A stretch of DNA of 64,000 nucleotides, from assembly GCA_937997485.1 (NCBI GenBank), contig CALKTH010000075.1:1-64000 (forward strand), given 5' to 3'. Source of the stretch: an uncultured Acidimicrobiales bacterium. GTDB lineage: Bacteria; Actinomycetota; Acidimicrobiia; Acidimicrobiales; SZUA-35. Below are positions 1 to 64,000 of this stretch, one piece after another (the first letter of the stretch is position 1; every line of letters begins with the position of its first letter). The position numbers and the translations under genes are program-made. Below the pieces are notes generated by a model. The model made no database searches and had not been told where the DNA came from. It worked only from the letters and a program-made list of their open reading frames with translations.

Positions 1-137
1 GCAGGAGCCTCTTCGGCTGCCTCCGTTGTGTCCGTTCCTGCGTCGGTGCTCTCGTCGTCGCCACCGCCGCATGCTGCGGCGATCATGGCGAATGAGAACA
101 GCAATGCGAGAAGTTTCGTCAACCCTCGTTTGCTCAT
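1..137 (-). CDS. ABC transporter substrate-binding lipoprotein, N-terminus only (runs off left edge)
   Basis: Reverse complement reads MSKRGLTKLLALLFSFAMIAAACGGGDDESTDAGTDTTEAAEEAP: lipoprotein signal peptide with lipobox AAAC and acidic linker; similar to the SBP leader at 18504; adjacent to opp/dpp ATPase genes. Confidence 0.75.
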   Translation of the reverse strand, partial: MSKRGLTKLLALLFSFAMIAAACGGGDDESTDAGTDTTEAAEEAP

Positions 138-318
138 CAAATTTCTCCCCTTTGTTGTCGGTTGAGAACCGGACACCTTCGCGCCCTGGAATCTCGATGG
201 TGTAGCCCAGATGTGACCCTCGACACAAAACACTGACGAGAATCAACACCGTTCTGTTGTGATGTGACAATCGCTGTGCAAAGCGGCGAATCCGCCCCGC
301 CAGCGCTATCGGTGTGCA

Positions 319-1341
319 TCAGTCGAAGGAGACGGCGACTTCCTCGGCTTCCACCAACGGATGGTGGCAGGCGACGTAGTGGTCGTCGGAGATCTTTCGC
401 ATCTGCGGTTCCACACGCTCGCAGATTTCATCGGCGTATGGACAGCGGGTCCGGAATCGGCAGCCCGAAGGTGGGCTGATCGGCGAAGGCAGTTCACCTT
501 CGGCTTCAGGAACATCGTGGATGTTCACCAGAGGGTCCGGGATGGGCGTGGAGCCCAGGAGCAAAGAGGTGTACGGGTGAGCAGGACGCTCGTACAGCTC
601 GTCGGATTCAGAAAGCTCGCACATCTTGCCGAGGTACATCACGGCGACGCGGTCGCTGATGTTCTTCACCACCGCGAGGTCGTGAGCGATGAACACGAGC
701 GTCAAGCCGTACTGGGCTTTGAGGTCTTCAAGCATGTTGAGGATCTGCGCCTGAACCGAAACGTCAAGTGCAGAGACGGGCTCGTCGCAGATGATGAGCT
801 CGGGCTCCATGACGAGCGCCCGGGCGATCGAGATGCGCTGGCACTGACCGCCGGAGAACTCGTGGGCCCGCTTGTACCGAGCAACATCGGGATCGATGCC
901 GACGTTGTCGAGCATGTTCGACACGATCTTCCACTGCTCGTCCGCATCGTGTGGTCCCCACACTTCCAGCGGCTCGGCAACCACTTCACCGACCATGCGA
1001 CGAGGGTTCAGCGAGGAGATCGGATCCTGGAAGATCATCTGCAAGTCGGTGCGCTTCTGGCGCATCTTCTCGCCATCCATGGCCATGAGGTCTTCGCCTC
1101 CGAGCTTGACCGAGCCCCGCGTGGGCCGGGGAAGCTGAAGGATCGCTCGACCCGTGGTGGACTTGCCACAACCGGATTCGCCGACGAGGCCCAGGGTCTC
1201 GCCCTTGGCGATGTCGAAGCTGATGCCACTCACGGCGTAGACCGTGCGGCCGCCGCCGACCGGGAACTCCACGTGCAGATCCTCGACTCGCAGGATCGTT
1301 TCGGATTCGGGACGCAGGTGCGCCTTGCCCGAGCCAGCCAT
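319..1341 (-). CDS. Oligopeptide/dipeptide ABC transporter ATP-binding protein (DppF/OppF type)
   Basis: Walker A GESGCGKST, signature EFSGGQCQR, Walker B IICDEP, C-terminal oligopeptide-type Cys motif; start MAGSGKAHL at 1341 rather than the longer ORF start. Confidence 0.92.
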   Translation of the reverse strand: MAGSGKAHLRPESETILRVEDLHVEFPVGGGRTVYAVSGISFDIAKGETLGLVGESGCGKSTTGRAILQLPRPTRGSVKLGGEDLMAMDGEKMRQKRTDLQMIFQDPISSLNPRRMVGEVVAEPLEVWGPHDADEQWKIVSNMLDNVGIDPDVARYKRAHEFSGGQCQRISIARALVMEPELIICDEPVSALDVSVQAQILNMLEDLKAQYGLTLVFIAHDLAVVKNISDRVAVMYLGKMCELSESDELYERPAHPYTSLLLGSTPIPDPLVNIHDVPEAEGELPSPISPPSGCRFRTRCPYADEICERVEPQMRKISDDHYVACHHPLVEAEEVAVSFD

Positions 1342-2471
1342 CAGACGGCACCTCCGGTGACGAGATCTTCGGTTGCGGCGAGCTTGCCGGCCGCCGCCAG
1401 GGTCTGGGGCTTGCCGGCCGCCATGTTGGCTTCGAACGCTGCATCGCCCTCTGGTGTGCCCACAGGGAAGTGGCAGGCGAACTCGTGACCCGGTGTGGTG
1501 TCGGCCTTCAGCTCGGGCTCGACCTCGTAGCACTTGTCCTGGGCGTACGGGCAGCGAGGCGAGAACTTGCAACCCGACGGCGGGTTGATGAGGTCTGGCG
1601 GGCGACCCGAAATGGCGGACAGTCGAGTGTGCTTGGGGTTGCTGGCCCGAGGAATCGATTGGAGCAGCGCCTGGGTGTAGGGATGCTTCATCTGGGCAAA
1701 CAGCGTGCGGGTCGGCGCCTTTTCGACGATCTTGCCCGCATACATCACGGCAATGTCATCCGTACGCCCAGCAACCACACCAAGATCGTGCGTCACCATG
1801 ATCATGGTCATGAAGCGATCCTGCTGCGCCTGCTGGAGCAGATTGAGGATCTGATGCTGCACGGTCACGTCGAGCGCCGTCGTGGGCTCATCAGCAAAGA
1901 GCATCTTGGGACCACACGCCAGAGCGCTGGCGATGCAGACACGCTGACGCATACCACCAGACATCTCGTGCGGGTAGACGTCGAAGCGGCTCTCTGGTTC
2001 GGGGATCTTCACACTGCGCAGGAGTTCGATCGCTGCGAGACGGGCTTCCTTCTTGCTCGTGTTGAGGTGATAGCGAACGTGCTCGGTGAGCTGCCGGCCG
2101 ACCTTCACCACCGGGTTGAGTGAGGTCATCGGATCCTGGAAGACCATCGCCATTTCGACGCCCCAGTAGTCCCGCATCTCTTTGTTGGACTTGCCGAGCA
2201 GCTCGACGCCGTCGTACTTGACCGAGCCTGCGGTCTCGACATTCTCGGCGATGTTGAGCCGCATGACCGAGCGGGAAAGCACGGTTTTACCCGAGCCTGA
2301 TTCGCCCACGATGCCGAGGGTCTTGCCCCGGTCCAGTTTGAAACTCACGCCATCAACCGCGCGCACGACACCAGCGTCGATGTGGAAGTGAGTTTTCAGA
2401 TTCTCGACGACGAGAAGCGGATCATCTCCCGGTCGTTTGGTGATTCTCTGTGACGACGGTGCGTCTGACAT
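1341..2471 (-). CDS. Oligopeptide/dipeptide ABC transporter ATP-binding protein (DppD/OppD type)
   Basis: [37 protein letters not shown]; start MSDAPSS at 2471; overlaps the next gene. Confidence 0.92.
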
Positions 2472-2569
2472 CGGTGCTCCCACGGCGCTGGGTTGAGTGT
2501 CTGGTTCGAGTGTGTTCGGGCGGTTTGGCTCGCATGGACTCACGAGCAGTCCTGCGAAGCTACGCCATT

Positions 2570-2583
2570 GTGACTGTGGTCAC
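2570..2583. promoter_or_regulatory. Candidate operator, dyad GTGAC-TGTG-GTCAC upstream of dppD-like gene
   Basis: Perfect 5+5 inverted repeat in divergent intergenic region; same dyad at 18589-18602. Confidence 0.4.
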
Positions 2584-2674
2584 CAGTCATGTCGAATTGT
2601 TGTCATGCGACCGAAGGGACGCGCCGCACGATCCTCAGCGCTTGCCTCGACGACACGGGACCTAGAGTGCGGGC

Positions 2675-3430
2675 GTGGAGTGGTGGGAAGCACTGTTGTT
2701 GGTCCTTGGAGGCACCGCCGCCGGGATCGTCAACGCCGTTGCTGGCGGGGGCTCGATGCTCACCGTGCCCCTCCTGGTGCTGGCGGGCGTGCCCGGCAAT
2801 GCAGCCAATGGCTCGAACCGTCTCGGCATTCTCACCGGCAATCTTGCCTCTGCCGCGGAGTTCCGTCGCCTCGGTGTTCAGGGTCTTGCCCATGCCGGCG
2901 TGGTGATCGGTCCAGCCATCGCCGGGAGCCTCGTCGGTTCCCTCGCCATCAACCGATTGACGGACGGCGCCTTCGAGACCGTCTTCGGACTGCTGATGAT
3001 TCCCCTCGTGCTCCTCACCATCAACAAGCCGAAACCAAAGACGGACGGCACCTCGTGGAGCAGGAACACCACGATGATCGTCTTCTTCGGGGTGGGCATC
3101 TACGGCGGCGCCGTACAGGCTGGTGTTGGCCTCGTCATGTTGGCCGCGCTGAGCCGGGCCGGTTTCGACCTCGTCACCGCCAACAGCATCAAGGTGCTGG
3201 TGAACCTCGCGGTCACGTGTGTGGCTTTGCCGATCTTCATCCTCCAGGGAGAGATCCGTTGGATTCCCGCGATCCTGCTTGCCTTGGGGCTGACTGCCGG
3301 GGGGTGGGCTGGTGCCCGGCTCGGTGTTTCGAAGGGCGAGCAGTGGATCCGGCGGATCATGATCTTCGCTGCCCTTGCGCTCGCCCTCCGCTTGCTTGGC
3401 GTCTACGACTGGTTGTGGTCCCAATGGTGA
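2675..3430 (+). CDS. Sulfite exporter TauE/SafE family membrane protein
   Basis: VAGGGSMLTVPLLVLAGVPGNAANGSNRLGI... typical TauE/SafE N-terminus and hydrophobic pattern; GTG start. Confidence 0.85.
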   Translation: MEWWEALLLVLGGTAAGIVNAVAGGGSMLTVPLLVLAGVPGNAANGSNRLGILTGNLASAAEFRRLGVQGLAHAGVVIGPAIAGSLVGSLAINRLTDGAFETVFGLLMIPLVLLTINKPKPKTDGTSWSRNTTMIVFFGVGIYGGAVQAGVGLVMLAALSRAGFDLVTANSIKVLVNLAVTCVALPIFILQGEIRWIPAILLALGLTAGGWAGARLGVSKGEQWIRRIMIFAALALALRLLGVYDWLWSQW

Positions 3431-3912
3431 CCTCCGCCCACGCCACGGGCGGCGCCTTCGGCCACCGCCTGCGCCGGAATCTCTTCTGCTATCTCACCTA
3501 TGCCGGCGGCTTCCAGACCGCCTTGCTGCTGCTCTTCATCGTGATTTTCATCGCCGACCTGCGATCGCCCGACGGCGTCTCGTCAACGGGCCTCGTCGTC
3601 TTCGGCGTGTGGGCTGCACTGCTCGTACTGATGCACTCCTGGCGTTGCACGCTGCAGGATCGCACGCTCGTCATCGGCAATCGTCTTCGCCCAACCCGAG
3701 TCCCTGCCGAGGACATCGTGGCCGCTGAGCGCGGGCTCGTGCCGTGGGGAGGACGCGGGCCGGGTCCGGGCATTGTGTTGATCCACGCCGACCGGAAACC
3801 AACTCCGCTACCCGGCAGCGGATATCTGAGCGCGACTCGCGCCGCTGTGTGGATTGCCGCGATCGACGAGTGGTGCCGGACCGAACCGCCCTCTCCTCGC
3901 TCGGCCCTTTAG
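3424..3912 (+). CDS. Membrane protein with PH-like C-terminal region
   Basis: In-frame ATG at 3424 inside ORF 2497..3912; two TM segments then WRCTLQDRTLVIGNRLRPTRVPAEDIVAAERG. Confidence 0.6.
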   Translation: MVTSAHATGGAFGHRLRRNLFCYLTYAGGFQTALLLLFIVIFIADLRSPDGVSSTGLVVFGVWAALLVLMHSWRCTLQDRTLVIGNRLRPTRVPAEDIVAAERGLVPWGGRGPGPGIVLIHADRKPTPLPGSGYLSATRAAVWIAAIDEWCRTEPPSPRSAL

Positions 3913-4214
3913 AGCGGGTGCACTCCATCGACGTACAGCCAACGCATACCGTCTCGGGTAAAGCGGCTGATCTCGTGCAGCACACCAGGCTCACCGTTGC
4001 GCACGAAGTTGGCCTTGAACTCCACGACGCCGTCGGCGTCGAGGGCACCGCCTCGCTCCGTCCGAACGATCTCCAACCCAACCCATTCGAGAGTGGCATC
4101 CGAAACCAGCTCGTCCGGCACCGTGTCGGGATGCCATGTGGCCTTCAGGTAGTCGACGTCATTGACGACATGGGCGTCGTAGCGCGACCTCATCAGTTCA
4201 AGCGCGGTGTTCAC
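3909..4214 (-). CDS. YchJ-like domain protein lacking the N-terminal Cys-rich SEC-C motif
   Basis: ALELMRSRYDAHVVNDVDYLKATWHPDTVP matches the YchJ core motif; GTG start. Confidence 0.7.
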   Translation of the reverse strand: MNTALELMRSRYDAHVVNDVDYLKATWHPDTVPDELVSDATLEWVGLEIVRTERGGALDADGVVEFKANFVRNGEPGVLHEISRFTRDGMRWLYVDGVHPL

Positions 4215-4259
4215 ATCGGATCCGGTTCACGCCAGAACGTGTTCACGCTCGGAGCGCCT

Positions 4260-5267
4260 CTATGCCCGGAGCTCGGCCATGATCGGATCCCACACGTCTT
4301 GGTCCATTGCCGACATCGTGTTGAAGCTCAACCGATCGACAGTGTCCCCGTAGCGCTCCTTGAGCCCGGCGGCGACGCCTGACGGCTCGGCCACAACAGC
4401 GAACGTGTCGAGCACGTCATCGTCGATGAGGCCAGCCATCGTCTGCCATTCGCCGCGCTTGGACAGTGTGTTGAGTTCGGTCTGGAGATCACCCCAGCCG
4501 TGATGCTCCAGCACTGGGCGGTATGACGGTGTCGATCCGTAGAACGAGATCTGACCTCGAATGGCGTTGGCCACCTTCTCCATCTCGGCTTCGTTCTTCC
4601 CGGTGACCACGAAGGCCGGAAGAGCCACTTCGATCTGATCTCTCGTCCGGCCTCCCGTGGCCTGGCCCTCGGCGATGGCGGGGAGCGTCACTTCTCGCAG
4701 GAAGTCCGGCGTGGTGAACGGGTGAGCGAAGAACCCATCGGCGACCTCGCCGGCCACCTGCGTCATCAGAGGCCCGACCCCCGCAAGGTAGATCTTCGCC
4801 TTCCCGTGGGGGTTCGGTCCCGGGTTGAAGAACGGCGTCATGATCGTGTGCGTATAGAAGTCGCCCCGGAACTCGAGCTTCTCGCCGTTCTCCCAGCAGT
4901 CCCAGATGGCGTGGATGGCCTGAATCATCTCGCGCATCCGGACCGCTGGATTGCTCCACTCCATGCTGAACCGCTTGGTGATGTGGGGCTTGATCTGGCT
5001 ACCGAGTCCGAGCACGAACCGACCATTCGACAACGACTGGAGGTCGTACCCAATGTTCGCCAGGAGCATCGGGTTGCGAGCGAAGGCCACCGCGATCGAG
5101 GTTCCCAGCTCGATCGTCTCAGTCGCCGGGGCGGCCAACGCCAACGGGAAGAATGGATCGTGGCTGGTCTCGGCTGTCCAGACAGCGTCGTAGCCGTCGG
5201 CTTCCGCTTGCTTGCCAGCAGCGGGCGCCTTGGTCAGGTCCGTGCCCAGCCCGGTGTCGATCTTCAT
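4260..5267 (-). CDS. LLM class (F420-dependent-type) oxidoreductase
   Basis: IELGTSIAVAFARNPMLLANIGYDLQSLSNGRFVLGLGSQIKPHITKRF luciferase-like fold signature. Confidence 0.88.
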   Translation of the reverse strand: MKIDTGLGTDLTKAPAAGKQAEADGYDAVWTAETSHDPFFPLALAAPATETIELGTSIAVAFARNPMLLANIGYDLQSLSNGRFVLGLGSQIKPHITKRFSMEWSNPAVRMREMIQAIHAIWDCWENGEKLEFRGDFYTHTIMTPFFNPGPNPHGKAKIYLAGVGPLMTQVAGEVADGFFAHPFTTPDFLREVTLPAIAEGQATGGRTRDQIEVALPAFVVTGKNEAEMEKVANAIRGQISFYGSTPSYRPVLEHHGWGDLQTELNTLSKRGEWQTMAGLIDDDVLDTFAVVAEPSGVAAGLKERYGDTVDRLSFNTMSAMDQDVWDPIMAELRA

Positions 5268-5324
5268 GTGTTGACTCGCTCTCTCTTGCTCTTCGCTTCA
5301 GGCGTATGTGATCAGGTCAGAAGA

Positions 5325-6104
5325 TCACTTCGGGGGCATGCGAATGCCGCCGTCCACACGAATGGTCTCGCCGTTCATGTAGGGGTTCGTGATGAGGTCG
5401 ATGACCATGAACGCCAGTTCTTCGCCTGAGCCGAGTCGCTTCGGGAAGAGGACGGACTGGCCGAGGTGCGCCTTGAACTGATCGCTCTGTTCACCTTCGC
5501 CGTAGATCGGCGTGTCGATCAGGCCGGGGGCGATGGTGTTCACGCGGATGCCAACGGCCGAGAGGTCGCGAGCGATGGGCAGGGTCATGCCGACGATGCC
5601 GCCCTTGGAAGCGGAGTACGCAGCCTGGCCGATCTGACCATCGAAGGCAGCGGCAGATGCCATGTTGACGATCGCGCCGCGCTGGCCGTCCTCATCGAGT
5701 GGATCCGTCTTGGCCATGGCCGCCGCCGAGAGCCGCAGCATGTTGAACGAGCCCAACAGGTTGACCTTGATGACGAAGTCGAAGGTCTTCTGCGGCATCG
5801 GCTCGTTGTTGCGGTCGACCGTGCGGGCCGCCATGCCGAGGCCAGCAGAGTTCACGAGGGCACGGAGCGGACCCATCTCGGATGCGGCCAGAACGGCGGC
5901 AGCGCCGTCTTCTTCGCTCGACACGTCGCACTTGACGAACATGCCGCCGAGTTCGCTGGCGACGGCCTGACCCTTCTCTTCATTGAGGTCGGCAATGACA
6001 ACCTTCGAGCCCTGGGCTGCCAGCTGGCGAGCTGAGGCTTCACCGATGCCGGAGGCACCTCCGGTGACGATGGAGGATGATCCTTCGAGATTCACGCGTG
6101 GCAT
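5325..6104 (-). CDS. SDR family oxidoreductase (3-hydroxyacyl-CoA dehydrogenase-like)
   Basis: TGGASGIGEAS glycine motif, YSASKGG catalytic motif, C-terminal GETIRVDGGIRM. Confidence 0.9.
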   Translation of the reverse strand: MPRVNLEGSSSIVTGGASGIGEASARQLAAQGSKVVIADLNEEKGQAVASELGGMFVKCDVSSEEDGAAAVLAASEMGPLRALVNSAGLGMAARTVDRNNEPMPQKTFDFVIKVNLLGSFNMLRLSAAAMAKTDPLDEDGQRGAIVNMASAAAFDGQIGQAAYSASKGGIVGMTLPIARDLSAVGIRVNTIAPGLIDTPIYGEGEQSDQFKAHLGQSVLFPKRLGSGEELAFMVIDLITNPYMNGETIRVDGGIRMPPK

Positions 6105-6205
6105 TCGTTCAGTTCCTTGGTCGAGGTAAGCGGACGTGACACTGTCGCACATCGTCCGGAAGGGCGAGAAATGCCAAGGAGGACACCGCGTGGGAGGATC
6201 CTGCG

Positions 6206-7021
6206 ATGCCCGCTTCCGACACTCTCCTTGTCGACATTGCTGATGGCGTCGCCGTGGTGACGATGCATCGTCCCGAGGTCCGCAACGCCCTCGATGCCCA
6301 TCTGCGCCGCAATGTGCCGGCCACGTTGGCCGAGTTGGATGCTTCCCCCGACGTGAGGGCCATGATCCTCACCGGCAGCGATCCAGCATTCTGCGCCGGC
6401 CTCGACCTGAAAGCCTTGGCTTCGACCGGGCTCGGCAACCCGCAACCACGGCCCGACCGCGAGCCGACAGCAGGCGCCGCCGAGCCACCGACCGACTCAC
6501 CGCTCCCGTTCGCACACCTCACCAAGCCCCTCATCGGGGCCATCAACGGTGTCGCTGTCACCGGCGGGCTCGAGTACGCACTCAACTGTGACTTCCTGAT
6601 CGCCAGCGACAGGGCTCGCTTTGCCGATACCCACGCTCGGGTCGGTGTCATGCCCGGATGGGGTCTGACGGTGCTGCTCCCTCAGGCCATCGGTCGGCGG
6701 CGAGCGCACCAGATGAGCTTCACCGGCAACTACGTCGGCCCCGACACGGCTTTGGATTGGGGCCTCGTCAACGAGGTGGTGCCACACGAGGAACTCATCG
6801 CACGAGCCCGAGAGCTGGCAATCGACATGGCGTCGGTCCCGGTCGACCATCTGGTTGCCATCAAGACGGCGTATCAGGTGGCCAACGCGCCGTTCGACAG
6901 TCCCGCCATCGACGCCGAGCAGGCGTATTCGAATGCGTGGGCAAGGAGCTTCGATCCTGCTGCGTTTGGGACCCGCCGAGCACAGATCGAAAAGCGTGGA
7001 CGCGAACAGCAGGAGCAGTGA
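6206..7021 (+). CDS. Enoyl-CoA hydratase/isomerase family protein
   Basis: VAVVTMHRPEVRNALDAHLR... DPAFCAGLDLKAL ... GVAVTGGLEYALNCDFLIASDRARFADTHARVGVMPGWG. Confidence 0.92.
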   Translation: MPASDTLLVDIADGVAVVTMHRPEVRNALDAHLRRNVPATLAELDASPDVRAMILTGSDPAFCAGLDLKALASTGLGNPQPRPDREPTAGAAEPPTDSPLPFAHLTKPLIGAINGVAVTGGLEYALNCDFLIASDRARFADTHARVGVMPGWGLTVLLPQAIGRRRAHQMSFTGNYVGPDTALDWGLVNEVVPHEELIARARELAIDMASVPVDHLVAIKTAYQVANAPFDSPAIDAEQAYSNAWARSFDPAAFGTRRAQIEKRGREQQEQ

Positions 7022-9165
7022 TGAGCCCAGAGTCGCCCTTTTCCCGTGCCGCCGACCGAGTTGCTGACGGCGCCGATCTGGCGACGGAGGCCGGGAAGCT
7101 GGCGGCACTCCTCACCGACGACGAGCTGCTCGGCATGCTCGACGGCGACGTTCCCTTCTGGGCCGGACTGATCGACATGGCGAACGGTGGCTATCACCAG
7201 CACACCTGGCCCGCCGCGGCGGTCCCGCGATTGGGTATCCCGGGGTTTCATTTCTCGGACGGTCCTCGGGGCGTGGTGATTGGCAATGCCACGTGCTTCC
7301 CCGTGCCGATGGCTCGGGGCGCCACCTTCGATCCGGAACTGGAACACGAGATTGGCGAAGCCATCGGCCAGGAGCTGCGAGCGACCGGCGCCACGTACTA
7401 CGGCGGAGTCTGCGTGAACTTGCTCCGCCATCCCGGATGGGGGCGAGCGCAGGAGACCTACGGCGAGGATCCGTTGCACGTCGGCCGATTCGGCGCTGCG
7501 CTCAGCCAGGGTGTGCAGCATTGGGCGCTGGCGTGTGTCAAGCACTTCGCGCTGAACTCCATGGAGAACGCCCGGTTCAGTGTGGACGTGTCCGCCGATG
7601 AAAGAGCACTGCACGAGGTCTACCTGCCCCACTTCAAGGCGGCGATCGATGCGGGAACGGCGTCGGTCATGAGCGCCTACAACTCGGTGAATGGCGCATG
7701 GGCCGGTGAGAACAACGCGCTGCTGACCGAGATCCTTCGTGACGAGTGGGGCTTCGATGGCTTTGTCATCAGCGACTTCATCTTCGGCCTGCGCGACGCC
7801 GTCCGATCTGTCTCGGCGGGTCTCGACATCGAGATGCCCTTCCGGCAACAGCGAGCGATTGCCCTCCCGGCAGCGCTCGTCGATGGCAGCCTGAGCCGGG
7901 CGGACGCACTCCTGGCGGCCGAGCGCATCATTCGCACGCTTCTTCGATTCGATGCCGTGCTGGCGAAGCCCGCGCCGGCGGCCTCGGTGCTCCAGTCCGA
8001 CAGGCATCGAGCGCTCGCACTCCGGGCCGCCCAGGAGAGCATCGTGTTGCTCACCAACGAGGGTCCGACCGTTCCCCTCGATCCATCTTTGTTGCAGCGG
8101 GTGGCGGTCCTGGGTCGGCTGGCCGCGATTCGCAACTTGGGTGATGGCGGCTCCAGCGCCGTCGGACCGGCCGAGGTCTGCACACCACTCGACGGACTTC
8201 GGGCCGCCCTCGCTGAGCAGGGCACAGCGATCGTGCACGATGACACCGATGCTTCGATTGCTGGCGACGCCGATGTCGTCATCGTTGTTGTCGGCCTCAC
8301 TCGCGTCGAGGAGGGCGAGTACATCGACAACGACGGCACCGCAGACCTCATGGATGGCATCTTCCCGCCTGCCGACCACCCAGAGGTCGGGCGCAGCGTG
8401 CCGCTTCCCCACTTCCCCGATCCGCCCGAGCCCTTCACCGGTGATCCCGACATGGCTCGAGGTGGCGATCGCCGCACGCTGCGCCTCTCCGCGGACGACG
8501 AGGAACTGATCCAGAGCGCCGTGGCCGAGGCCGGCGGCGCTCCGGTCATCGTTGCGGTCATGGGTGGATCGGCCGTCACCATGCCATGGGCTGACACGGT
8601 GCAGGTCGTCCTGCAACTCTGGTATCCGGGACAGGAGGGCGGACATGCGCTGGCCGACATTCTGTTCGGCCATGTACCGCCGTCCGGTCGCCTCCCTTTC
8701 GCCATCCCGCGCCACGAGACCGATCTCGTCCACTTCGATCCCGATGCCACCGAGGAAACGTATGGCCTTCTCCACGGTCAATGGTGGCTCGATGCGAACG
8801 ACACGATCGCGCACTTCCCGTTCGGACACGGACTCTCAACTACGACGCTCCGCCTCGTCTCAGCCGAACGTGTTGATGACACGGAGGTGCGCGTCACGGT
8901 GGCGAACAAAGGCGACCGTGATGGGGTTGAGGTCGTGCAGATCTATGCCAGCGCGCCGGATTCGGACTACGAGCGACCGCGCCGACGACTCGTCGGCTTC
9001 CGACGAGCGCTCGTCGCCTCCAACCAAACGGAATCGATTTCCGTGCCAGTCGATCTGTCAGTGCTCGATCTCCGCATCGACGGCGAGTGGCTCAGGGAAG
9101 TGCCGTGGGACCAGGTCGTGCTGACCGCCGCGCAACACGCGACGGATCCGGGCCTCAGCTGCTGA
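7021..9165 (+). CDS. Glycoside hydrolase family 3 protein
   Basis: PGWGRAQETYGEDPLHVGRFGAALSQGVQ, CVKHFALNSMENARF, GFDGFVISDF nucleophile region, C-terminal fibronectin-III-like domain; start overlaps preceding stop (TGATG). Confidence 0.92.
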   Translation: MSPESPFSRAADRVADGADLATEAGKLAALLTDDELLGMLDGDVPFWAGLIDMANGGYHQHTWPAAAVPRLGIPGFHFSDGPRGVVIGNATCFPVPMARGATFDPELEHEIGEAIGQELRATGATYYGGVCVNLLRHPGWGRAQETYGEDPLHVGRFGAALSQGVQHWALACVKHFALNSMENARFSVDVSADERALHEVYLPHFKAAIDAGTASVMSAYNSVNGAWAGENNALLTEILRDEWGFDGFVISDFIFGLRDAVRSVSAGLDIEMPFRQQRAIALPAALVDGSLSRADALLAAERIIRTLLRFDAVLAKPAPAASVLQSDRHRALALRAAQESIVLLTNEGPTVPLDPSLLQRVAVLGRLAAIRNLGDGGSSAVGPAEVCTPLDGLRAALAEQGTAIVHDDTDASIAGDADVVIVVVGLTRVEEGEYIDNDGTADLMDGIFPPADHPEVGRSVPLPHFPDPPEPFTGDPDMARGGDRRTLRLSADDEELIQSAVAEAGGAPVIVAVMGGSAVTMPWADTVQVVLQLWYPGQEGGHALADILFGHVPPSGRLPFAIPRHETDLVHFDPDATEETYGLLHGQWWLDANDTIAHFPFGHGLSTTTLRLVSAERVDDTEVRVTVANKGDRDGVEVVQIYASAPDSDYERPRRRLVGFRRALVASNQTESISVPVDLSVLDLRIDGEWLREVPWDQVVLTAAQHATDPGLSC

Positions 9166-10369
9166 AGGCCGAACGGTTGAGGGCCACGATCGCGATCGCC
9201 ATGGGCAGGATCACAATGGCCATGGCCTGGCCAACGGACAGACTGTCGGTGTTGGCCAGCGTGCCGACCAAGACTGGGGCACCGAGGAGGCCGAGCCGCG
9301 AACCCGCCGTGAGGACACCGAGGCCCGCCCCGGGTTTGCCGGGGGCCTTGGCCGCCTGGTCGTAGAGGAACGGAAACAGCACCGACGTACCGACTCCAGC
9401 GAGAACGAAGCCCACGAGTGTTGCGAGGGTGTTCGGAATCAGCGTGGCCAGGGCGACGCCGGAACCGGAAACAACGGCGGCCGCCTGGAACAGACGGAAC
9501 GAGCCGATCCTCGCTTCGATCGAGTCACCAGCGAAGCGGCCGATGACCATGCCAGACGTGAAGGCAACGAAGCCCACGCCAGCGAGCGACTCGCTGGCTC
9601 CGAGATCGTCAGCCATTCGGAAGGCCGCCCAGTCGCCGGACACCATCTCGATAGCCATGGCGGCTGCACCCATGACCCCGAGGAAGAAGAGGATGCGCCG
9701 GACCTGAGAAACCGGCGCCTCTCTGACCCCTCCCGTGTCGTCGACGGCAGGCGTCTCAGCTTCGTGTTCCTCGTCCTCGGCCAGCAAGCCTCGAGCCACG
9801 AAAATGAGCGTGAGCAGCAAGACGACGGCGACGCCGATGAGGTGGGTCTGCAGGGAGAGCGACGATGCGGCCAGCAGGGCCGAAAGGCCGCCGCCGATCA
9901 CGGTGCCCAGGCTCCACAGGCCGTGCAGCCGGTTCATCACGGGCACTCGACGACGGGCGCTGATCCATGAACCCTGCATGTTCATGGCGACGTCGACGAA
10001 CACGTCGAAGAACTGGAGCAGCGCCAAGCCAACCCACAACATCCATGGGGCGGAGGCCGCTCCGATGAAGGGCAGCACGATGATGAGGCATGACGCACCG
10101 ACGATGAGGACTTGGCGCGTGCCGAACCGGCTGATCACCGTGCTGCAGAGCGAGCTGGCGGCGAGGCCGCCGAAGACCGCCAGGGTGAGGATGATCCCAA
10201 CGGTGCCGAGATCGGCCCCGATCCGATCTCGGATCTCGGGAAGCCGGGGAATGAACGAAGCGAAGACCACACCGTTCACGAAGAACTGCACGCCCACCGA
10301 CAGCAACGCTCGATCGTCCCCTGGGCGGGGGCTTCGGGGCGTCCCCGACGCAGGCGTTCGACCAGTCAC
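9155..10369 (-). CDS. MFS transporter
   Basis: ~12 hydrophobic segments; FASFIPRLPEIRDRIGADLGTVGIILTL. Confidence 0.82.
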   Translation of the reverse strand: MTGRTPASGTPRSPRPGDDRALLSVGVQFFVNGVVFASFIPRLPEIRDRIGADLGTVGIILTLAVFGGLAASSLCSTVISRFGTRQVLIVGASCLIIVLPFIGAASAPWMLWVGLALLQFFDVFVDVAMNMQGSWISARRRVPVMNRLHGLWSLGTVIGGGLSALLAASSLSLQTHLIGVAVVLLLTLIFVARGLLAEDEEHEAETPAVDDTGGVREAPVSQVRRILFFLGVMGAAAMAIEMVSGDWAAFRMADDLGASESLAGVGFVAFTSGMVIGRFAGDSIEARIGSFRLFQAAAVVSGSGVALATLIPNTLATLVGFVLAGVGTSVLFPFLYDQAAKAPGKPGAGLGVLTAGSRLGLLGAPVLVGTLANTDSLSVGQAMAIVILPMAIAIVALNRSAFSS

Positions 10370-10441
10370 TTCGGCACGCTATCCGTCGTCTCGGAGATGG
10401 CTCTTGGAAGAACGTTCGAAAGATCAGGGTTGGATCGACCC

Positions 10442-11914
10442 ATGACGCCCTCCCCCGCCACGTCTCCTTCTGCCGTCCCCACCAACGCGTCGACAATCGC
10501 CAGCAGCCGCTCGGTCGACGTCGTGGTCATCGGTGCCGGCTCGGGCGGGCTGACGGTGGCCGTGGGGCTGGCTCGGCTGGGACGACGGGCCGTGCTGATC
10601 GAGCGGGGGCTCGTGGGAGGCGACTGCACGAACGTGGGCTGCATCCCTTCCAAGTCGCTCCTGCATCACACGAGTGAATTGAGAGGTCGATCCGCCAGCG
10701 AGATCCTGCAGGCGGTCCGCGATGCGCGCGATGAGCTACGGGAGCACGAGACGGAGGAGTTCACCGCCATCGACGGCTTCGAATTGATCCGCGGAGCTGC
10801 CGAACTGGCTGAGGGAGGACGAGTGCTCGTCACCTCAGAAACGGATGGGCGCGCCGTCGTCTCGGAGCTATTGGCCGCCAACATCGTGATCGCCACGGGC
10901 TCTCGAGCCCGGTCGCTTGACATTGCCGGCCTCCCAACGGATCGGATGCTCACGAACGAGCACCTCTTCGAACTCACCGACGCTCCCGAGCATTTGGCAA
11001 TCGTGGGGGCCGGTCCGATTGGTGCCGAGATGGCCCTGGCCTTTCGCCGCTTGGGGAGCCGGGTCACGGTGCTCGATGCCGCTCCTCAGGTGATGCCCAA
11101 CCTCTTGCCGGAGGCCGCCTCGCTTGTGTACGAGTCGCTCTCCCAGCTCGACGCGGACCTTCGCCCGGGGTTCGTAGCCATGGGCTACGACGAAGCGACA
11201 CACGAGCTGGCGATCGGTCCGTTAGGAGGCGAGGTCAGCGCCAAGCTGGCCGGGGTCGACAAGGTGTTGGTCGCGATTGGCCGTGTGCCGAACGTCGAGG
11301 GGCTGGGCCTCGAAGCGCTCGGTGTCGAGCAGGACCGCCAGGGACGGATCGAGATCGATGACAAGGGCCGGACCAATGTCGGTGGGTTGTGGGCCGTTGG
11401 TGATGTGACGACTGAGGGTGGCACGACGCACGACGCCACGATCTGGGGCCGTCGTGTCTTGAAGGCGCTGACCGCTTCCTATGCCCCGGCCGGGCCTCGA
11501 CCAGTCCGGACCGGGGTGACCTTCACCCAACCGGAGGCAGCCACGATCGGCGAGCAGCCGACCGACGTCCGGTCTGACGTCCGCCGCCTCACCGTGCAAC
11601 TCCGAGCGGTGGATCGGGGCTTCACCGATGAGGCCGACGGCATCATCATCGTGGACGTCCGCAAGCTGAGCGGCACGATTCTGGGTGCCACGGTGGTCGG
11701 TCCCCGGGCAGGTGAGCTCATCTCGATTTTCAGTCTCGCGATGAAGAACGACATCTCTCTTCGCAAGTGGTACGGCGTGGTCTGGCCCTACCCCACCTAC
11801 GCCGATGCGCTGAACCAGATCGTCGACGAGTTCATGGTCGAGCTCATCGACGACATTCCCGGACAAACGTTCCAGTGGGCAAAAGGCGGCCTCTCCCGCC
11901 TTCTCCGCCGGTAG
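10442..11914 (+). CDS. FAD-dependent pyridine nucleotide-disulfide oxidoreductase (dihydrolipoyl dehydrogenase/mercuric reductase-like)
   Basis: VVIGAGSGGLTVAVGLARLG, redox CTNVGCIPSK, GAGPIGAEMA, C-terminal dimerisation domain; ATG at 10442. Confidence 0.92.
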   Translation: MTPSPATSPSAVPTNASTIASSRSVDVVVIGAGSGGLTVAVGLARLGRRAVLIERGLVGGDCTNVGCIPSKSLLHHTSELRGRSASEILQAVRDARDELREHETEEFTAIDGFELIRGAAELAEGGRVLVTSETDGRAVVSELLAANIVIATGSRARSLDIAGLPTDRMLTNEHLFELTDAPEHLAIVGAGPIGAEMALAFRRLGSRVTVLDAAPQVMPNLLPEAASLVYESLSQLDADLRPGFVAMGYDEATHELAIGPLGGEVSAKLAGVDKVLVAIGRVPNVEGLGLEALGVEQDRQGRIEIDDKGRTNVGGLWAVGDVTTEGGTTHDATIWGRRVLKALTASYAPAGPRPVRTGVTFTQPEAATIGEQPTDVRSDVRRLTVQLRAVDRGFTDEADGIIIVDVRKLSGTILGATVVGPRAGELISIFSLAMKNDISLRKWYGVVWPYPTYADALNQIVDEFMVELIDDIPGQTFQWAKGGLSRLLRR

Positions 11915-11949
11915 CCACCCGCTCCTCGCGGGAAACGCCTGTCCGACGC

Positions 11950-13002
11950 TCAGTTGGAAGACTCCGACAACGAACCGGCCGACTCAACCGGGAAGTGGCA
12001 CGCAAACGAATGACCGGCAGCGAGGCTGGGTTCGAGCTCGGGCCGCTCCTCCAGACAGCGGGGCTGCACCCGTGGACAGCGGGCGGCGAAGGCACACCCC
12101 TTGGGTTGGTTCACCAGATCAGGCGGCCGGCCGCCGATGACCTTTAGCCGCGTGTGGCTGGGGTTCTCGATGCGAGGGATCGACTGCAACAGCGCCTCGG
12201 TGTACGGGTGCTTCATGTCTCGGAAGAGCGTGGCGGTTGGCGCCTTTTCCACGAGACGACCCCCATACATCACGGCGATCTCATCGGCGCGCCCAGCGAC
12301 AACACCGAGATCGTGTGTCACCAAGATCATGGCCATATGTCGCTCGATCTGCTGATCCTGTAGCAAGTTCAGAATCTGGGCTTGCACGGTGACGTCGAGC
12401 GCCGTGGTTGGCTCGTCGGCGAAGAGCAGACGGGGTCCGCACGCCAGCGCCACTGCGATCATCACCCGTTGACGCATACCGCCGGAGAGCTGATGCGGGT
12501 ACTCCTCGAATCGCTTCTCCGGCTCAGGAATGTTGACCGACCGAAGAAGCTCGACACCGGTCGACCGAGCCTCCTTCTTGCTCACGTCCAGGTGGAGGCG
12601 CAGCGACTCGATGATCTGCTTTCCCACCTTCATCACCGGGTTGAGCGAGGTCATGGGGTCCTGGAACACCATGGCCATCTCTTTGCCCCAGACATGGCGC
12701 ATCTCGGAATCGGAGAGGTTCAGGATCTCTCGGTCATCGAATCTGACGCTGCCGGTGCGCTTCACGTTCCTGCTCGGCAGGAGGTTCATGATCGAACGAG
12801 ACAGCACCGTCTTGCCCGACCCTGACTCGCCGACCACGCCAAGCGTCTTGCCCCGCTCCAGAGTGAAGGACACACCGTCGACCGCCGTCACGGCGCCACG
12901 TGGCGTGAAGAACTGCGTTCGCAGATTCTCCACAGACAGGAGCGGTTCCTCGGCCGGGGTTTTCGTGAGCCGGCAGACGTCGTCTGCCATCGAACCGGTC
13001 AT
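11950..13002 (-). CDS. Oligopeptide/dipeptide ABC transporter ATP-binding protein (DppD/OppD type)
   Basis: [40 protein letters not shown]-terminal CAFAARCPRVQPRC. Confidence 0.92.
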   Translation of the reverse strand: MTGSMADDVCRLTKTPAEEPLLSVENLRTQFFTPRGAVTAVDGVSFTLERGKTLGVVGESGSGKTVLSRSIMNLLPSRNVKRTGSVRFDDREILNLSDSEMRHVWGKEMAMVFQDPMTSLNPVMKVGKQIIESLRLHLDVSKKEARSTGVELLRSVNIPEPEKRFEEYPHQLSGGMRQRVMIAVALACGPRLLFADEPTTALDVTVQAQILNLLQDQQIERHMAMILVTHDLGVVAGRADEIAVMYGGRLVEKAPTATLFRDMKHPYTEALLQSIPRIENPSHTRLKVIGGRPPDLVNQPKGCAFAARCPRVQPRCLEERPELEPSLAAGHSFACHFPVESAGSLSESSN

Positions 13003-14378
13003 GACCAGTCCTCCTCGGTCAGTGGGTGATGGCAGGCGACGTAGTGCGCATCAGACTCACCGGGCGATCCGGCGGCCAGCGTCATCACCGGTTCGGCTCG
13101 TGTGCATAGCTCGGTGGCCCGTGGGCATCGGGTACGGAACCGACAACCTGACGGCGGCGTGATGGGCGAAGGCAGCTCGCCGCTGATGACCCTGGCTGAT
13201 CGAGGGTCGATGAGCGGATCAGGTACCGGAATCGCCGACATCAGCACCTGGGTGTAGGGGTGGCGAGGTGCGGCATACAGCGCGTCGGGGGCGGCAACCT
13301 CACAGGTCTTGCCCAGGTACATCACCACGACCCGATCCGAGATGTTCTTCACCACGGCGAGGTCGTGAGCGATGAACATGAGGCTGATGCCGTACTTGGC
13401 CTTCAGATCCTCCAGCAGGTTGAGCACCTGCGCCTGGACCGAGACATCAAGAGCGGAGACGGGCTCGTCGCAGATGATGACTTCGGGTTCGAGGATGAGG
13501 GCTCGGGCAATCGAGATGCGTTGGGCCTGACCACCGGAGAACTCGTGCGGCATCTTCGGCATCGACAGGTCGGCCGGAATGCCCACCTCTTCCAACGCTG
13601 CAGCCACGCGGGTTTCAGTCTCGGCGTCGAACGCCTTCTGCTGCGAGCGAATCTTCAGTGTCCGAGGCAGTGACGCCAACGGCATGAGTAAGACGAGGAC
13701 AGCCCACAGAACAGCGCCGACCGCTCCGACCACGATCAGCGGCAGCAGAACGACACCGCCTGCGGTCATGATCCACTCGCCAAGGCTGGCCCCTCCTCCG
13801 CCGTCTCGCCGCCCGAAGTCGTCGGGGTCGGCCAGCGCGGTGGAGGCAACGAAGAGCAAGAACCCAATGAAGAAGATCAACAGGCCCACGCGGGCGAGGC
13901 GACCGGCGATGGGATGACGGGCTCCTGCGGTCATGGCAGAGGTGAGTCGACGCCAGGCCGTGCTCACCGGCGACCGGGGGAAGCCTTCGAGCCATTGCAC
14001 CGTCAGCGGCTCGGCGACGATGTCGCGAATGGTGCGTCGGGGATTGAGCGAGGAGATGGGATCCTGGAAGATCATCTGGAGCCGGCCTCGCACCTCACGA
14101 AGCTCGTTGGCGGAGAGGCCTTCCAAGTCCTGCCCTTCGAGCAACACGCTGCCCTTGGTCGGCGGGGGCACTCGCATGATGGCCTTGCCTGTTGTGGACT
14201 TGCCGCAACCGCTCTCGCCAACGACGCCGAGCGTCTCGCCCTTCATGATGTCGAAGCTCACATCCGATACGGCATGAACCTTGGCCCCGCTCGTGCCGAC
14301 GGGAAACTCGACCGTCAGGTGCTCGACTCGAAGGACGCTGTCTCGTTCCCGTAGGTGAACTGAGCCCGAGCCCGCCAT
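12999..14378 (-). CDS. Oligopeptide/dipeptide ABC transporter ATP-binding protein (DppF/OppF type) with a transmembrane insertion in the helical domain
   Basis: GESGCGKSTTGKA, IFQDPISSLNPRR, EFSGGQAQR, IICDEPVSALDVS; unlike the paralog at 319..1341 it carries RVGLLIFFIGFLLFVASTALA and GGVVLLPLIVVGAVGAVLWAVLVLLMPL between Q-loop and signature. Confidence 0.93.
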   Translation of the reverse strand: MAGSGSVHLRERDSVLRVEHLTVEFPVGTSGAKVHAVSDVSFDIMKGETLGVVGESGCGKSTTGKAIMRVPPPTKGSVLLEGQDLEGLSANELREVRGRLQMIFQDPISSLNPRRTIRDIVAEPLTVQWLEGFPRSPVSTAWRRLTSAMTAGARHPIAGRLARVGLLIFFIGFLLFVASTALADPDDFGRRDGGGGASLGEWIMTAGGVVLLPLIVVGAVGAVLWAVLVLLMPLASLPRTLKIRSQQKAFDAETETRVAAALEEVGIPADLSMPKMPHEFSGGQAQRISIARALILEPEVIICDEPVSALDVSVQAQVLNLLEDLKAKYGISLMFIAHDLAVVKNISDRVVVMYLGKTCEVAAPDALYAAPRHPYTQVLMSAIPVPDPLIDPRSARVISGELPSPITPPSGCRFRTRCPRATELCTRAEPVMTLAAGSPGESDAHYVACHHPLTEEDWS

Positions 14379-15361
14379 CAGACGCCTGCCTCTCGCACCG
14401 AGTTGAACTGGGTGAATTTGTCAGCCAGGTAGTTGAGCGAGAGCACGGTGAGGAACATGAACAGCGATGGCCCGAGGACCATGTGTGGTTCGCTGTCGAG
14501 TCGGTCCCGCCCGATGTTGATGTCGCCTCCCCACGTCGTTGCGGTGACGTCGCCGACGCCGAAGAAGGCCAGCGTCGCCTGCACCACCACAAGGACGGCG
14601 ATGCCGATGAGGGCGAACGACACCATGGCGGGCAACACGTTCGGGAGGAGATCCCGGAAGATGATGCGCATGTTGCGGGTGCCGATCGTGCGGGAGGCCA
14701 GCACGAACTCTCGATCACTCCACACCAGCGTTTGGGCGCGAGCCACTCTGGCGATCGATGGAGCGGCAAGGATTGAGAGCGCGATCGTGGCCCAGATCGT
14801 GGCGTTGGTGGTGGGGGCCACGTCGAAGAAGAGGAATCGCTGGTCTTCGAACCCGCCGCTCGGGGCAAAGAAGCCAACGAGGGTGAGGGCGAGCACCAAC
14901 CCGGGGACGGCCAGCATGATGTTGATGAGTGCGGTGAGCGTGGCATCGATACCTCGCCGATAGAAGCCAGCGAGCACGCCAATGGTTCCACCAATCACGA
15001 TGCCCCCGATCGTGGCCACGAGCGCCACTCCCATCGAGATCCGCGCACCGTGGATGGAACGAGCGAACACGTCGTGCCCTCGATTGTTGAGGCCGAACCA
15101 GTGAGCAGCCGAGGGCCCCTCTCTGATGTCTCGATCCGCAATGCGCTCTTCCGGTCCGGGCAGACCAGGAATCCAATCGGCGGCCAACACGCAGATGACG
15201 ATGAAGATCAGCCAAGCGATGGCGGCCCAGAAGAAGAACCCCTTCTGGTTGCCTTGGTAGCCATCGTTGGAGGACGCGTTGCCGTCATCGATGAGTTCGA
15301 TCGGGTCGACGACCTGCGGAACCATCGGCCCTCCGGACTCCGACATCTCAACTGCGGACAT
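14378..15361 (-). CDS. ABC transporter permease (DppC/OppC type)
   Basis: FGLNNRGHDVFARSIHGARISMGVALVATIGGIVIGGTIGVLAG ... ASRTIGTRNMRIIFRDLLPNVLPAMV; alternative start 15346. Confidence 0.92.
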   Translation of the reverse strand: MSAVEMSESGGPMVPQVVDPIELIDDGNASSNDGYQGNQKGFFFWAAIAWLIFIVICVLAADWIPGLPGPEERIADRDIREGPSAAHWFGLNNRGHDVFARSIHGARISMGVALVATIGGIVIGGTIGVLAGFYRRGIDATLTALINIMLAVPGLVLALTLVGFFAPSGGFEDQRFLFFDVAPTTNATIWATIALSILAAPSIARVARAQTLVWSDREFVLASRTIGTRNMRIIFRDLLPNVLPAMVSFALIGIAVLVVVQATLAFFGVGDVTATTWGGDINIGRDRLDSEPHMVLGPSLFMFLTVLSLNYLADKFTQFNSVREAGV

Positions 15362-16451
15362 TGCGAATCCTGGGATCGAGGGCGGTGTAGAGCAGGTCGA
15401 CAAGGAAGTTGAGCAGGACGAAACCGACCGCAAGCACAACAACGGCTCCCTGAAGTACGAGGAAATCGAATCCGACGATGGCAGTCCCGATCAGGTTGCC
15501 CATGCCCGGGATGATGAAGATGATCTCGACGATGAGTGCTCCTCCGATGAGCCCGGCCGAGTTGACGGCAAACACCGTCAGGAGCGTGAACAGGGAGGGG
15601 CGGAGAGCGTGGGACCACAGCACCTTCCGTGGACTCACGCCTTTGGCTTTCGCCGTGGTGATGAAGCTCTCCTGCAGCGTGACCACCATGTCGGCTCGAA
15701 GCAGCCGCATGTAGGCGGCGGACAACCCGAGGCCGAGAGCCAGCGACGGCATGATCATCTGTTTGATGTGGCCCCAGACATCCTCGCCCCAGTACGTGTA
15801 CCTCGTGGCGGGCAGGACATCGAGCCAACCGGGACCGAGCACGTAGACGAGGAAGAGCGCGAGCACGAAGTTCGGCACCGAGAGCAGGCCCAGGGCTGAG
15901 GTGGAGATCACGCCGTCCGCCCGCTGGTTCGCTCGATAGGCGGCGTAGACACCAGCTGGCACCGAGACGGCGATGGCGATCAGCTGCGAATAGAGCATGA
16001 GTTGGAGCGAGATCGGCAGTGCCTGCGCCACTTGATCGGTCACCGACGTGTTGTTGATGAACGAGGTTCCGAGGTCGCCGACCAGCGCTCCCGAAACCCA
16101 GTCGAGGTAGCGGGAAAAGAAGGGCTCGGCCAGATCGTTGCGGTCGATGAACTGTTCAACCGCTTCCGGCGTGGCGCCCGGTCCCAGCACCCGAATGGCG
16201 ACGTCTTGGCTGCTGACACGCTGGGTTTGCAGGAAGAACACGAAGATCGTGACGAGGAAGAGCGTCGGGATCAGAGCGGCCAGCCGCTTGAACACATAGG
16301 TGCCGCTGGTGATGGCTGAGCCAATCACGATGGCGGCGAACGCCAGTGTGAAGGCGATGATGCCGTTCACGCCAAGCAACCACGAGAGCAGGAGCACAGC
16401 CACTGCGGCGAGGGCGCCGATCGCGCCCGCTTGTTCCCTTCGCTGGTTCAT
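15348..16451 (-). CDS. ABC transporter permease (DppB/OppB type) with N-terminal membrane extension
   Basis: FKRLAALIPTLFLVTIFVFFLQ... AKAKGVSPRKVLWSHALRPSLFTLLTV; ~50 hydrophobic residues precede the normal DppB N-terminus. Confidence 0.92.
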   Translation of the reverse strand: MNQRREQAGAIGALAAVAVLLLSWLLGVNGIIAFTLAFAAIVIGSAITSGTYVFKRLAALIPTLFLVTIFVFFLQTQRVSSQDVAIRVLGPGATPEAVEQFIDRNDLAEPFFSRYLDWVSGALVGDLGTSFINNTSVTDQVAQALPISLQLMLYSQLIAIAVSVPAGVYAAYRANQRADGVISTSALGLLSVPNFVLALFLVYVLGPGWLDVLPATRYTYWGEDVWGHIKQMIMPSLALGLGLSAAYMRLLRADMVVTLQESFITTAKAKGVSPRKVLWSHALRPSLFTLLTVFAVNSAGLIGGALIVEIIFIIPGMGNLIGTAIVGFDFLVLQGAVVVLAVGFVLLNFLVDLLYTALDPRIRNVRS

Positions 16452-16565
16452 CCGGCCTCCTCGAGCTGGATCACGTTCACATGGACCACATTGGACTCAC
16501 TCGCGCTGAGCTCGCTCACTCCGTGCGCAAGGTCCTCACGGTGAATGATTCGCCCAACGAGCGCC

Positions 16566-16619
16566 GCCGTTGGCAACGGCGCTCGACTCGGAGGGGCGAG
16601 GTCAGCCCCCGCCCCTCCG
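16566..16619 (-). terminator. Tandem hairpins between SBP and permease genes (attenuator/partial terminator candidate)
   Basis: CGGAGGGGCG(16589-16598)/CGCCCCTCCG(16610-16619) perfect 10-bp stem, followed by GCCGTT-GGC-AACGGC (16566-16580). Confidence 0.5.
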
Positions 16620-16632
16620 ATCAAGGGAGGAA

Positions 16633-18504
16633 TCAACCCTGACAGTCGCCGTTGAGGCACCAGATCTCAGACATGTAGTGGGCCCCTCCGATCACCGGCT
16701 TGGTGATGTCGCCTTCCGGAGTGGTCGCCCCAACCACGTTCTGCACGTTGGGGCTGAAGGGCACACCCCACAGCGTCCACGTGTTCCAGATGTTCCAGAC
16801 GTTCTCGCCGAAGGACCGGTTGATGGCCTCGGCCGCAGCACGCCGCGTCTCGAGGTCGCCAACCGATCGCTGAAGCACGAGGTTCTCGTCGATCACCGGA
16901 TCCTGGAAACGCCCGAAGTTGAGCGCCAGGCTGCCGACAGGGGACGAGGTTCCCGAGAACCACCACAGGAACTGGTTGTCCGGGTCTATGCCGGAGTGGT
17001 TCCGCCAACCCTGAGCTTGGAACGTGCCCGTGAGCGCCAAGCCGATGTACTGGCCCTGCTCCACTGGCGTGATGGTCACCTGAATCTCGTCGCCGAAAGC
17101 GTCGGCCCACATCGAGGCGATCAACTGGTTCGTCTCAACGTTGAACGGGTCGTTGGTCGTGTTGTAGGTGAACTGGATGACGTCGGTTCCAGCGTCTGCC
17201 TTGCAAGTCTCGAACTCGGCCTGAGCCGCTGCAATGTCGAACTGCGGGTAGCCGGTGTCTTCCAGATACCCGATCGAGCCGGGCGGGAAGGGTCCATTGG
17301 CGACCTCGACGATGCCAGCGCCCCGTTCGTCGGCCACTCGCTGACTGTCGGTTGCGTGGGCAAGCGCCCGGCGACAGCTCAGGTGGACGAGCGGGTTGCC
17401 GTCGTTGAGTCCGTTCGGATCCATGGGCACCGGAGCGTCGAGCCCCTGCAAGAACGCCAGTGTCGGGTTCTCGCCAGCTGCCACGTTGAGGAGGATGTAG
17501 CTCGTTGCACCGAAGTCACTCGCCGTGATCATCGGGAACTCCCCGTCATCCTGGAATGTCTTGATCTCGTCGGCGTTCGAGGTGTGGATGATGTCGAACT
17601 GTCCGGACTCCAGCGCCGATGAGCGGGAGGCGATGTCGACGGCGACCACATACTCGACCTTGTCGAGGTACGGCAGCGACTCGCCGGTCACACCGTTCGG
17701 TCCTCGCCAGTAGTTCTCGTTCTTCACCGCAACGAAGCTGTTGCCATTGCCCGGCGTGTAGGACTCGAACACAAAGGCACCAGTGCCCACGGGTGCGGCC
17801 GGATCGCCATCGGCCGGTGTGGCTGCGATCTCCTCGGAGAAGAAGGGCGCTCCTTCGGTTCGGAACGGAATGTCGGGCAGCGACGCAAGCCACGCCGGCG
17901 AGAACATGTACGAACACGTCGAGCCGCCGAAGTTGGCCACCAATGGCGCCCATGGGCTGGAGGTCGTGATCGTCAGCGTTTGACCGTCCGCTTGGATATC
18001 AGCGATGCCGCTGAGCGCAGGACCGGTCAGAGAGCTGAAGCGGCAAGCGTTCAGGTTGAAGGCGACGGCGGCTGCGTCGAGCGGGGTGCCATCGTGGAAT
18101 TGCACTCCGTCCCGAACTTGCCAGGTGTGGACCGTGTTGTCCTCGTTTGCTTCCCAGCTTTCGATCAGGTGCGGACCGACGGCGCCGACTTCTTCGAGCG
18201 GATAGAAGAGCGGATCGGTCACCGATCGCAGAATCATGTGGCAGGCGATGGCGCAGCTGACTCGGTAGTGAGCCCACGGGTTCGCTGAGTCGGCCTCGAT
18301 GCCATAGACGAGCGTGCCGCCGGCAACGGGCCCGTCGGCAGCTTCGGCCACGGTGGTCGTCGTTGCGGCCACGGTCGTGGCCGGTCCCGACTCTTCCTCC
18401 TCGGCGGTGGTTGCGGTCGTGTCGGCCGTTGTTCCGTCGTCGCCGCCGCTGCATGCAGCAGCAACGAGCGCAAGCGCAAACAACATCGACAACAGCTTCG
18501 TCAT
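16633..18504 (-). CDS. ABC transporter substrate-binding lipoprotein (family 5, peptide type)
   Basis: MTKLLSMLFALALVAAACSGGDDG lipoprotein leader; DGVQFHDGTPLDAAAVAFNLN, WRGPNGVTGESLPYLDKVEYVV. Confidence 0.92.
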   Translation of the reverse strand: MTKLLSMLFALALVAAACSGGDDGTTADTTATTAEEEESGPATTVAATTTTVAEAADGPVAGGTLVYGIEADSANPWAHYRVSCAIACHMILRSVTDPLFYPLEEVGAVGPHLIESWEANEDNTVHTWQVRDGVQFHDGTPLDAAAVAFNLNACRFSSLTGPALSGIADIQADGQTLTITTSSPWAPLVANFGGSTCSYMFSPAWLASLPDIPFRTEGAPFFSEEIAATPADGDPAAPVGTGAFVFESYTPGNGNSFVAVKNENYWRGPNGVTGESLPYLDKVEYVVAVDIASRSSALESGQFDIIHTSNADEIKTFQDDGEFPMITASDFGATSYILLNVAAGENPTLAFLQGLDAPVPMDPNGLNDGNPLVHLSCRRALAHATDSQRVADERGAGIVEVANGPFPPGSIGYLEDTGYPQFDIAAAQAEFETCKADAGTDVIQFTYNTTNDPFNVETNQLIASMWADAFGDEIQVTITPVEQGQYIGLALTGTFQAQGWRNHSGIDPDNQFLWWFSGTSSPVGSLALNFGRFQDPVIDENLVLQRSVGDLETRRAAAEAINRSFGENVWNIWNTWTLWGVPFSPNVQNVVGATTPEGDITKPVIGGAHYMSEIWCLNGDCQG

Positions 18505-18588
18505 CGTGAGTCTCACGTGTTCCCCTTTTGGATCCGGCCCGTGAGTTCGGGGCGGCAAGCCTCGGTCGAGGGGTCCCCTCCCTCGAAC

Positions 18589-18602
18589 GTGACGATTGTC
18601 AC
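18589..18602. promoter_or_regulatory. Candidate operator, dyad GTGAC-GATT-GTCAC upstream of SBP gene
   Basis: Perfect inverted repeat ~85 bp upstream of the SBP start; matches 2570-2583. Confidence 0.4.
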
Positions 18603-18648
18603 CCTACTCACACTCTCCTGAGCAGTGAAAGTAGGTCGCGGCTTTCTG

Positions 18649-20070
18649 TCACTGAGGGACGAAAGGAGCGTCGCCGACCTCGGCTTGGACACGCGCCAAC
18701 TCGGCCTCGAGCTCTGCTCGGACTGCGGCGGCCTCTGGAGCGTCGATGATGTTGTGCACCTCGAGCGGATCGTTCACGAGATCGAACAGCTCCCATTCCA
18801 TCGGATCGGCGGGGCCGAGTGCTCCCGGCTGACCAAGCGGCGCGTTGTAGTAGCAGATCAGTTTGTGCGTGCGAGTTCGCACCCCGTAGTGAGCGGGGCA
18901 GAGGTGGTCGCCGTCTCGATGCATCCAGTATCGGTAGTACATCGAGGTTGGCCAGTCGTCTGGGGTTTCGCCGTCGAGCAAGCTTGCGAAGGAGCGGCCC
19001 TGCATCTTGGGGGACCCTTCGACGCCCGCCAGGTCGAGGAAGGTGGGAGCGAAGTCGACGTTGGTGACGATGTCATCGTTGGTGGAGCCGGGTTCGATTC
19101 GAGCGGGATACCGAATGAGGAACGGCATGTTCAGGGACTGCTCGTACATCAAGCGTTTGTCGAACCAACCGTGGTCACCGAGGAAGAACCCCTGGTCCGA
19201 GGTGTAGACCACGATCGTGTCATCGGCGATGCCTTCATCGTCGAGGCGGTCGAGGAGACGACCGACGTTGTCATCGATGGACGCCACAACGCGGAGGTAG
19301 TCCTTGATGTAGCGCTGGTAGCGCCAGCTGATCTCTTCGTCCTCGGTGAGACCAGAAGGGACAGGGGACTTCAAATCAACGATGGGATCGAGGTCCATCA
19401 TCCGCATCTTGACGGCTTGGATCACCTCGGCTCGGCCAACGAGATCATCGCGGAACGTGTCGGGCTCGGGGATGTCAACGTCGTCGTACATCGTGGCGTG
19501 TTCGCGACTCGGCTCCCACGAACGGTGAGGCGCCTTGTGGTGACAGAACAAGGCGAAGGGTCGTTCGGGATCGCGACGATCGAGGAAGCTCAGGCAATCG
19601 TCGGTGATCAAGTCGGTGACGTAACCACCACGTTCGACAATCTGGCTGGAGCCGTCCGAGTTGCCAGCCTGAACCATGACCGGATTGTGATAGTGCCCCT
19701 GCCCCGGCAGCACTCGCCAGAAGTCGAATCCGCTGGGATCGTGCTTCGGCCCATGGCCGAGGTGCCACTTTCCGAACATGCCCGTCTGGTAGCCCGCGCC
19801 CTGGAGAGCCTTGGGAAAGGTCCACAACGAGTTGTCCATGTGGGTTGCCAGCGTGGTCACGCCGTTCACATGGTTGTAGGTGCCAGCGAGAATGGCGGCG
19901 CGACTCGGTGTGCAGATGGAATTGGTGCAGAAGACGCCGTCCATCCGCATGCCCCCGTCGGCGATCCGGTCGAGATGCGGCGTCTGGTTGATGCGGCTGC
20001 CGTAGGCGGAGATCGCGTGCGACGCGTGATCGTCGCTCATGATGAAGAGCAGGTTTGGCTGGCGCGTCAT
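18649..20070 (-). CDS. Sulfatase (Cys-type, formylglycine-dependent)
   Basis: NLLFIMSDDHASHAISAYGS, sulfatase signature CTPSRAAILAG, GKWHLGHGP. Confidence 0.93.
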   Translation of the reverse strand: MTRQPNLLFIMSDDHASHAISAYGSRINQTPHLDRIADGGMRMDGVFCTNSICTPSRAAILAGTYNHVNGVTTLATHMDNSLWTFPKALQGAGYQTGMFGKWHLGHGPKHDPSGFDFWRVLPGQGHYHNPVMVQAGNSDGSSQIVERGGYVTDLITDDCLSFLDRRDPERPFALFCHHKAPHRSWEPSREHATMYDDVDIPEPDTFRDDLVGRAEVIQAVKMRMMDLDPIVDLKSPVPSGLTEDEEISWRYQRYIKDYLRVVASIDDNVGRLLDRLDDEGIADDTIVVYTSDQGFFLGDHGWFDKRLMYEQSLNMPFLIRYPARIEPGSTNDDIVTNVDFAPTFLDLAGVEGSPKMQGRSFASLLDGETPDDWPTSMYYRYWMHRDGDHLCPAHYGVRTRTHKLICYYNAPLGQPGALGPADPMEWELFDLVNDPLEVHNIIDAPEAAAVRAELEAELARVQAEVGDAPFVPQ

Positions 20071-20119
20071 GTTCTCGTCCCAGATGCTGGCGATTGGTGG
20101 AGCAGGTACCGGAGCGTGG

Positions 20120-20674
20120 TCAGGCAGCGCGACCAACGGCGGCCAGATAGCGGTCGAGCAGCGGAGCGTCTGCGGCGACCTCGGGTCCCTCCTTCGTTCG
20201 TCCACTCTTCACGAACATCTCTTGACGGGACAACACGCTGTCGAGCGTGTCCGCCAGGAGCTGATCGGACAAGCCGTGGTCGACGCCTGCGGCCGTCGCC
20301 AGATCCCACGCGTGGGTGACCGGATCCCACTGGACCATTCCGCACACCCCGTCGATGTCCGCCGCCTTGAACCAGAACGGTCCTTCCTGCGAGAGCGTGT
20401 TCGGCTGGTCAAGCGAGGTGAGGACGTTGTCCCGGCACGCGTTCCATGTGCCAACAACATCATCGCTCTCCGGTGATGGCGTTGGGGCTGCCATCTCTCC
20501 GGTTCGGGCCATCGTGGCGACGCCGTTGAGCACCGAGCACTGATGCTCGACCAGCTCTTTTGCGTTCCACTCCTCGCACGGTGTTGCCGCATCCCATTTG
20601 TCGGCTGGAACACGTTGCACGACGGCGTCGAAGGCATAGATGGCTTGGGTGAAAGAGCGAAGGTTCTTGCTCAC
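20120..20674 (-). CDS. TIGR03086-type/DinB-like mycothiol-dependent maleylpyruvate isomerase family protein
   Basis: AATPCEEWNAKELVEHQ ... DPVTHAWDLATAAGVDHGLSD; GTG start at 20674. Confidence 0.75.
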   Translation of the reverse strand: MSKNLRSFTQAIYAFDAVVQRVPADKWDAATPCEEWNAKELVEHQCSVLNGVATMARTGEMAAPTPSPESDDVVGTWNACRDNVLTSLDQPNTLSQEGPFWFKAADIDGVCGMVQWDPVTHAWDLATAAGVDHGLSDQLLADTLDSVLSRQEMFVKSGRTKEGPEVAADAPLLDRYLAAVGRAA

Positions 20675-20736
20675 GAAGGTCTCCTGAGAAGGGAGCACAG
20701 TTGTGCTCGGTGCGGGTCGTGGCCAAATGTAGGGGC

Positions 20737-21567
20737 ATGACCGAGTGGGAACGAGTCCGGTTCGACAAGCCAGCACCAGGAGTGGGGAGGATCACGCTCA
20801 CGAGAGCCGAGGCAGCGAATGCTCAGGACTACCTGATGATCAGCCAACTCAACGAGGCATTCGATGTCGCCGCCCGAGACACCGATGTGCGCTGCATCGT
20901 GCTGGCAGCTGATGGCAAGCACTTCTCGTCAGGCCATGACCTGCGCGACGAAACCGACATCGAGGACCTGCCGATCGTGGGGACCCAATGCCATTTCGGG
21001 GCCGAGGGCGCCGAGGGGTACATGGCGAAGGAGGCCGAGCTCTACGTCGGCATGTGCTGGCGCTGGCGCAACATCCCGAAGCCGACGATCGCCCAGGTCC
21101 AAGGCAAGGTGATTGCCGGTGGTCTCATGCTGGTGTGGCCGATGGATCTCATCGTGTGTTCAGAGGAGGCCACGTTCGCCGACCCGGTCGTCGCCTTCGG
21201 CGTGAACGGACACGAGTACTTCACGCACCCGTACGAGGCCGGAGCCCGCCTGGCCAAAGAGATGCTCTTCACCGGTCGTGCCATCACCGCAGAGGAGGCG
21301 TTGCGGCACGGAATGGTCAACAAGGTCGTGCCGCTAGATGAGCTGGAGGAGGCCACGCTGGCTATGGCCGCCCACATCGCCAAACGGCCGATGTTCGGCC
21401 TCACGCTGGCAAAGCAGTCGGTGAACAACTCGCTCGATGCGATGGGGATGTACACCGCTATTCAGAGCGCGTTCGGCCTCCACCACGTCGGTCACAATCA
21501 CAACCAGCGAGTGCACGGGAGCCTCGTCGATCCGGCTGGAGTGCAGACCATTCGAGACGAGGCGTAG
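20737..21567 (+). CDS. Enoyl-CoA hydratase family protein
   Basis: VGRITLTRAEAANAQDYLMISQL ... GKHFSSGHDL ... QGKVIAGGLMLVWPMDLIV. Confidence 0.9.
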   Translation: MTEWERVRFDKPAPGVGRITLTRAEAANAQDYLMISQLNEAFDVAARDTDVRCIVLAADGKHFSSGHDLRDETDIEDLPIVGTQCHFGAEGAEGYMAKEAELYVGMCWRWRNIPKPTIAQVQGKVIAGGLMLVWPMDLIVCSEEATFADPVVAFGVNGHEYFTHPYEAGARLAKEMLFTGRAITAEEALRHGMVNKVVPLDELEEATLAMAAHIAKRPMFGLTLAKQSVNNSLDAMGMYTAIQSAFGLHHVGHNHNQRVHGSLVDPAGVQTIRDEA

Positions 21568-21601
21568 CGGAACAAGGTTCTGAGACGAGCGGGGAACGAG
21601 A

Positions 21602-21627
21602 AAGGCCGGGCCATCTGGCCCGGCCTT
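21602..21627. terminator. Bidirectional intrinsic terminator
   Basis: AAGGCCGGGCC-ATCT-GGCCCGGCCTT perfect 11-bp stem followed by CTT; between convergent genes. Confidence 0.85.
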
Positions 21628-21682
21628 CTTCGTGCTCTTGCGTTCGGAGTAGCAGCGCCGCCCCGGACGGTTCAGCGCTTTT

Positions 21683-22372
21683 CTACTGGGGCACGCCAGC
21701 TGCGGTTTGAGCCCAGAGCGCAAGGGTTTGGTCGGCCTGCAAACCACCGGACGAGCGGGTGATCACCCGGTTTTCGCCATCGAGGTAGACCACATACGGG
21801 AAGGCGGCGCCTCCGTAGGCAGCCAGTGACGAGCTCAAATCGTCGTCGCGCATCGTCACGCCGGTCCAGCCTTCGACATTCAGCCAGGTCTCTGGCGGGA
21901 AGTTGGCTTGCGCCGGGGAGGTGGAGGTGGCAACGGCATAGACGTCGACACCCTCGGGGAGGAGGCCGTCATTGATGAGGCCCTGTACAAGTGGGACTTC
22001 GACCTGGCAGTGCGGGCACCAGTGGGCGAGGAAATAGACGACCTTGTTCCGGCCATCGGGGCCGATGACGACGGGCGTGTCGTCGAAACTCGTACCCGTC
22101 AAGGTCGGAGCAACGGTGCCGACGACGGGATCGTTGGCGCCGCTCGAGACCGAGACGCCCTGTGGCATCGGGGCCAGAATCTCGCCGTCGACCTCGACCG
22201 GGGCAGTTTGGGGGGCATCAGAAATGTCGCTCTCCCGGCTGCTGGCGAGGATGGCAACGCCAGCGATGCCGATGATGAACACCCCGAGGATCGCGAGGAT
22301 GAAGCCCCGGTTGCCTGAATTCGGGTTGTCGATCTGAGCAACCTTCTTGTTGACCTTCTTCGTTGCAGTCAT
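21683..22372 (-). CDS. Membrane-anchored thioredoxin-fold protein (TlpA/redoxin-like)
   Basis: N-terminal TM; VYFLAHWCPHCQVEVPLVQGL. Confidence 0.85.
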   Translation of the reverse strand: MTATKKVNKKVAQIDNPNSGNRGFILAILGVFIIGIAGVAILASSRESDISDAPQTAPVEVDGEILAPMPQGVSVSSGANDPVVGTVAPTLTGTSFDDTPVVIGPDGRNKVVYFLAHWCPHCQVEVPLVQGLINDGLLPEGVDVYAVATSTSPAQANFPPETWLNVEGWTGVTMRDDDLSSSLAAYGGAAFPYVVYLDGENRVITRSSGGLQADQTLALWAQTAAGVPQ

Positions 22373-22459
22373 GAAGTGCCTTTCGGCCGCCGAGGCGGTT
22401 CCGGTGAGGTGTTTCGAGGAATGGATGGGCCGATGCTGGGCATCAACACAGACGGCTGC

Positions 22460-23005
22460 TCACACAACCGTTCGGGCAAGTGAACCAGCTCGGAGCGAAA
22501 GGCCACCGAAAAAGATGATCCCGGCGAATCCAATGGCGGCCATGGTCGGGATCGTCATGAAACCGAAGACCTCGACCCAGATCCCCGAACACGGATTGTT
22601 CGGATCGCACAACGCCTCGCCGAAACCCCCAACCGCCTGTTCCACCCGGTGGAAGATGGCGACGGGCAGCCCGATGACGGCGAGGACGACCGCAAGCATG
22701 GCCAGCGCTCGTTGCTTTGTCGCCACAGCCACTACCAGCAGCAGCGCTGCGGGGTACATGAAGAACCGCTGGACCCAGCACAGCCGGCATGGCGCATAGC
22801 CGGCGATCTCGGACATGTAGAGCGAGCCCAGCGTGGTCACCAAAGCGACCGCGGCGGCGAGTTCGAGCCACACGCTTTGCGTCTGGCGCAAAACGTCCAT
22901 CGTCGCCTCACGGGCGAACACGAGGCCCAGCGCTCCGAAGACCACGACGGTCGCCAAAGAGAGGGCAAGCAAGGCGAAGAAGAGTTCCATGGTTTCGACT
23001 GGCAT
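22460..23005 (-). CDS. DsbB family disulfide bond formation membrane protein
   Basis: APCRLCWVQRFFMYPAALLL, second Cys pair LCDPNNPCSG, four TM; start 23005 or 22990. Confidence 0.85.
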   Translation of the reverse strand: MPVETMELFFALLALSLATVVVFGALGLVFAREATMDVLRQTQSVWLELAAAVALVTTLGSLYMSEIAGYAPCRLCWVQRFFMYPAALLLVVAVATKQRALAMLAVVLAVIGLPVAIFHRVEQAVGGFGEALCDPNNPCSGIWVEVFGFMTIPTMAAIGFAGIIFFGGLSLRAGSLARTVV

Positions 23006-23026
23006 GAGGTGTGCAAGGGTACTCGG

Positions 23027-23809
23027 ATGACAGACATGGATCGGGCGCACGCCTCCAACAACGAACCGACCGGAACCGAACTCGCGGGCCAGGTCGCATT
23101 GGTCACCGGATCGTCGAGCGGCATCGGTGAAGAGACGGCACGACGCCTCTCCGCGCTCGGCGCCACGGTCGTGGTCAACTCGTCGTCGTCGGTCGAAGCG
23201 GGTGAGGCAGTCGCGGCTTCGCTCCCCGGCGAGGCGCACTACGTTCGGGCCGACATCTCGCAGAAGGAAGAGACAGATCATCTGCTGGCCGAGACCCTGG
23301 AGCGTTGCGGCAAGCTCGACATTCTGGTGAACAACGCGGGCTGGACGACGGTGGTCCCGCACCGTGATCTCGATGGTCTGACCGACGAGATCTTCGACAA
23401 GACCATGCAGGTCAACGTCTACGGCACCTGGCGCCTCACCAAGGCGGCGATCCCTCACCTCCGAGAGTCGAGCAATCCGAACGTCGTGACGATCACGTCA
23501 ATCGCTGGGGTTCGGCCGGTCGGGAGCTCGATGGCGTACTCGATGGCCAAGGCCGCGCTCAATCAGATGACTGCGCTGCTCGCCAAGTCGCATGGCCCCA
23601 TTCGCTTCAACGCCGTTGCCCCTGGTCTCGTCGCCACACCGTGGACGGCGGACTGGGATGCTCAGCACGAAGCCGTGGCCAAGATGGCGCCGATTCCCCG
23701 ATCGGCAACCCCCGAGGATTGTGCCGAGGCCGTACTCGCCTTCGTTCGTAATGGCTACATCTCCGGCCAGGTCCTCGTCGTCGACGGCGCCCTCACCCAA
23801 GTCACCTGA
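23027..23809 (+). CDS. SDR family oxidoreductase
   Basis: VALVTGSSSGIGEETARRL, YSMAKAALNQ, GQVLVVDGALT. Confidence 0.9.
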   Translation: MTDMDRAHASNNEPTGTELAGQVALVTGSSSGIGEETARRLSALGATVVVNSSSSVEAGEAVAASLPGEAHYVRADISQKEETDHLLAETLERCGKLDILVNNAGWTTVVPHRDLDGLTDEIFDKTMQVNVYGTWRLTKAAIPHLRESSNPNVVTITSIAGVRPVGSSMAYSMAKAALNQMTALLAKSHGPIRFNAVAPGLVATPWTADWDAQHEAVAKMAPIPRSATPEDCAEAVLAFVRNGYISGQVLVVDGALTQVT

Positions 23810-23854
23810 CCCAGCGCTCCACCGCACCACCCCACACTTCGCCCCAACACCCTC

Positions 23855-23898
23855 GTGGCACCGTTACGTGACGCCAGAGCGACAAGTAACGGTGCCAC
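23855..23898. repeat. Dispersed stem-loop repeat, copy 1
   Basis: GTGGCACCGTTAC-gtgacgccagagcgacaa-GTAACGGTGCCAC; close match to 55747-55790. Confidence 0.8.
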
Positions 23899-23992
23899 CT
23901 GCCGGGGAGGGCTGGGGTAGAGCGGTCGGAGGAGGTGGCGGTGGGCGTCGGCGTCTTTGCGGTGACGGGGCGGCAGCTGATAGCCACGGGCG

Positions 23993-24421
23993 ATGAGTGA
24001 ACGATCGCAACGGCGTCTTCCGGTACCCACGCCGGAAACACAACACTTCTGGGACGGGACCAAGCGGGGCGAACTGCTGCTGCAGCGCTGTACTGAATGC
24101 GATGGCGTCCACTTTCCTCCGCGCCCCTTCTGTCCGGCCTGCGGGCATCGAGAGGTGGAGGCGTTCGCCGCAACCGGACGAGGCACGCTCTACAGCTACG
24201 TGATCAACCACACCCCGAACCCTGCGTTCGACGGTCCGTACGCCATCGCCGTGGTCCAGCTGGATGAGGGGCCGCGCATGATGACCAACATCGTCGACTG
24301 CGAGCAGACGCCGGAGGCGTTGGAGCTCGACATGCCGGTCGAGGTCTCCTATCTCGACGCCAGCGACGAGATCACGCTTCCGTTGTTCCGACCGGCGGCT
24401 CCCGTAGAAGGTCCGGCATGA
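23993..24421 (+). CDS. DUF35/OB-fold Zn-ribbon acyl-CoA-associated protein
   Basis: LLLQRCTECDGVHFPPRPFCPACG zinc ribbon followed by OB-fold. Confidence 0.88.
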   Translation: MSERSQRRLPVPTPETQHFWDGTKRGELLLQRCTECDGVHFPPRPFCPACGHREVEAFAATGRGTLYSYVINHTPNPAFDGPYAIAVVQLDEGPRMMTNIVDCEQTPEALELDMPVEVSYLDASDEITLPLFRPAAPVEGPA

Positions 24422-25566
24422 GGGCAGATCACATCGCCGTGGTCGGTGCGGCTGAGACAACCGACCTCGGCAAGACTCCGCACATCAGTCAGCTCGGCAT
24501 GCATGCCGACGCGGCGCTCAACGCCCTCGCCGATGCCGGTCTCACCATCCACGACATCGACGGCGTGGCCACAGCGGGCGAGCGACCGACCGATATCGCC
24601 CACTACTTGGGCATCGTCCCGCGTTGGGTCGATGGAACGTCTGTCGGCGGCTGCTCGTTCATGCTTCATGTACGGCACGCCGCGGCCGCAATCGCCGCGG
24701 GCCTGTGCACCACCGTGCTCATCACGCATGCCGAGAGCGGCCGCTCTCGGGTCGGGACGGGGCGTGGTGGCGGTGGCAATCGCTCCAGCCTCCCCGCCCA
24801 GTTCGAAGCCCCATTCGGGTCGATGGGGCCACCAACAATGTTCACGATTCCCGTCCTTCGCTACATGAAGGATCACGGACTGACCCACGAGCAGTTGGCG
24901 AACGTCGCGGTCGTGCAGCGCGAGTGGGCGGGCATGAATCCTCGCGCCACGTTCCAAGACCCGATCACCGTGGACGACGTCCTCGACTCTCGAATGATCG
25001 CGTACCCATTCCACCTGCTCGAGTGCTGCCTCGTGACCGATGGAGGCGGGGCGCTGATCCTGACGGCGGGAGAACGAGCGGACGACTTCGCTCAGCCTCC
25101 GGTCTACGTCCTCGGCCACGGCGAAAGCGTGGAGACGCCGATGGTCTCGCAGATGGAGGACTTCTCCTCGTCTCGGGCTTTCAAGGTGGCCGGCACCGAT
25201 GCCTTCGCCAGCTCAGGTATCACCCACGCCGATGTGGATCACCTGATGGTCTACGACGCCTTCGCACATCTGCCGCTCTACGGACTGGAAGACCTGGGCT
25301 TCTGCGAACGCGGCGAGGCAGGCGACTTCGTGTGGGAAGGCAACACAAGGCCCGGGGGATCACTGCCGATGAACACCAACGGTGGCGGGCTCTCCTACAT
25401 GCACTCGGGCATGTACGGGATGTACGCGCTCCAGGAGAGCGTGCGTCAGATGCGAGGCACCGCAGCGGCCCAAGTGCCAGGCGCCGAGGTCTCCGTAGCG
25501 CTTGGCGTGGGTGGGATGTTCGCAGCCAGCGGCTGCGTCGTGTTCACCAACCAACGGCCCGACTGA
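24418..25566 (+). CDS. Thiolase-like protein (lipid-transfer/acetyl-CoA acetyltransferase family)
   Basis: VVGAAETTDLGK, HADAALNALADAGLTIHDIDGV, C-terminal GGSLPMNTNGGGLSYMHSGMYGM; overlaps DUF35 partner. Confidence 0.88.
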   Translation: MRADHIAVVGAAETTDLGKTPHISQLGMHADAALNALADAGLTIHDIDGVATAGERPTDIAHYLGIVPRWVDGTSVGGCSFMLHVRHAAAAIAAGLCTTVLITHAESGRSRVGTGRGGGGNRSSLPAQFEAPFGSMGPPTMFTIPVLRYMKDHGLTHEQLANVAVVQREWAGMNPRATFQDPITVDDVLDSRMIAYPFHLLECCLVTDGGGALILTAGERADDFAQPPVYVLGHGESVETPMVSQMEDFSSSRAFKVAGTDAFASSGITHADVDHLMVYDAFAHLPLYGLEDLGFCERGEAGDFVWEGNTRPGGSLPMNTNGGGLSYMHSGMYGMYALQESVRQMRGTAAAQVPGAEVSVALGVGGMFAASGCVVFTNQRPD

Positions 25567-25574
25567 CGCGCCGT

Positions 25575-25964
25575 TCAGCCGCGGCTGAGTTTGGCGAGCG
25601 CCGCCATGGCGTCGTCGGCTCGGTCGGCTGGCACGAAGAGGTGGTCGTGGTAGTACCCGGCGACGACGTTGCAGCTCAGCCCCTCGGCGGCCAGCGCGTT
25701 GGAGACTGCTGCGGTGAGGCCCACGGCTTCAAGGGCCGTGTGGATCCGTAGTGTGATCATCACGGCGACGTAGTCGTACGGCAGATTCTGTGCATCGGCC
25801 TCGAGGCGGTCGACGACCACCGTGACACCTTCGGTTTCGACAACCTGAACGATCGGCTTCAAGTCGGCTCGTGCCGCGGGAAGACTCACGAAGACGTACT
25901 CGCCCGGGCGTCGCTCGGGCTGAAGTGCAGCAAGGGTTTTCTGGAGATCGATTTCGCCGGCCAT
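25575..25964 (-). CDS. ACT-domain protein (COG3602-like)
   Basis: PGEYVFVSLPA...SLEAVGLTAAVSNALAAEGLSCNVVAGYYHDHLFVP pattern. Confidence 0.78.
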   Translation of the reverse strand: MAGEIDLQKTLAALQPERRPGEYVFVSLPAARADLKPIVQVVETEGVTVVVDRLEADAQNLPYDYVAVMITLRIHTALEAVGLTAAVSNALAAEGLSCNVVAGYYHDHLFVPADRADDAMAALAKLSRG

Positions 25965-25999
25965 CGACGGAGAAAGTTAGCGCGAACTACGGTCGGTGC

Positions 26000-26416
26000 A
26001 TGCCAACCGACAGCATCCCACCCGAGTGGCTGGCACAGGCCCGCGAGATCTGTCTTGCCCTCCCCCAGGCCACAGAGAAGGAGACGTGGGACCATCCAAC
26101 CTTCCGGGTGAAGGACAAGATCTTCGCTGGCATCGGAAGCGGCGACGGGGCCAACGACTTCCGACCCGACGACGGATCACCTGACCCTGTTGTCACCATG
26201 ACGATGAAATCGACACTGGAGATCCAGGAGATGCTTCTCTCCCACGGCCATCCCTTCTTCAAACCGAAGTACGTCGGCCCGAGCGGCTGGATCGGCATCG
26301 TGATCGACGAGGAAACCGACTGGGCCGAGGTCGAGGAGTTCGTGATCGACAGCTATTGCGCGGTGGCTCCGAAGAAGCTGGCGAAGGAACTCATGAACTC
26401 CTTCCCTGAGGGCTGA
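26000..26416 (+). CDS. MmcQ/YjbR family protein
   Basis: ICLALPQATEKETWDHPTFRVKDKIFAGIG ... ETDWAEVEEFVIDSYCAVAPKKL. Confidence 0.85.
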   Translation: MPTDSIPPEWLAQAREICLALPQATEKETWDHPTFRVKDKIFAGIGSGDGANDFRPDDGSPDPVVTMTMKSTLEIQEMLLSHGHPFFKPKYVGPSGWIGIVIDEETDWAEVEEFVIDSYCAVAPKKLAKELMNSFPEG

Positions 26417-26494
26417 ACCAAACGCCGAGCCCGCCAGAGCGATCTCAGCGATCCCAGGTCGGCGTTTCGTCGAGCAGGTTGCACCAAACGCCGA
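26417..26494. repeat. Intergenic inverted/direct repeats ACCAAACGCCGA
   Basis: ACCAAACGCCGA (26417-26428), TCGGCGTTTCGT (26459-26470, inverted, 1 mismatch), ACCAAACGCCGA (26483-26494). Confidence 0.6.
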
Positions 26495-26515
26495 CGTGGG
26501 CGGGCGCGGCGTGCG

Positions 26516-27739
26516 TCAGATGGCGCCGCGTTCGCGCAGACCGGCGACGACGTCATCATCAAGGCCGAGCAGGTCTCGCAGCACCTCGTCCGTATGTTCC
26601 CCGAGTCCGGGCGGCGCATGCTGGTACTCGATCGGCGACTCGGACATCTTGATCGGGTTGGCGACGCCGGGCGAGACCACACCGTCGGCTCGCTCCAGAT
26701 CGATGCGGCCGCCTCGATGCTTGAGCTGCGGTTCGTCGAACGTTTCGGCCACCGTGTTGACCTTCGCTGCAGGTACCCCGGCGGCTGGCAGCAGGCCCAG
26801 CCAGTGCGCCGCCGTCTCGGTTCGAGTGGCGGCATTGATCTCATCCGCCAGTTCTTGCCGATGCAGGGATCGGTCACCGTTCTCGACAAAGCGAGGATCG
26901 GTGACCAGGTCTGGTCGACCGAGGATGCGGCACAGTTCGGCGAACTGCCCGTTGTTGCCCACCGCAATGATGAAGGGAGCGTCAGCACCTTCGAACACCT
27001 GGTACGGAGCGAGGCTCGGATGCCACCCGCCGGTGCGGGCCGGTGTGACGCCGCTCACGAGGAAGCTTGTTGCCTGGTTCGCCAGCATCGCCGTCATGGT
27101 GTCGAGCAGTGCGACGTCGATGTATTGGCCTTCGCCAGTGACGCCGCGGCGAAGGAGTGCAGCGAGGACCGCCACCGTCGTGTACATCCCTGTGCTGAGG
27201 TCGGCCACGGCGACGCCGGCACGCATCGGCCCGGCACCGGGCTCGCCATCAGCGGGGCCGGTTACCGACATGAGTCCGCTCAAAGCCTGAGCCAAGTAGT
27301 CGTATCCCGGCTCTTCGGCCCGCGGTCCGGTTTGTCCGAAGCCGGTGATCGAGGCATAGACGAGACGGGAGTTGACCGCGGCAAGGTCGTCGTAGCCCAG
27401 GCCCTTCGCCGCCAGGCCACCGACCTTGAAGTTCTCCACCACCACGTCTGCCGTCTTCGCGAGTTCGAGGATCAGCGCCTTGCCATCGGGATGGCTCATG
27501 TCGATCGTGACTGAGCGCTTCCCGCGGTTGGCTGCCAAGTAGTACGACGACTCCATTGTTCGGTTGCCCTCGGCGTCGTCGAGCCAGAACGGGCCCCAGT
27601 GGCGCGTGTCGTCGCCGACGCCCGGTCGTTCCACCTTGATGACCTCGGCCCCAAGGTCGGCCAGCAGCTGGGTGCACCAGGGACCGGCGAGCACGCGGCT
27701 GAGATCAAGCACTCGAATTCCGGCGAGCGCACCGGTCAT
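26516..27739 (-). CDS. Family III CoA transferase (CaiB/BaiF)
   Basis: LAGIRVLDLSRVLAGPWCTQLLADLGAEVIKVERPGVGDDTR ... NRGKRSVTIDMS. Confidence 0.95.
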   Translation of the reverse strand: MTGALAGIRVLDLSRVLAGPWCTQLLADLGAEVIKVERPGVGDDTRHWGPFWLDDAEGNRTMESSYYLAANRGKRSVTIDMSHPDGKALILELAKTADVVVENFKVGGLAAKGLGYDDLAAVNSRLVYASITGFGQTGPRAEEPGYDYLAQALSGLMSVTGPADGEPGAGPMRAGVAVADLSTGMYTTVAVLAALLRRGVTGEGQYIDVALLDTMTAMLANQATSFLVSGVTPARTGGWHPSLAPYQVFEGADAPFIIAVGNNGQFAELCRILGRPDLVTDPRFVENGDRSLHRQELADEINAATRTETAAHWLGLLPAAGVPAAKVNTVAETFDEPQLKHRGGRIDLERADGVVSPGVANPIKMSESPIEYQHAPPGLGEHTDEVLRDLLGLDDDVVAGLRERGAI

Positions 27740-28449
27740 GCGGGCAACACCGGATCGACGATGTCCAGGGGATTGATCGACCACGCCACGATGGTGTCGG
27801 CATAGGCCGCGGCAGAGCGGCGAGTGCCGTCGGGCTCGACAATCTCGAGGGCGTCAATCTGTGTCCGACTTCGGCGTCCCATCGAGACTCGCATGAGGTC
27901 GAAGTCGCTGACATCGAGCCTCGGCGCCGTTCCGTCACCGTGACGGCCGATCTCAATGGCTGGCAGACCGGCCTCGACCGACCGGCTGACCATGAGATCA
28001 GCGAGCCAAGGCAGGTGATCGTCAATGAACCGCATGTCCGGCACCGCAGCGGCGCGCTCACCGATGGCCTGTCGGACGTCCCATTCGTGCGTCCACGCAT
28101 CGAGGTAGAACTGCGGAGGAAATCCTTCGGCAAAGTGCTCAATCACTTCCTCGAGCACGGGGCCCCGCTCATCCCATTCGTGGAGGACCTCGGCGAGGGA
28201 AAGAGGTTGACGCTGTTCCACATGGGCGTCGGCCCACGCTTCCGTCGCTGCTCCCTCGGTGTTCCGATCCAGGATGTCGGCGCAGACGCCCGCCATGTGG
28301 GCGAGAACGTCCTTCGTTGACCAGGCCGGACAGGTCGGCGTGAGTTCGGCGGCGTCGGCCTCTGACAGCGAACGGCCGAGTGCAGTGCACCTCACTCGCA
28401 GATCTCGGTAGGCGTCTCGAAGATGAGCGAAGGGAGGGTCGGCCGTCAC
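27736..28449 (-). CDS. Maleylpyruvate isomerase N-terminal/mycothiol-dependent family protein
   Basis: TPTCPAWSTKDVLAHMAGVCADIL ... DAWTHEWDVRQAIGERAA; ATGA overlap. Confidence 0.8.
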   Translation of the reverse strand: MTADPPFAHLRDAYRDLRVRCTALGRSLSEADAAELTPTCPAWSTKDVLAHMAGVCADILDRNTEGAATEAWADAHVEQRQPLSLAEVLHEWDERGPVLEEVIEHFAEGFPPQFYLDAWTHEWDVRQAIGERAAAVPDMRFIDDHLPWLADLMVSRSVEAGLPAIEIGRHGDGTAPRLDVSDFDLMRVSMGRRSRTQIDALEIVEPDGTRRSAAAYADTIVAWSINPLDIVDPVLPA

Positions 28450-28459
28450 GGCCGAGAGA

Positions 28460-28747
28460 CTACGCGGCGCTGACGGAGGAGACGGAACTCACTGACCCAG
28501 AAGTTGCCGGGACAGCGGTCGGGGCATTGGCGGCGCGGGCGCCGGTGGTCATCTTCTCGTGCAGCTCACAAATCTTGCCACTGGCGGTCTTCTGACAGAG
28601 CGACGGGACGAGGGCGTGCACGAAGGCAGCGCCTGCCGCACCGGCCAAACACTTCGAGAAGCCCATGGCCACCTTGAAGTGTTCGAAGTAGCTCTCGCCG
28701 ACGGATGCCGGGTGTTCCGTGAAGGGCTTGCTCAGTGTTGACGCCAT
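28460..28747 (-). CDS. Small DUF6356-like protein
   Basis: FTEHPASVGESYFEHFKVAMGFSKCLAGAAGAAFVHALVPSLCQKTAS. Confidence 0.65.
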   Translation of the reverse strand: MASTLSKPFTEHPASVGESYFEHFKVAMGFSKCLAGAAGAAFVHALVPSLCQKTASGKICELHEKMTTGARAANAPTAVPATSGSVSSVSSVSAA

Positions 28748-28760
28748 CCCTCAAGTGTAG

Positions 28761-28782
28761 AGATGTGACGGAATGCACATCT
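28761..28782. promoter_or_regulatory. Dyad AGATGTG-N8-CACATCT in divergent intergenic region
   Basis: Perfect 7-bp inverted repeat between small DUF gene and Lrp-family regulator. Confidence 0.45.
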
Positions 28783-28860
28783 TGCGTTCTTCGCGACGAA
28801 TCACTCCATCAGTGCATGATTCTTGTTGACAATTACCTCTCAATAGATGAACGTTCTAAT

Positions 28861-29325
28861 GTGGACGAAGTTGATCGGGAAATTGTGCGTTTACTCCAAG
28901 CCGACTCGTCGCTGAGCGCCCGCGAGCTCGGGGATCTCGTTGGGCTGACCGCCACGCCATGTTGGCGGCGGGTCAAGGCACTGGAAGAGCAGGGGGTTCT
29001 GACCGGTCAGGTGGCGCTCGTCAGCCCCGCAGCGATTGGCCTCGACGTCACCGCTCTGGTCCACATTCGCACCAACGACCACTCGAGCGATTGGCTCGAT
29101 CGCTTCCAGGCGGCCGTCGAGCACTTCCCCGAGATCGTCGAGGCCTACCGAGCAAGCGGCGAGATCGATTACATGCTCAAGGTGATCGTGCCGAGCATCA
29201 GCACGTACGACGAGTTCTACAAGCGCTTCATTCAGGCCATTGATCTCTACGACGTGCGCACCATCTTCGTGATGGAAGAAATGAAGCACACGACGGCGCT
29301 CCCCCTGCACTATCTCGACGCCTGA
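28861..29325 (+). CDS. Lrp/AsnC family transcriptional regulator
   Basis: DEVDREIVRLLQADSSLSARELGDLVGLTATPCWRRVKALEEQGVL; RAM domain; start may alternatively be ATG 28816. Confidence 0.9.
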   Translation: MDEVDREIVRLLQADSSLSARELGDLVGLTATPCWRRVKALEEQGVLTGQVALVSPAAIGLDVTALVHIRTNDHSSDWLDRFQAAVEHFPEIVEAYRASGEIDYMLKVIVPSISTYDEFYKRFIQAIDLYDVRTIFVMEEMKHTTALPLHYLDA

Positions 29326-29331
29326 GGCGTC

Positions 29332-29373
29332 TCAGCGGTTGCCGGCAGATCAGCGGTTGCCGGCAAATCAGCG
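29332..29373. repeat. 18-bp tandem duplication TCAGCGGTTGCCGGCARA x2.3
   Basis: TCAGCGGTTGCCGGCAGA TCAGCGGTTGCCGGCAAA TCAGCG; overlaps 3' end of minus-strand gene. Confidence 0.85.
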
Positions 29374-30456
29374 ACCTTTCAACACACCACCACCGAGCCC
29401 ATCACTGCGGCGACGGCTCGACGTCTTGGGTGTGGCCTTCTTGGAGGTCGACTTCTTCTTCTTTGCTGTCGGCTTCTTGGTGCTCGCCTTCTTGACGGTC
29501 CCTGTCGTCGACCGCTTCGCTGGCGTCTTCTTGGCCCCAGGCTTCTTCGCCGTGGTCTTGCGCTTCGGTGCGGCCTTCGTTGTCTTCGCTGGGGTCCTTG
29601 TTGCCTTCGACTTCTTCGCTGCGGTCTTTCTGGCCGTGGGGCGCTTCTTCGCTGGCACCTTTCGTGCCGAGCGCTTCGCCGTTGAGCGATCTGCCGTTGA
29701 GCGCTTTGCCGTTGAGCGCTTCCCCGCGGCGTTCTTGGCAGAGGAGCCTTTCGTTCCGGTGCCGACCGTTGGAACTGGCCGACCCGAGAGCTCTGCCAAC
29801 ACCACGCCGCTCTGCCCCACGTCCCCGGCCAAGCTTTGCACCTTCGCTCCCGCCGCCGAAAGGTTCTGCTGCAGCTGCTGCAGTCCTGCACCGGCATCGG
29901 AGAGGGCCGAGGCCACCTCGCTGATCTGCTTGCCACCCGCGTGCAGAGTCCGGGCCGCTCCGGCAGCTGGCGAAGTGGAGCTGATGTCGAGACCCGAGAC
30001 CACACTCAACCCCATCAGCTCGCTTCGCTCGACGGACAGGGTCGGTATCGAGATGTCGGCAAGCTCATCCCCCACCCGCTCGAGCAGCCCGGCCACGGAC
30101 CCCAAGTGTTTCTGACAGGCGTCGATGGCGTTGGCTGCCGCACTGGTCATGTCATCGGCATCAAGACCATCGCCTGCGGTGAGAAAGGCGCTCGCCTCGA
30201 CGGCTGCGCCTGCGGCGGTAGCCAGTGCATGACCTGCTCGGCCGAGGATGTCGGGCAGGCGGCCGATGAGATCAATCAGGTCGTCGCCATGCTCCTTGAG
30301 GAAGTCAATGACGCCAAGGAGGTCGTCGCCATGGCTCCCAATGAACGACACCGCTCCCATCAACTCGTCCTTGTTGTCATCGATCAGATCAACGATCCCC
30401 AGCACGCGCTGAAGCTGACCGCCACCGACCGAACTGAGCAGGTCTTCCAGATCCAT
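29368..30456 (-). CDS. Two-part protein: acidic helical N-terminal domain plus Lys/Ala/Thr-rich histone H1-like C-terminal tail
   Basis: KRSTAKRSTADRSTAKRSARKVPAKKRPTARKTAAKKSKATRTPAKTTKAAPKRKTTAKKPGAKK... Confidence 0.75.
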   Translation of the reverse strand: MDLEDLLSSVGGGQLQRVLGIVDLIDDNKDELMGAVSFIGSHGDDLLGVIDFLKEHGDDLIDLIGRLPDILGRAGHALATAAGAAVEASAFLTAGDGLDADDMTSAAANAIDACQKHLGSVAGLLERVGDELADISIPTLSVERSELMGLSVVSGLDISSTSPAAGAARTLHAGGKQISEVASALSDAGAGLQQLQQNLSAAGAKVQSLAGDVGQSGVVLAELSGRPVPTVGTGTKGSSAKNAAGKRSTAKRSTADRSTAKRSARKVPAKKRPTARKTAAKKSKATRTPAKTTKAAPKRKTTAKKPGAKKTPAKRSTTGTVKKASTKKPTAKKKKSTSKKATPKTSSRRRSDGLGGGVLKGR

Positions 30457-30554
30457 GGCCGAGAGTCTTGCACCACACGCCAACGAACTTGAGGTGCTCG
30501 CGCAGCAATGACTGTCTCCGCACCTCCAGAACGGAAGGCGGAGCGACGAACGGT

Positions 30555-31790
30555 CTACACGGGCAGGTTGCCGGTCGCAGCCTTGGTGGTGCCGTGATCC
30601 TTGTAGGCCGCAATGGTTCGCTGGGCGATGCGCATTTGATGGATCTCGTCGGCGCCGTCGGCAAACCGAGCCCAGCGAGCGTGCTGGCTCATGTGGGCCA
30701 GCGGCGTGTCGGTCGAATATCCGAGGGCGCCGTGCACCTGGATCGAACGATCGATGATGCGTCCGAGTGAGTTGGCCACGAAGTGCTTCGCCATCGACAC
30801 CTCACTCTTGAAGTCCTCACCAGCATCGATCTTGGACGCCGCGTGAAGCACCATGAGCTTGCTCTGGTAGAGCTCCATGGCCGAGTCAGCGATCATCCAC
30901 TGCACACCCTGCTTCTCGGCCAAGATCGAGCCGTGGCTGTATCGATCGAGTGAGCGGGCCACCATCATGTCCAGCGCTGTCTCGGCCTGGGCGATCCACC
31001 GCATGCAGTGGGCAAGGCGCGCCGGCCCCAATCGGTATTGACCGAGCATGTGCCCCTGACCTCGACCGCCGAGCATCTGCGTCTCGTGCACCCGGAGATC
31101 CTCGATGAGGATCTCGGAATGCCCGGTTGAGCCGTGCATGGTTTCGATCTGACGGACCTCGTTCCAACCCTCTTGGGGAAGATCGATGATGAAGGCGGTG
31201 TTGGCCGCCTGCGGCAAATCCGGATCGTCCTCAGTGCGAGCGATCAGGATGGCGAACTGCGCACGATTGGCGTTTGAGATGAACCACTTGTGGCCATTGA
31301 TCACCCACTCTTCGCCGTCCTGGTAGGCGTTCGTACGGATCAGCGTGGGGTCGGAGCCAGCAACCTCGGGCTCGGTCATGGCAAAGCACGACCAGGCCCG
31401 CCCTTCGCACAGGGGCTTCAGATACTTCTCCGCTTGCTCGGGCGTGGCCCAGTGCAGGAGCGTGTGCATGTTGCCCTCATCGGGCGCCTGGCAATTCAGA
31501 ACCCAGGGTCCGAGACGAGTCTTCGCCGCCTCCGCCTGCACCATGGCAAGCGCGACGTGTCCGAGCCCCATGCCTCCCCACGCTTCGGGCATGTGGGGCA
31601 TCCACAGTCCTTCGGCGTGCGCCTTCTTCCGGAGGCCCTTCAGCGCCTCGACGTAGGCCGCACGATCCGTCTCGTCGAGCTTCTCTTCGGCAATACGATC
31701 GGCCTCGGGAATGATCACGTCCTCAACGAAGGTGCGGACCCGTTGCCGAATCTCCTCGTGTTCGGGTGAGAGCGTGAAGTCGATAGCCAT
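30555..31790 (-). CDS. Acyl-CoA dehydrogenase family protein
   Basis: CFAMTEPEVAGSDPTLIRT, WVINGHKWFISNANRAQFAIL, IQVHGALGYSTDTPLAHM. Confidence 0.93.
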   Translation of the reverse strand: MAIDFTLSPEHEEIRQRVRTFVEDVIIPEADRIAEEKLDETDRAAYVEALKGLRKKAHAEGLWMPHMPEAWGGMGLGHVALAMVQAEAAKTRLGPWVLNCQAPDEGNMHTLLHWATPEQAEKYLKPLCEGRAWSCFAMTEPEVAGSDPTLIRTNAYQDGEEWVINGHKWFISNANRAQFAILIARTEDDPDLPQAANTAFIIDLPQEGWNEVRQIETMHGSTGHSEILIEDLRVHETQMLGGRGQGHMLGQYRLGPARLAHCMRWIAQAETALDMMVARSLDRYSHGSILAEKQGVQWMIADSAMELYQSKLMVLHAASKIDAGEDFKSEVSMAKHFVANSLGRIIDRSIQVHGALGYSTDTPLAHMSQHARWARFADGADEIHQMRIAQRTIAAYKDHGTTKAATGNLPV

Positions 31791-31868
31791 GGTCTGTTTC
31801 CCCTACGGTCCGGCATTCGGCAGCACTCGTTGCCGCCTCGATCTCACCACACTCGCAGGACTCTCGGC

Positions 31869-32672
31869 ATGCCCACCAATCCCCTTTCTCCTCTCGATGC
31901 CTTCGACTTGACTGGCAAGGTCGCGGTGATCACCGGCGGCAGTCGCGGTCTTGGCCGCGCCATGGCCGAGGCGTATTCAGCCCAGGGCGCCACGGTGGTC
32001 ATCGCCAGCCGCAAGGCCGAGGCGTGCGAGATGGCAGCTGTCGGCATCAGCGAAAAGACCGGCGGGACGGTGCTCGGCCTCGGCTGCCATGTCGGCGATT
32101 GGGACCAGTGCACAAAGCTCGTGCAGCGGGTGATCAGCGAGTTCGGGCGCATCGACGTCTTCGTCAACAACGCCGGTATGTCGCCCCTCTACGAGTCGTT
32201 GGGCACGGTGAGCGAAGCGCTCTTCGACAAGGTCATTGATGTCAACCTGAAAGGTCCGTTCCGCCTCTCTGCCTTGGTCGCCGAACACATGGTGGCGACT
32301 CGCACGGATGACGAACCGAGCGGCTCGATCATCGGCGTGAGCAGCGTGGCCTCAACTCAGCCCTCCAGCGGCGAGATTCCCTATGGCGCAGCCAAGGCGG
32401 GCCTCAACTCGATGATGGTGGGCCTGGCCCACATGTTTGGCCCTCGCGTGCGAGCCAACGTGATCATGCCCGGCCCGTTCCTCACCGACATTTCGAAGGC
32501 CTGGGACATGGACGCGTTCAATGAGAACGCACGAAAGAACATCCCGCTCCGACGTGGTGGCGAGGCCGACGAGATCGTGGGCGCCGCCCTCTACCTCGCC
32601 AGCAATGCCTCGAGCTACACGACGGGCAGCGTCATCAAGGTCGACGGTGCGATGACCTGGGCTGCTGGCTGA
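31869..32672 (+). CDS. SDR family oxidoreductase
   Basis: VAVITGGSRGLGRAMAEAY, YGAAKAGLNSM, GSVIKVDGAMTW. Confidence 0.92.
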   Translation: MPTNPLSPLDAFDLTGKVAVITGGSRGLGRAMAEAYSAQGATVVIASRKAEACEMAAVGISEKTGGTVLGLGCHVGDWDQCTKLVQRVISEFGRIDVFVNNAGMSPLYESLGTVSEALFDKVIDVNLKGPFRLSALVAEHMVATRTDDEPSGSIIGVSSVASTQPSSGEIPYGAAKAGLNSMMVGLAHMFGPRVRANVIMPGPFLTDISKAWDMDAFNENARKNIPLRRGGEADEIVGAALYLASNASSYTTGSVIKVDGAMTWAAG

Positions 32673-32684
32673 GTCACGCGGCCG

Positions 32685-32716
32685 AGCGTGCGAGGGCGAT
32701 CACGGCCTCGCACGCT
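32685..32716. terminator. Bidirectional terminator-like hairpin
   Basis: AGCGTGCGAGG/CCTCGCACGCT perfect 11-bp stem between convergent genes; no clear T-run. Confidence 0.6.
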
Positions 32717-32717
32717 G

Positions 32718-33263
32718 CTAGGCAGCGGCAGACGGGTGCAACTCGACTGGGTAGCCAGCCTTGATCACTTCGACGGTGCCAGCGGGCGTCAGCACTTCAA
32801 CGCGACGCTTGGGCGTCTCCACCAGCGGGCCGTAACCATCAAAGCTCCACTCGCGAATGCCACCGTCGACAACGAGATAGGCATCGCCGTCGAAGCGAAT
32901 CATCGCACCCACGGGCAGCTCGTCGGCTTTGGCAGAGCGCCGAACGGTGCCGGCCTCTCGGAGGTTGCGGTCGATCTGTGCTGTCATGTCACCGTCCGCC
33001 ACCGCCTCGTTCCAGGTCGCCCGAAACTGTTCGAGCGCCTTGCGACGACAGCGGTTGCAGGGACGGAAGCCAGCGGCAAGCGCCGTGGCCTCGTCAAGAA
33101 AGAACAGACGCTCATATCGGCCGTCCTCTTTCTTCCACTTCTCGTCCATCTCGCAGATGATCCAGGACTCGCCGTAGTCACGATTGCCAGTGAACGTGGC
33201 AGCCCGGTGGCCGGGAATCTGGTGGCCGTCCCCGTAGGGATCGATCTGGTTGCGGCGGCGCAT
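32718..33263 (-). CDS. Conserved hypothetical protein with Ada-like Cys motif
   Basis: DEKWKKEDGRYERLFFLDEATALAAGFRPCNRCRRKALEQFRATW. Confidence 0.65.
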   Translation of the reverse strand: MRRRNQIDPYGDGHQIPGHRAATFTGNRDYGESWIICEMDEKWKKEDGRYERLFFLDEATALAAGFRPCNRCRRKALEQFRATWNEAVADGDMTAQIDRNLREAGTVRRSAKADELPVGAMIRFDGDAYLVVDGGIREWSFDGYGPLVETPKRRVEVLTPAGTVEVIKAGYPVELHPSAAA

Positions 33264-33370
33264 CCGGACAGTCTGCCCCTGATTGCCGCCTGAACTCCTC
33301 CGATTTCATGGGATCGAAGCTTTCGGCACCACCCCGGGCCAGCGGCGCGAGCTCCCGTTGCCTCACCCGG

Positions 33371-34087
33371 TCAGTTGCCGAGGAAGAACCCGCACACTTC
33401 CCAGTCTCCGTTCTTCACCAGCTCGATCGTGACCGGAACCGGGCTGCCATCGAGTTCGATCGTCCCGCTGACGGTTCCTCGAGTCACGCCGTTGGAGCTG
33501 TTGATGCTGCTGTTGTTCAGGTTGTAGTCGGTGATGTCGGCGCCGCCGAGCACACCAGCGAGCTCTTCTTGGCTGAAGTCCCGACAACTCTCGTCGAAGG
33601 CTTCGTAGGCCGCTGGGATGTTGCCTTCGTCGAGCAACGCGATGAACTCGTTGCCCGCGTCAGCTGCCCCGGTGACGGCGCCGAACACGAAGAACACACA
33701 ACCTCCGATGCCCACCACGAAGAACCCGAGAATGCCAAGAACGATCCAGAGCCCTTTGCCCCGCTTCTTGGCCGGCGGTGGCGCCATCGGGGCGCCGTAC
33801 TGAGGCCCACCGGCCATCGCTGGCGGCGGACCACCCACCGCTGGCGGTGGATACTGCTGAGCCGGAGGCTGGTACGGCGGTGGCGCAGCGGCAGCCGGAG
33901 GCTGATGTGGGAGCGGGACAGAAGCACCGGGTGGGGTTGGGGCGCCGGGGGGCTGAAAGGGCGTCGCCGCTGCCGGAGGTGGGGTCGGCGCGGCCGGAGG
34001 AACCTGCCCCGGCATCTGCGGTGGCTGAGGCGCGGTCGGATTCTGCGGTTCCTCGGGCTGGCTCAGATCGGACAGGTCATCGGTCAT
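33371..34087 (-). CDS. Proline-rich membrane protein with DUF4878-like C-terminal domain
   Basis: Pro-rich N-terminus, TM GLWIVLGILGFFVVGIGGCVFFVF, then EFIALLDEGNIPAAYEAFDESCRD. Confidence 0.65.
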   Translation of the reverse strand: MTDDLSDLSQPEEPQNPTAPQPPQMPGQVPPAAPTPPPAAATPFQPPGAPTPPGASVPLPHQPPAAAAPPPYQPPAQQYPPPAVGGPPPAMAGGPQYGAPMAPPPAKKRGKGLWIVLGILGFFVVGIGGCVFFVFGAVTGAADAGNEFIALLDEGNIPAAYEAFDESCRDFSQEELAGVLGGADITDYNLNNSSINSSNGVTRGTVSGTIELDGSPVPVTIELVKNGDWEVCGFFLGN

Positions 34088-34219
34088 CGCGCTTCCTTAC
34101 GCTCGGCTGAAACGATCGTGTCACGGAGTGCACGACCTCACCGTGATCTGGGACACACAAGTGCAGGATCGACCACACCAGCCGATCGCGCCCCCACCCG
34201 CTTCTGGGAACCGGACAGA

Positions 34220-35938
34220 TCACAGCACGGTGATCGTTCCCGCCGTTCCGTCGACCTCGACTTCCATCCCCGTTGTCAGCTTCTCGGTGGCGCCCTCCAC
34301 AGCGATCACGCACGGGATCCCGAGTTCGCGGGCCACGATCACGGCGTGCGACATCAGCGCTCCCACGTTCACCACGACGGCGGCGGCGGGAAGGAACAAC
34401 GGCGTCCACGACGGATCCGTGAGCGGAGCGACGAGCACTTCGTCCGGTTCGAAGTCGTGGGCTTCGGCCGGGTCGAGCACCACACGAACGTTGCCTCGAG
34501 CCACGCCGCTACAGCCGGCATTGCCGGTCAGAACATCGCCCGTGACCGCCTTGACCACGTCGGCCGTTTGTTGCGCCTCGAGGTCTTCGATCGTCAGCAC
34601 CTCGGATTGGCTCGCAATGAAGAAAGGCGGCTCCACGGCAGAGAAGCGAGCGTGCAAAGCCGATCGCTCGGCGATGGTTGCGGCCATCGACGACGGGTCG
34701 TTCAGATATTGCCGGAGCTCGGTCTTCGGGTAGAGGAGCGCAACCGCCACCGGGTCGGCAACGCCACCCCGCTCGGCGCCACGACGGACGAGCTCTCGAT
34801 AGACCTGCTTGACCGGCAGCATGATCCGCACCGCACGATCGCGAGTCGCTTCGCGGGCCTGCGACCAGAACGGAACCGCTTTGATGGCCTTGTCGAAGTT
34901 GCCCTTGTCGAGGAAGTTGAGATGGGGTCGGACCTTGGCAATAGCGGCCTGACGGTTGGCATCGTCGTCGCCCAAACGTGTCGAGGGCGAGAGGTCGTGA
35001 CCGGCCTTACGCATCGTGTCGATGGCGAGCAGCGCCAGCTCGGGCGTGTTGTCCCACGTGCGGCTCGAGATCTCCCAGTCGTTCGGACCGCGCTGGCCGT
35101 GATCGGCAATGAACGAGGCGAAGGCGGTGCGGAACTCTTCTCCGGCCGGAAGATCGGCAATGCGGTCGAGGAGCCCATCAACGCCTTCATCGAAGGCAGC
35201 GCTCATGTCCGGATTGTCCCGAACTCGTTCGGCGATGGCGTACAGATCTTGGGAGTACTGGGCAGAGCGCACGCCGCCCGCTGCACCCACCAGGTGCGTG
35301 ACCAGACCCGGCTCACCGGCCGCAGCGCTGGCGTCAGCCAGCACACCAGACACGATGGCGGCGATCGCAGTGGTCTTCATGTGATTGGCGAAGACCGGCT
35401 CGAACGAAGCGGGGAACGAGAACAGGTAGCGAAGAAGCTCTTCGTCTGGCGCATCGAGTGCGGGGCGTCGGGCCTCGAATGCGGCGGTACGGGTGAAGCT
35501 GTCCTCCACGATCGGAGGCAGCTCCTTCGTTCCGAGGGCACTGAGCACGGTCTTGAGAATTCGCAGTGAGGACCCAATGCTCTTGTCTCCCTTGCGCGGC
35601 TCATAGGGAGGTGGGTTGCCCTCGCCGAAGAAGGAAACGTCGATGGCCTCAGCCGATGAGCCGGGGGCCCGCACACCCATCATCCGGAGGAACGAGAGGT
35701 TGAGGTACGCGTACCCGCCGTAGAGGCCGATGATGACGGGGTCGTCGGTCGTGAAGTCGCCCTTGGACATGATGCCGAGATCGTCGTATGCCGAGCGCCA
35801 GGCTCGCTCGGCTGGAATGACACCGAGCTCGTACCCGAGCGCCGTCAACACCTCTGGGAACACCTCGCCAATGTTGCCTCGGGTGTTGATCGGCCACCGA
35901 TCGTCAATCTTTCCTTCGATGATCCAGGGGGTTCCCAC
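34220..35938 (-). CDS. PEP-utilising-enzyme mobile (phospho-His) domain protein lacking an N-terminal ATP-grasp domain
   Basis: C-terminal GVARGNVRVVLDP...DEVLVAPLTDPSWTPLFLPAAAVVVNVGALMSHAVIVARELGIPCVI; GTG start at 35938. Confidence 0.82.
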   Translation of the reverse strand: MGTPWIIEGKIDDRWPINTRGNIGEVFPEVLTALGYELGVIPAERAWRSAYDDLGIMSKGDFTTDDPVIIGLYGGYAYLNLSFLRMMGVRAPGSSAEAIDVSFFGEGNPPPYEPRKGDKSIGSSLRILKTVLSALGTKELPPIVEDSFTRTAAFEARRPALDAPDEELLRYLFSFPASFEPVFANHMKTTAIAAIVSGVLADASAAAGEPGLVTHLVGAAGGVRSAQYSQDLYAIAERVRDNPDMSAAFDEGVDGLLDRIADLPAGEEFRTAFASFIADHGQRGPNDWEISSRTWDNTPELALLAIDTMRKAGHDLSPSTRLGDDDANRQAAIAKVRPHLNFLDKGNFDKAIKAVPFWSQAREATRDRAVRIMLPVKQVYRELVRRGAERGGVADPVAVALLYPKTELRQYLNDPSSMAATIAERSALHARFSAVEPPFFIASQSEVLTIEDLEAQQTADVVKAVTGDVLTGNAGCSGVARGNVRVVLDPAEAHDFEPDEVLVAPLTDPSWTPLFLPAAAVVVNVGALMSHAVIVARELGIPCVIAVEGATEKLTTGMEVEVDGTAGTITVL

Positions 35939-36027
35939 GTGCGTTGCTCCTCGGTCGTGCTGATCAGCCCTGCTGGCGGCAGCGCCAGGCCGTTCTCTAG
36001 CGAAGCGGCGGCGACACTTTGGCACAG

Positions 36028-37290
36028 TCAGTTGCGTTGCACCGAGGCGACACCATCGGGCCGGGCATCGGCAAAACGGTCGATGGATCGAAGGGCCGGG
36101 AAGAACAGACAGAATCCGGCCACGACCACGAGCGTGCCCGCTCCGCCGAACACCACGGCGCCAGCCAGGCCGAACCACGCCGCCGTCACGCCGCTCTCGA
36201 ATGCACCGAGTTCGTTGCTGGCGCCGATGAAGACACTCTCGAGCGCCAGCACCCGGCCCCGCATGTTCTCCGGCGTCGCCAACGGCACGAGGGTGGCCCG
36301 GATGAACACACTCACGCTGTCGGATCCACCGAGCACGAGCACAGCGATGAATGCGACAACGAAGTTGCGAGTCAGGCCGAGCACGATGGTGGCGGCACCG
36401 AAGATGCCCACGGCCACCATGAGCACCGGCCCCACCCGTCGGGTCAAGGGTCGGGCGGCGAGTACGAGGGTGACCGAGGCCGCTCCGATGCCAGTCGCTG
36501 CCCGCAACCAGCCAACACCAACGGGGCCAACTCCAAGCCGTTTCTCGGCGATGGCCGGCAGCAAAGCAACGGCGCCGCCGAGCAGCACGGCGAACAGGTC
36601 GAGCAGGATGGCTCCACCAACGACCGGCGCATTGCGGACGAAACGCAGGCCCTCAGCCGCATCCCGAATGGCCTGTCTGGGTCCGGGTTTGCCAGTCAGG
36701 AGCCTCTCGACTCCTGACGACGGCAGGGCCAACAGCATCACGACTGAGACGGCGAAGAACCCAGCCAGCACAAGGAACGGCAGCGGACGCGACCACGCGT
36801 AGAGAAAGCTGAAGAGGACGGGCCCAACGATCGCGCCCGCCTGCCACGACGCTGAGCTGAGGGCCACCACTCGCTCCCGCGAATCCTCCGGAGCCATGTC
36901 GATGGGGAGCGCTCGAGACGCCGGGGTTTGGAATGCCCGCACGATCCCGTAGCCGAACATGATGAGGTAGATCGGCCAGGATGCGGTGGGATCGGTCCGC
37001 ACATAGAGGAACATCAGCAGCGACACCACAACGAAGCCGAGGGCGCCGAAGGCGGTGAGGCGGCGGCGGTCGAACCGGTCGGCGATCGTGCCCGAGAACG
37101 GTGCAAGCACGAACGTGGGGAAGAACTCGGCCAACCCGATCAGACCCAGGCTGAGCTCTTCACCGGTGATATCGAAGATCTGCAGGCCGACAACCGTGAT
37201 CAGCCCTCCGTTTGCCGATCGTTCAACCAGACGGCTCCCGAGAAGTGACCAAATACGCCCGGGCAGCGGAGCGACTTGGCTCACGCTCAT
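36028..37290 (-). CDS. MFS transporter (MFS_3/enterobactin-exporter-like)
   Basis: GLAEFFPTFVLAPFSGTIADRFDRRRLTAFGALGF. Confidence 0.85.
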   Translation of the reverse strand: MSVSQVAPLPGRIWSLLGSRLVERSANGGLITVVGLQIFDITGEELSLGLIGLAEFFPTFVLAPFSGTIADRFDRRRLTAFGALGFVVVSLLMFLYVRTDPTASWPIYLIMFGYGIVRAFQTPASRALPIDMAPEDSRERVVALSSASWQAGAIVGPVLFSFLYAWSRPLPFLVLAGFFAVSVVMLLALPSSGVERLLTGKPGPRQAIRDAAEGLRFVRNAPVVGGAILLDLFAVLLGGAVALLPAIAEKRLGVGPVGVGWLRAATGIGAASVTLVLAARPLTRRVGPVLMVAVGIFGAATIVLGLTRNFVVAFIAVLVLGGSDSVSVFIRATLVPLATPENMRGRVLALESVFIGASNELGAFESGVTAAWFGLAGAVVFGGAGTLVVVAGFCLFFPALRSIDRFADARPDGVASVQRN

Positions 37291-37303
37291 TCAGCCAGCG
37301 AGC

Positions 37304-38173
37304 TCAACTGCCAGGACCGGCAATGAGCACGTTGCGCATCGTTCCAATGCCCTCGATCGTGCTCTCGAGCACCTGACCTGGCTTCAGGAATCGACGAGGG
37401 TCACGGGCCACACCGACCCCAGAAGGCGTGCCGGTGAAGATCACATCGCCGGGCTGCAGGGTCAGAACCGAAGACAGGTGAGCAAGAAGATTCGGGATGT
37501 CGAACACGAGATCGTTGGTTCGGCTGTCCTGCACCGTTTCGGCGTCGAGCACGCATGAGATGGACAGGTCTGCCGGGTCCTCGAACTCATCGAGGGTCAC
37601 GAGCACCGGACCCATTGGCCCGTATCCGCGGCGAGACTTTCCAAGAGAGAATTGGGCTCCGCCGGAGCGTTGCAGCACACGATCGGAGATGTCCTGACCC
37701 ACGGTGAATCCAGCAATGTGATCCCAGGCCTCAGCCTCGGACACGTGATCGGCCTGGGTGCCGATGACAACAACGAGTTCGACTTCCCAGTCGGCGGTCT
37801 CCACATCGATCACGATCTCGTCGAAAGGACCGGCGAGGCTCGAGGGATACTTCGTGAACGTCGCTGGTGTGGCGGGCAAGGTCGAGCCGGTCTCGGCGGC
37901 ATGCGCCTTGTAGTTGAGTCCGATGGCGAAGACCTGGCGCGGCGTTCCCACCGGGTTGCCCAGTGATGCCTGCGCGATCGGCTCCGCATTCATGAGATCG
38001 AGGTCCTCGGCCCAGGCCGAGAATGCCTGCCAGTCCTGTAGGACGGCTTGGGGGTCTGGCCCGAACCGTCCGCCGGATGCGCTGGCCACGTCGAGGCCGG
38101 CCATCCCGCCATCTGAGGCACCAGCACCGGTGACCACGATCGTTGCTCGGCCATCGAGGTTCGCAAGCTTCAT
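37304..38173 (-). CDS. Fumarylacetoacetate hydrolase family protein
   Basis: VFAIGLNYKAHAAETGSTLPATPATFTKYPSSLAGPFDEIV ... GDVIFTGTPSGVGVARDPRRFLKPG. Confidence 0.93.
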   Translation of the reverse strand: MKLANLDGRATIVVTGAGASDGGMAGLDVASASGGRFGPDPQAVLQDWQAFSAWAEDLDLMNAEPIAQASLGNPVGTPRQVFAIGLNYKAHAAETGSTLPATPATFTKYPSSLAGPFDEIVIDVETADWEVELVVVIGTQADHVSEAEAWDHIAGFTVGQDISDRVLQRSGGAQFSLGKSRRGYGPMGPVLVTLDEFEDPADLSISCVLDAETVQDSRTNDLVFDIPNLLAHLSSVLTLQPGDVIFTGTPSGVGVARDPRRFLKPGQVLESTIEGIGTMRNVLIAGPGS

Positions 38174-38185
38174 GTGGAGGTTGTA

Positions 38186-38668
38186 CTAGAGGACCGTCTC
38201 TCCGTACATCTCGCCGAGCGGGTCAGAGATCAGTTCGAGTCGCTCGTTGTCGGGCCCCAAGAAGTACATCGAGGTGCCGCCTTCGAGATGAAGCTCGATC
38301 CCGGCGGCGATCAACCGCTCACGAATCTCCTCCCACCGGTCGCGATCCATGGAGATCGCCAGGTGGTGCAAGCCGCCAAGCACCTCGGCATAGGTGCCGA
38401 GATCGAGCCCAGGGAAGTCGAAGAACGCGAGGGCGTTTCCGTTGCCGATGTCGAAAAAGAAATGCGTCGAGCCCTGGTAGTCCCGATTCTCGAAGAGCTC
38501 GGTCAAGGGGAAGCCGAGAAGGTCCTGATAGAACCGAACCGTCCGTTCCACATCAGTAGACAACAGGGCGATGTGGTGCACGCCTCGGGCACTGGACGCT
38601 GGGCGTGCGTCAGCGTCGACGAGATGTTCCCGTCGCATTCGCTCCCAGTCTTCGGTTCGATCCATATC
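38186..38668 (-). CDS. VOC family (glyoxalase-like) protein
   Basis: VHHIALLSTDVERTVRFYQDLLGFPLTELFENRDYQGSTHFFFDIGNGNALAFFDFP. Confidence 0.85.
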   Translation of the reverse strand, partial: DMDRTEDWERMRREHLVDADARPASSARGVHHIALLSTDVERTVRFYQDLLGFPLTELFENRDYQGSTHFFFDIGNGNALAFFDFPGLDLGTYAEVLGGLHHLAISMDRDRWEEIRERLIAAGIELHLEGGTSMYFLGPDNERLELISDPLGEMYGETVL

Positions 38669-38807
38669 TGCTCCATGCGGCACCGCAAGCTCCTGACGTC
38701 GTTCGTTCCCAAACGCTTCAAATTTGAAGAGTATTCCAGTCCGGACCACGGAGCGAGCCGAGGAGCAAACGCTGCGAGCGCATCGCGAGCGACGAGCAGG
38801 CCGCCAG

Positions 38808-39161
38808 CTAGGAGAGCAGCTCTCGGACGCGGTCCTTGGGGCGGCCGACGATGGCCTTGTCCTTGGTCATCACGACCGGCCGCTGTAGCAGCTGCTTGTG
38901 CTTCACCAGAATGGCGACGACCTGATCGATCGTCTGCACATCTTCTTCGGCGAGCTCGAGCTTCTTGAACTTCGAATCTCGTCGGACAAGCGCTGTGGGC
39001 TCATCTTCCAGCTTCGAGATGAGGTCTCGCAGCATCGCCTCGTCTGGCGGGTCCTGGATGTAGTTGACCGTGTCGAACTCGACACCCAGCTCTTCTGCAA
39101 TGCGCACGGCATTGACCGAAGAGTTTCAATGTTTGTTGTGGAAGATGGTGACGTCAGCCAT
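38808..39161 (-). CDS. ArsC/Spx-family thioredoxin-fold selenoprotein (UGA at 39126-39128 read as Sec)
   Basis: Frame from ATG 39161: MADVTIFHNKH-UGA-NSSVNAVRIAEELGVEFDTVNYIQDPPDEAMLRDLISKL...; UGA aligns with catalytic Cys of ArsC (HNPxCxxSRN); SECIS-like stem-loop directly downstream. Confidence 0.85.
39090..39128 (-). promoter_or_regulatory. Candidate bacterial SECIS element
   Basis: UGA-AA-CUCUUC-GGU-CAAUGC-[CGUGC]-GCAUUG-CA-GAAGAG: two perfect 6-bp stems, apical loop contains GU, 17 nt from UGA to loop. Confidence 0.8.
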
Positions 39162-39252
39162 CCGCCGACTCTATCCCCACGACAAAGTGCGGTAGCGACG
39201 AACAGCCGCTGACCCGATCACGTCACCGCCGCGACCCGCGACCTGTCGACGG

Positions 39253-39281
39253 TTGACAGTCCAATGCGCAACATTTATGTT
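39253..39281 (+). promoter_or_regulatory. Sigma70-type promoter TTGACA-N17-TATGTT
   Basis: Exact -35 consensus at 39253-39258, 17-bp spacer, TATGTT at 39276-39281, upstream of 39326 gene. Confidence 0.65.
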
Positions 39282-39310
39282 GCCTTTCTAATGGGCAACG
39301 AAAACGTTGC
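39268..39310. promoter_or_regulatory. Two palindromic operator candidates over the promoter
   Basis: GCAACATTTATGTTGC (39268-39283) and GCAACGAAAACGTTGC (39295-39310), 27-bp offset. Confidence 0.65.
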
Positions 39311-39325
39311 GCATAGAAGGAAGAC

Positions 39326-39760
39326 ATGAACAAGCCCGACGTCATTGAACGGAAGATCACACTGAGCTGCACCATCGAACGTGCATGGGCGGCGCTGACC
39401 GATGCGGACCAGCTGGCACAGTGGTTTGGCGACTCGGCGAGCGTGGACTTGCGGCCGGGAGGAGCGATGCACCTCGGCTGGAGCGAGTACGAAGCGTCGG
39501 CAACGTGCCGAGTCGAAGCGGTGGAACCCCCGTCGACCTTCTCGTTCTGGTGGTCGACCGAAGCGGAAGATGGCACAGCGTTCGAAACGCTGGTGACCTT
39601 CACGCTGATTGCGAAGGGCGACACCACCATCGTCACCGTCGTCGAATCTGGCCTCGCTTCTCTGCCAGACGACCTCCACGCAGCGATGCTCGAAGACAAC
39701 TCCGAAGGCTGGGAATCAGAACTGCGGGATCTCGGGGACTTGGTGGGCGTGCCCCGATGA
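39326..39760 (+). CDS. SRPBCC/AHSA1-family protein
   Basis: ERKITLSCTIERAWAALTDADQLAQWFGDSASVDLRPGGAMHLGWSEYEA. Confidence 0.88.
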   Translation: MNKPDVIERKITLSCTIERAWAALTDADQLAQWFGDSASVDLRPGGAMHLGWSEYEASATCRVEAVEPPSTFSFWWSTEAEDGTAFETLVTFTLIAKGDTTIVTVVESGLASLPDDLHAAMLEDNSEGWESELRDLGDLVGVPR

Positions 39761-40137
39761 GTCGGCACGGGCCAGTCGCCACGTTCTGGGCACTGTCGGA
39801 TCCCCTTCGTGTGGACATTCTCGATCGAGTGGCGGGCGGGCGCAGTGTGACCGTGAGCGATCTCGCCGCCGAGCTACCGATATCCCGGCAGGCAGTCACA
39901 CGGCACCTCCGAACGCTGGAGGAAGCGGCGCTTCTCAAGGGCGAACGGTCAGGCAGGGAACGCCGCTATCAGCTCGACACCGCCGCCATGACTGAGGCAA
40001 CCGAGTGGCTGGCCTTGCGAACACGGAGTTGGGACGCGGCCCTCGAACGACTCGCAGCGTTCGTCGAGCCGACAGACCAAGTCGACGAAACCCACCCACC
40101 GGCAGAGCCCGCACGAATCGAGGTTCGGCGGAATTGA
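39757..40137 (+). CDS. ArsR-family winged-helix transcriptional regulator
   Basis: TFWALSDPLRVDILDRVAGGRSVTVSDLAAELPISRQAVTRHLRTLEEAALL; ATGA overlap with SRPBCC gene. Confidence 0.9.
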   Translation: MSRHGPVATFWALSDPLRVDILDRVAGGRSVTVSDLAAELPISRQAVTRHLRTLEEAALLKGERSGRERRYQLDTAAMTEATEWLALRTRSWDAALERLAAFVEPTDQVDETHPPAEPARIEVRRN

Positions 40138-40183
40138 TCTGTTCGGCCCAACGATGGTTGGGCCGAGCGGCCGATGGGAAGCG

Positions 40184-41320
40184 ATGACGTCCTGGTTGCC
40201 GCCAGAACCCACAAGTCTTGGTTTGTTGTCCGCTCTTGTCTCCGCACCAGAGCCGGCGGCCTCATCGACGGCGTCCCCGAACCCGGCGGTGCTGGCCGTG
40301 CTGTGGCTCGGAGCGGCGATCCTTCTCGGCGGGACGATCGGCTGGTGCCTCCGACGAGTCGCCGCCGCTCCCGAGGGCCAGGACGATTCACCAGAGGAGA
40401 CAGCCCGCGCCGACCTGCGGTCGCTCTCCGACACGAGTCGCCGGATGATCCTCGCCCTCGAGGAAACAGAAATCTGCCGCATCGCCGTCGAGGAGGGTGT
40501 TCGCCTCGCCAACGCCGAGGTGGGTGCCTTCGTCTCTCGCAGCCTGGACGGCCTCACCATCTCCGAGGCGACGGACCCGACCGCCTTCAGCACTGCCACG
40601 CTGCAATCGGGACTTCTCGTTGAGGTCATGAACTCGGGCCGTCCTGCATCTGCGGTCACGGCCGACGATCCTGCCGTGGCGGAACCGCCAAAGGCGCTGG
40701 CTGCTGTGCCGGTCACCGTTGCCAGTGGCGTTGCCGGTGCGATCCTCGTCTTGCGTGCGGCCGATCGCCCCTTCTCTCGCGACGAGGTCGAAGCGCTGGC
40801 GCTCTTGGCCCCGGTGACGGGCGCCGCCTTGGTCACGGTCCGAGCCCAGTCGCGCTCGCTGCATGAGCACGACGTCGACAAGACCACCCAACTTCACAAC
40901 CGCCGCCGTCTGCAGATCGATCTCCAGCACCTCGATGCCGACGTGCCGGTGGCCTTTGCCGTTTTGCGCGTCGATCTCGACGTGGTCGGAGCAACGGGAC
41001 GCTCGCTCCGCGACACCGCTGATCGCATTGCCAGCCAAGTCCGACGAAGCGACACGGTCTACCGCTACGGCAACGATGAATTCGCGATTCTCATGCCCCA
41101 CACGGATCAAGGCGAAGCGGAACGAGTCGCCGAACGGGTCATCAGCAAGATGAACGATCGAGCGGCCATGGCCATCGGCCTCGTGGCCCAGCCCCAGCTT
41201 GATCGAGCGGCGCTGACTCGCAGCGCCCACGACGCACTCGCTGCGGCATGGGGAGCCGAGCACCCGCTGGTTATCGCCGCTGACAGCGTGGCGGATCCGA
41301 CCGGAAACGGCGCCCGCTGA
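40184..41320 (+). CDS. TM-GAF-GGDEF-like protein with degenerate active site (GNDEF)
   Basis: VDKTTQLHNRRRLQIDL ... IASQVRRSDTVYRYGNDEFAILMPHTDQGEAERVAERV. Confidence 0.82.
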   Translation: MTSWLPPEPTSLGLLSALVSAPEPAASSTASPNPAVLAVLWLGAAILLGGTIGWCLRRVAAAPEGQDDSPEETARADLRSLSDTSRRMILALEETEICRIAVEEGVRLANAEVGAFVSRSLDGLTISEATDPTAFSTATLQSGLLVEVMNSGRPASAVTADDPAVAEPPKALAAVPVTVASGVAGAILVLRAADRPFSRDEVEALALLAPVTGAALVTVRAQSRSLHEHDVDKTTQLHNRRRLQIDLQHLDADVPVAFAVLRVDLDVVGATGRSLRDTADRIASQVRRSDTVYRYGNDEFAILMPHTDQGEAERVAERVISKMNDRAAMAIGLVAQPQLDRAALTRSAHDALAAAWGAEHPLVIAADSVADPTGNGAR

Positions 41321-41345
41321 ATCTTTTCTTCCCGAATCGGGAAAG

Positions 41346-41948
41346 ATGCAGGTCGTGTCCGGACAGAAACCTCATATGGGACACGCACCAGCGTCCATCG
41401 CTCCTCCGGAAGTGACCGGTCAGCCGCCCTCGGGTAGCTCGCACACCGACGCATTCGAAGCGATGTTCGACACCACCTACACATCGCTCGTCGGCTACGC
41501 CCGACGACGCACGACCGATACCGCTACCGCTGACGACGTCGTGGCCGAAACCTACGCCATTGCCTGGCGCCGGTTCGCCGAGATCACGAATCGCCAGCAT
41601 CCGCTCCCCTGGCTCTACACCGTTGCCGGAAACGTGATTCGCAACACGTCCCGGTCATCGGTCCGCCGCCTCCAGCTGGCCGACAAGATCGAGGCGCAGC
41701 CGGCGAGCCGGGGGCCGATTGATCCGGCAGCCGTCGCCGCCTCAGATCTCCGGGCGGCTCTCGCTCGCCTCAACGACGACGACGCCGAAGTGCTTCGACT
41801 CGTCGCCTGGGAGGGTCTGTCGCACGCTGAAGCCGCCGAGATCCTCGACTGCACGGTCAACGCCGTCGCCCTTCGCATCCGCCGAGCGCGCCAACGCCTC
41901 GAAACCGAACTCACCGCCACCCGCACCACACCAGGAGACGCACGATGA
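41346..41948 (+). CDS. RNA polymerase ECF-type sigma factor
   Basis: DDVVAETYAIAWRRFAEI, PLPWLYTVAGNVIRNTSRS, LRLVAWEGLSHAEAAEILDCTVNAVALRIRRARQRL; start could be 41376. Confidence 0.9.
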   Translation: MQVVSGQKPHMGHAPASIAPPEVTGQPPSGSSHTDAFEAMFDTTYTSLVGYARRRTTDTATADDVVAETYAIAWRRFAEITNRQHPLPWLYTVAGNVIRNTSRSSVRRLQLADKIEAQPASRGPIDPAAVAASDLRAALARLNDDDAEVLRLVAWEGLSHAEAAEILDCTVNAVALRIRRARQRLETELTATRTTPGDAR

Positions 41949-43096
41949 ACGACCACATGAACCCCGCAACGCCCGAGTCCGCCGACGCTGCTTTCCTCGC
42001 TGCCTTGGCCAGCGCCAACCCCGTCACTGATGCCGATCTGCCATCCGCAACCGCTCCCGAGGCTCGCAACGTCTTGGCCGAGGCAATGCGCTCGACGATC
42101 GCATCCGCTGACAGCGCATCAACCGACACCACGACGGCCGCAGCCGCGGTGGCGACCAACGCCACGCTGGCGGCCCAACCGGCAGCAACCTTCTCCGCTC
42201 CGCCCGCAGCTACGGCTCGGGGCGCACGGGCTCGTCTCACATCTGAGAATGCGGCACCCAAGCGGCGTCGCTGGCCCATGTTGGTGGGCGTTGCCGCCGC
42301 CAGCGCAGCCCTCATCGGTGGTGGTCTGGTGTTCCTCCCCGACAACACCCAGCCGGCCATTGCCCTGGTGCACGAGGCAGCCAGCCGCACGTCCGATGCC
42401 AACACCGGCCGCATCGTGGCCACCTTCTCGGCCGAGGGTTCTGACCAAGAGCTCGACGGATCCGTCGTCGGTGAGGTCACATCGGTCTTCGACGGCGAAG
42501 ACTTCTCGCTCGCCATCGAGATCGACGACACCTCAGGTGTGGCTTCCGAGCTCGTCGGAGCGGAACTGCCGGTCGCCGAGACCCGCCTCGTTGACGGAGT
42601 CATCTATCTCAATCCGGGAGACGACAAGTGGTTCGGCGTCGAAGCACCTGAGTTCTTGGGCACCGAAGTTACTGACCTCATCGATCCTCGAACGGTGCTC
42701 ACAACTGTCCAAGAGCTCGTGGACACCGAGGAGATCGGCACGGTGACCATCGACGGCGTCGACACGACGCACTACCGCAGCGTCACTGACATTGGCGACG
42801 GCTCTCTCACCGAAACAGGCTGGGTTGCCGGCCTCGCCTCCCGAGAGGGCATCGACAGCGACGGCCTTGTCACGATTGACCTCTTCGTCGATGGCGAAGG
42901 CCGGATGCGTCAACTCGACATCACCGGTGATTTGAGTGCGGCGGGCGAGGGCGAAGCGACCTTCACTATTGAGACCAAGTTCCTCGACCTCGGCGCTGAC
43001 CTGGACGTCGTGGCCCCCGAGGGTGTCGAAGTCTCCTCCATCTTCGATGGCCTGGCCGAGCTCGAAGGCTCGTTCGAAGCGGAGTTCGGCGACTGA
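41945..43096 (+). CDS. Single-TM protein with extracytoplasmic LppX/LprG-like domain; putative anti-sigma partner
   Basis: Overlaps sigma gene by ATGA; TM WPMLVGVAAASAALIGGGLVFL then beta-rich domain. Confidence 0.6.
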   Translation: MNDHMNPATPESADAAFLAALASANPVTDADLPSATAPEARNVLAEAMRSTIASADSASTDTTTAAAAVATNATLAAQPAATFSAPPAATARGARARLTSENAAPKRRRWPMLVGVAAASAALIGGGLVFLPDNTQPAIALVHEAASRTSDANTGRIVATFSAEGSDQELDGSVVGEVTSVFDGEDFSLAIEIDDTSGVASELVGAELPVAETRLVDGVIYLNPGDDKWFGVEAPEFLGTEVTDLIDPRTVLTTVQELVDTEEIGTVTIDGVDTTHYRSVTDIGDGSLTETGWVAGLASREGIDSDGLVTIDLFVDGEGRMRQLDITGDLSAAGEGEATFTIETKFLDLGADLDVVAPEGVEVSSIFDGLAELEGSFEAEFGD

Positions 43097-43142
43097 ACCC
43101 GAGCCATCGGCGCTGCGAATCGGCGCCGTCCATCTCATCCTC

Positions 43143-43173
43143 CGCTGGCGCCCGCTCCCCCCGGGCGCCAGCG
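43143..43173. terminator. Bidirectional terminator-like hairpin
   Basis: CGCTGGCGCCCG/CGGGCGCCAGCG perfect 12-bp stem between convergent genes. Confidence 0.7.
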
Positions 43174-43199
43174 CCGCGTTCGGGACCGCGTTCCTGGGC

Positions 43200-44177
43200 C
43201 TACGTCGAAGAGTTCAGGATCTCTGCTGCTTCCTTGAGGTCAGCCGCGGTGAGGGTGCTGACTTCCTCCTTGGTCAGGAAACGGGCTCGGCCACTGCCGG
43301 ACAGGCGAAGAGCCTGCCGGTTGATTGCCTGCTCGAAAAGCGAACGGGCGGAGCGAGCATTGGCGAAGCTCTCATCCCTCGTGATGGTCTCAAGAATGAG
43401 GGTCAGTCGAAGCCGGGCATCATCCTCGAGCCTGTAATCGGCGTCCTGCGCCATGCCGTCGAAGATCTCGACCAGCTCGTCGACGGAGTAGTCGGGGAAG
43501 CGGATCTCCCGAGCGAAGCGACTGCGAAGACCGGGATTGGATCGCAGGAACGCTTCCATCTGCTTTGGGTAGCCCGCCACGATCACCACGAGTTCGTCTC
43601 GGTGATCTTCCATCCGCTTGAGCAGTGTTTCGATCGCCTCGGCCCCAAAGTCGTGTCCGCCAGTCTTTCCCATCCCTGGAGGCGAGAGGGCGTATGCCTC
43701 ATCGATGAAGAGCACGCCACCGAGCGCTTGCTTCACCGCCTTGTTCGTCTTCACGGCCGTGTGACCCACGTACTGGCCGACCAAACCCGAGCGGTCGACC
43801 TCGACCAGATGCCCCTTCTGCAGCAGCCCGATCGACTGGTACATCTCGGCCAGCAGTCGAGCCACCGTGGTTTTGCCGGTTCCCGGGTCGCCGAGAAATA
43901 CGAGGTGCTGGCTCGTCGGAACTGCAGCGAGTCCGTGATCCTTTCGGCGCGACTGGATCTGCAGGAACGCGACCTGCGTCTCGACCTGCTCCTTCACGGT
44001 GTCGAGCCCAACGAGCTTGTCGAGATCCGCCTGCACCTCGGCCAGCGGACGGACCGACTTGTCGGGGATGAGGCGATCACCCAGCGCCTGGGTCACAGCG
44101 CTCTCCGATGCCGCACGACGAGCCGTGTCGCTGGCTTCTTTGAACTTCTTCTGTAGCCGCTCGCGGGGTGTGCTCAC
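43200..44177 (-). CDS. AAA+ ATPase of CbbX/CfxQ/SpoVK-like family
   Basis: [65 protein letters not shown] start 44177. Confidence 0.88.
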
Positions 44178-44279
44178 CGCCAAGACGGTAGTGGCGCCAC
44201 CACGGCGAGCGCGACACACTCCCCTCACCACTGGTCGCCTACTCCGCATTCGGCGTGGTGAGCGTCCTTGGCAGCCATG

Positions 44280-44327
44280 TTCTGCAAGACAGCCAGTCGC
44301 GTATCCGACACTTAGCGTCTTGCAGAA
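44280..44327. repeat. Long inverted repeat TTCTGCAAGAC...GTCTTGCAGAA
   Basis: Perfect 11-bp arms 44280-44290 / 44317-44327 with structured 26-nt interior, in intergenic region. Confidence 0.75.
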
Positions 44328-44357
44328 GGGCAGGTGGTCCTGGACTAGAACGTTCGG

Positions 44358-45521
44358 ATGGACTTCACTCCGAATCCCGATCACGAAGCCATCGCCGAGG
44401 GTGTCGATCGGGTCTGTGCCGCGTTCGAGGACAGCTACTGGTCTGAGCGCGACGAGCGACATGAGTTCCCCTGGGCCTTCTACGAGAAGATGGCAGAAGG
44501 CGGCTGGGTCGGCATCGCGATCCCCGAGGAGTACGGCGGCGGTGGCCAGGGCATCAGCGAGGGAGCCATCGTGCTGAACCGGGTGGCTGCCTCAGGCGCG
44601 GCGATGAACGGGTCGACCGCGCTCCATCTCACCATGTTCGGGCTGGAGCCTGTGGTGAAGTTCGGCAACGACCAACTGAAAGAAGCCTTCCTCCCCCGAG
44701 CGGCAGCGGGCGATCTCCATGTCGCCTTCGGCGTGACCGAACCGGATGCGGGAACGGATACCCGCGGTGTGGCGACTCGGGCCGTAGAGGACGGCATGGG
44801 CGGATGGATCGTGAACGGTCGCAAGATCTGGACGTCGAAGGCATTGGAGTCCGAGGTGTGCCTGCTTCTCACTCGTACCGATGGCGAACCCGGCGATGGC
44901 TTCAACGGCCTCACACTGTTTCTCGTCGACCTCGACCCTGAACACGTCGACATCGCACCCATTCCGAAGAGCGGACGAAACGCGGTGGCTTCCTGCGAGG
45001 TCGCGTATGACGACCTTCCCGTTCCGGCCTGGCGCATGGTCGGCGAACGTGGTCGAGGCTTCCATCACATTCTCCACGGGCTGAATGCCGAACGGATTCT
45101 GCTGGCGTCCATGGCGTGCGGCATCGGCGAAGCAGCCATCCGGCGGGCCGTTGGCTACGCGAAGGAGCGAGAGGTGTTCGGTCGACTGATTGGCGCAAAC
45201 CAGGCCATTGCCCACCCCCTCGCCAAGGCACACATGGAGCTGGCGGCGGCGATGGCGTTGGCCCGCGAAGCGGCATGGCGTTTCGACAACGGGCTGGAGT
45301 GCGGAGAACAGGCGAACACGGCGAAGTACTTGGCGGCCGAGGCGAGCTACTTCGCTGCCGACCAGGCCATGCAGACCCACGGGGGCCTCGGCTACGCAAC
45401 CGAATACCACGTCGAGCGCTACTGGCGGGAGGCGCGTATCCAGCGGTTGGCGCCCGTCAGTCAGGAGATGACGTTGAACTACATCGCCCAGAACGTTCTC
45501 GATCTGCCGCGCTCGTACTGA
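44358..45521 (+). CDS. Acyl-CoA dehydrogenase family protein
   Basis: [57 protein letters not shown]. Confidence 0.93.
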
Positions 45522-45528
45522 GCCGGGG

Positions 45529-46356
45529 TCAGCGTCGAGCGATCGTGACGAGGTAGTGGTACGCCTTCTCGACGCGGCCGCCGTATGAGCCATCGATCAG
45601 ATTCCCAATGCAGCCAAGCAATCCGACTCGTTGCTCAGAGGGCAGATCAATGTGGCCGGAGTAGGTCTGCAGCACATCGAGGTACTCCGCTGTTGTGGTG
45701 CTGACGATCTGGTCAAAGCGCTTGACCGAGACGGAAGAGAAGCCAGAGCGCTCGAACTCTGAGGTGTCCTCGATGATGTGTTCCGGCTCGGGAAGCCGCT
45801 GACCCTTGACCGTGGACGGGTCCCACGACTCGTAGCACTCTTGCACCTCGGCGAAGAACGGCGACGTCCCACCCTCGACATGATGCGTGCTCACCACGAC
45901 GAGCGAGCCATCGGGCGTCAACAGCTCTCGCAGCCGGGCCGACCTCGTTGCGGCATCGAGCCAGTGGAACATGGTGAAGGCAACGATGGCGTCGAACGGG
46001 CCTGCGGCAGGATCCAGCTTCTCCGCGTCGCCGACGACGACGTTCACATTGTCGAACATCGCCAGTTCGCGGCGGGCGACCTCAGCCAACGCCACGCCCA
46101 AGTCCACGGCGAGCACGGAGCCCACCCGCGGCGCCAGCAGGCGCGTGGCCTGACCCGTGCCGCAGCCGATCTCCAGAACCCGAGTGCCGTCCGCGGGGTC
46201 GGGCCGACCGGATGAAACGCTCGACACGATGTGGTCGATCAGATTGCTCGGATAGCTGGGGCGCGCCCGGTGATAGCGCTCGGCATCTTCGTCGAATGTC
46301 GCCCGAAGCACGAGGCGTTTGGGGTCGGGAACATCGGCATCTGGCTTGGGCACCAA
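45529..46356 (-). CDS. Class I SAM-dependent methyltransferase
   Basis: TRVLEIGCGTGQATRLLAPRVGSVLAVDLGVALAEVARREL. Confidence 0.9.
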   Translation of the reverse strand: MVPKPDADVPDPKRLVLRATFDEDAERYHRARPSYPSNLIDHIVSSVSSGRPDPADGTRVLEIGCGTGQATRLLAPRVGSVLAVDLGVALAEVARRELAMFDNVNVVVGDAEKLDPAAGPFDAIVAFTMFHWLDAATRSARLRELLTPDGSLVVVSTHHVEGGTSPFFAEVQECYESWDPSTVKGQRLPEPEHIIEDTSEFERSGFSSVSVKRFDQIVSTTTAEYLDVLQTYSGHIDLPSEQRVGLLGCIGNLIDGSYGGRVEKAYHYLVTIARR

Positions 46357-46466
46357 TCGATGTTCTCACGCCAGCCTCGAATGTGCGACGGGTTCGTGAC
46401 ACACGGTGGCCAAATGCTGCGCAAGAAACGCGACTGGGAGTCGGCAAGTGACTACCGTCGCAGCTC

Positions 46467-46874
46467 ATGACGGTACAACTGGCCAAGAGCGCGGTCGACA
46501 TCGGCATTGTCGTGTCTGACAGCTCAACTGCGCTCGCCTTCTACCGGGATCTTCTCGGCATGGAGCATGTAAGCGACATCATCATGCCCATCGGCGATGG
46601 CGGCACCATGCATCGCCTCATGTGCGGCGACTCGCTCATCAAACTGGTGAAGCTCGACAACGTGCCGCCTCGCCACGATGGAGGCGGCATCGAGGCCGGC
46701 CAGGGCTTTCGCTACCTGACACTCGTCGTCGAGAACCTCGACGAGATCATGGCTGATTGCCGGCGAGACGGCGTCGAAGTCAAGGTTCCGGTGACCGAGG
46801 TGCGCCCGGGCGTGACGATCGGCATCGTCGCCGACCCCGACGGCAATTGGGTCGAGTTCGTTCAGAACGGCTGA
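46467..46874 (+). CDS. VOC family protein
   Basis: SAVDIGIVVSDSSTALAFYRDLLGMEHVSDI ... GIVADPDGNWVEFVQNG. Confidence 0.9.
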   Translation: MTVQLAKSAVDIGIVVSDSSTALAFYRDLLGMEHVSDIIMPIGDGGTMHRLMCGDSLIKLVKLDNVPPRHDGGGIEAGQGFRYLTLVVENLDEIMADCRRDGVEVKVPVTEVRPGVTIGIVADPDGNWVEFVQNG

Positions 46875-46884
46875 GACCGCAGCG

Positions 46885-47829
46885 TCAGCTCACGGTCTTC
46901 TGAAACTTCGACATCAACCACGGCCCAGCCAAGACCGGCTCGTGCCGTGGTTCTTCGCCGTCGTCGAGGCACGTCGGGAGACACTCGATGCGAGCGTCCC
47001 AGTTGGCCATGTGGAAGAACGCCATTGATTGTCGAGGCGCCCGATCGACGGTGCTCACTCGGTGCACGGTCGAGCGCCAGCGATCGTTCGTCCACTGGGC
47101 AATCGAATCTCCGAGGTTCACCACGAAGGTGCCGGGCTCATCCTCGATCGGAGTCCACGTCCCATCGACAGCCTGGACTTCGAGGCCGGGCACACCGTCG
47201 GTCCGCAAGATCGTGAGGGTGCCGTAGTCGGTGTGGGCGCCGGCTCGCAGCGAGCCGGGAGGCGGAGAGGACGTGAGCTCCGGGTAGTGCAGAGCCCGGA
47301 GTGCGCTCGGCGCGTTGTCAATCAGCGTGTCGAAGAAGTTCGCCGGCAGCCCGAGCGCTCGAGCCATGACGGAGAGGAGCTCGGCCGACACCTTGTTCAA
47401 CGCGTCAAAGTAGGCCGACCAGGTGGAGCGCAACGTGGCTGGCGCATCAGGCCAACGAGACGGTGAATGGAACCAGGCGCCAGCAGTGGCAACGGTCTCG
47501 GGTACAGGGCCGAGCGAGTCGGGCCCGACGGAGAAGGATTCCTTCAGATCCGGAGCACCGCCCGCATCTTGCGAGGCGGCCAGCGTTTCGAAGGCAAAGG
47601 GTGAGAAGCCGTAGGGGTAGCCCGGTTCCGGGAAGCCAACTCGCATCTTCTCCTCGTTTGACAGGGCGAAGAAGGCTGCAGCATCGCTCCATGCCGCCTC
47701 TCGAATCTCGTCATCCACGCAGCTGAAAGGAACGCGGAAGAAACCGAGCGTGCGGCAGGCACGCTCCATTGCCTCGACCTGGGTTTCGAGCGGCGCTCCC
47801 GGGTCGATGATCTCGAGCGAAGTGGTCAC
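46885..47829 (-). CDS. 2OG-Fe(II) oxygenase (isopenicillin N synthase family)
   Basis: LRAGAHTDYGTLTILRTDGVPGLEVQAVDGTWTPI ... FVVNLGDSIAQWTNDRWRSTVHRV; GTG start 47829. Confidence 0.9.
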   Translation of the reverse strand: MTTSLEIIDPGAPLETQVEAMERACRTLGFFRVPFSCVDDEIREAAWSDAAAFFALSNEEKMRVGFPEPGYPYGFSPFAFETLAASQDAGGAPDLKESFSVGPDSLGPVPETVATAGAWFHSPSRWPDAPATLRSTWSAYFDALNKVSAELLSVMARALGLPANFFDTLIDNAPSALRALHYPELTSSPPPGSLRAGAHTDYGTLTILRTDGVPGLEVQAVDGTWTPIEDEPGTFVVNLGDSIAQWTNDRWRSTVHRVSTVDRAPRQSMAFFHMANWDARIECLPTCLDDGEEPRHEPVLAGPWLMSKFQKTVS

Positions 47830-47928
47830 CGGGGCATGGTGCCGCACGCAATCCAAACCTGCACCATTTCGCCGAATCGAGTGCTGGCCGATCCCCGGTG
47901 CTGCACGTCCGACCAGTAGCGTGGTCGA

Positions 47929-48549
47929 GTGTTCCTGACCTCCGATCCCCACTTCGGGCACGCAAACATCATCCGGTACTGCGATCGCCCGTACGTCGAC
48001 TCAGACGAGATGGATGCGGCACTTGCTGCGAACTGGAATCGCGTGGTCTCGGCGTCTGACGACGTGCTGATCCTCGGTGATCTCACAATGACGTGGAGCG
48101 TTTCTCGCCTGGCTGCCTTCCTCGCCGAGCTGAACGGCTCAATCACGATCGTGCCCGGCAACCACGACGTCTTCTGGCCGGGCCGAATCAAGGCGGGAGG
48201 GCGCACCGCGGCGTCGGTCCAAGAGGCGGTTGAGACCCTGGCCGCGACCGGAGTCACCGTCGATGCCGACCCCGCCCCGCTCGACATCGCGGGCGAACTC
48301 GCTGCCCTGCATCACTTCCCCTACCGGGGCGACTCAGGCGACCACGACGATCGCTATATCGAGCACCGTCCGGTCGACACCGGCGGCTGGCTCATCCACG
48401 GTCACGTGCATGAGCAGTGGCGTCAGCGAGGGCGGATGATCAACGTTGGCGTCGACGCGTGGTCGCAGGCTCCAGTACACCTCGACACGATTGCCGACCT
48501 CATCAAGGCGGGGCCCAATGACCTCGCCCCACTCCCCCAGCGCGGCTGA
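47929..48549 (+). CDS. Metallophosphoesterase
   Basis: FLTSDPHFGHANIIRYCDRPY, LILGDLTM, IVPGNHDVFWPG, IHGHVHEQW; GTG start. Confidence 0.88.
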   Translation: MFLTSDPHFGHANIIRYCDRPYVDSDEMDAALAANWNRVVSASDDVLILGDLTMTWSVSRLAAFLAELNGSITIVPGNHDVFWPGRIKAGGRTAASVQEAVETLAATGVTVDADPAPLDIAGELAALHHFPYRGDSGDHDDRYIEHRPVDTGGWLIHGHVHEQWRQRGRMINVGVDAWSQAPVHLDTIADLIKAGPNDLAPLPQRG

Positions 48550-48572
48550 GAGCAGTAGAGCGCGATCGCTCC

Positions 48573-48968
48573 TCAGCCCGGGACTGGGCCGAGCAGATCC
48601 CACGGATTCCCGGCCACGTCTTCGAACACGATCATGCGACCCCAGTCCTCGTCGCGAACCTCGCCGCGAAAGGTCACACCCGCTTCGCTCAACCGTTGGT
48701 GACTCGAGTCGAAGTCGTCCACTCGGAGGAAGAAACCGATGCGTCCGGCCATCTGCTGACCGACCGCTGCTTCCTGCACTTCACCGTCGGCTCGGGCAAG
48801 AAGCAGACCGGTCTCTCGGCCCGGCGGCCGAACGACGACCCAACGCTTGGGTCGACCGTCATTCGTGAGCGACGGCTTGTCCTCCTCCAGTTCGAAGCCC
48901 AAGACATCGACAAAGAAACGAATGGCCGGGTCGTAGTCCTCGACGATGAGGGTGACGAGATCGATCAT
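48573..48968 (-). CDS. VOC family protein
   Basis: LVTLIVEDYDPAIRFFVDVLGFELEEDKPS ... RMIVFEDVAGNPWDLLG. Confidence 0.88.
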   Translation of the reverse strand: MIDLVTLIVEDYDPAIRFFVDVLGFELEEDKPSLTNDGRPKRWVVVRPPGRETGLLLARADGEVQEAAVGQQMAGRIGFFLRVDDFDSSHQRLSEAGVTFRGEVRDEDWGRMIVFEDVAGNPWDLLGPVPG

Positions 48969-49001
48969 GGGTTCAACCTTGCGGGGGCAGCCGCCGGCTG
49001 C

Positions 49002-49910
49002 TCAGTAGGTGTTGGCGGTGACGATCGGCGTGGGCGCCTCGCCAGATTCGATACGGGCGATATTCGCACCGATCAGCTCGGCGGCAGAAAAGGGATTCGT
49101 CTCGCCGGAAATGTGTGGAGTGACCACGATCTTCGGGTGGGTCCAAAGCGGTGAATCGGCGGGCAGTGGTTCTACGGGGAGGACATCGAGCACGGCTGCC
49201 CGGAGATGGTTGTCGAGAGCGAAGAGGAGTGCGTCGTGATCCACCGTTCCACCGCGGCCAACGTTCACGAAAACGGCATCGCCCATGGCCTCGAAGACGT
49301 CAGCACTGACGAGACCGGCCGTCGCCTCGCTCATGGGAAGAATGTTGATCACCGATTCGCTGGCTTCGCAGAACTCGAACAGTTCGTCAGGCCCGCAGTA
49401 GTGCCGACCGAACGGGGTGTCCTTCGCCGATCGGCTCCAGGAGATCACCGGGTACCCCAGCGCTTCGAGGCGCACGCCCACCGCGCTGCCGATTTCGCCG
49501 TAGCCCAGGATGCCGACCGTCCGGCGCTTCTTCTGCCGAAGCGGCGCCCACGCAGCCTCGTGTTGCTTTGCGAGATAGCGATCGAAGCGGCGGGCAAAGT
49601 GCACGACCCAGTGGCTCACGTACTCTGCGATGTCGGCAGACATCTGCGGGTCGACGAGTCGAACGACCGGCACACCCTCAGGAACCTGAGAGAAGTCGAC
49701 GTGATCGATCCCTGCGCTCACCAGCAATACGGCGCGGAGCGACGGGTGCTCGGACAGCGTGGACCAATCGTGTTTCCACGGAACGACGTATTCGACGGAA
49801 GCAGGATCGCCGACATCGGGCCAGCCTCGAATCTCGCGTCCCGGCAGCGTTTGGCGAAACGCCTCGAGCCAGAAGTCTTGATTGCGATCGACGTGGAGCA
49901 GAATCGTCAC
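49002..49910 (-). CDS. D-isomer-specific 2-hydroxyacid dehydrogenase (glyoxylate/hydroxypyruvate reductase type)
   Basis: RRTVGILGYGEIGSAVGVRLEALGYPVISWSRS, NVGRGGTVDHDALLFAL, TPHISGETNP; GTG start 49910. Confidence 0.9.
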   Translation of the reverse strand: MTILLHVDRNQDFWLEAFRQTLPGREIRGWPDVGDPASVEYVVPWKHDWSTLSEHPSLRAVLLVSAGIDHVDFSQVPEGVPVVRLVDPQMSADIAEYVSHWVVHFARRFDRYLAKQHEAAWAPLRQKKRRTVGILGYGEIGSAVGVRLEALGYPVISWSRSAKDTPFGRHYCGPDELFEFCEASESVINILPMSEATAGLVSADVFEAMGDAVFVNVGRGGTVDHDALLFALDNHLRAAVLDVLPVEPLPADSPLWTHPKIVVTPHISGETNPFSAAELIGANIARIESGEAPTPIVTANTY

Positions 49911-49961
49911 CGGTCGAACCGTACCGGAGCGCCAGCCCTGGTTCGGCACGTTTGCTAGAAC

Positions 49962-50657
49962 GTGGTCGTGACCAACCCTGGCGATGACCCCTTCGGCCTC
50001 GACGAGGCATACGCCGTGGAGACGGTGGAGGACAATCGCCGCCTGTATGCGCGGTGGGCAGACTCGTACGACGACACCTTCCTGACCACGCACGGCTACG
50101 TGTATCACGAGAGCGTCGTGAGCGTTCTGGAGCGCCGCCTCTCGGCCTGCGCCCACGATTTCCCCGTGCTGGATGTGGGTTGCGGCACGGGAGTGGTCGG
50201 CATCGAACTTCGACGCCGGGGCTACGAGCCAGTTGACGGCATCGACCTCTCACCAGAAATGCTGGGCGTCGCAGCGGCCAAGACCACGCCGAGCGGTTTC
50301 TCCGTGTACCGGCATCTGCACGCGGTCGATCTCACCGAGCCCATCGATCTCCCTCTGCACAACGCGATCGGCCTGGTCAGCGCGGGGACCTTCACGCACG
50401 GCCACGTTGGGCCCGAGCCGATTGCCCGGCTCGTCGACTTGTTGTGCGCTGGCGGGCATGCCGCAATCGGAGTGAATCGGGACGTGTTCTCGTCCGGCGG
50501 ATTCGACGACATGGTGCGATCGCTCGAAGCGGCGGACCGGATCACCGACGTCGAGCTCGTTGACGTGCCCGTCTACGACCCCGATCGCTACACGGCCGAG
50601 GACGGCGACCCGAACACCGTCTCTCGAGTGATTCTGTTCTCGATCCCAAGCTCCTGA
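49962..50657 (+). CDS. Class I SAM-dependent methyltransferase
   Basis: FPVLDVGCGTGVVGIELRRRGYEPVDGIDLSPEML. Confidence 0.9.
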   Translation: MVVTNPGDDPFGLDEAYAVETVEDNRRLYARWADSYDDTFLTTHGYVYHESVVSVLERRLSACAHDFPVLDVGCGTGVVGIELRRRGYEPVDGIDLSPEMLGVAAAKTTPSGFSVYRHLHAVDLTEPIDLPLHNAIGLVSAGTFTHGHVGPEPIARLVDLLCAGGHAAIGVNRDVFSSGGFDDMVRSLEAADRITDVELVDVPVYDPDRYTAEDGDPNTVSRVILFSIPSS

Positions 50658-50675
50658 AGCAAACCGGGCGGAGGC

Positions 50676-52073
50676 TCAGCCGCTGATGGCGCACAGCCTG
50701 GTCAAGGCTGAACGGTCGTGATCGCTCGCTGCTGCTCGGGCCGGAAGGGCCAGCGCCGACGCAAGACCAACAACGAGCACCACAGTGGCAAGGCCTCCCG
50801 CCGGGGCCAAACCGACGCGGGGAAGCGCCGGCTCGTCCGGCACAGGGCCGTCGTCGAGGATGAGGTGGAGAATCATCGCCATCAGGCCCAACGCGATGGC
50901 GATCCACCAGACCAGCTCGTACGAGCCGGTCTCATCGGCGATGAGACCGCCCATGTAGGCGCCGGCAAACGCTCCGAGCTGGTGCGCAAGGAACACGATC
51001 CCAAACAGCGTGCCGGAGTTGGCCGTCCCGAACTGCTGCGTGACGATGCCGGAGGTGAGCGGGACCGTCGAGAGCCACAGCAGTCCCATCGCCGCTCCGA
51101 ACACCACGGTCGTGGCTGCACTGGGTGAGATGAGCAGAAAGGCGGTGATGGCGACCGCCCGCATGCCGTAGATGCCAGCGAGGAGGCGGGTCTTCGAGAA
51201 CCTGCCGCCCAGAAATCCGGCGGCGAGGGAACCGAACACGTTGAACAGTCCGATCATCATGAGGGCGACGTCGCCGGAGCGTTCGCTGAGGCCAAGATCG
51301 TCGACATAGGTCGGCAGGTGGGTCGCAATGAACGTGACGTGGAACCCACACACGAAGAAGGCCGCATTGAGCAGGAGGTAGTGGGGCGAGCGTCCCGCCC
51401 GCCTCAGGTCGTCGCGCAGGCTGCGAGCCTCGCCTTCTGCGGCGCGGTCTGCAGCGGAGACCTGGTCGATCGATCGACCCCGAAGCACCGGGGCGAAGAG
51501 CAGCAGGGTCAGCCCGATCACACCGAGCGTGATGGCGGCGGTCTGCCAGTCGGCCCGGTCGAGGATCGCCCGGACGAGGGGGATGAGCACGAACTGGCCG
51601 ATCGACCCGGCGGCGCTGACCAGACCCAACGCCATCGAGCGCTTTTCAGGCGGGGCCATCCGGCCGACGGCAGAGAGAACAACGGTGAAGCTCGCGGTCG
51701 CCACGGCCAGGCCGGAGAGGAAGCCCGCCGACAGGATCAGCACTGCCTCAGAGGTGGCGGTGGACATGAGCGCCATCGCCGCGCCGAAGAACACAGCGCC
51801 GGCGGCAAGCACGCGTGCGGTGCCGAACTTGTCGGCGATGGCACCAGCGATCGGCTGGCACACACCCCACACGATCTGCTGAATGGCGATGGCGAGCGCG
51901 AAGGTTCCGCGATTCGTGCCGATGGTCTCGACGACCGGCTGGAGAAATAGGCCGAAGGTCGACCGTGTGCCGAGGGCAACAGACGTCACCACTCCCCCGG
52001 CCGCGATCGCAGCCCACAGGGGAACTCTCCGGAACGTTGAAGGGGTGGGAGAAGCGGAGAGTGCCGACGTCAC
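50676..52073 (-). CDS. MFS transporter
   Basis: GTRSTFGLFLQPVVETIGTNRGTFALAIAIQQIVWGVCQPIAGAIADKFGTARVL. Confidence 0.88.
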   Translation of the reverse strand: MTSALSASPTPSTFRRVPLWAAIAAGGVVTSVALGTRSTFGLFLQPVVETIGTNRGTFALAIAIQQIVWGVCQPIAGAIADKFGTARVLAAGAVFFGAAMALMSTATSEAVLILSAGFLSGLAVATASFTVVLSAVGRMAPPEKRSMALGLVSAAGSIGQFVLIPLVRAILDRADWQTAAITLGVIGLTLLLFAPVLRGRSIDQVSAADRAAEGEARSLRDDLRRAGRSPHYLLLNAAFFVCGFHVTFIATHLPTYVDDLGLSERSGDVALMMIGLFNVFGSLAAGFLGGRFSKTRLLAGIYGMRAVAITAFLLISPSAATTVVFGAAMGLLWLSTVPLTSGIVTQQFGTANSGTLFGIVFLAHQLGAFAGAYMGGLIADETGSYELVWWIAIALGLMAMILHLILDDGPVPDEPALPRVGLAPAGGLATVVLVVGLASALALPARAAASDHDRSALTRLCAISG

Positions 52074-53237
52074 CTAGCGAGTCTGGCGGCGACGACCATG
52101 AGAAGCCAATGCGCTCAAAAACTCCTCGGCCGTCTCTTTGGCCGCCAGGGCAGACCGCATGACGTCGGCTTGTGACGGCGGCACCATGCCGCCGATCGGC
52201 GGATCACGATCCAGGTTCGTGGGGAAGGGGTAGCCCTCCGCCGTGGCTGCGATCAGCGCATCGAGAGCTGCTGGTGAGGCGCCGTCTTCCTGCATTCCCA
52301 ACAGCTCGGGATAGATCGCCTCGCACATCGCCGTTCGGTCGATGTTCTCCAACAAGCGGCCGAATCCGGAACTGATCTGCAGCAGGTTGGCGATACGGCG
52401 GACGTCGGCCGTTTGATTCGTACCAGCCGCGTGGAACAGCGCCGGATTGAAGAAAACGGCGTCGCCGGCCTGGAGCGAGGGCTGTACGTGGTGCTCTGCG
52501 AAGTACGCCTTGAAGTCCTCGCGCCGCCAGGCGAGGTAGCCGGCCTCGAACCGCTGTGAGTTTGGCAGGTACGTGGTGGGGCCGGTCTCGACGGGCATGT
52601 CGCAGTGAGCCACCGCTCCCTGCAGGGTCAGCACGGGAGACAGCCGGTGTACGTGGCGGGGGAAACGCTCGGCCTGTTCGTCCGACAGGAACCCGAGGTG
52701 GTAATCGCGATGCGGTTGCTGAGCCTCTCCACCGGGGTTCACGACGTTGACCTGCGACGAGATCTGATACCAGGGCCCGAGCCAGGCCTCGCACGCCAGA
52801 GCGATCATGTCGCTCTGGTAGTACTCAGCGAAGACAGTGGGAGAGCGCAACGCCACCTTCTCCAGAGCGTTCCACACTCGATCGTTCGCCCCCGCCTTGG
52901 CGAAGTGATCGGCCGCCTGAGCTCCCGCTGACCGCTGCTCGTCGATGATCTCGAAGAACTGCTCGCTCATCGCCTCCACGGCCGCGGGCTGAACAGCACC
53001 TCGAATCACGATCACGCCGGGCCCAGCGTCCAGCACATGTGAGATCTCGGCGAGCACCGCCGTTCGATCCTCGGCGGCAGCAGCCCGGAGCGAGTCGGCA
53101 TCGTAGACGACCGTGCGGTGTTCAACCGAAGCGGCAAACCGGAAGTGCTCCAGTTCCACCGGTTCGGAACACAACTCGACGAAGGCGGCGAGATCAGCAG
53201 ATTCGGAGGTCAGCCAGTGCGTTGGGAGAGCGGGCAT
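52074..53237 (-). CDS. Phytanoyl-CoA dioxygenase family protein
   Basis: QVNVVNPGGEAQQPHRDYHLGF ... GPTTYLPNSQRFE ... AGDAVFFNPALFHAAGTNQT. Confidence 0.82.
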   Translation of the reverse strand: MPALPTHWLTSESADLAAFVELCSEPVELEHFRFAASVEHRTVVYDADSLRAAAAEDRTAVLAEISHVLDAGPGVIVIRGAVQPAAVEAMSEQFFEIIDEQRSAGAQAADHFAKAGANDRVWNALEKVALRSPTVFAEYYQSDMIALACEAWLGPWYQISSQVNVVNPGGEAQQPHRDYHLGFLSDEQAERFPRHVHRLSPVLTLQGAVAHCDMPVETGPTTYLPNSQRFEAGYLAWRREDFKAYFAEHHVQPSLQAGDAVFFNPALFHAAGTNQTADVRRIANLLQISSGFGRLLENIDRTAMCEAIYPELLGMQEDGASPAALDALIAATAEGYPFPTNLDRDPPIGGMVPPSQADVMRSALAAKETAEEFLSALASHGRRRQTR

Positions 53238-53317
53238 TGACCAAGAATAGAGCGCTCTAATTTTGGCCGCAACCGGTTGTTTCCGGTTCCCGAACACGCA
53301 GTCACGCGCCTCGGCGT

Positions 53318-53914
53318 TCAGCTGCGCGTTTCGAGTTGGGAGAGAAAGGCCAGGATCCGAGCCAGTGCTTGGCCCGCTGCATCGGGGTCGAAGGTGGCCA
53401 GGCTCGAGTCAATAAAGAGATGATGGTCGCCCGGGTACACGAACAGGCTGCCGACCTCTTCGTCGTCGATGGCTTCGACGAGCGCACGGGCTGTCTCCAG
53501 GTCACCCTCGCCAGCGAAGAACGGATCGTCGCTCATCCCGTGAATCTGCACGGGCAGACCAGCCGGCCACTCGTCGCCGAACGCAGATGGCGGGACGCAC
53601 CCTTCAAGGAGGACGACGCCGACTGCGCCGGTCCGGTTCTGGGCCAAGGACTGAGCCGGCAACACGCCGACCGACACGCCGGCGAAGACAAGATTCGCTG
53701 GCAGATCCTGGACGAAGGCCGACGCCCGTTCGAGGACGACAGGGATGCCGATCGAGTCAACGTGAGCGACTCCCTCTTCGATTGACTCGAAGTGCTGGCC
53801 CTCGAAGAGGTCGGGGACGTGCACTCGACGTCCAGCCCGCTCGAGTTGTTCACCCAGCGCAACCATTCCATCGGTTCGACCCATCACGTGGTGGAAGAGC
53901 ACGACATCAGCCAT
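53318..53914 (-). CDS. Dienelactone hydrolase family protein
   Basis: DVVLFHHVMGRTDGMVALGEQLERAGRRVHVPDLFEG ... YPGDHHLFIDSSL. Confidence 0.85.
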   Translation of the reverse strand: MADVVLFHHVMGRTDGMVALGEQLERAGRRVHVPDLFEGQHFESIEEGVAHVDSIGIPVVLERASAFVQDLPANLVFAGVSVGVLPAQSLAQNRTGAVGVVLLEGCVPPSAFGDEWPAGLPVQIHGMSDDPFFAGEGDLETARALVEAIDDEEVGSLFVYPGDHHLFIDSSLATFDPDAAGQALARILAFLSQLETRS

Positions 53915-53986
53915 CGCCTCAGTCTTCCAAGTTTGGGTCGACGCCGCCGGAGTACGGACCACTGTGCACCAAACGGCGCAGCGAGA

Positions 53987-54535
53987 TCACGCCAGCTGAG
54001 GGGAAACGACGAGGTAGCCGTCGATCTCTGCGAGCAACCCCGAGGACGGTCGCTCCGGGAGCGAATGACCGAGGTCTCGACTCCGCACCTCACCGATCCA
54101 CTGGGCGTGCTGATACTCGTGATTCGCCACGGCGACGATCAGCGTTCGGGCAATCACGTCCAACTGTGCCGGGGCGCCAACCGCCCCGTCAGCGATGTTG
54201 CCGATACGGATGCGAAGTCGCTCGGCCACCGCCGCTCGATAGGCGCCGAGGCGGGCGAGATCGGGAAGCACGCCTCGGTCGGGCTCAGCCGTCGCTCCGT
54301 CCATGAGGCCATCGAGGCCGGGATCCGGGCTTGGCTCGGCGGCCGTGAGATTGCGAACCATGAAATGAGCGACCGCTGCTTGATGCCCGAGGTGCCAGCC
54401 GATCGCACTGGAGTTCTCCTCGGGCCGCCAGTGCACCTCGCTCTCGGAGAGGTCGCTCCACAACGAGTCCGTGTAGGAGATCGCTCGTTCGTACTCCTGC
54501 ATCAGATCGGGAATCCCGGGCAGCGATGAGGTCAT
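53987..54535 (-). CDS. DinB family protein
   Basis: SDLSESEVHWRPEENSSAIGWHLGHQAAVAHFMVRNLTA ... HEYQHAQWIGEVR. Confidence 0.85.
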   Translation of the reverse strand: MTSSLPGIPDLMQEYERAISYTDSLWSDLSESEVHWRPEENSSAIGWHLGHQAAVAHFMVRNLTAAEPSPDPGLDGLMDGATAEPDRGVLPDLARLGAYRAAVAERLRIRIGNIADGAVGAPAQLDVIARTLIVAVANHEYQHAQWIGEVRSRDLGHSLPERPSSGLLAEIDGYLVVSPQLA

Positions 54536-55653
54536 GACATCTGCTCCTGTGTTGTGGCGGGCCTTCGTGCCGCAAGTATCTCGGACACGACTCGCTCGGC
54601 GGCGGCCAACGCTCCTTCGATGTGGCCCGGGTTCTCCGATGACGTTTCGGTCGAGGACCAGTGCAGGCCGAGGTCGGCCGTGTGACTGAATCCCACATGG
54701 CCGTAGGTGCGGTAGTTGTTGAGTCGCTCCGCTCCCGGTGGCGATGTGTAGGGCTCGGCGAGCCAGTCAGCAATGTGGATCTCGGTCGGCCGACCCGCCT
54801 CAGGCCCAAAGAGCCGGACCAGCTGGTCCACAATCGCCTCGTTGGTCAGCTCTCCCACTCCCACTGGCTGGCTTGGGGCGAATCCGAAGAGCGCTGCGGG
54901 CGCCCCGTCGGGCCCGCTCATGTCGTGGATCTCGCGCAGCGGGCCGATGTGGCTCATCGCAGAACCGGCGAGACCGAGGTTCCGCCAGAACGGTGCCGGA
55001 TAGACCGCCACGACCTTTTGCATGCCACCCATCCAGACCGGGGTTGCCGCGGCCAACTGACTCATTGGTTCAGGCAGTGGCGGCTTGAACGCAAAGCTCG
55101 AGATGGCGAGCGCAGGCGGCAAGGCCAGCACCACGTGATCAGTCACGAACGCCGACCCGTCGCGAGTCCGCACGGTATGGCGTCGGGTGTTCGACCCATC
55201 TGTGCTGGTTTGGACAGCAGCGACTGGAGCGTCCAGAAGCACGACGCCGTCGGGCAGGTGGTCAGCGAGTCCTTCGGAGAGCGAGCGGGCGCCGTCGGAG
55301 AACCGGAACGAGACGCTGTCGATCGGATTGCCGTCGAGCCGCGTCGCCGAAGCATCCTGGTTCCCCACCGGAGGCTCACCAAGCGGGCCGTCATACATGG
55401 CATCACCGCTCATGGCGTGAGGGTGTACGGGAACACCAAGTCGGGCGACAAGCGCAGCGACCCGGTCCTCGCCCGGCCAAAACCACGAGGCCCCAAGATC
55501 GAAAGACCCGAGGGCAGAGTTCGCCGTCCGCAATCGACCGCCGACCTCACTGCGGGCCTCGAGCACGATCACGCTGAGCCCGTGCTCCAGGAGCGCCGAC
55601 GCAACGGACAGGCCGGAGATTCCCGCCCCTACGACCACCACGTCTCGTTCCAT
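54532..55653 (-). CDS. FAD-dependent amine oxidase-type oxidoreductase
   Basis: DVVVVGAGISGLSVASALLEHGLSVIVLEARSEVGGRLRTANS; ATG at 55653. Confidence 0.9.
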   Translation of the reverse strand: MERDVVVVGAGISGLSVASALLEHGLSVIVLEARSEVGGRLRTANSALGSFDLGASWFWPGEDRVAALVARLGVPVHPHAMSGDAMYDGPLGEPPVGNQDASATRLDGNPIDSVSFRFSDGARSLSEGLADHLPDGVVLLDAPVAAVQTSTDGSNTRRHTVRTRDGSAFVTDHVVLALPPALAISSFAFKPPLPEPMSQLAAATPVWMGGMQKVVAVYPAPFWRNLGLAGSAMSHIGPLREIHDMSGPDGAPAALFGFAPSQPVGVGELTNEAIVDQLVRLFGPEAGRPTEIHIADWLAEPYTSPPGAERLNNYRTYGHVGFSHTADLGLHWSSTETSSENPGHIEGALAAAERVVSEILAARRPATTQEQMS

Positions 55654-55655
55654 TC

Positions 55656-55709
55656 CGGAGAGTCTAGCAACAAATAGACTCTCCGAAAGACTCTCCGAAA
55701 GACGCTCCG
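55656..55709. repeat. Operator-like repeat array/leader hairpin upstream of amine oxidase gene
   Basis: CGGAGAGTCTA(55656-66)-GCAACAAA-TAGACTCTCCG(55675-85) plus direct copies GACTCTCCG (55689-97) and GACGCTCCG (55701-09), 12-bp period. Confidence 0.75.
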
Positions 55710-55746
55710 CCCAAAGCCACGCCCGCACCCACATCCCAGCACCCTC

Positions 55747-55790
55747 GTGGCACCGTTGAGTGACGCCAGAACGACAACGAACGGTGCCAC
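55747..55790. repeat. Dispersed stem-loop repeat, copy 2
   Basis: GTGGCACCGTT-gagtgacgccagaacgacaacg-AACGGTGCCAC; matches 23855-23898 including loop. Confidence 0.8.
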
Positions 55791-55823
55791 GAGAGGGGCG
55801 TGGGTGGCGGGTGGGGCGACGGG

Positions 55824-56453
55824 TCAGCTGGAGAGAGCGAACGCCCCGATCACGTCGCCCCCGCTGCCGGTACCGAACACCTCGACCCGAGCAGGGAGCG
55901 CGTCCGGCACCGGAACGTCCCAGCCCGTTTGCGGGCTTCCGGAAAGCTCTTGTGAGCCGAGCTGCTCGCCGGTCTCGGCGTTGAACCACGTCAGGGTGAA
56001 ATCGAAGTCAACCGGGAACAGCAGCGTGATCGGCCCCTCACCGGGCAGACCAGGCAGCGGATCCGGCGCAAAGCCATCGGCACAGATGCCGTCGTCTCCC
56101 TGAGGCGGCGACCAGCACCAGCTGAAGGGTTCAACGTCGAGTGCGATGTCACCCCGGGCGAAGGTCAAGACCGGCGGTTCAGAACTCGACGGATCGAACG
56201 CTGGCGTGCGATCGTCACCATCGGCCCCGTCACCACCGTTCCCATCGCCGCCGCTCCCGTCCTCTCCACCGTTCTCGCCCTGCTGAGTCGTTGCCGTGTC
56301 GCCGTCGGCATCATCGCTGCCGATCTGTTCCTCGACGAACGAGCAGGCCCCGAGCGCAAAGATCACGGCCATGAGGGCGGCGACCAACGATCGCTGGGAA
56401 CGGTCGCGAGCAGAAGCGGAGGGACGAACAACGGTGCGATGAGAGCGGCGCAT
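55824..56453 (-). CDS. Hypothetical lipoprotein/secreted protein with Gly/Asp-rich linker
   Basis: LVAALMAVIFALGACSFVEEQ lipoprotein leader; GGEDGSGGDGNGGDGADGDD linker. Confidence 0.65.
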   Translation of the reverse strand: MRRSHRTVVRPSASARDRSQRSLVAALMAVIFALGACSFVEEQIGSDDADGDTATTQQGENGGEDGSGGDGNGGDGADGDDRTPAFDPSSSEPPVLTFARGDIALDVEPFSWCWSPPQGDDGICADGFAPDPLPGLPGEGPITLLFPVDFDFTLTWFNAETGEQLGSQELSGSPQTGWDVPVPDALPARVEVFGTGSGGDVIGAFALSS

Positions 56454-56476
56454 GGGCAGGATCGTAGGCTCTGCAA

Positions 56477-57490
56477 GTGGCTCAGAACCTCCGACGTCAA
56501 GCGATTCCTGCAGCGATGAACGAGGCGTCCGCTCTCCTTGGCGTTGAGACGGCGCTCCCGGGGACCGCAGAGCCAGCACAGGCGTGGTGGGTTGCCCATG
56601 ACGAGGCCGAGGGAACCGAACTGGTGTCCGTTCTGATTGAGGAGCCAGGGGGCGTGTGGAGTGTTCGAGACGTGGCCCTGCACGGCAGCGCTCGAAGCAC
56701 CGCGAGCCCAGAGGACATGACCGATGCCGAAGCCTTGGCTCGCACCGGTGACTACGTGGTTGTCTTCGGGTCGGGCTTTCTCGACGGAAGAGGTCGGCTC
56801 GATGGTCGCCGATCGTTCGTTTCCCGCTTCCGCGAAGACGCGGTCGTTTTTGAACGAGACGGAAAACACAAGGCCCTGAGCGTCGAGGCGGACCAACTCG
56901 ATCTCGGATCGTCGTTGCGAGTCGCATTCCGAGATGCTCGAGCGCTTCAGGGGCTCGAGCTGCTCGCCGTGACCGATGCCGTCGCCCGCGAGATGACAAA
57001 GGCAGACGAAGACGGCCTCGTGCCTCTCAATGTCGAGGGTGCGGCCTGCCTCGGCGACGACCTCCTGCTCGGACTGCGATGGCCCGTCCATGCGAGCGGC
57101 AATCCCTTCATCGTCAACCTGAGGGGCGGCGCGTCGTGGCTTCGCTCCCCCGACCTGACCACAGACGGCCTCACCGACCTCTCGATGACAGTCGACGTGG
57201 CGCCGACGAGCGGCAGCCAGCGACGCCCCAATGGCGTTCGCGGCATGACCTCAGACGCCGAAGGCGACCTCCACCTGATCGTCGGGTCGACCGAACGAGA
57301 TCTCGTCGACCACAAGACCAAGCGCTCCGGATTCGTCCACGTTCAATGGGATCGACGGTCGAACGAAGCGGCGCAGATCGTGGAGACCTTCGAGGGGTAT
57401 CGCCGGGTCGAGGGCATCGCCCGACGCAACGACGGATGGATCTACGCCCTCGACGACGAGGATGCAGTGGTGGTCCTCACGAAGGACTGA
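56477..57490 (+). CDS. DUF3616-like protein
   Basis: PLNVEGAACLGDDLLLGLRWPVHASGNPFIVNL ... YRRVEGIARRNDGWIYALDDE. Confidence 0.6.
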   Translation: MAQNLRRQAIPAAMNEASALLGVETALPGTAEPAQAWWVAHDEAEGTELVSVLIEEPGGVWSVRDVALHGSARSTASPEDMTDAEALARTGDYVVVFGSGFLDGRGRLDGRRSFVSRFREDAVVFERDGKHKALSVEADQLDLGSSLRVAFRDARALQGLELLAVTDAVAREMTKADEDGLVPLNVEGAACLGDDLLLGLRWPVHASGNPFIVNLRGGASWLRSPDLTTDGLTDLSMTVDVAPTSGSQRRPNGVRGMTSDAEGDLHLIVGSTERDLVDHKTKRSGFVHVQWDRRSNEAAQIVETFEGYRRVEGIARRNDGWIYALDDEDAVVVLTKD

Positions 57491-57568
57491 AGCATGCGGG
57501 ACTGAGGCGCGCACGACTGAAACACACAGGAATGAGGACGCCGTGGCCAACCCCATGTCCCCGCGTTG

Positions 57569-57868
57569 TTAGGCCACGACCGGCTCGAGGAGGCCCAAGC
57601 GCCACCGAATCGCCCATGTCGCCGTCAGCATCACTGCGTTGAGGGAAGCCAGCAGCTGAGCGTGTTGCAGCACACGCTCCCGCCCAAACACACGGAGAGC
57701 AATCGTCATCAGCAGGAGTTCGACCGCGAACACACCCGTCAGCGGGTGCATCTGCCACGACAGATCGAAGTCACCGCGAACAGCGGCAACGACCGAACGG
57801 CTCAGCCCACAGCCGGGGCAGGCGTGGCCGGTGCAGAACCGAATCGGGCAGAGAACCGGACCGTCCAC
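57569..57868 (-). CDS. DUF2752 membrane protein
   Basis: CPIRFCTGHACPGCGLSRSVVAAVRGDFDLSWQMHPLTGVFAVELLL. Confidence 0.85.
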   Translation of the reverse strand: MDGPVLCPIRFCTGHACPGCGLSRSVVAAVRGDFDLSWQMHPLTGVFAVELLLMTIALRVFGRERVLQHAQLLASLNAVMLTATWAIRWRLGLLEPVVA

Positions 57869-57871
57869 GAT

Positions 57872-58264
57872 TCAGAGCGCCGCCAAAACGGCGATGATCC
57901 ACACGACGACAACGAGAACGAGCAGGCCCGTGCCGATCATTCCGATGATGCGGCCAGCGTTCGCCGTGCCTCGGTTGTTGGGGTCTCGACGGCCGGCGTC
58001 GATGGCCACGATCTCGTCGTGACCCAGCTTCCAGGCCACCGGCCAGAGCAGCCCACAACACAGAAGGGCAGCGAGGCTCAGCAGGAGAGCAAGCAGCGCC
58101 TGGCTCGACTCGGCATACGCCTGGCCGAAACCTCCGGTCATTCCAGGGCTGAATCCCGCAGCGGGCTGCACCACCGGCTGCGGACCGCCCTGCCACGTCT
58201 CACCGTCCCAATAACGATTCGTGCCGGGCGGATCACCCTCGGCGTAGTACCAACCTGGCGGCAT
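57872..58264 (-). CDS. DUF2510-type membrane protein
   Basis: MPPGWYYAEGDPPGTNRYWDGETWQGG then two TM segments. Confidence 0.8.
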   Translation of the reverse strand: MPPGWYYAEGDPPGTNRYWDGETWQGGPQPVVQPAAGFSPGMTGGFGQAYAESSQALLALLLSLAALLCCGLLWPVAWKLGHDEIVAIDAGRRDPNNRGTANAGRIIGMIGTGLLVLVVVVWIIAVLAAL

Positions 58265-58377
58265 GAGATTGCTCACCGACGAATCATCGCACGCTGCACC
58301 GCACCGGTGGGTGAAACCATGAGTCAGATCGCCCAATACTCTTCAGGTCCCCGTCTTCTTCTGCCGATGACGAGAGG

Positions 58378-59226
58378 ATGCTGAAGAACGCCACCGGAGC
58401 TGCCCTCGCCACAATCTTTGCTGCCTCGGCGCTGTTCTCTGTCCCTGCTGTTGCGCAGGACACGGTCACCGATCAGGGCAGCGGCGATGCCATCGTGCAG
58501 CCGCTGACAACGTCACTTCCGGAAATCGCCGCTGGCGATGCGCAGTGGATCGCCATCAACTGGACCGCCCTCAACGCGGAGGCTCGCGAGTTCAAGGTCA
58601 CCGCTGTTGGATCCGAAGGCGTGAAGGTCGGCTACCCGGCCTTCCCCGTCGACGGATACTCGAGCGGCTACTGGGACGACACGCTTTCGGTGAACGAGAC
58701 CGACTACACCGCACTGCGGATCACGGTCACCGACGATGCCCCCGCGCAACGGTTCCTTCGTATCACGGTCCGCTATGTCTCTGACACTGGAAACCACGAG
58801 CAGGTCCTCGATCTCCCATTCGAGGGCTCCGGCGGCGGAGGCGACAATGGTGGCGGCACCGACCCCGAACCCACGCCGGCTCCAGACATCGTTCGCTTCA
58901 TCCTTGTGAACCCGCAGAACGACACCGAAGTTCGCGAACTTGTTGACGGCGACGTCATTGACCTCGACGAGGTGGGACGCAACCGCAAGATCGCGATTCG
59001 CGCCATTGCGGAGAACACCGAGAGTGTCCAGCTGACGCTCGACGGCGTGCCAACGAGCCTCGAGAATCACGAGCCCTACGCACTGTTCGGTGACGTCAAC
59101 TTCGACTACCGCGGCGATCAGATGAGCATCGGCGACCACACGCTCACGGCCACGCCGTACTCGGAGGACGAACTCGGTGGCGTGCAGGGCGCAACCGAAG
59201 GCATTTCCTTCACCGTCCAGCGCTAG
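58378..59226 (+). CDS. Secreted protein with Ig-like domains
   Basis: Signal peptide MLKNATGAALATIFAASALFSVPAVAQ; linker GGGGDNGGGTDPEPTPAP; C-terminal DIVRFILVNPQNDTEVRELVDGDVIDL... domain. Confidence 0.7.
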   Translation: MLKNATGAALATIFAASALFSVPAVAQDTVTDQGSGDAIVQPLTTSLPEIAAGDAQWIAINWTALNAEAREFKVTAVGSEGVKVGYPAFPVDGYSSGYWDDTLSVNETDYTALRITVTDDAPAQRFLRITVRYVSDTGNHEQVLDLPFEGSGGGGDNGGGTDPEPTPAPDIVRFILVNPQNDTEVRELVDGDVIDLDEVGRNRKIAIRAIAENTESVQLTLDGVPTSLENHEPYALFGDVNFDYRGDQMSIGDHTLTATPYSEDELGGVQGATEGISFTVQR

Positions 59227-59240
59227 CGCTGGCAGCTCGG

Positions 59241-60023
59241 TCAGCTCGCCGACGGCCGAAGGGCGGTCTTTCCTGACTCCGACCAGTCGGTGACGAATCG
59301 GTAGCGATCACCGCGGATGATCGTGGTGCGCCACTCAACGGGGACGCCGTCGCGCTGACCCAGGCGTTCAAGGAAGAAGGCTGCGTCTCCCTTGCGGAGG
59401 TCAAGCCGCTTGCGATCAGCAGGCGTTGGGACCAACGGCGACAGCCGCTCGCTGCCTTCGTTTGGCACCGGCGCCCCGAGTGCGGCGAGCTCTGCGTAAA
59501 GCGCCGTGTGGCTCCAGTCCACATCGAGCAATCCGACGGCTGCCGCGTGAGGAAGCCACGCCCGGTCGATGGCAAGCGGTTCGCCGCCGGCAAGCCGGAG
59601 TCTTGACAGGTAGACCAGGTCGGCGTCTTCACTCACCTCGAGACGAGACGCTGCGGCGGAGTCCTGCACAACACCCAATTCGAGCACCTCGCTGGTCTGC
59701 TCAACACCGTTGGATTCCACGCTCTGAAAGAGGCTGTACAGCGTGCCGAGCGATTGCTCGAACTCGGCTCGGTTCACTACCGTGCCCCGACCGCGTTCCC
59801 GCTTCAGCAGCCCGGTCTTATTCAAGTGACGCACTGCTTCGCGAGCCGTGTGTCTGCTGATCTGGTAGTCGTCGGTCAGGTTCTGATCCGTGGGGAAGCC
59901 ATCGTCGAACTCGCCCGCATCGAGGCGTCGACGGAGATCCTGTTCGAGTTGTGCCCAGAGGGGCATCGGACTCATCCGGTCGAGCGACTCCGGACCCGTC
60001 GTGCCAGCCTTGCGATCTGTCAT
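59241..60023 (-). CDS. GntR family transcriptional regulator (UTRA domain)
   Basis: PLWAQLEQDLRRRLDAGEFDDGFPTDQNLTDDYQISRHTAREAVRHLNKTGLLKRERGRGTVV. Confidence 0.92.
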   Translation of the reverse strand: MTDRKAGTTGPESLDRMSPMPLWAQLEQDLRRRLDAGEFDDGFPTDQNLTDDYQISRHTAREAVRHLNKTGLLKRERGRGTVVNRAEFEQSLGTLYSLFQSVESNGVEQTSEVLELGVVQDSAAASRLEVSEDADLVYLSRLRLAGGEPLAIDRAWLPHAAAVGLLDVDWSHTALYAELAALGAPVPNEGSERLSPLVPTPADRKRLDLRKGDAAFFLERLGQRDGVPVEWRTTIIRGDRYRFVTDWSESGKTALRPSAS

Positions 60024-60165
60024 GGCGCGGCAAGGTATCAGCAGCGTCGTCGAGAAGATGTATTGCGCCATTTGTCTGGTTGTGCGCGCGACAAGAATGC
60101 GGGTGAACGTGGGGCGCCATGAGAAGGGTGAGGCCGAGACACGAGCGGCGATCTTCTAAGATGGC

Positions 60166-60648
60166 GTGATGCGTCGCAGCACGATTGGATGGATCTTCGT
60201 GCTGGTGCAGGCGGTACTGCTCACCGCCCTCATCCTTCTACCGAGTGGCACGGCGTGGTCCGGGTCCGGTGCGGTTCGAGGCGCTGGCTTCGCTGCCATC
60301 GTGGCGGGCCTTGTGCTCATCGGCGTGGCGTCACTGCGGCTCGGATCGGCGCTGACGCCAACACCGGTCCCGACGTCTTCTGGCCAGCTTCAGACTGGCG
60401 GGCTCTATCGCTTCGTCCGCCACCCGATCTACAGCGGCGTGCTGCTCATCGTCGTTGGGCTGACGATTCGCTCAGCCTCGTTCGTGACACTGGCCGTCAG
60501 CATCGTCACGGTGATCTTCTTCGACCGCAAGGCCAACTGGGAAGAACAACAGCTGCGAAACCGCTACCCCGGCTACGACGCGTACGCCACTCGAACGCCG
60601 CGCTTCGTTCCTGGTTTCACGCCCCGCCGCCGCCCAGACGGCATCTGA
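60166..60648 (+). CDS. Isoprenylcysteine carboxyl methyltransferase (ICMT)-family membrane protein
   Basis: GGLYRFVRHPIYSGVLLIVVGLTIRSAS ... WEEQQLRNRYPGYDAYATRTPRFVP. Confidence 0.88.
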   Translation: MMRRSTIGWIFVLVQAVLLTALILLPSGTAWSGSGAVRGAGFAAIVAGLVLIGVASLRLGSALTPTPVPTSSGQLQTGGLYRFVRHPIYSGVLLIVVGLTIRSASFVTLAVSIVTVIFFDRKANWEEQQLRNRYPGYDAYATRTPRFVPGFTPRRRPDGI

Positions 60649-60723
60649 CGCCTTACCCCGACGACCTCACCGCGCAAACCACCGAGCAAGCTGGCCAAGC
60701 GAGAGCCGACCGGCCAGCGGCGC

Positions 60724-61572
60724 TCAGGAGGCAGCGGCGCTGAGCGCTTCGCCCGCAATCGTGATGCGGTGCATGAGGCGGCGGTGCCCCTGGTAGTCGT
60801 TGAGCGCCCAATGCCACGTGCTGCGGTTGTCCCACATGGCGAGCGATCCCTCGTCCCAGGAGAACTGGTAGTCGAACCCACCTTCGGCGGTGTGGCCCAG
60901 CAAATAGTCGATCAACGGGCGGGACTCTTCTTCTGTCCACTCGTGCCCGTCGGCGGAGATCAGCCGGGTCGTGAACGCCAGGTTCACATACAGCAGTTTC
61001 TGCCCAGTGGTCGGGTGCTTGATCACCACCGGATGGATTGCGCTGCCGACGTTCTCCGGATTCTGCAAACGGTTGTCGGCCTTGTCCATGTGCTTCGACC
61101 CAGCACCGAAGATATGCACGTTCGTGTGATGAGCGGAAAGCGTCTCGAGCGTGGCCTTGAGCCCGTCAGAGAGTGCGTCGTAGGCGGCAGCAACGCTGAG
61201 GAACCGGGTGTCTCCACCCTCGGGTGGCACCTCGCGGGCCAGCAGGATTGACCCCTTGGCTGGGATCTGGTCGTAGCTGTGATCGGTGTGCCAACCACCG
61301 CCGATGTTGCCAAGTTGGTCCGGCTCTTTGAGCACCTGAGCGATCTGAGGGTGGGTCTCCACCGGCTGGAAGAACTTGTTCACATCAATCGGCGCGAAAC
61401 GCTCGGCAAAGGTGATGTGATCGTCGGGTGTGAGCTCCTGATCACGGAAGAAGAGCACACCGTGCTGCCCCCACGCCTGGAGCAGAGTTGCGGTGTCGCC
61501 GTCGGTGAGTCGACGAATATCGATCTCGGAGACCTCAGCGCCAACGTGCTCAGAAACGGGGGTGATCTTCAC
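60724..61572 (-). CDS. TauD/TfdA family dioxygenase
   Basis: GVLFFRDQELTPDDHITFAERF, WHTDHSYDQIPAKGSILLAREVPPEGGDTRFLSV, WDNRSTWHWALNDYQGHRRLMHR. Confidence 0.92.
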   Translation of the reverse strand: MKITPVSEHVGAEVSEIDIRRLTDGDTATLLQAWGQHGVLFFRDQELTPDDHITFAERFAPIDVNKFFQPVETHPQIAQVLKEPDQLGNIGGGWHTDHSYDQIPAKGSILLAREVPPEGGDTRFLSVAAAYDALSDGLKATLETLSAHHTNVHIFGAGSKHMDKADNRLQNPENVGSAIHPVVIKHPTTGQKLLYVNLAFTTRLISADGHEWTEEESRPLIDYLLGHTAEGGFDYQFSWDEGSLAMWDNRSTWHWALNDYQGHRRLMHRITIAGEALSAAAS

Positions 61573-61618
61573 GTCGGCAACTTACATCAGAGGTTGTGAC
61601 CCAGGAAAAGTGTCGAGA

Positions 61619-63277
61619 TCAGCCGTCGACAGGAATCGGGACGAGCCAATCGTTCGGTCCGCCGCCATCGGGATCGCCACAGCGGGTTCCTGCTGCAGGC
61701 ATGACACCGTCGATCACGTACTCGTTCACGATGTCGTCAATGCATGGGTCCGAGGTGAAGATCGTGTGGCCGGGGCCGTCGAAGCTGAGCAGCACGCTAT
61801 CGGCCAGCAACCCGTCGAGCTCCACGGCGTTGCTGTACGGCGTGGCGTTGTCGCCCGTGCTGCCGATCACGAGGATCGGCGCCGAGCCGGTCGTGTCCAG
61901 TTCCGGGACTCCGTCGATATCCCCGGGGAAACGGTCGCAGTAGATCGCCCCTGGCATCCCGCCGAACGTCGGCGACAGCTCGTAGGCATCATCGAGCAGC
62001 TGAGCGATCGACGCATCGTTCGCCGAACCTCCGCCATCAGCACAGATGACCGAGAAGAACAGACCCTCGTCGAACCCGCCGGCGAAGAGGTCGGCGTAGT
62101 CGAGAATCGGGTCGACGTTGCCCTCGGCCAGCGCGGCGACCACCTGGGAGAAGAAGGATCCGATCAGTTCGGGGTTCACATACGTGGTCTGGATCGTGGA
62201 CGTCAGCAGGTCGACCGGTCCGTAGGTTTCGCCGTTGGCGATCTCAATCGGGTTCGCTTCAAGCTCGGCGGCGAGCCGGTTGATGGTGTTGAGCAGACCG
62301 GCCTCGCTGAGCGCGCAGTCGAGCGCCTCGCTACACCCCTGATCCAACCGCTGCGCCGCCTCTTCGATGGCAGCCAACTGCGACAGCGTCCCCTCGTCAC
62401 CCCAATCGTTGGGGGCCACCGCACCGTCGAGGACGAGGGCCCGAGTGTTCTCGGGGAACAAGGTCGCGTACACCCAGCCGAGTTGTGTGCCATAGCTGAA
62501 GCCGACGTAGGTGAGCTCCTCGTCACCAACGGCAGAGCGCATCAGGTCGAGGTCACGGGCAACAGCCACGGTCCCCAAGTCATTCACGATCGCGCTGTCG
62601 GCGATACACGCCATGAGCCGGTCCCAGCTCGCCAAGCCGTCAACGACGTCGTCGTCGAACCCGTCGGTGGGGTCGATCAACTCGGTTGGCTCATCGCCGA
62701 TCTCGGCATCGCACCCCAGACCTGCAGACTCCTCGACGCCGCGAGGATCGAACGAGACGATGTCGAACCGTCGTTGCATCTCCTCGGGGAAGAACGGAGC
62801 GAAGCCGAGAATCTGCTGGGTGCCCTCTCCCCCGGGCCCGCCGAAGTTCACGAAGACAGATCCGATGCGCTCATCCGCTGAACCGGTGGCCGGAACTCGA
62901 GCCATGGCGATGTCAATGGTCGGGCCGCTCGGATCGTCATGGTTGATCGGCACGGTGAGCGAACCGCACTCGCCACCGCCGCACGGCGTCCAACTGATCG
63001 TGGCCACCGCATCAGCCTCGCCACCACCGTCAGTGTTGTCATCACGGCTGCCGTCATCGCCACCATCCGGTGACGGCGCCGCCGTCGTGTTCGACGAGTC
63101 ACTCTCGTCTTCGGGCAGCGGAGTCTCAGAACCAGAGAGGGCTTCTTCCGTGGACGCTGCCGGCTGATCGCTGCTGCTGTCGGTGCAGGCGGCGGCAACG
63201 AGTGCGAGGGCCAGCAGGGCAGCGAGGGCAAACCTCACCCTTCCGAGCGGCTGGCGGGAAACGATCTCGTGCGGCAT
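61619..63277 (-). CDS. Secreted alpha/beta hydrolase with TAP-like C-terminal domain (tripeptidyl aminopeptidase-type)
   Basis: Lipoprotein-like leader ALVAAACTDSSSD; NFGGPGGEGTQQIL, YVGFSYGTQLGWVYATLFPENTRALVLDGAV, DNATPYSNAVELDGLLADS. Confidence 0.9.
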   Translation of the reverse strand: MPHEIVSRQPLGRVRFALAALLALALVAAACTDSSSDQPAASTEEALSGSETPLPEDESDSSNTTAAPSPDGGDDGSRDDNTDGGGEADAVATISWTPCGGGECGSLTVPINHDDPSGPTIDIAMARVPATGSADERIGSVFVNFGGPGGEGTQQILGFAPFFPEEMQRRFDIVSFDPRGVEESAGLGCDAEIGDEPTELIDPTDGFDDDVVDGLASWDRLMACIADSAIVNDLGTVAVARDLDLMRSAVGDEELTYVGFSYGTQLGWVYATLFPENTRALVLDGAVAPNDWGDEGTLSQLAAIEEAAQRLDQGCSEALDCALSEAGLLNTINRLAAELEANPIEIANGETYGPVDLLTSTIQTTYVNPELIGSFFSQVVAALAEGNVDPILDYADLFAGGFDEGLFFSVICADGGGSANDASIAQLLDDAYELSPTFGGMPGAIYCDRFPGDIDGVPELDTTGSAPILVIGSTGDNATPYSNAVELDGLLADSVLLSFDGPGHTIFTSDPCIDDIVNEYVIDGVMPAAGTRCGDPDGGGPNDWLVPIPVDG

Positions 63278-63517
63278 GCAAGCATCAACTTTCAGGCGGG
63301 CGAAGCGGCAAGGGTAGAGCGATGGGTCTGCCAGCCGGGATCACGCACCCCTGCCGAAATTTCGTCTCCAGCCCACCGTTCCGGTGGGCTGGCACCGCCA
63401 GAACGAGGCTGAGGTCGTCCAGCGCAGCAGTTTCGAGCAGCACAGTCGACGACGAGGATCGCGACGAGCTCGACAAGGTGCGCCGCTCTTGGGCGCGGCC
63501 GTGCGAGGCTTTCGGCC

Positions 63518-63733
63518 ATGGCTGATCGAGACATTGAGAAGAACGTTCCCACCACCCAATTCGTGGACACACTCCGGCGCCTCGCCGACGCGCTCGAAGC
63601 TGGCGAGTCGTTCCGCGTGCAGGTGCAGAACAAGCGGTTCACGATCCCGGCCGATGCCACCATCGTCGTCGAGCACGAGATCGACGGTGGCGATGAAGAG
63701 TTCGCGATGGAACTCCAGTGGGCGGCTGACTGA
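63518..63733 (+). CDS. amphi-Trp domain-containing protein
   Basis: TTQFVDTLRRLADALEAGESFRVQVQNKRFTIPADATIVVEHEIDGGDEEFAMELQW. Confidence 0.8.
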   Translation: MADRDIEKNVPTTQFVDTLRRLADALEAGESFRVQVQNKRFTIPADATIVVEHEIDGGDEEFAMELQWAAD

Positions 63734-63771
63734 GGGCTGCAGTCTCCGGATCACGAGATACACACCTCGGC

Positions 63772-64000
63772 ATGGACACCGGCGAGATCTGCCCTATCTG
63801 CACGATGACCGACATCCTCGATGCAGGCGACGGCTACGAGTGCAGCGTGTGTGGTCACGAATGGATGAAGGCTGATCAGGACGAGCTGGTCGTCACGGAC
63901 GCCAACGGCAAGGTGCTCGCTGCCGGCGACGACATCACCCTCGTGAAGGATCTCAAGATCAACGGCAAGAGCGGCAAGCTCAAAGTCGGCACCAAGATTC
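63772..64000 (+). CDS. PhnA/YjdM family zinc-ribbon protein (partial, runs off right edge)
   Basis: MDTGEICPICTMTDILDAGDGYECSVCGHEWMKADQDELVVTDANGKVLAAGDDITLVKDLKINGKSGKLKVGTKI. Confidence 0.9.
   Translation, partial: MDTGEICPICTMTDILDAGDGYECSVCGHEWMKADQDELVVTDANGKVLAAGDDITLVKDLKINGKSGKLKVGTKI

Follow-up and report, generated by a model that had tools for sequence, protein, structure and literature searches.

Does the TGA codon that interrupts a short ArsC-like reading frame in an Acidimicrobiales genome terminate the gene, or does it encode selenocysteine (Sec), and what would the resulting protein do? The frame lies in the window, by which we mean the whole 64,000-nucleotide stretch of DNA that was analysed; this stretch belongs to contig C75 in an assembly of 4.86 Mb with 93% completeness. 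Standard ORF calling yields a 99-residue product from a GTG at 39107 (38808..39107, minus strand), in which the active-site strand is missing. The first-pass annotation held that the actual gene was hidden behind this internal start, and translation confirms the longer frame. It runs on the minus strand from ATG 39161 to TAG 38808 (38808..39161) and encodes 117 residues when the TGA at codon 12 is read as Sec. The read-through protein begins MADVTIFHNKH-U-NSSVNAV, and the TGA is its sole internal stop. Two further claims held up, namely that the UGA aligns with the catalytic Cys of ArsC proteins without a gap and that no other residue of the protein is Cys. Alignment with E. coli ArsC from residue 1 places the TGA (39126..39128, minus strand) on the catalytic Cys12, and the number of Cys outside position 12 in the read-through product is zero. 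On comparative grounds, the gene very probably encodes a Sec-containing redox enzyme of the ArsC family, a judgement that leaves its substrate aside.

The protein matches the Pfam ArsC family (PF03960) at 4e-14, with 53.1 bits against a gathering cut-off of 24 bits. Among solved structures, its AlphaFold model (pLDDT 94) best matches the ArsC proteins 3rdw, 3f0i, and 1i9d (from Yersinia, Vibrio, and E. coli), with Spx ranking lower. E. coli ArsC has one catalytic Cys12 in a three-arginine pocket and uses glutathione and glutaredoxin as thiol donors (PMC10820871). The window protein resembles ArsC of the E. coli plasmid R773 (1i9d) in its fold, its gapless N-terminus, His8, Arg60/94/107, and the single catalytic residue at position 12. 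It differs in having Sec for Cys12, in lacking Arg16, and in lying outside an ars operon, and the two proteins are about 31% identical. The arsenate-binding triad of R773 ArsC consists of R60, R94, and R107, with the same numbering as in the window protein, whose H8 likewise corresponds to an arsenate-binding residue there. This Arg triad is essentially invariant across Sec and Cys forms. Among the Sec forms, R60 and R94 are each found in 108/108, and H8 and R107 each in 107/108. The window protein carries the UxxS motif U12-N-S-S15; Ser15 is present in 107/108 Sec forms, and 107 of the 108 are free of Cys.

The HNKHUNSS active site had been regarded as atypical, for want of a Pro before U and an Arg after SxS, and the two features turned out differently. 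The missing Pro is only a local feature, since 73/108 Sec relatives have Pro at position 10. The loss of Arg is general in Sec forms, of which 15/108 have Arg after SxS as against 11/12 Cys forms. Some genomes also contain a second, divergent Sec ArsC (L153 in G008:C26 and L175 in G295:C47). Its motif, NPGUGK(S/A)RGA, retains the Arg after the SxS position.

By analogy with characterised ArsC enzymes, arsenate is a reasonably probable substrate of the window protein. The main competing view is that a Sec enzyme with the ArsC fold acts on another oxyanion, on a selenium or sulfur species, or on a thiolated protein, and we regard it as a serious but lesser possibility. The essentially invariant Arg triad argues against it, as does the fact that ArsC is the best match in both family and fold. 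Several observations speak in its favour or against arsenate. The score against the TIGR00014 equivalog (arsenate reductase, glutaredoxin) is 88 bits, below the curated cut-off of 106, and the same holds for the five relatives, Sec and Cys forms, that were scored one by one. The gene has no ars operon context. Of the possible arsenite exits, which also include ArsP, ArsJ, ArsM, and aquaglyceroporin, the search covered Acr3 and ArsB; neither exporter was found in the genome, and Acr3 is above the cut-off in only 9/61 relative genomes. Across the genome neighbourhoods, no conserved ars neighbour or partner gene was found, only scattered neighbours. The absence of the exporters, the rarity of Acr3, and the lack of ars neighbours count against a classical resistance role. 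Judged by eye, the next gene after the Sec ArsC gene resembles a CysQ phosphatase in eight loci (L068, about 377-1115 bases downstream of the gene start, and seven others), and in nine loci the gene before it resembles dephospho-CoA kinase; both would fit a substrate other than arsenate.

The window gene is the only ArsC-family gene found in the genome. Since the protein has a single catalytic residue and no other Cys, an external thiol must recycle the enzyme. An MshC-like ligase gene (433 bits, below the cut-off of 485) suggests mycothiol as this thiol. Divergent from the ArsC gene, at 39326-40137 on the plus strand, lie an SRPBCC/AHSA1-like ORF and an ORF for an ArsR-type winged-helix regulator, as judged by eye. 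They look like an AHSA1-ArsR pair and not an arsenic operon.

The family had originally been given as ArsC/Spx, and only the ArsC half of this assignment stands. A regulator of the Spx/MgsR type, in which Sec would serve as a redox switch on RNA polymerase, shares the fold superfamily with the window protein. Spx structures are among its fold matches, and it scores 57 bits against TIGR01617 (Spx/MgsR). However, this score lies under the cut-off of 75, the protein is below all Spx cut-offs, and ArsC models and structures score higher (88 bits for TIGR00014). The motif also differs from that of Spx/YffB proteins, whose function is regulatory; UxxS contains neither a CxxC nor a UxxC switch, and R107 is conserved. 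On scores, motif, and R107 taken together, the Spx reading is rejected as very improbable. Another neighbouring family, the arsenate reductase-like selenoprotein NF041106, is also a Sec ArsC-like protein, but it has UxxC with a resolving Cys where the window protein has UxxS. No match of the window protein to NF041106 was found at E up to 1.

The identity of codon 12 was followed through the relatives of the gene. In a search of named contigs, all of the 80 closest database loci have TGA at the same codon 12, and these loci come from three phyla. Their hosts are Acidimicrobiia, including Ilumatobacteraceae, Verrucomicrobiales/Akkermansiaceae, and one Pirellulaceae MAG. A cultured isolate, Ilumatobacter nonamiensis YM16-303, is among them. 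A homologue that contains a single TGA is present in 36 of 61 relative genomes, these 36 being mostly of the same family. In the Verrucomicrobiales and Pirellulaceae loci (L071, L076, L121, and others), the Sec ArsC is about 50-60% identical to that of the window. The presence of the gene in Verrucomicrobiota and in a planctomycete MAG suggests that it has moved between phyla, or that contigs of some MAGs were assigned to the wrong bin.

More distant homologues that were examined have Cys at codon 12, encoded by TGC. The exchange between U and C at this position, which had been put forward as a check on the Sec reading, was seen even inside one genus (g38), where G109 has TGA (L161) and G078 has TGC (L160); their proteins are 68% and 62% identical to the window protein, respectively. 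Cys forms are scattered among Sec forms in the tree, from which the number and direction of the U/C changes cannot be fixed because the alignment has few columns and several Cys rows sit on long branches. The form of the gene is associated with the selenium machinery of the host. A tRNA-Sec or SelD above the curated threshold is found in 36/36 genomes with UGA-ArsC vs 7/13 genomes with Cys-ArsC (p = 1.2e-4).

The truncated ORF found by standard calling is what would be expected if the gene were a pseudogene or contained a sequencing error, the UGA being a true stop and the GTG 39107 product the only one made. The comparative data refute this in practice, and its likelihood is negligible. UGA occupies one codon in more than 100 distinct homologous sequences from three phyla, the cultured isolate included, which excludes a sequencing error at 39126-39128. 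Instead of beginning beyond the UGA, the homologues retain the N-terminal strand, with either an in-frame UGA or Cys. Purifying selection is visible on the upstream side as well, where pN/pS is 0.27 for codons 2-11, as compared with 0.31 for codons 26-110. By this measure, the stretch between the start codon and the TGA evolves as coding sequence. A conserved promoter at the ATG and a SECIS element, both described below, also stand against a dead or misread gene.

Six nucleotides before the ATG lies the -10-like hexamer TAGAGT (39168..39173, minus strand). A TANNNT motif 6-8 nt before the start codon is conserved in 23/24 members of the clade to which the window gene belongs; shuffled sequences gave a mean of 0.46 and a maximum of 5 in 2000 shuffles. 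A Shine-Dalgarno-like motif is present in only 2/24 members. The conserved -10 box indicates a predicted leaderless mRNA starting at ATG 39161. The leaderless promoter is a trait of this clade, its Cys forms included, and is not common to all Sec forms. Since the promoter is common to the Cys forms as well, the leaderless start is not a selenium feature. We judge the ORF from GTG 39107 to be a mis-annotation, contradicted by the conserved upstream codons and the promoter.

A hairpin immediately downstream of the UGA was identified at 39090..39123 on the minus strand. It is composed of a six-pair apical stem and a lower stem, with a predicted energy of -15.1 kcal/mol and 17 nt from the UGA to the apical loop. 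The bacterial SECIS (bSECIS) model describes a loop of 3-9 nt with G in the first two loop positions, located 16-37 nt from the UGA, and an energy of at most -7.5 kcal/mol (PMC13188914). The window hairpin agrees with this model in every respect, and its apical loop, CGUGC (39104..39108, minus strand), has G at the second position. For the window sequence taken singly, shuffling gives only mild significance (z between -0.9 and -2.1 for different stretches); it was the comparative test that settled the question. In 116 Sec forms, which are related sequences and thus non-independent counts, the mean best hairpin is -13.0 kcal/mol vs -7.5 kcal/mol in synonymous-codon shuffles. In 24 Cys forms, the corresponding means are -10.2 and -10.4 kcal/mol, i.e., there is no difference. 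A sliding-window test confined the excess stability to the first windows after the UGA and found none in Cys forms.

Three loop types predominate in the Sec forms: 79 sequences have GGUC at a distance of 23 nt, 18 have CGUGC at 17 nt, and 7 have UGGAC/UGGAU at 19 nt. Codons 17-21 show zero synonymous variation in 19 close Sec sequences, and the mean normalised diversity is 0.63 from codon 26 on. In the TGC gene L160, the hairpin is lost. The search for a bacterial SECIS proposed at the outset thus ended with a model-matching hairpin that is specific to UGA forms.

The same genome encodes SelA (412 bits), SelB (309 bits), and a tRNA-Sec with the anticodon UCA (63.7 bits). The selA and selB genes (L001 14-3213) overlap by a few bases in an apparent operon, and the gene for tRNA-Sec is on a separate contig (C25). 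Of the four components whose presence the first-pass annotation had proposed to check, only SelD was not found above the cut-off in the 93%-complete assembly, where the single weak match, at 22 bits, falls well short of it. SelD is above the cut-off in 44/61 genomes searched, including the congener G001, and an assembly gap is therefore the likely cause of its absence here. In many relatives, selD itself has one in-frame TGA (L048 and L050-L053; G009, G017, G028, G011, and G031) and probably encodes a selenoprotein. SelD is known as a selenoprotein elsewhere. UGA is read as Trp in some bacteria, but decoding as another amino acid, by near-cognate Trp read-through or a reassigned code, is rejected as having next to no likelihood, given that homologues without the UGA have Cys (TGC) in this column, that tRNA-Sec, SelA, and SelB are present, and that the SECIS is specific to UGA forms.

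ArsC-like selenoproteins had rightly been described as a class reported before. In 2005, 14 sequences of a Sec arsenate reductase with UxxS (COG1393/TIGR00014) were reported from the Sargasso Sea, together with a SECIS prediction (PMC1088965), and 77 sequences of "ArsC 1" followed from GOS in 2008 (PMC2398784). The reductase is also listed in reviews of 2022 and 2026 (PMC9312934, PMC13188914; example MBT3519430.1). The protein of these accounts shares with the window gene the ArsC family, the UxxS motif, a SECIS just after the UGA, and marine bacterial hosts. As far as these accounts were consulted, they mention no Acidimicrobiia or Ilumatobacter hosts, HN[KRQS]HUNSSVNA site, leaderless promoter, or absence of ars exporters. 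Membership of the window gene in this known selenoprotein family is strongly supported by the sequence comparison. Literature searches found nothing relevant on selenoproteins in Acidimicrobiia or Ilumatobacter, and no functional work on a naturally occurring Sec ArsC. The present analysis adds the hosts, the within-genus Sec/Cys pair, the SECIS types, the leaderless start, and the absence of the tested arsenite exporters.

We propose the following route from gene to enzyme. A leaderless mRNA would start at AUG 39161, and SelB with Sec-tRNA(Sec), guided by the hairpin just downstream, would decode UGA 39126-39128 as selenocysteine. The product would be a single-domain ArsC enzyme with a thioredoxin fold, in which the selenol replaces Cys12 beside His8 and Arg60, Arg94, and Arg107 make up the oxyanion pocket. 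If the enzyme works like E. coli ArsC, arsenate would be attacked by the selenol. Resolving the adduct would then fall to a thiol from outside the protein, probably mycothiol acting with a partner of the glutaredoxin type.

What the enzyme does for the cell can be suggested only tentatively. Sec ArsC is widespread, is encoded alone on a leaderless mRNA in the clade of the window gene, and occurs here in a genome in which the arsenite exporters looked for were not found. It might have some redox role outside arsenic resistance, and Sec might have relaxed the need for the active-site Arg16. Since standard ORF calling leaves out the active site, surveys of arsenate reductases in Acidimicrobiia and marine Verrucomicrobiales would overlook or misinterpret this gene. 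With a cultured host and a natural Sec/Cys pair in one genus, the gene is well suited to testing what selenium contributes to arsenate reduction.
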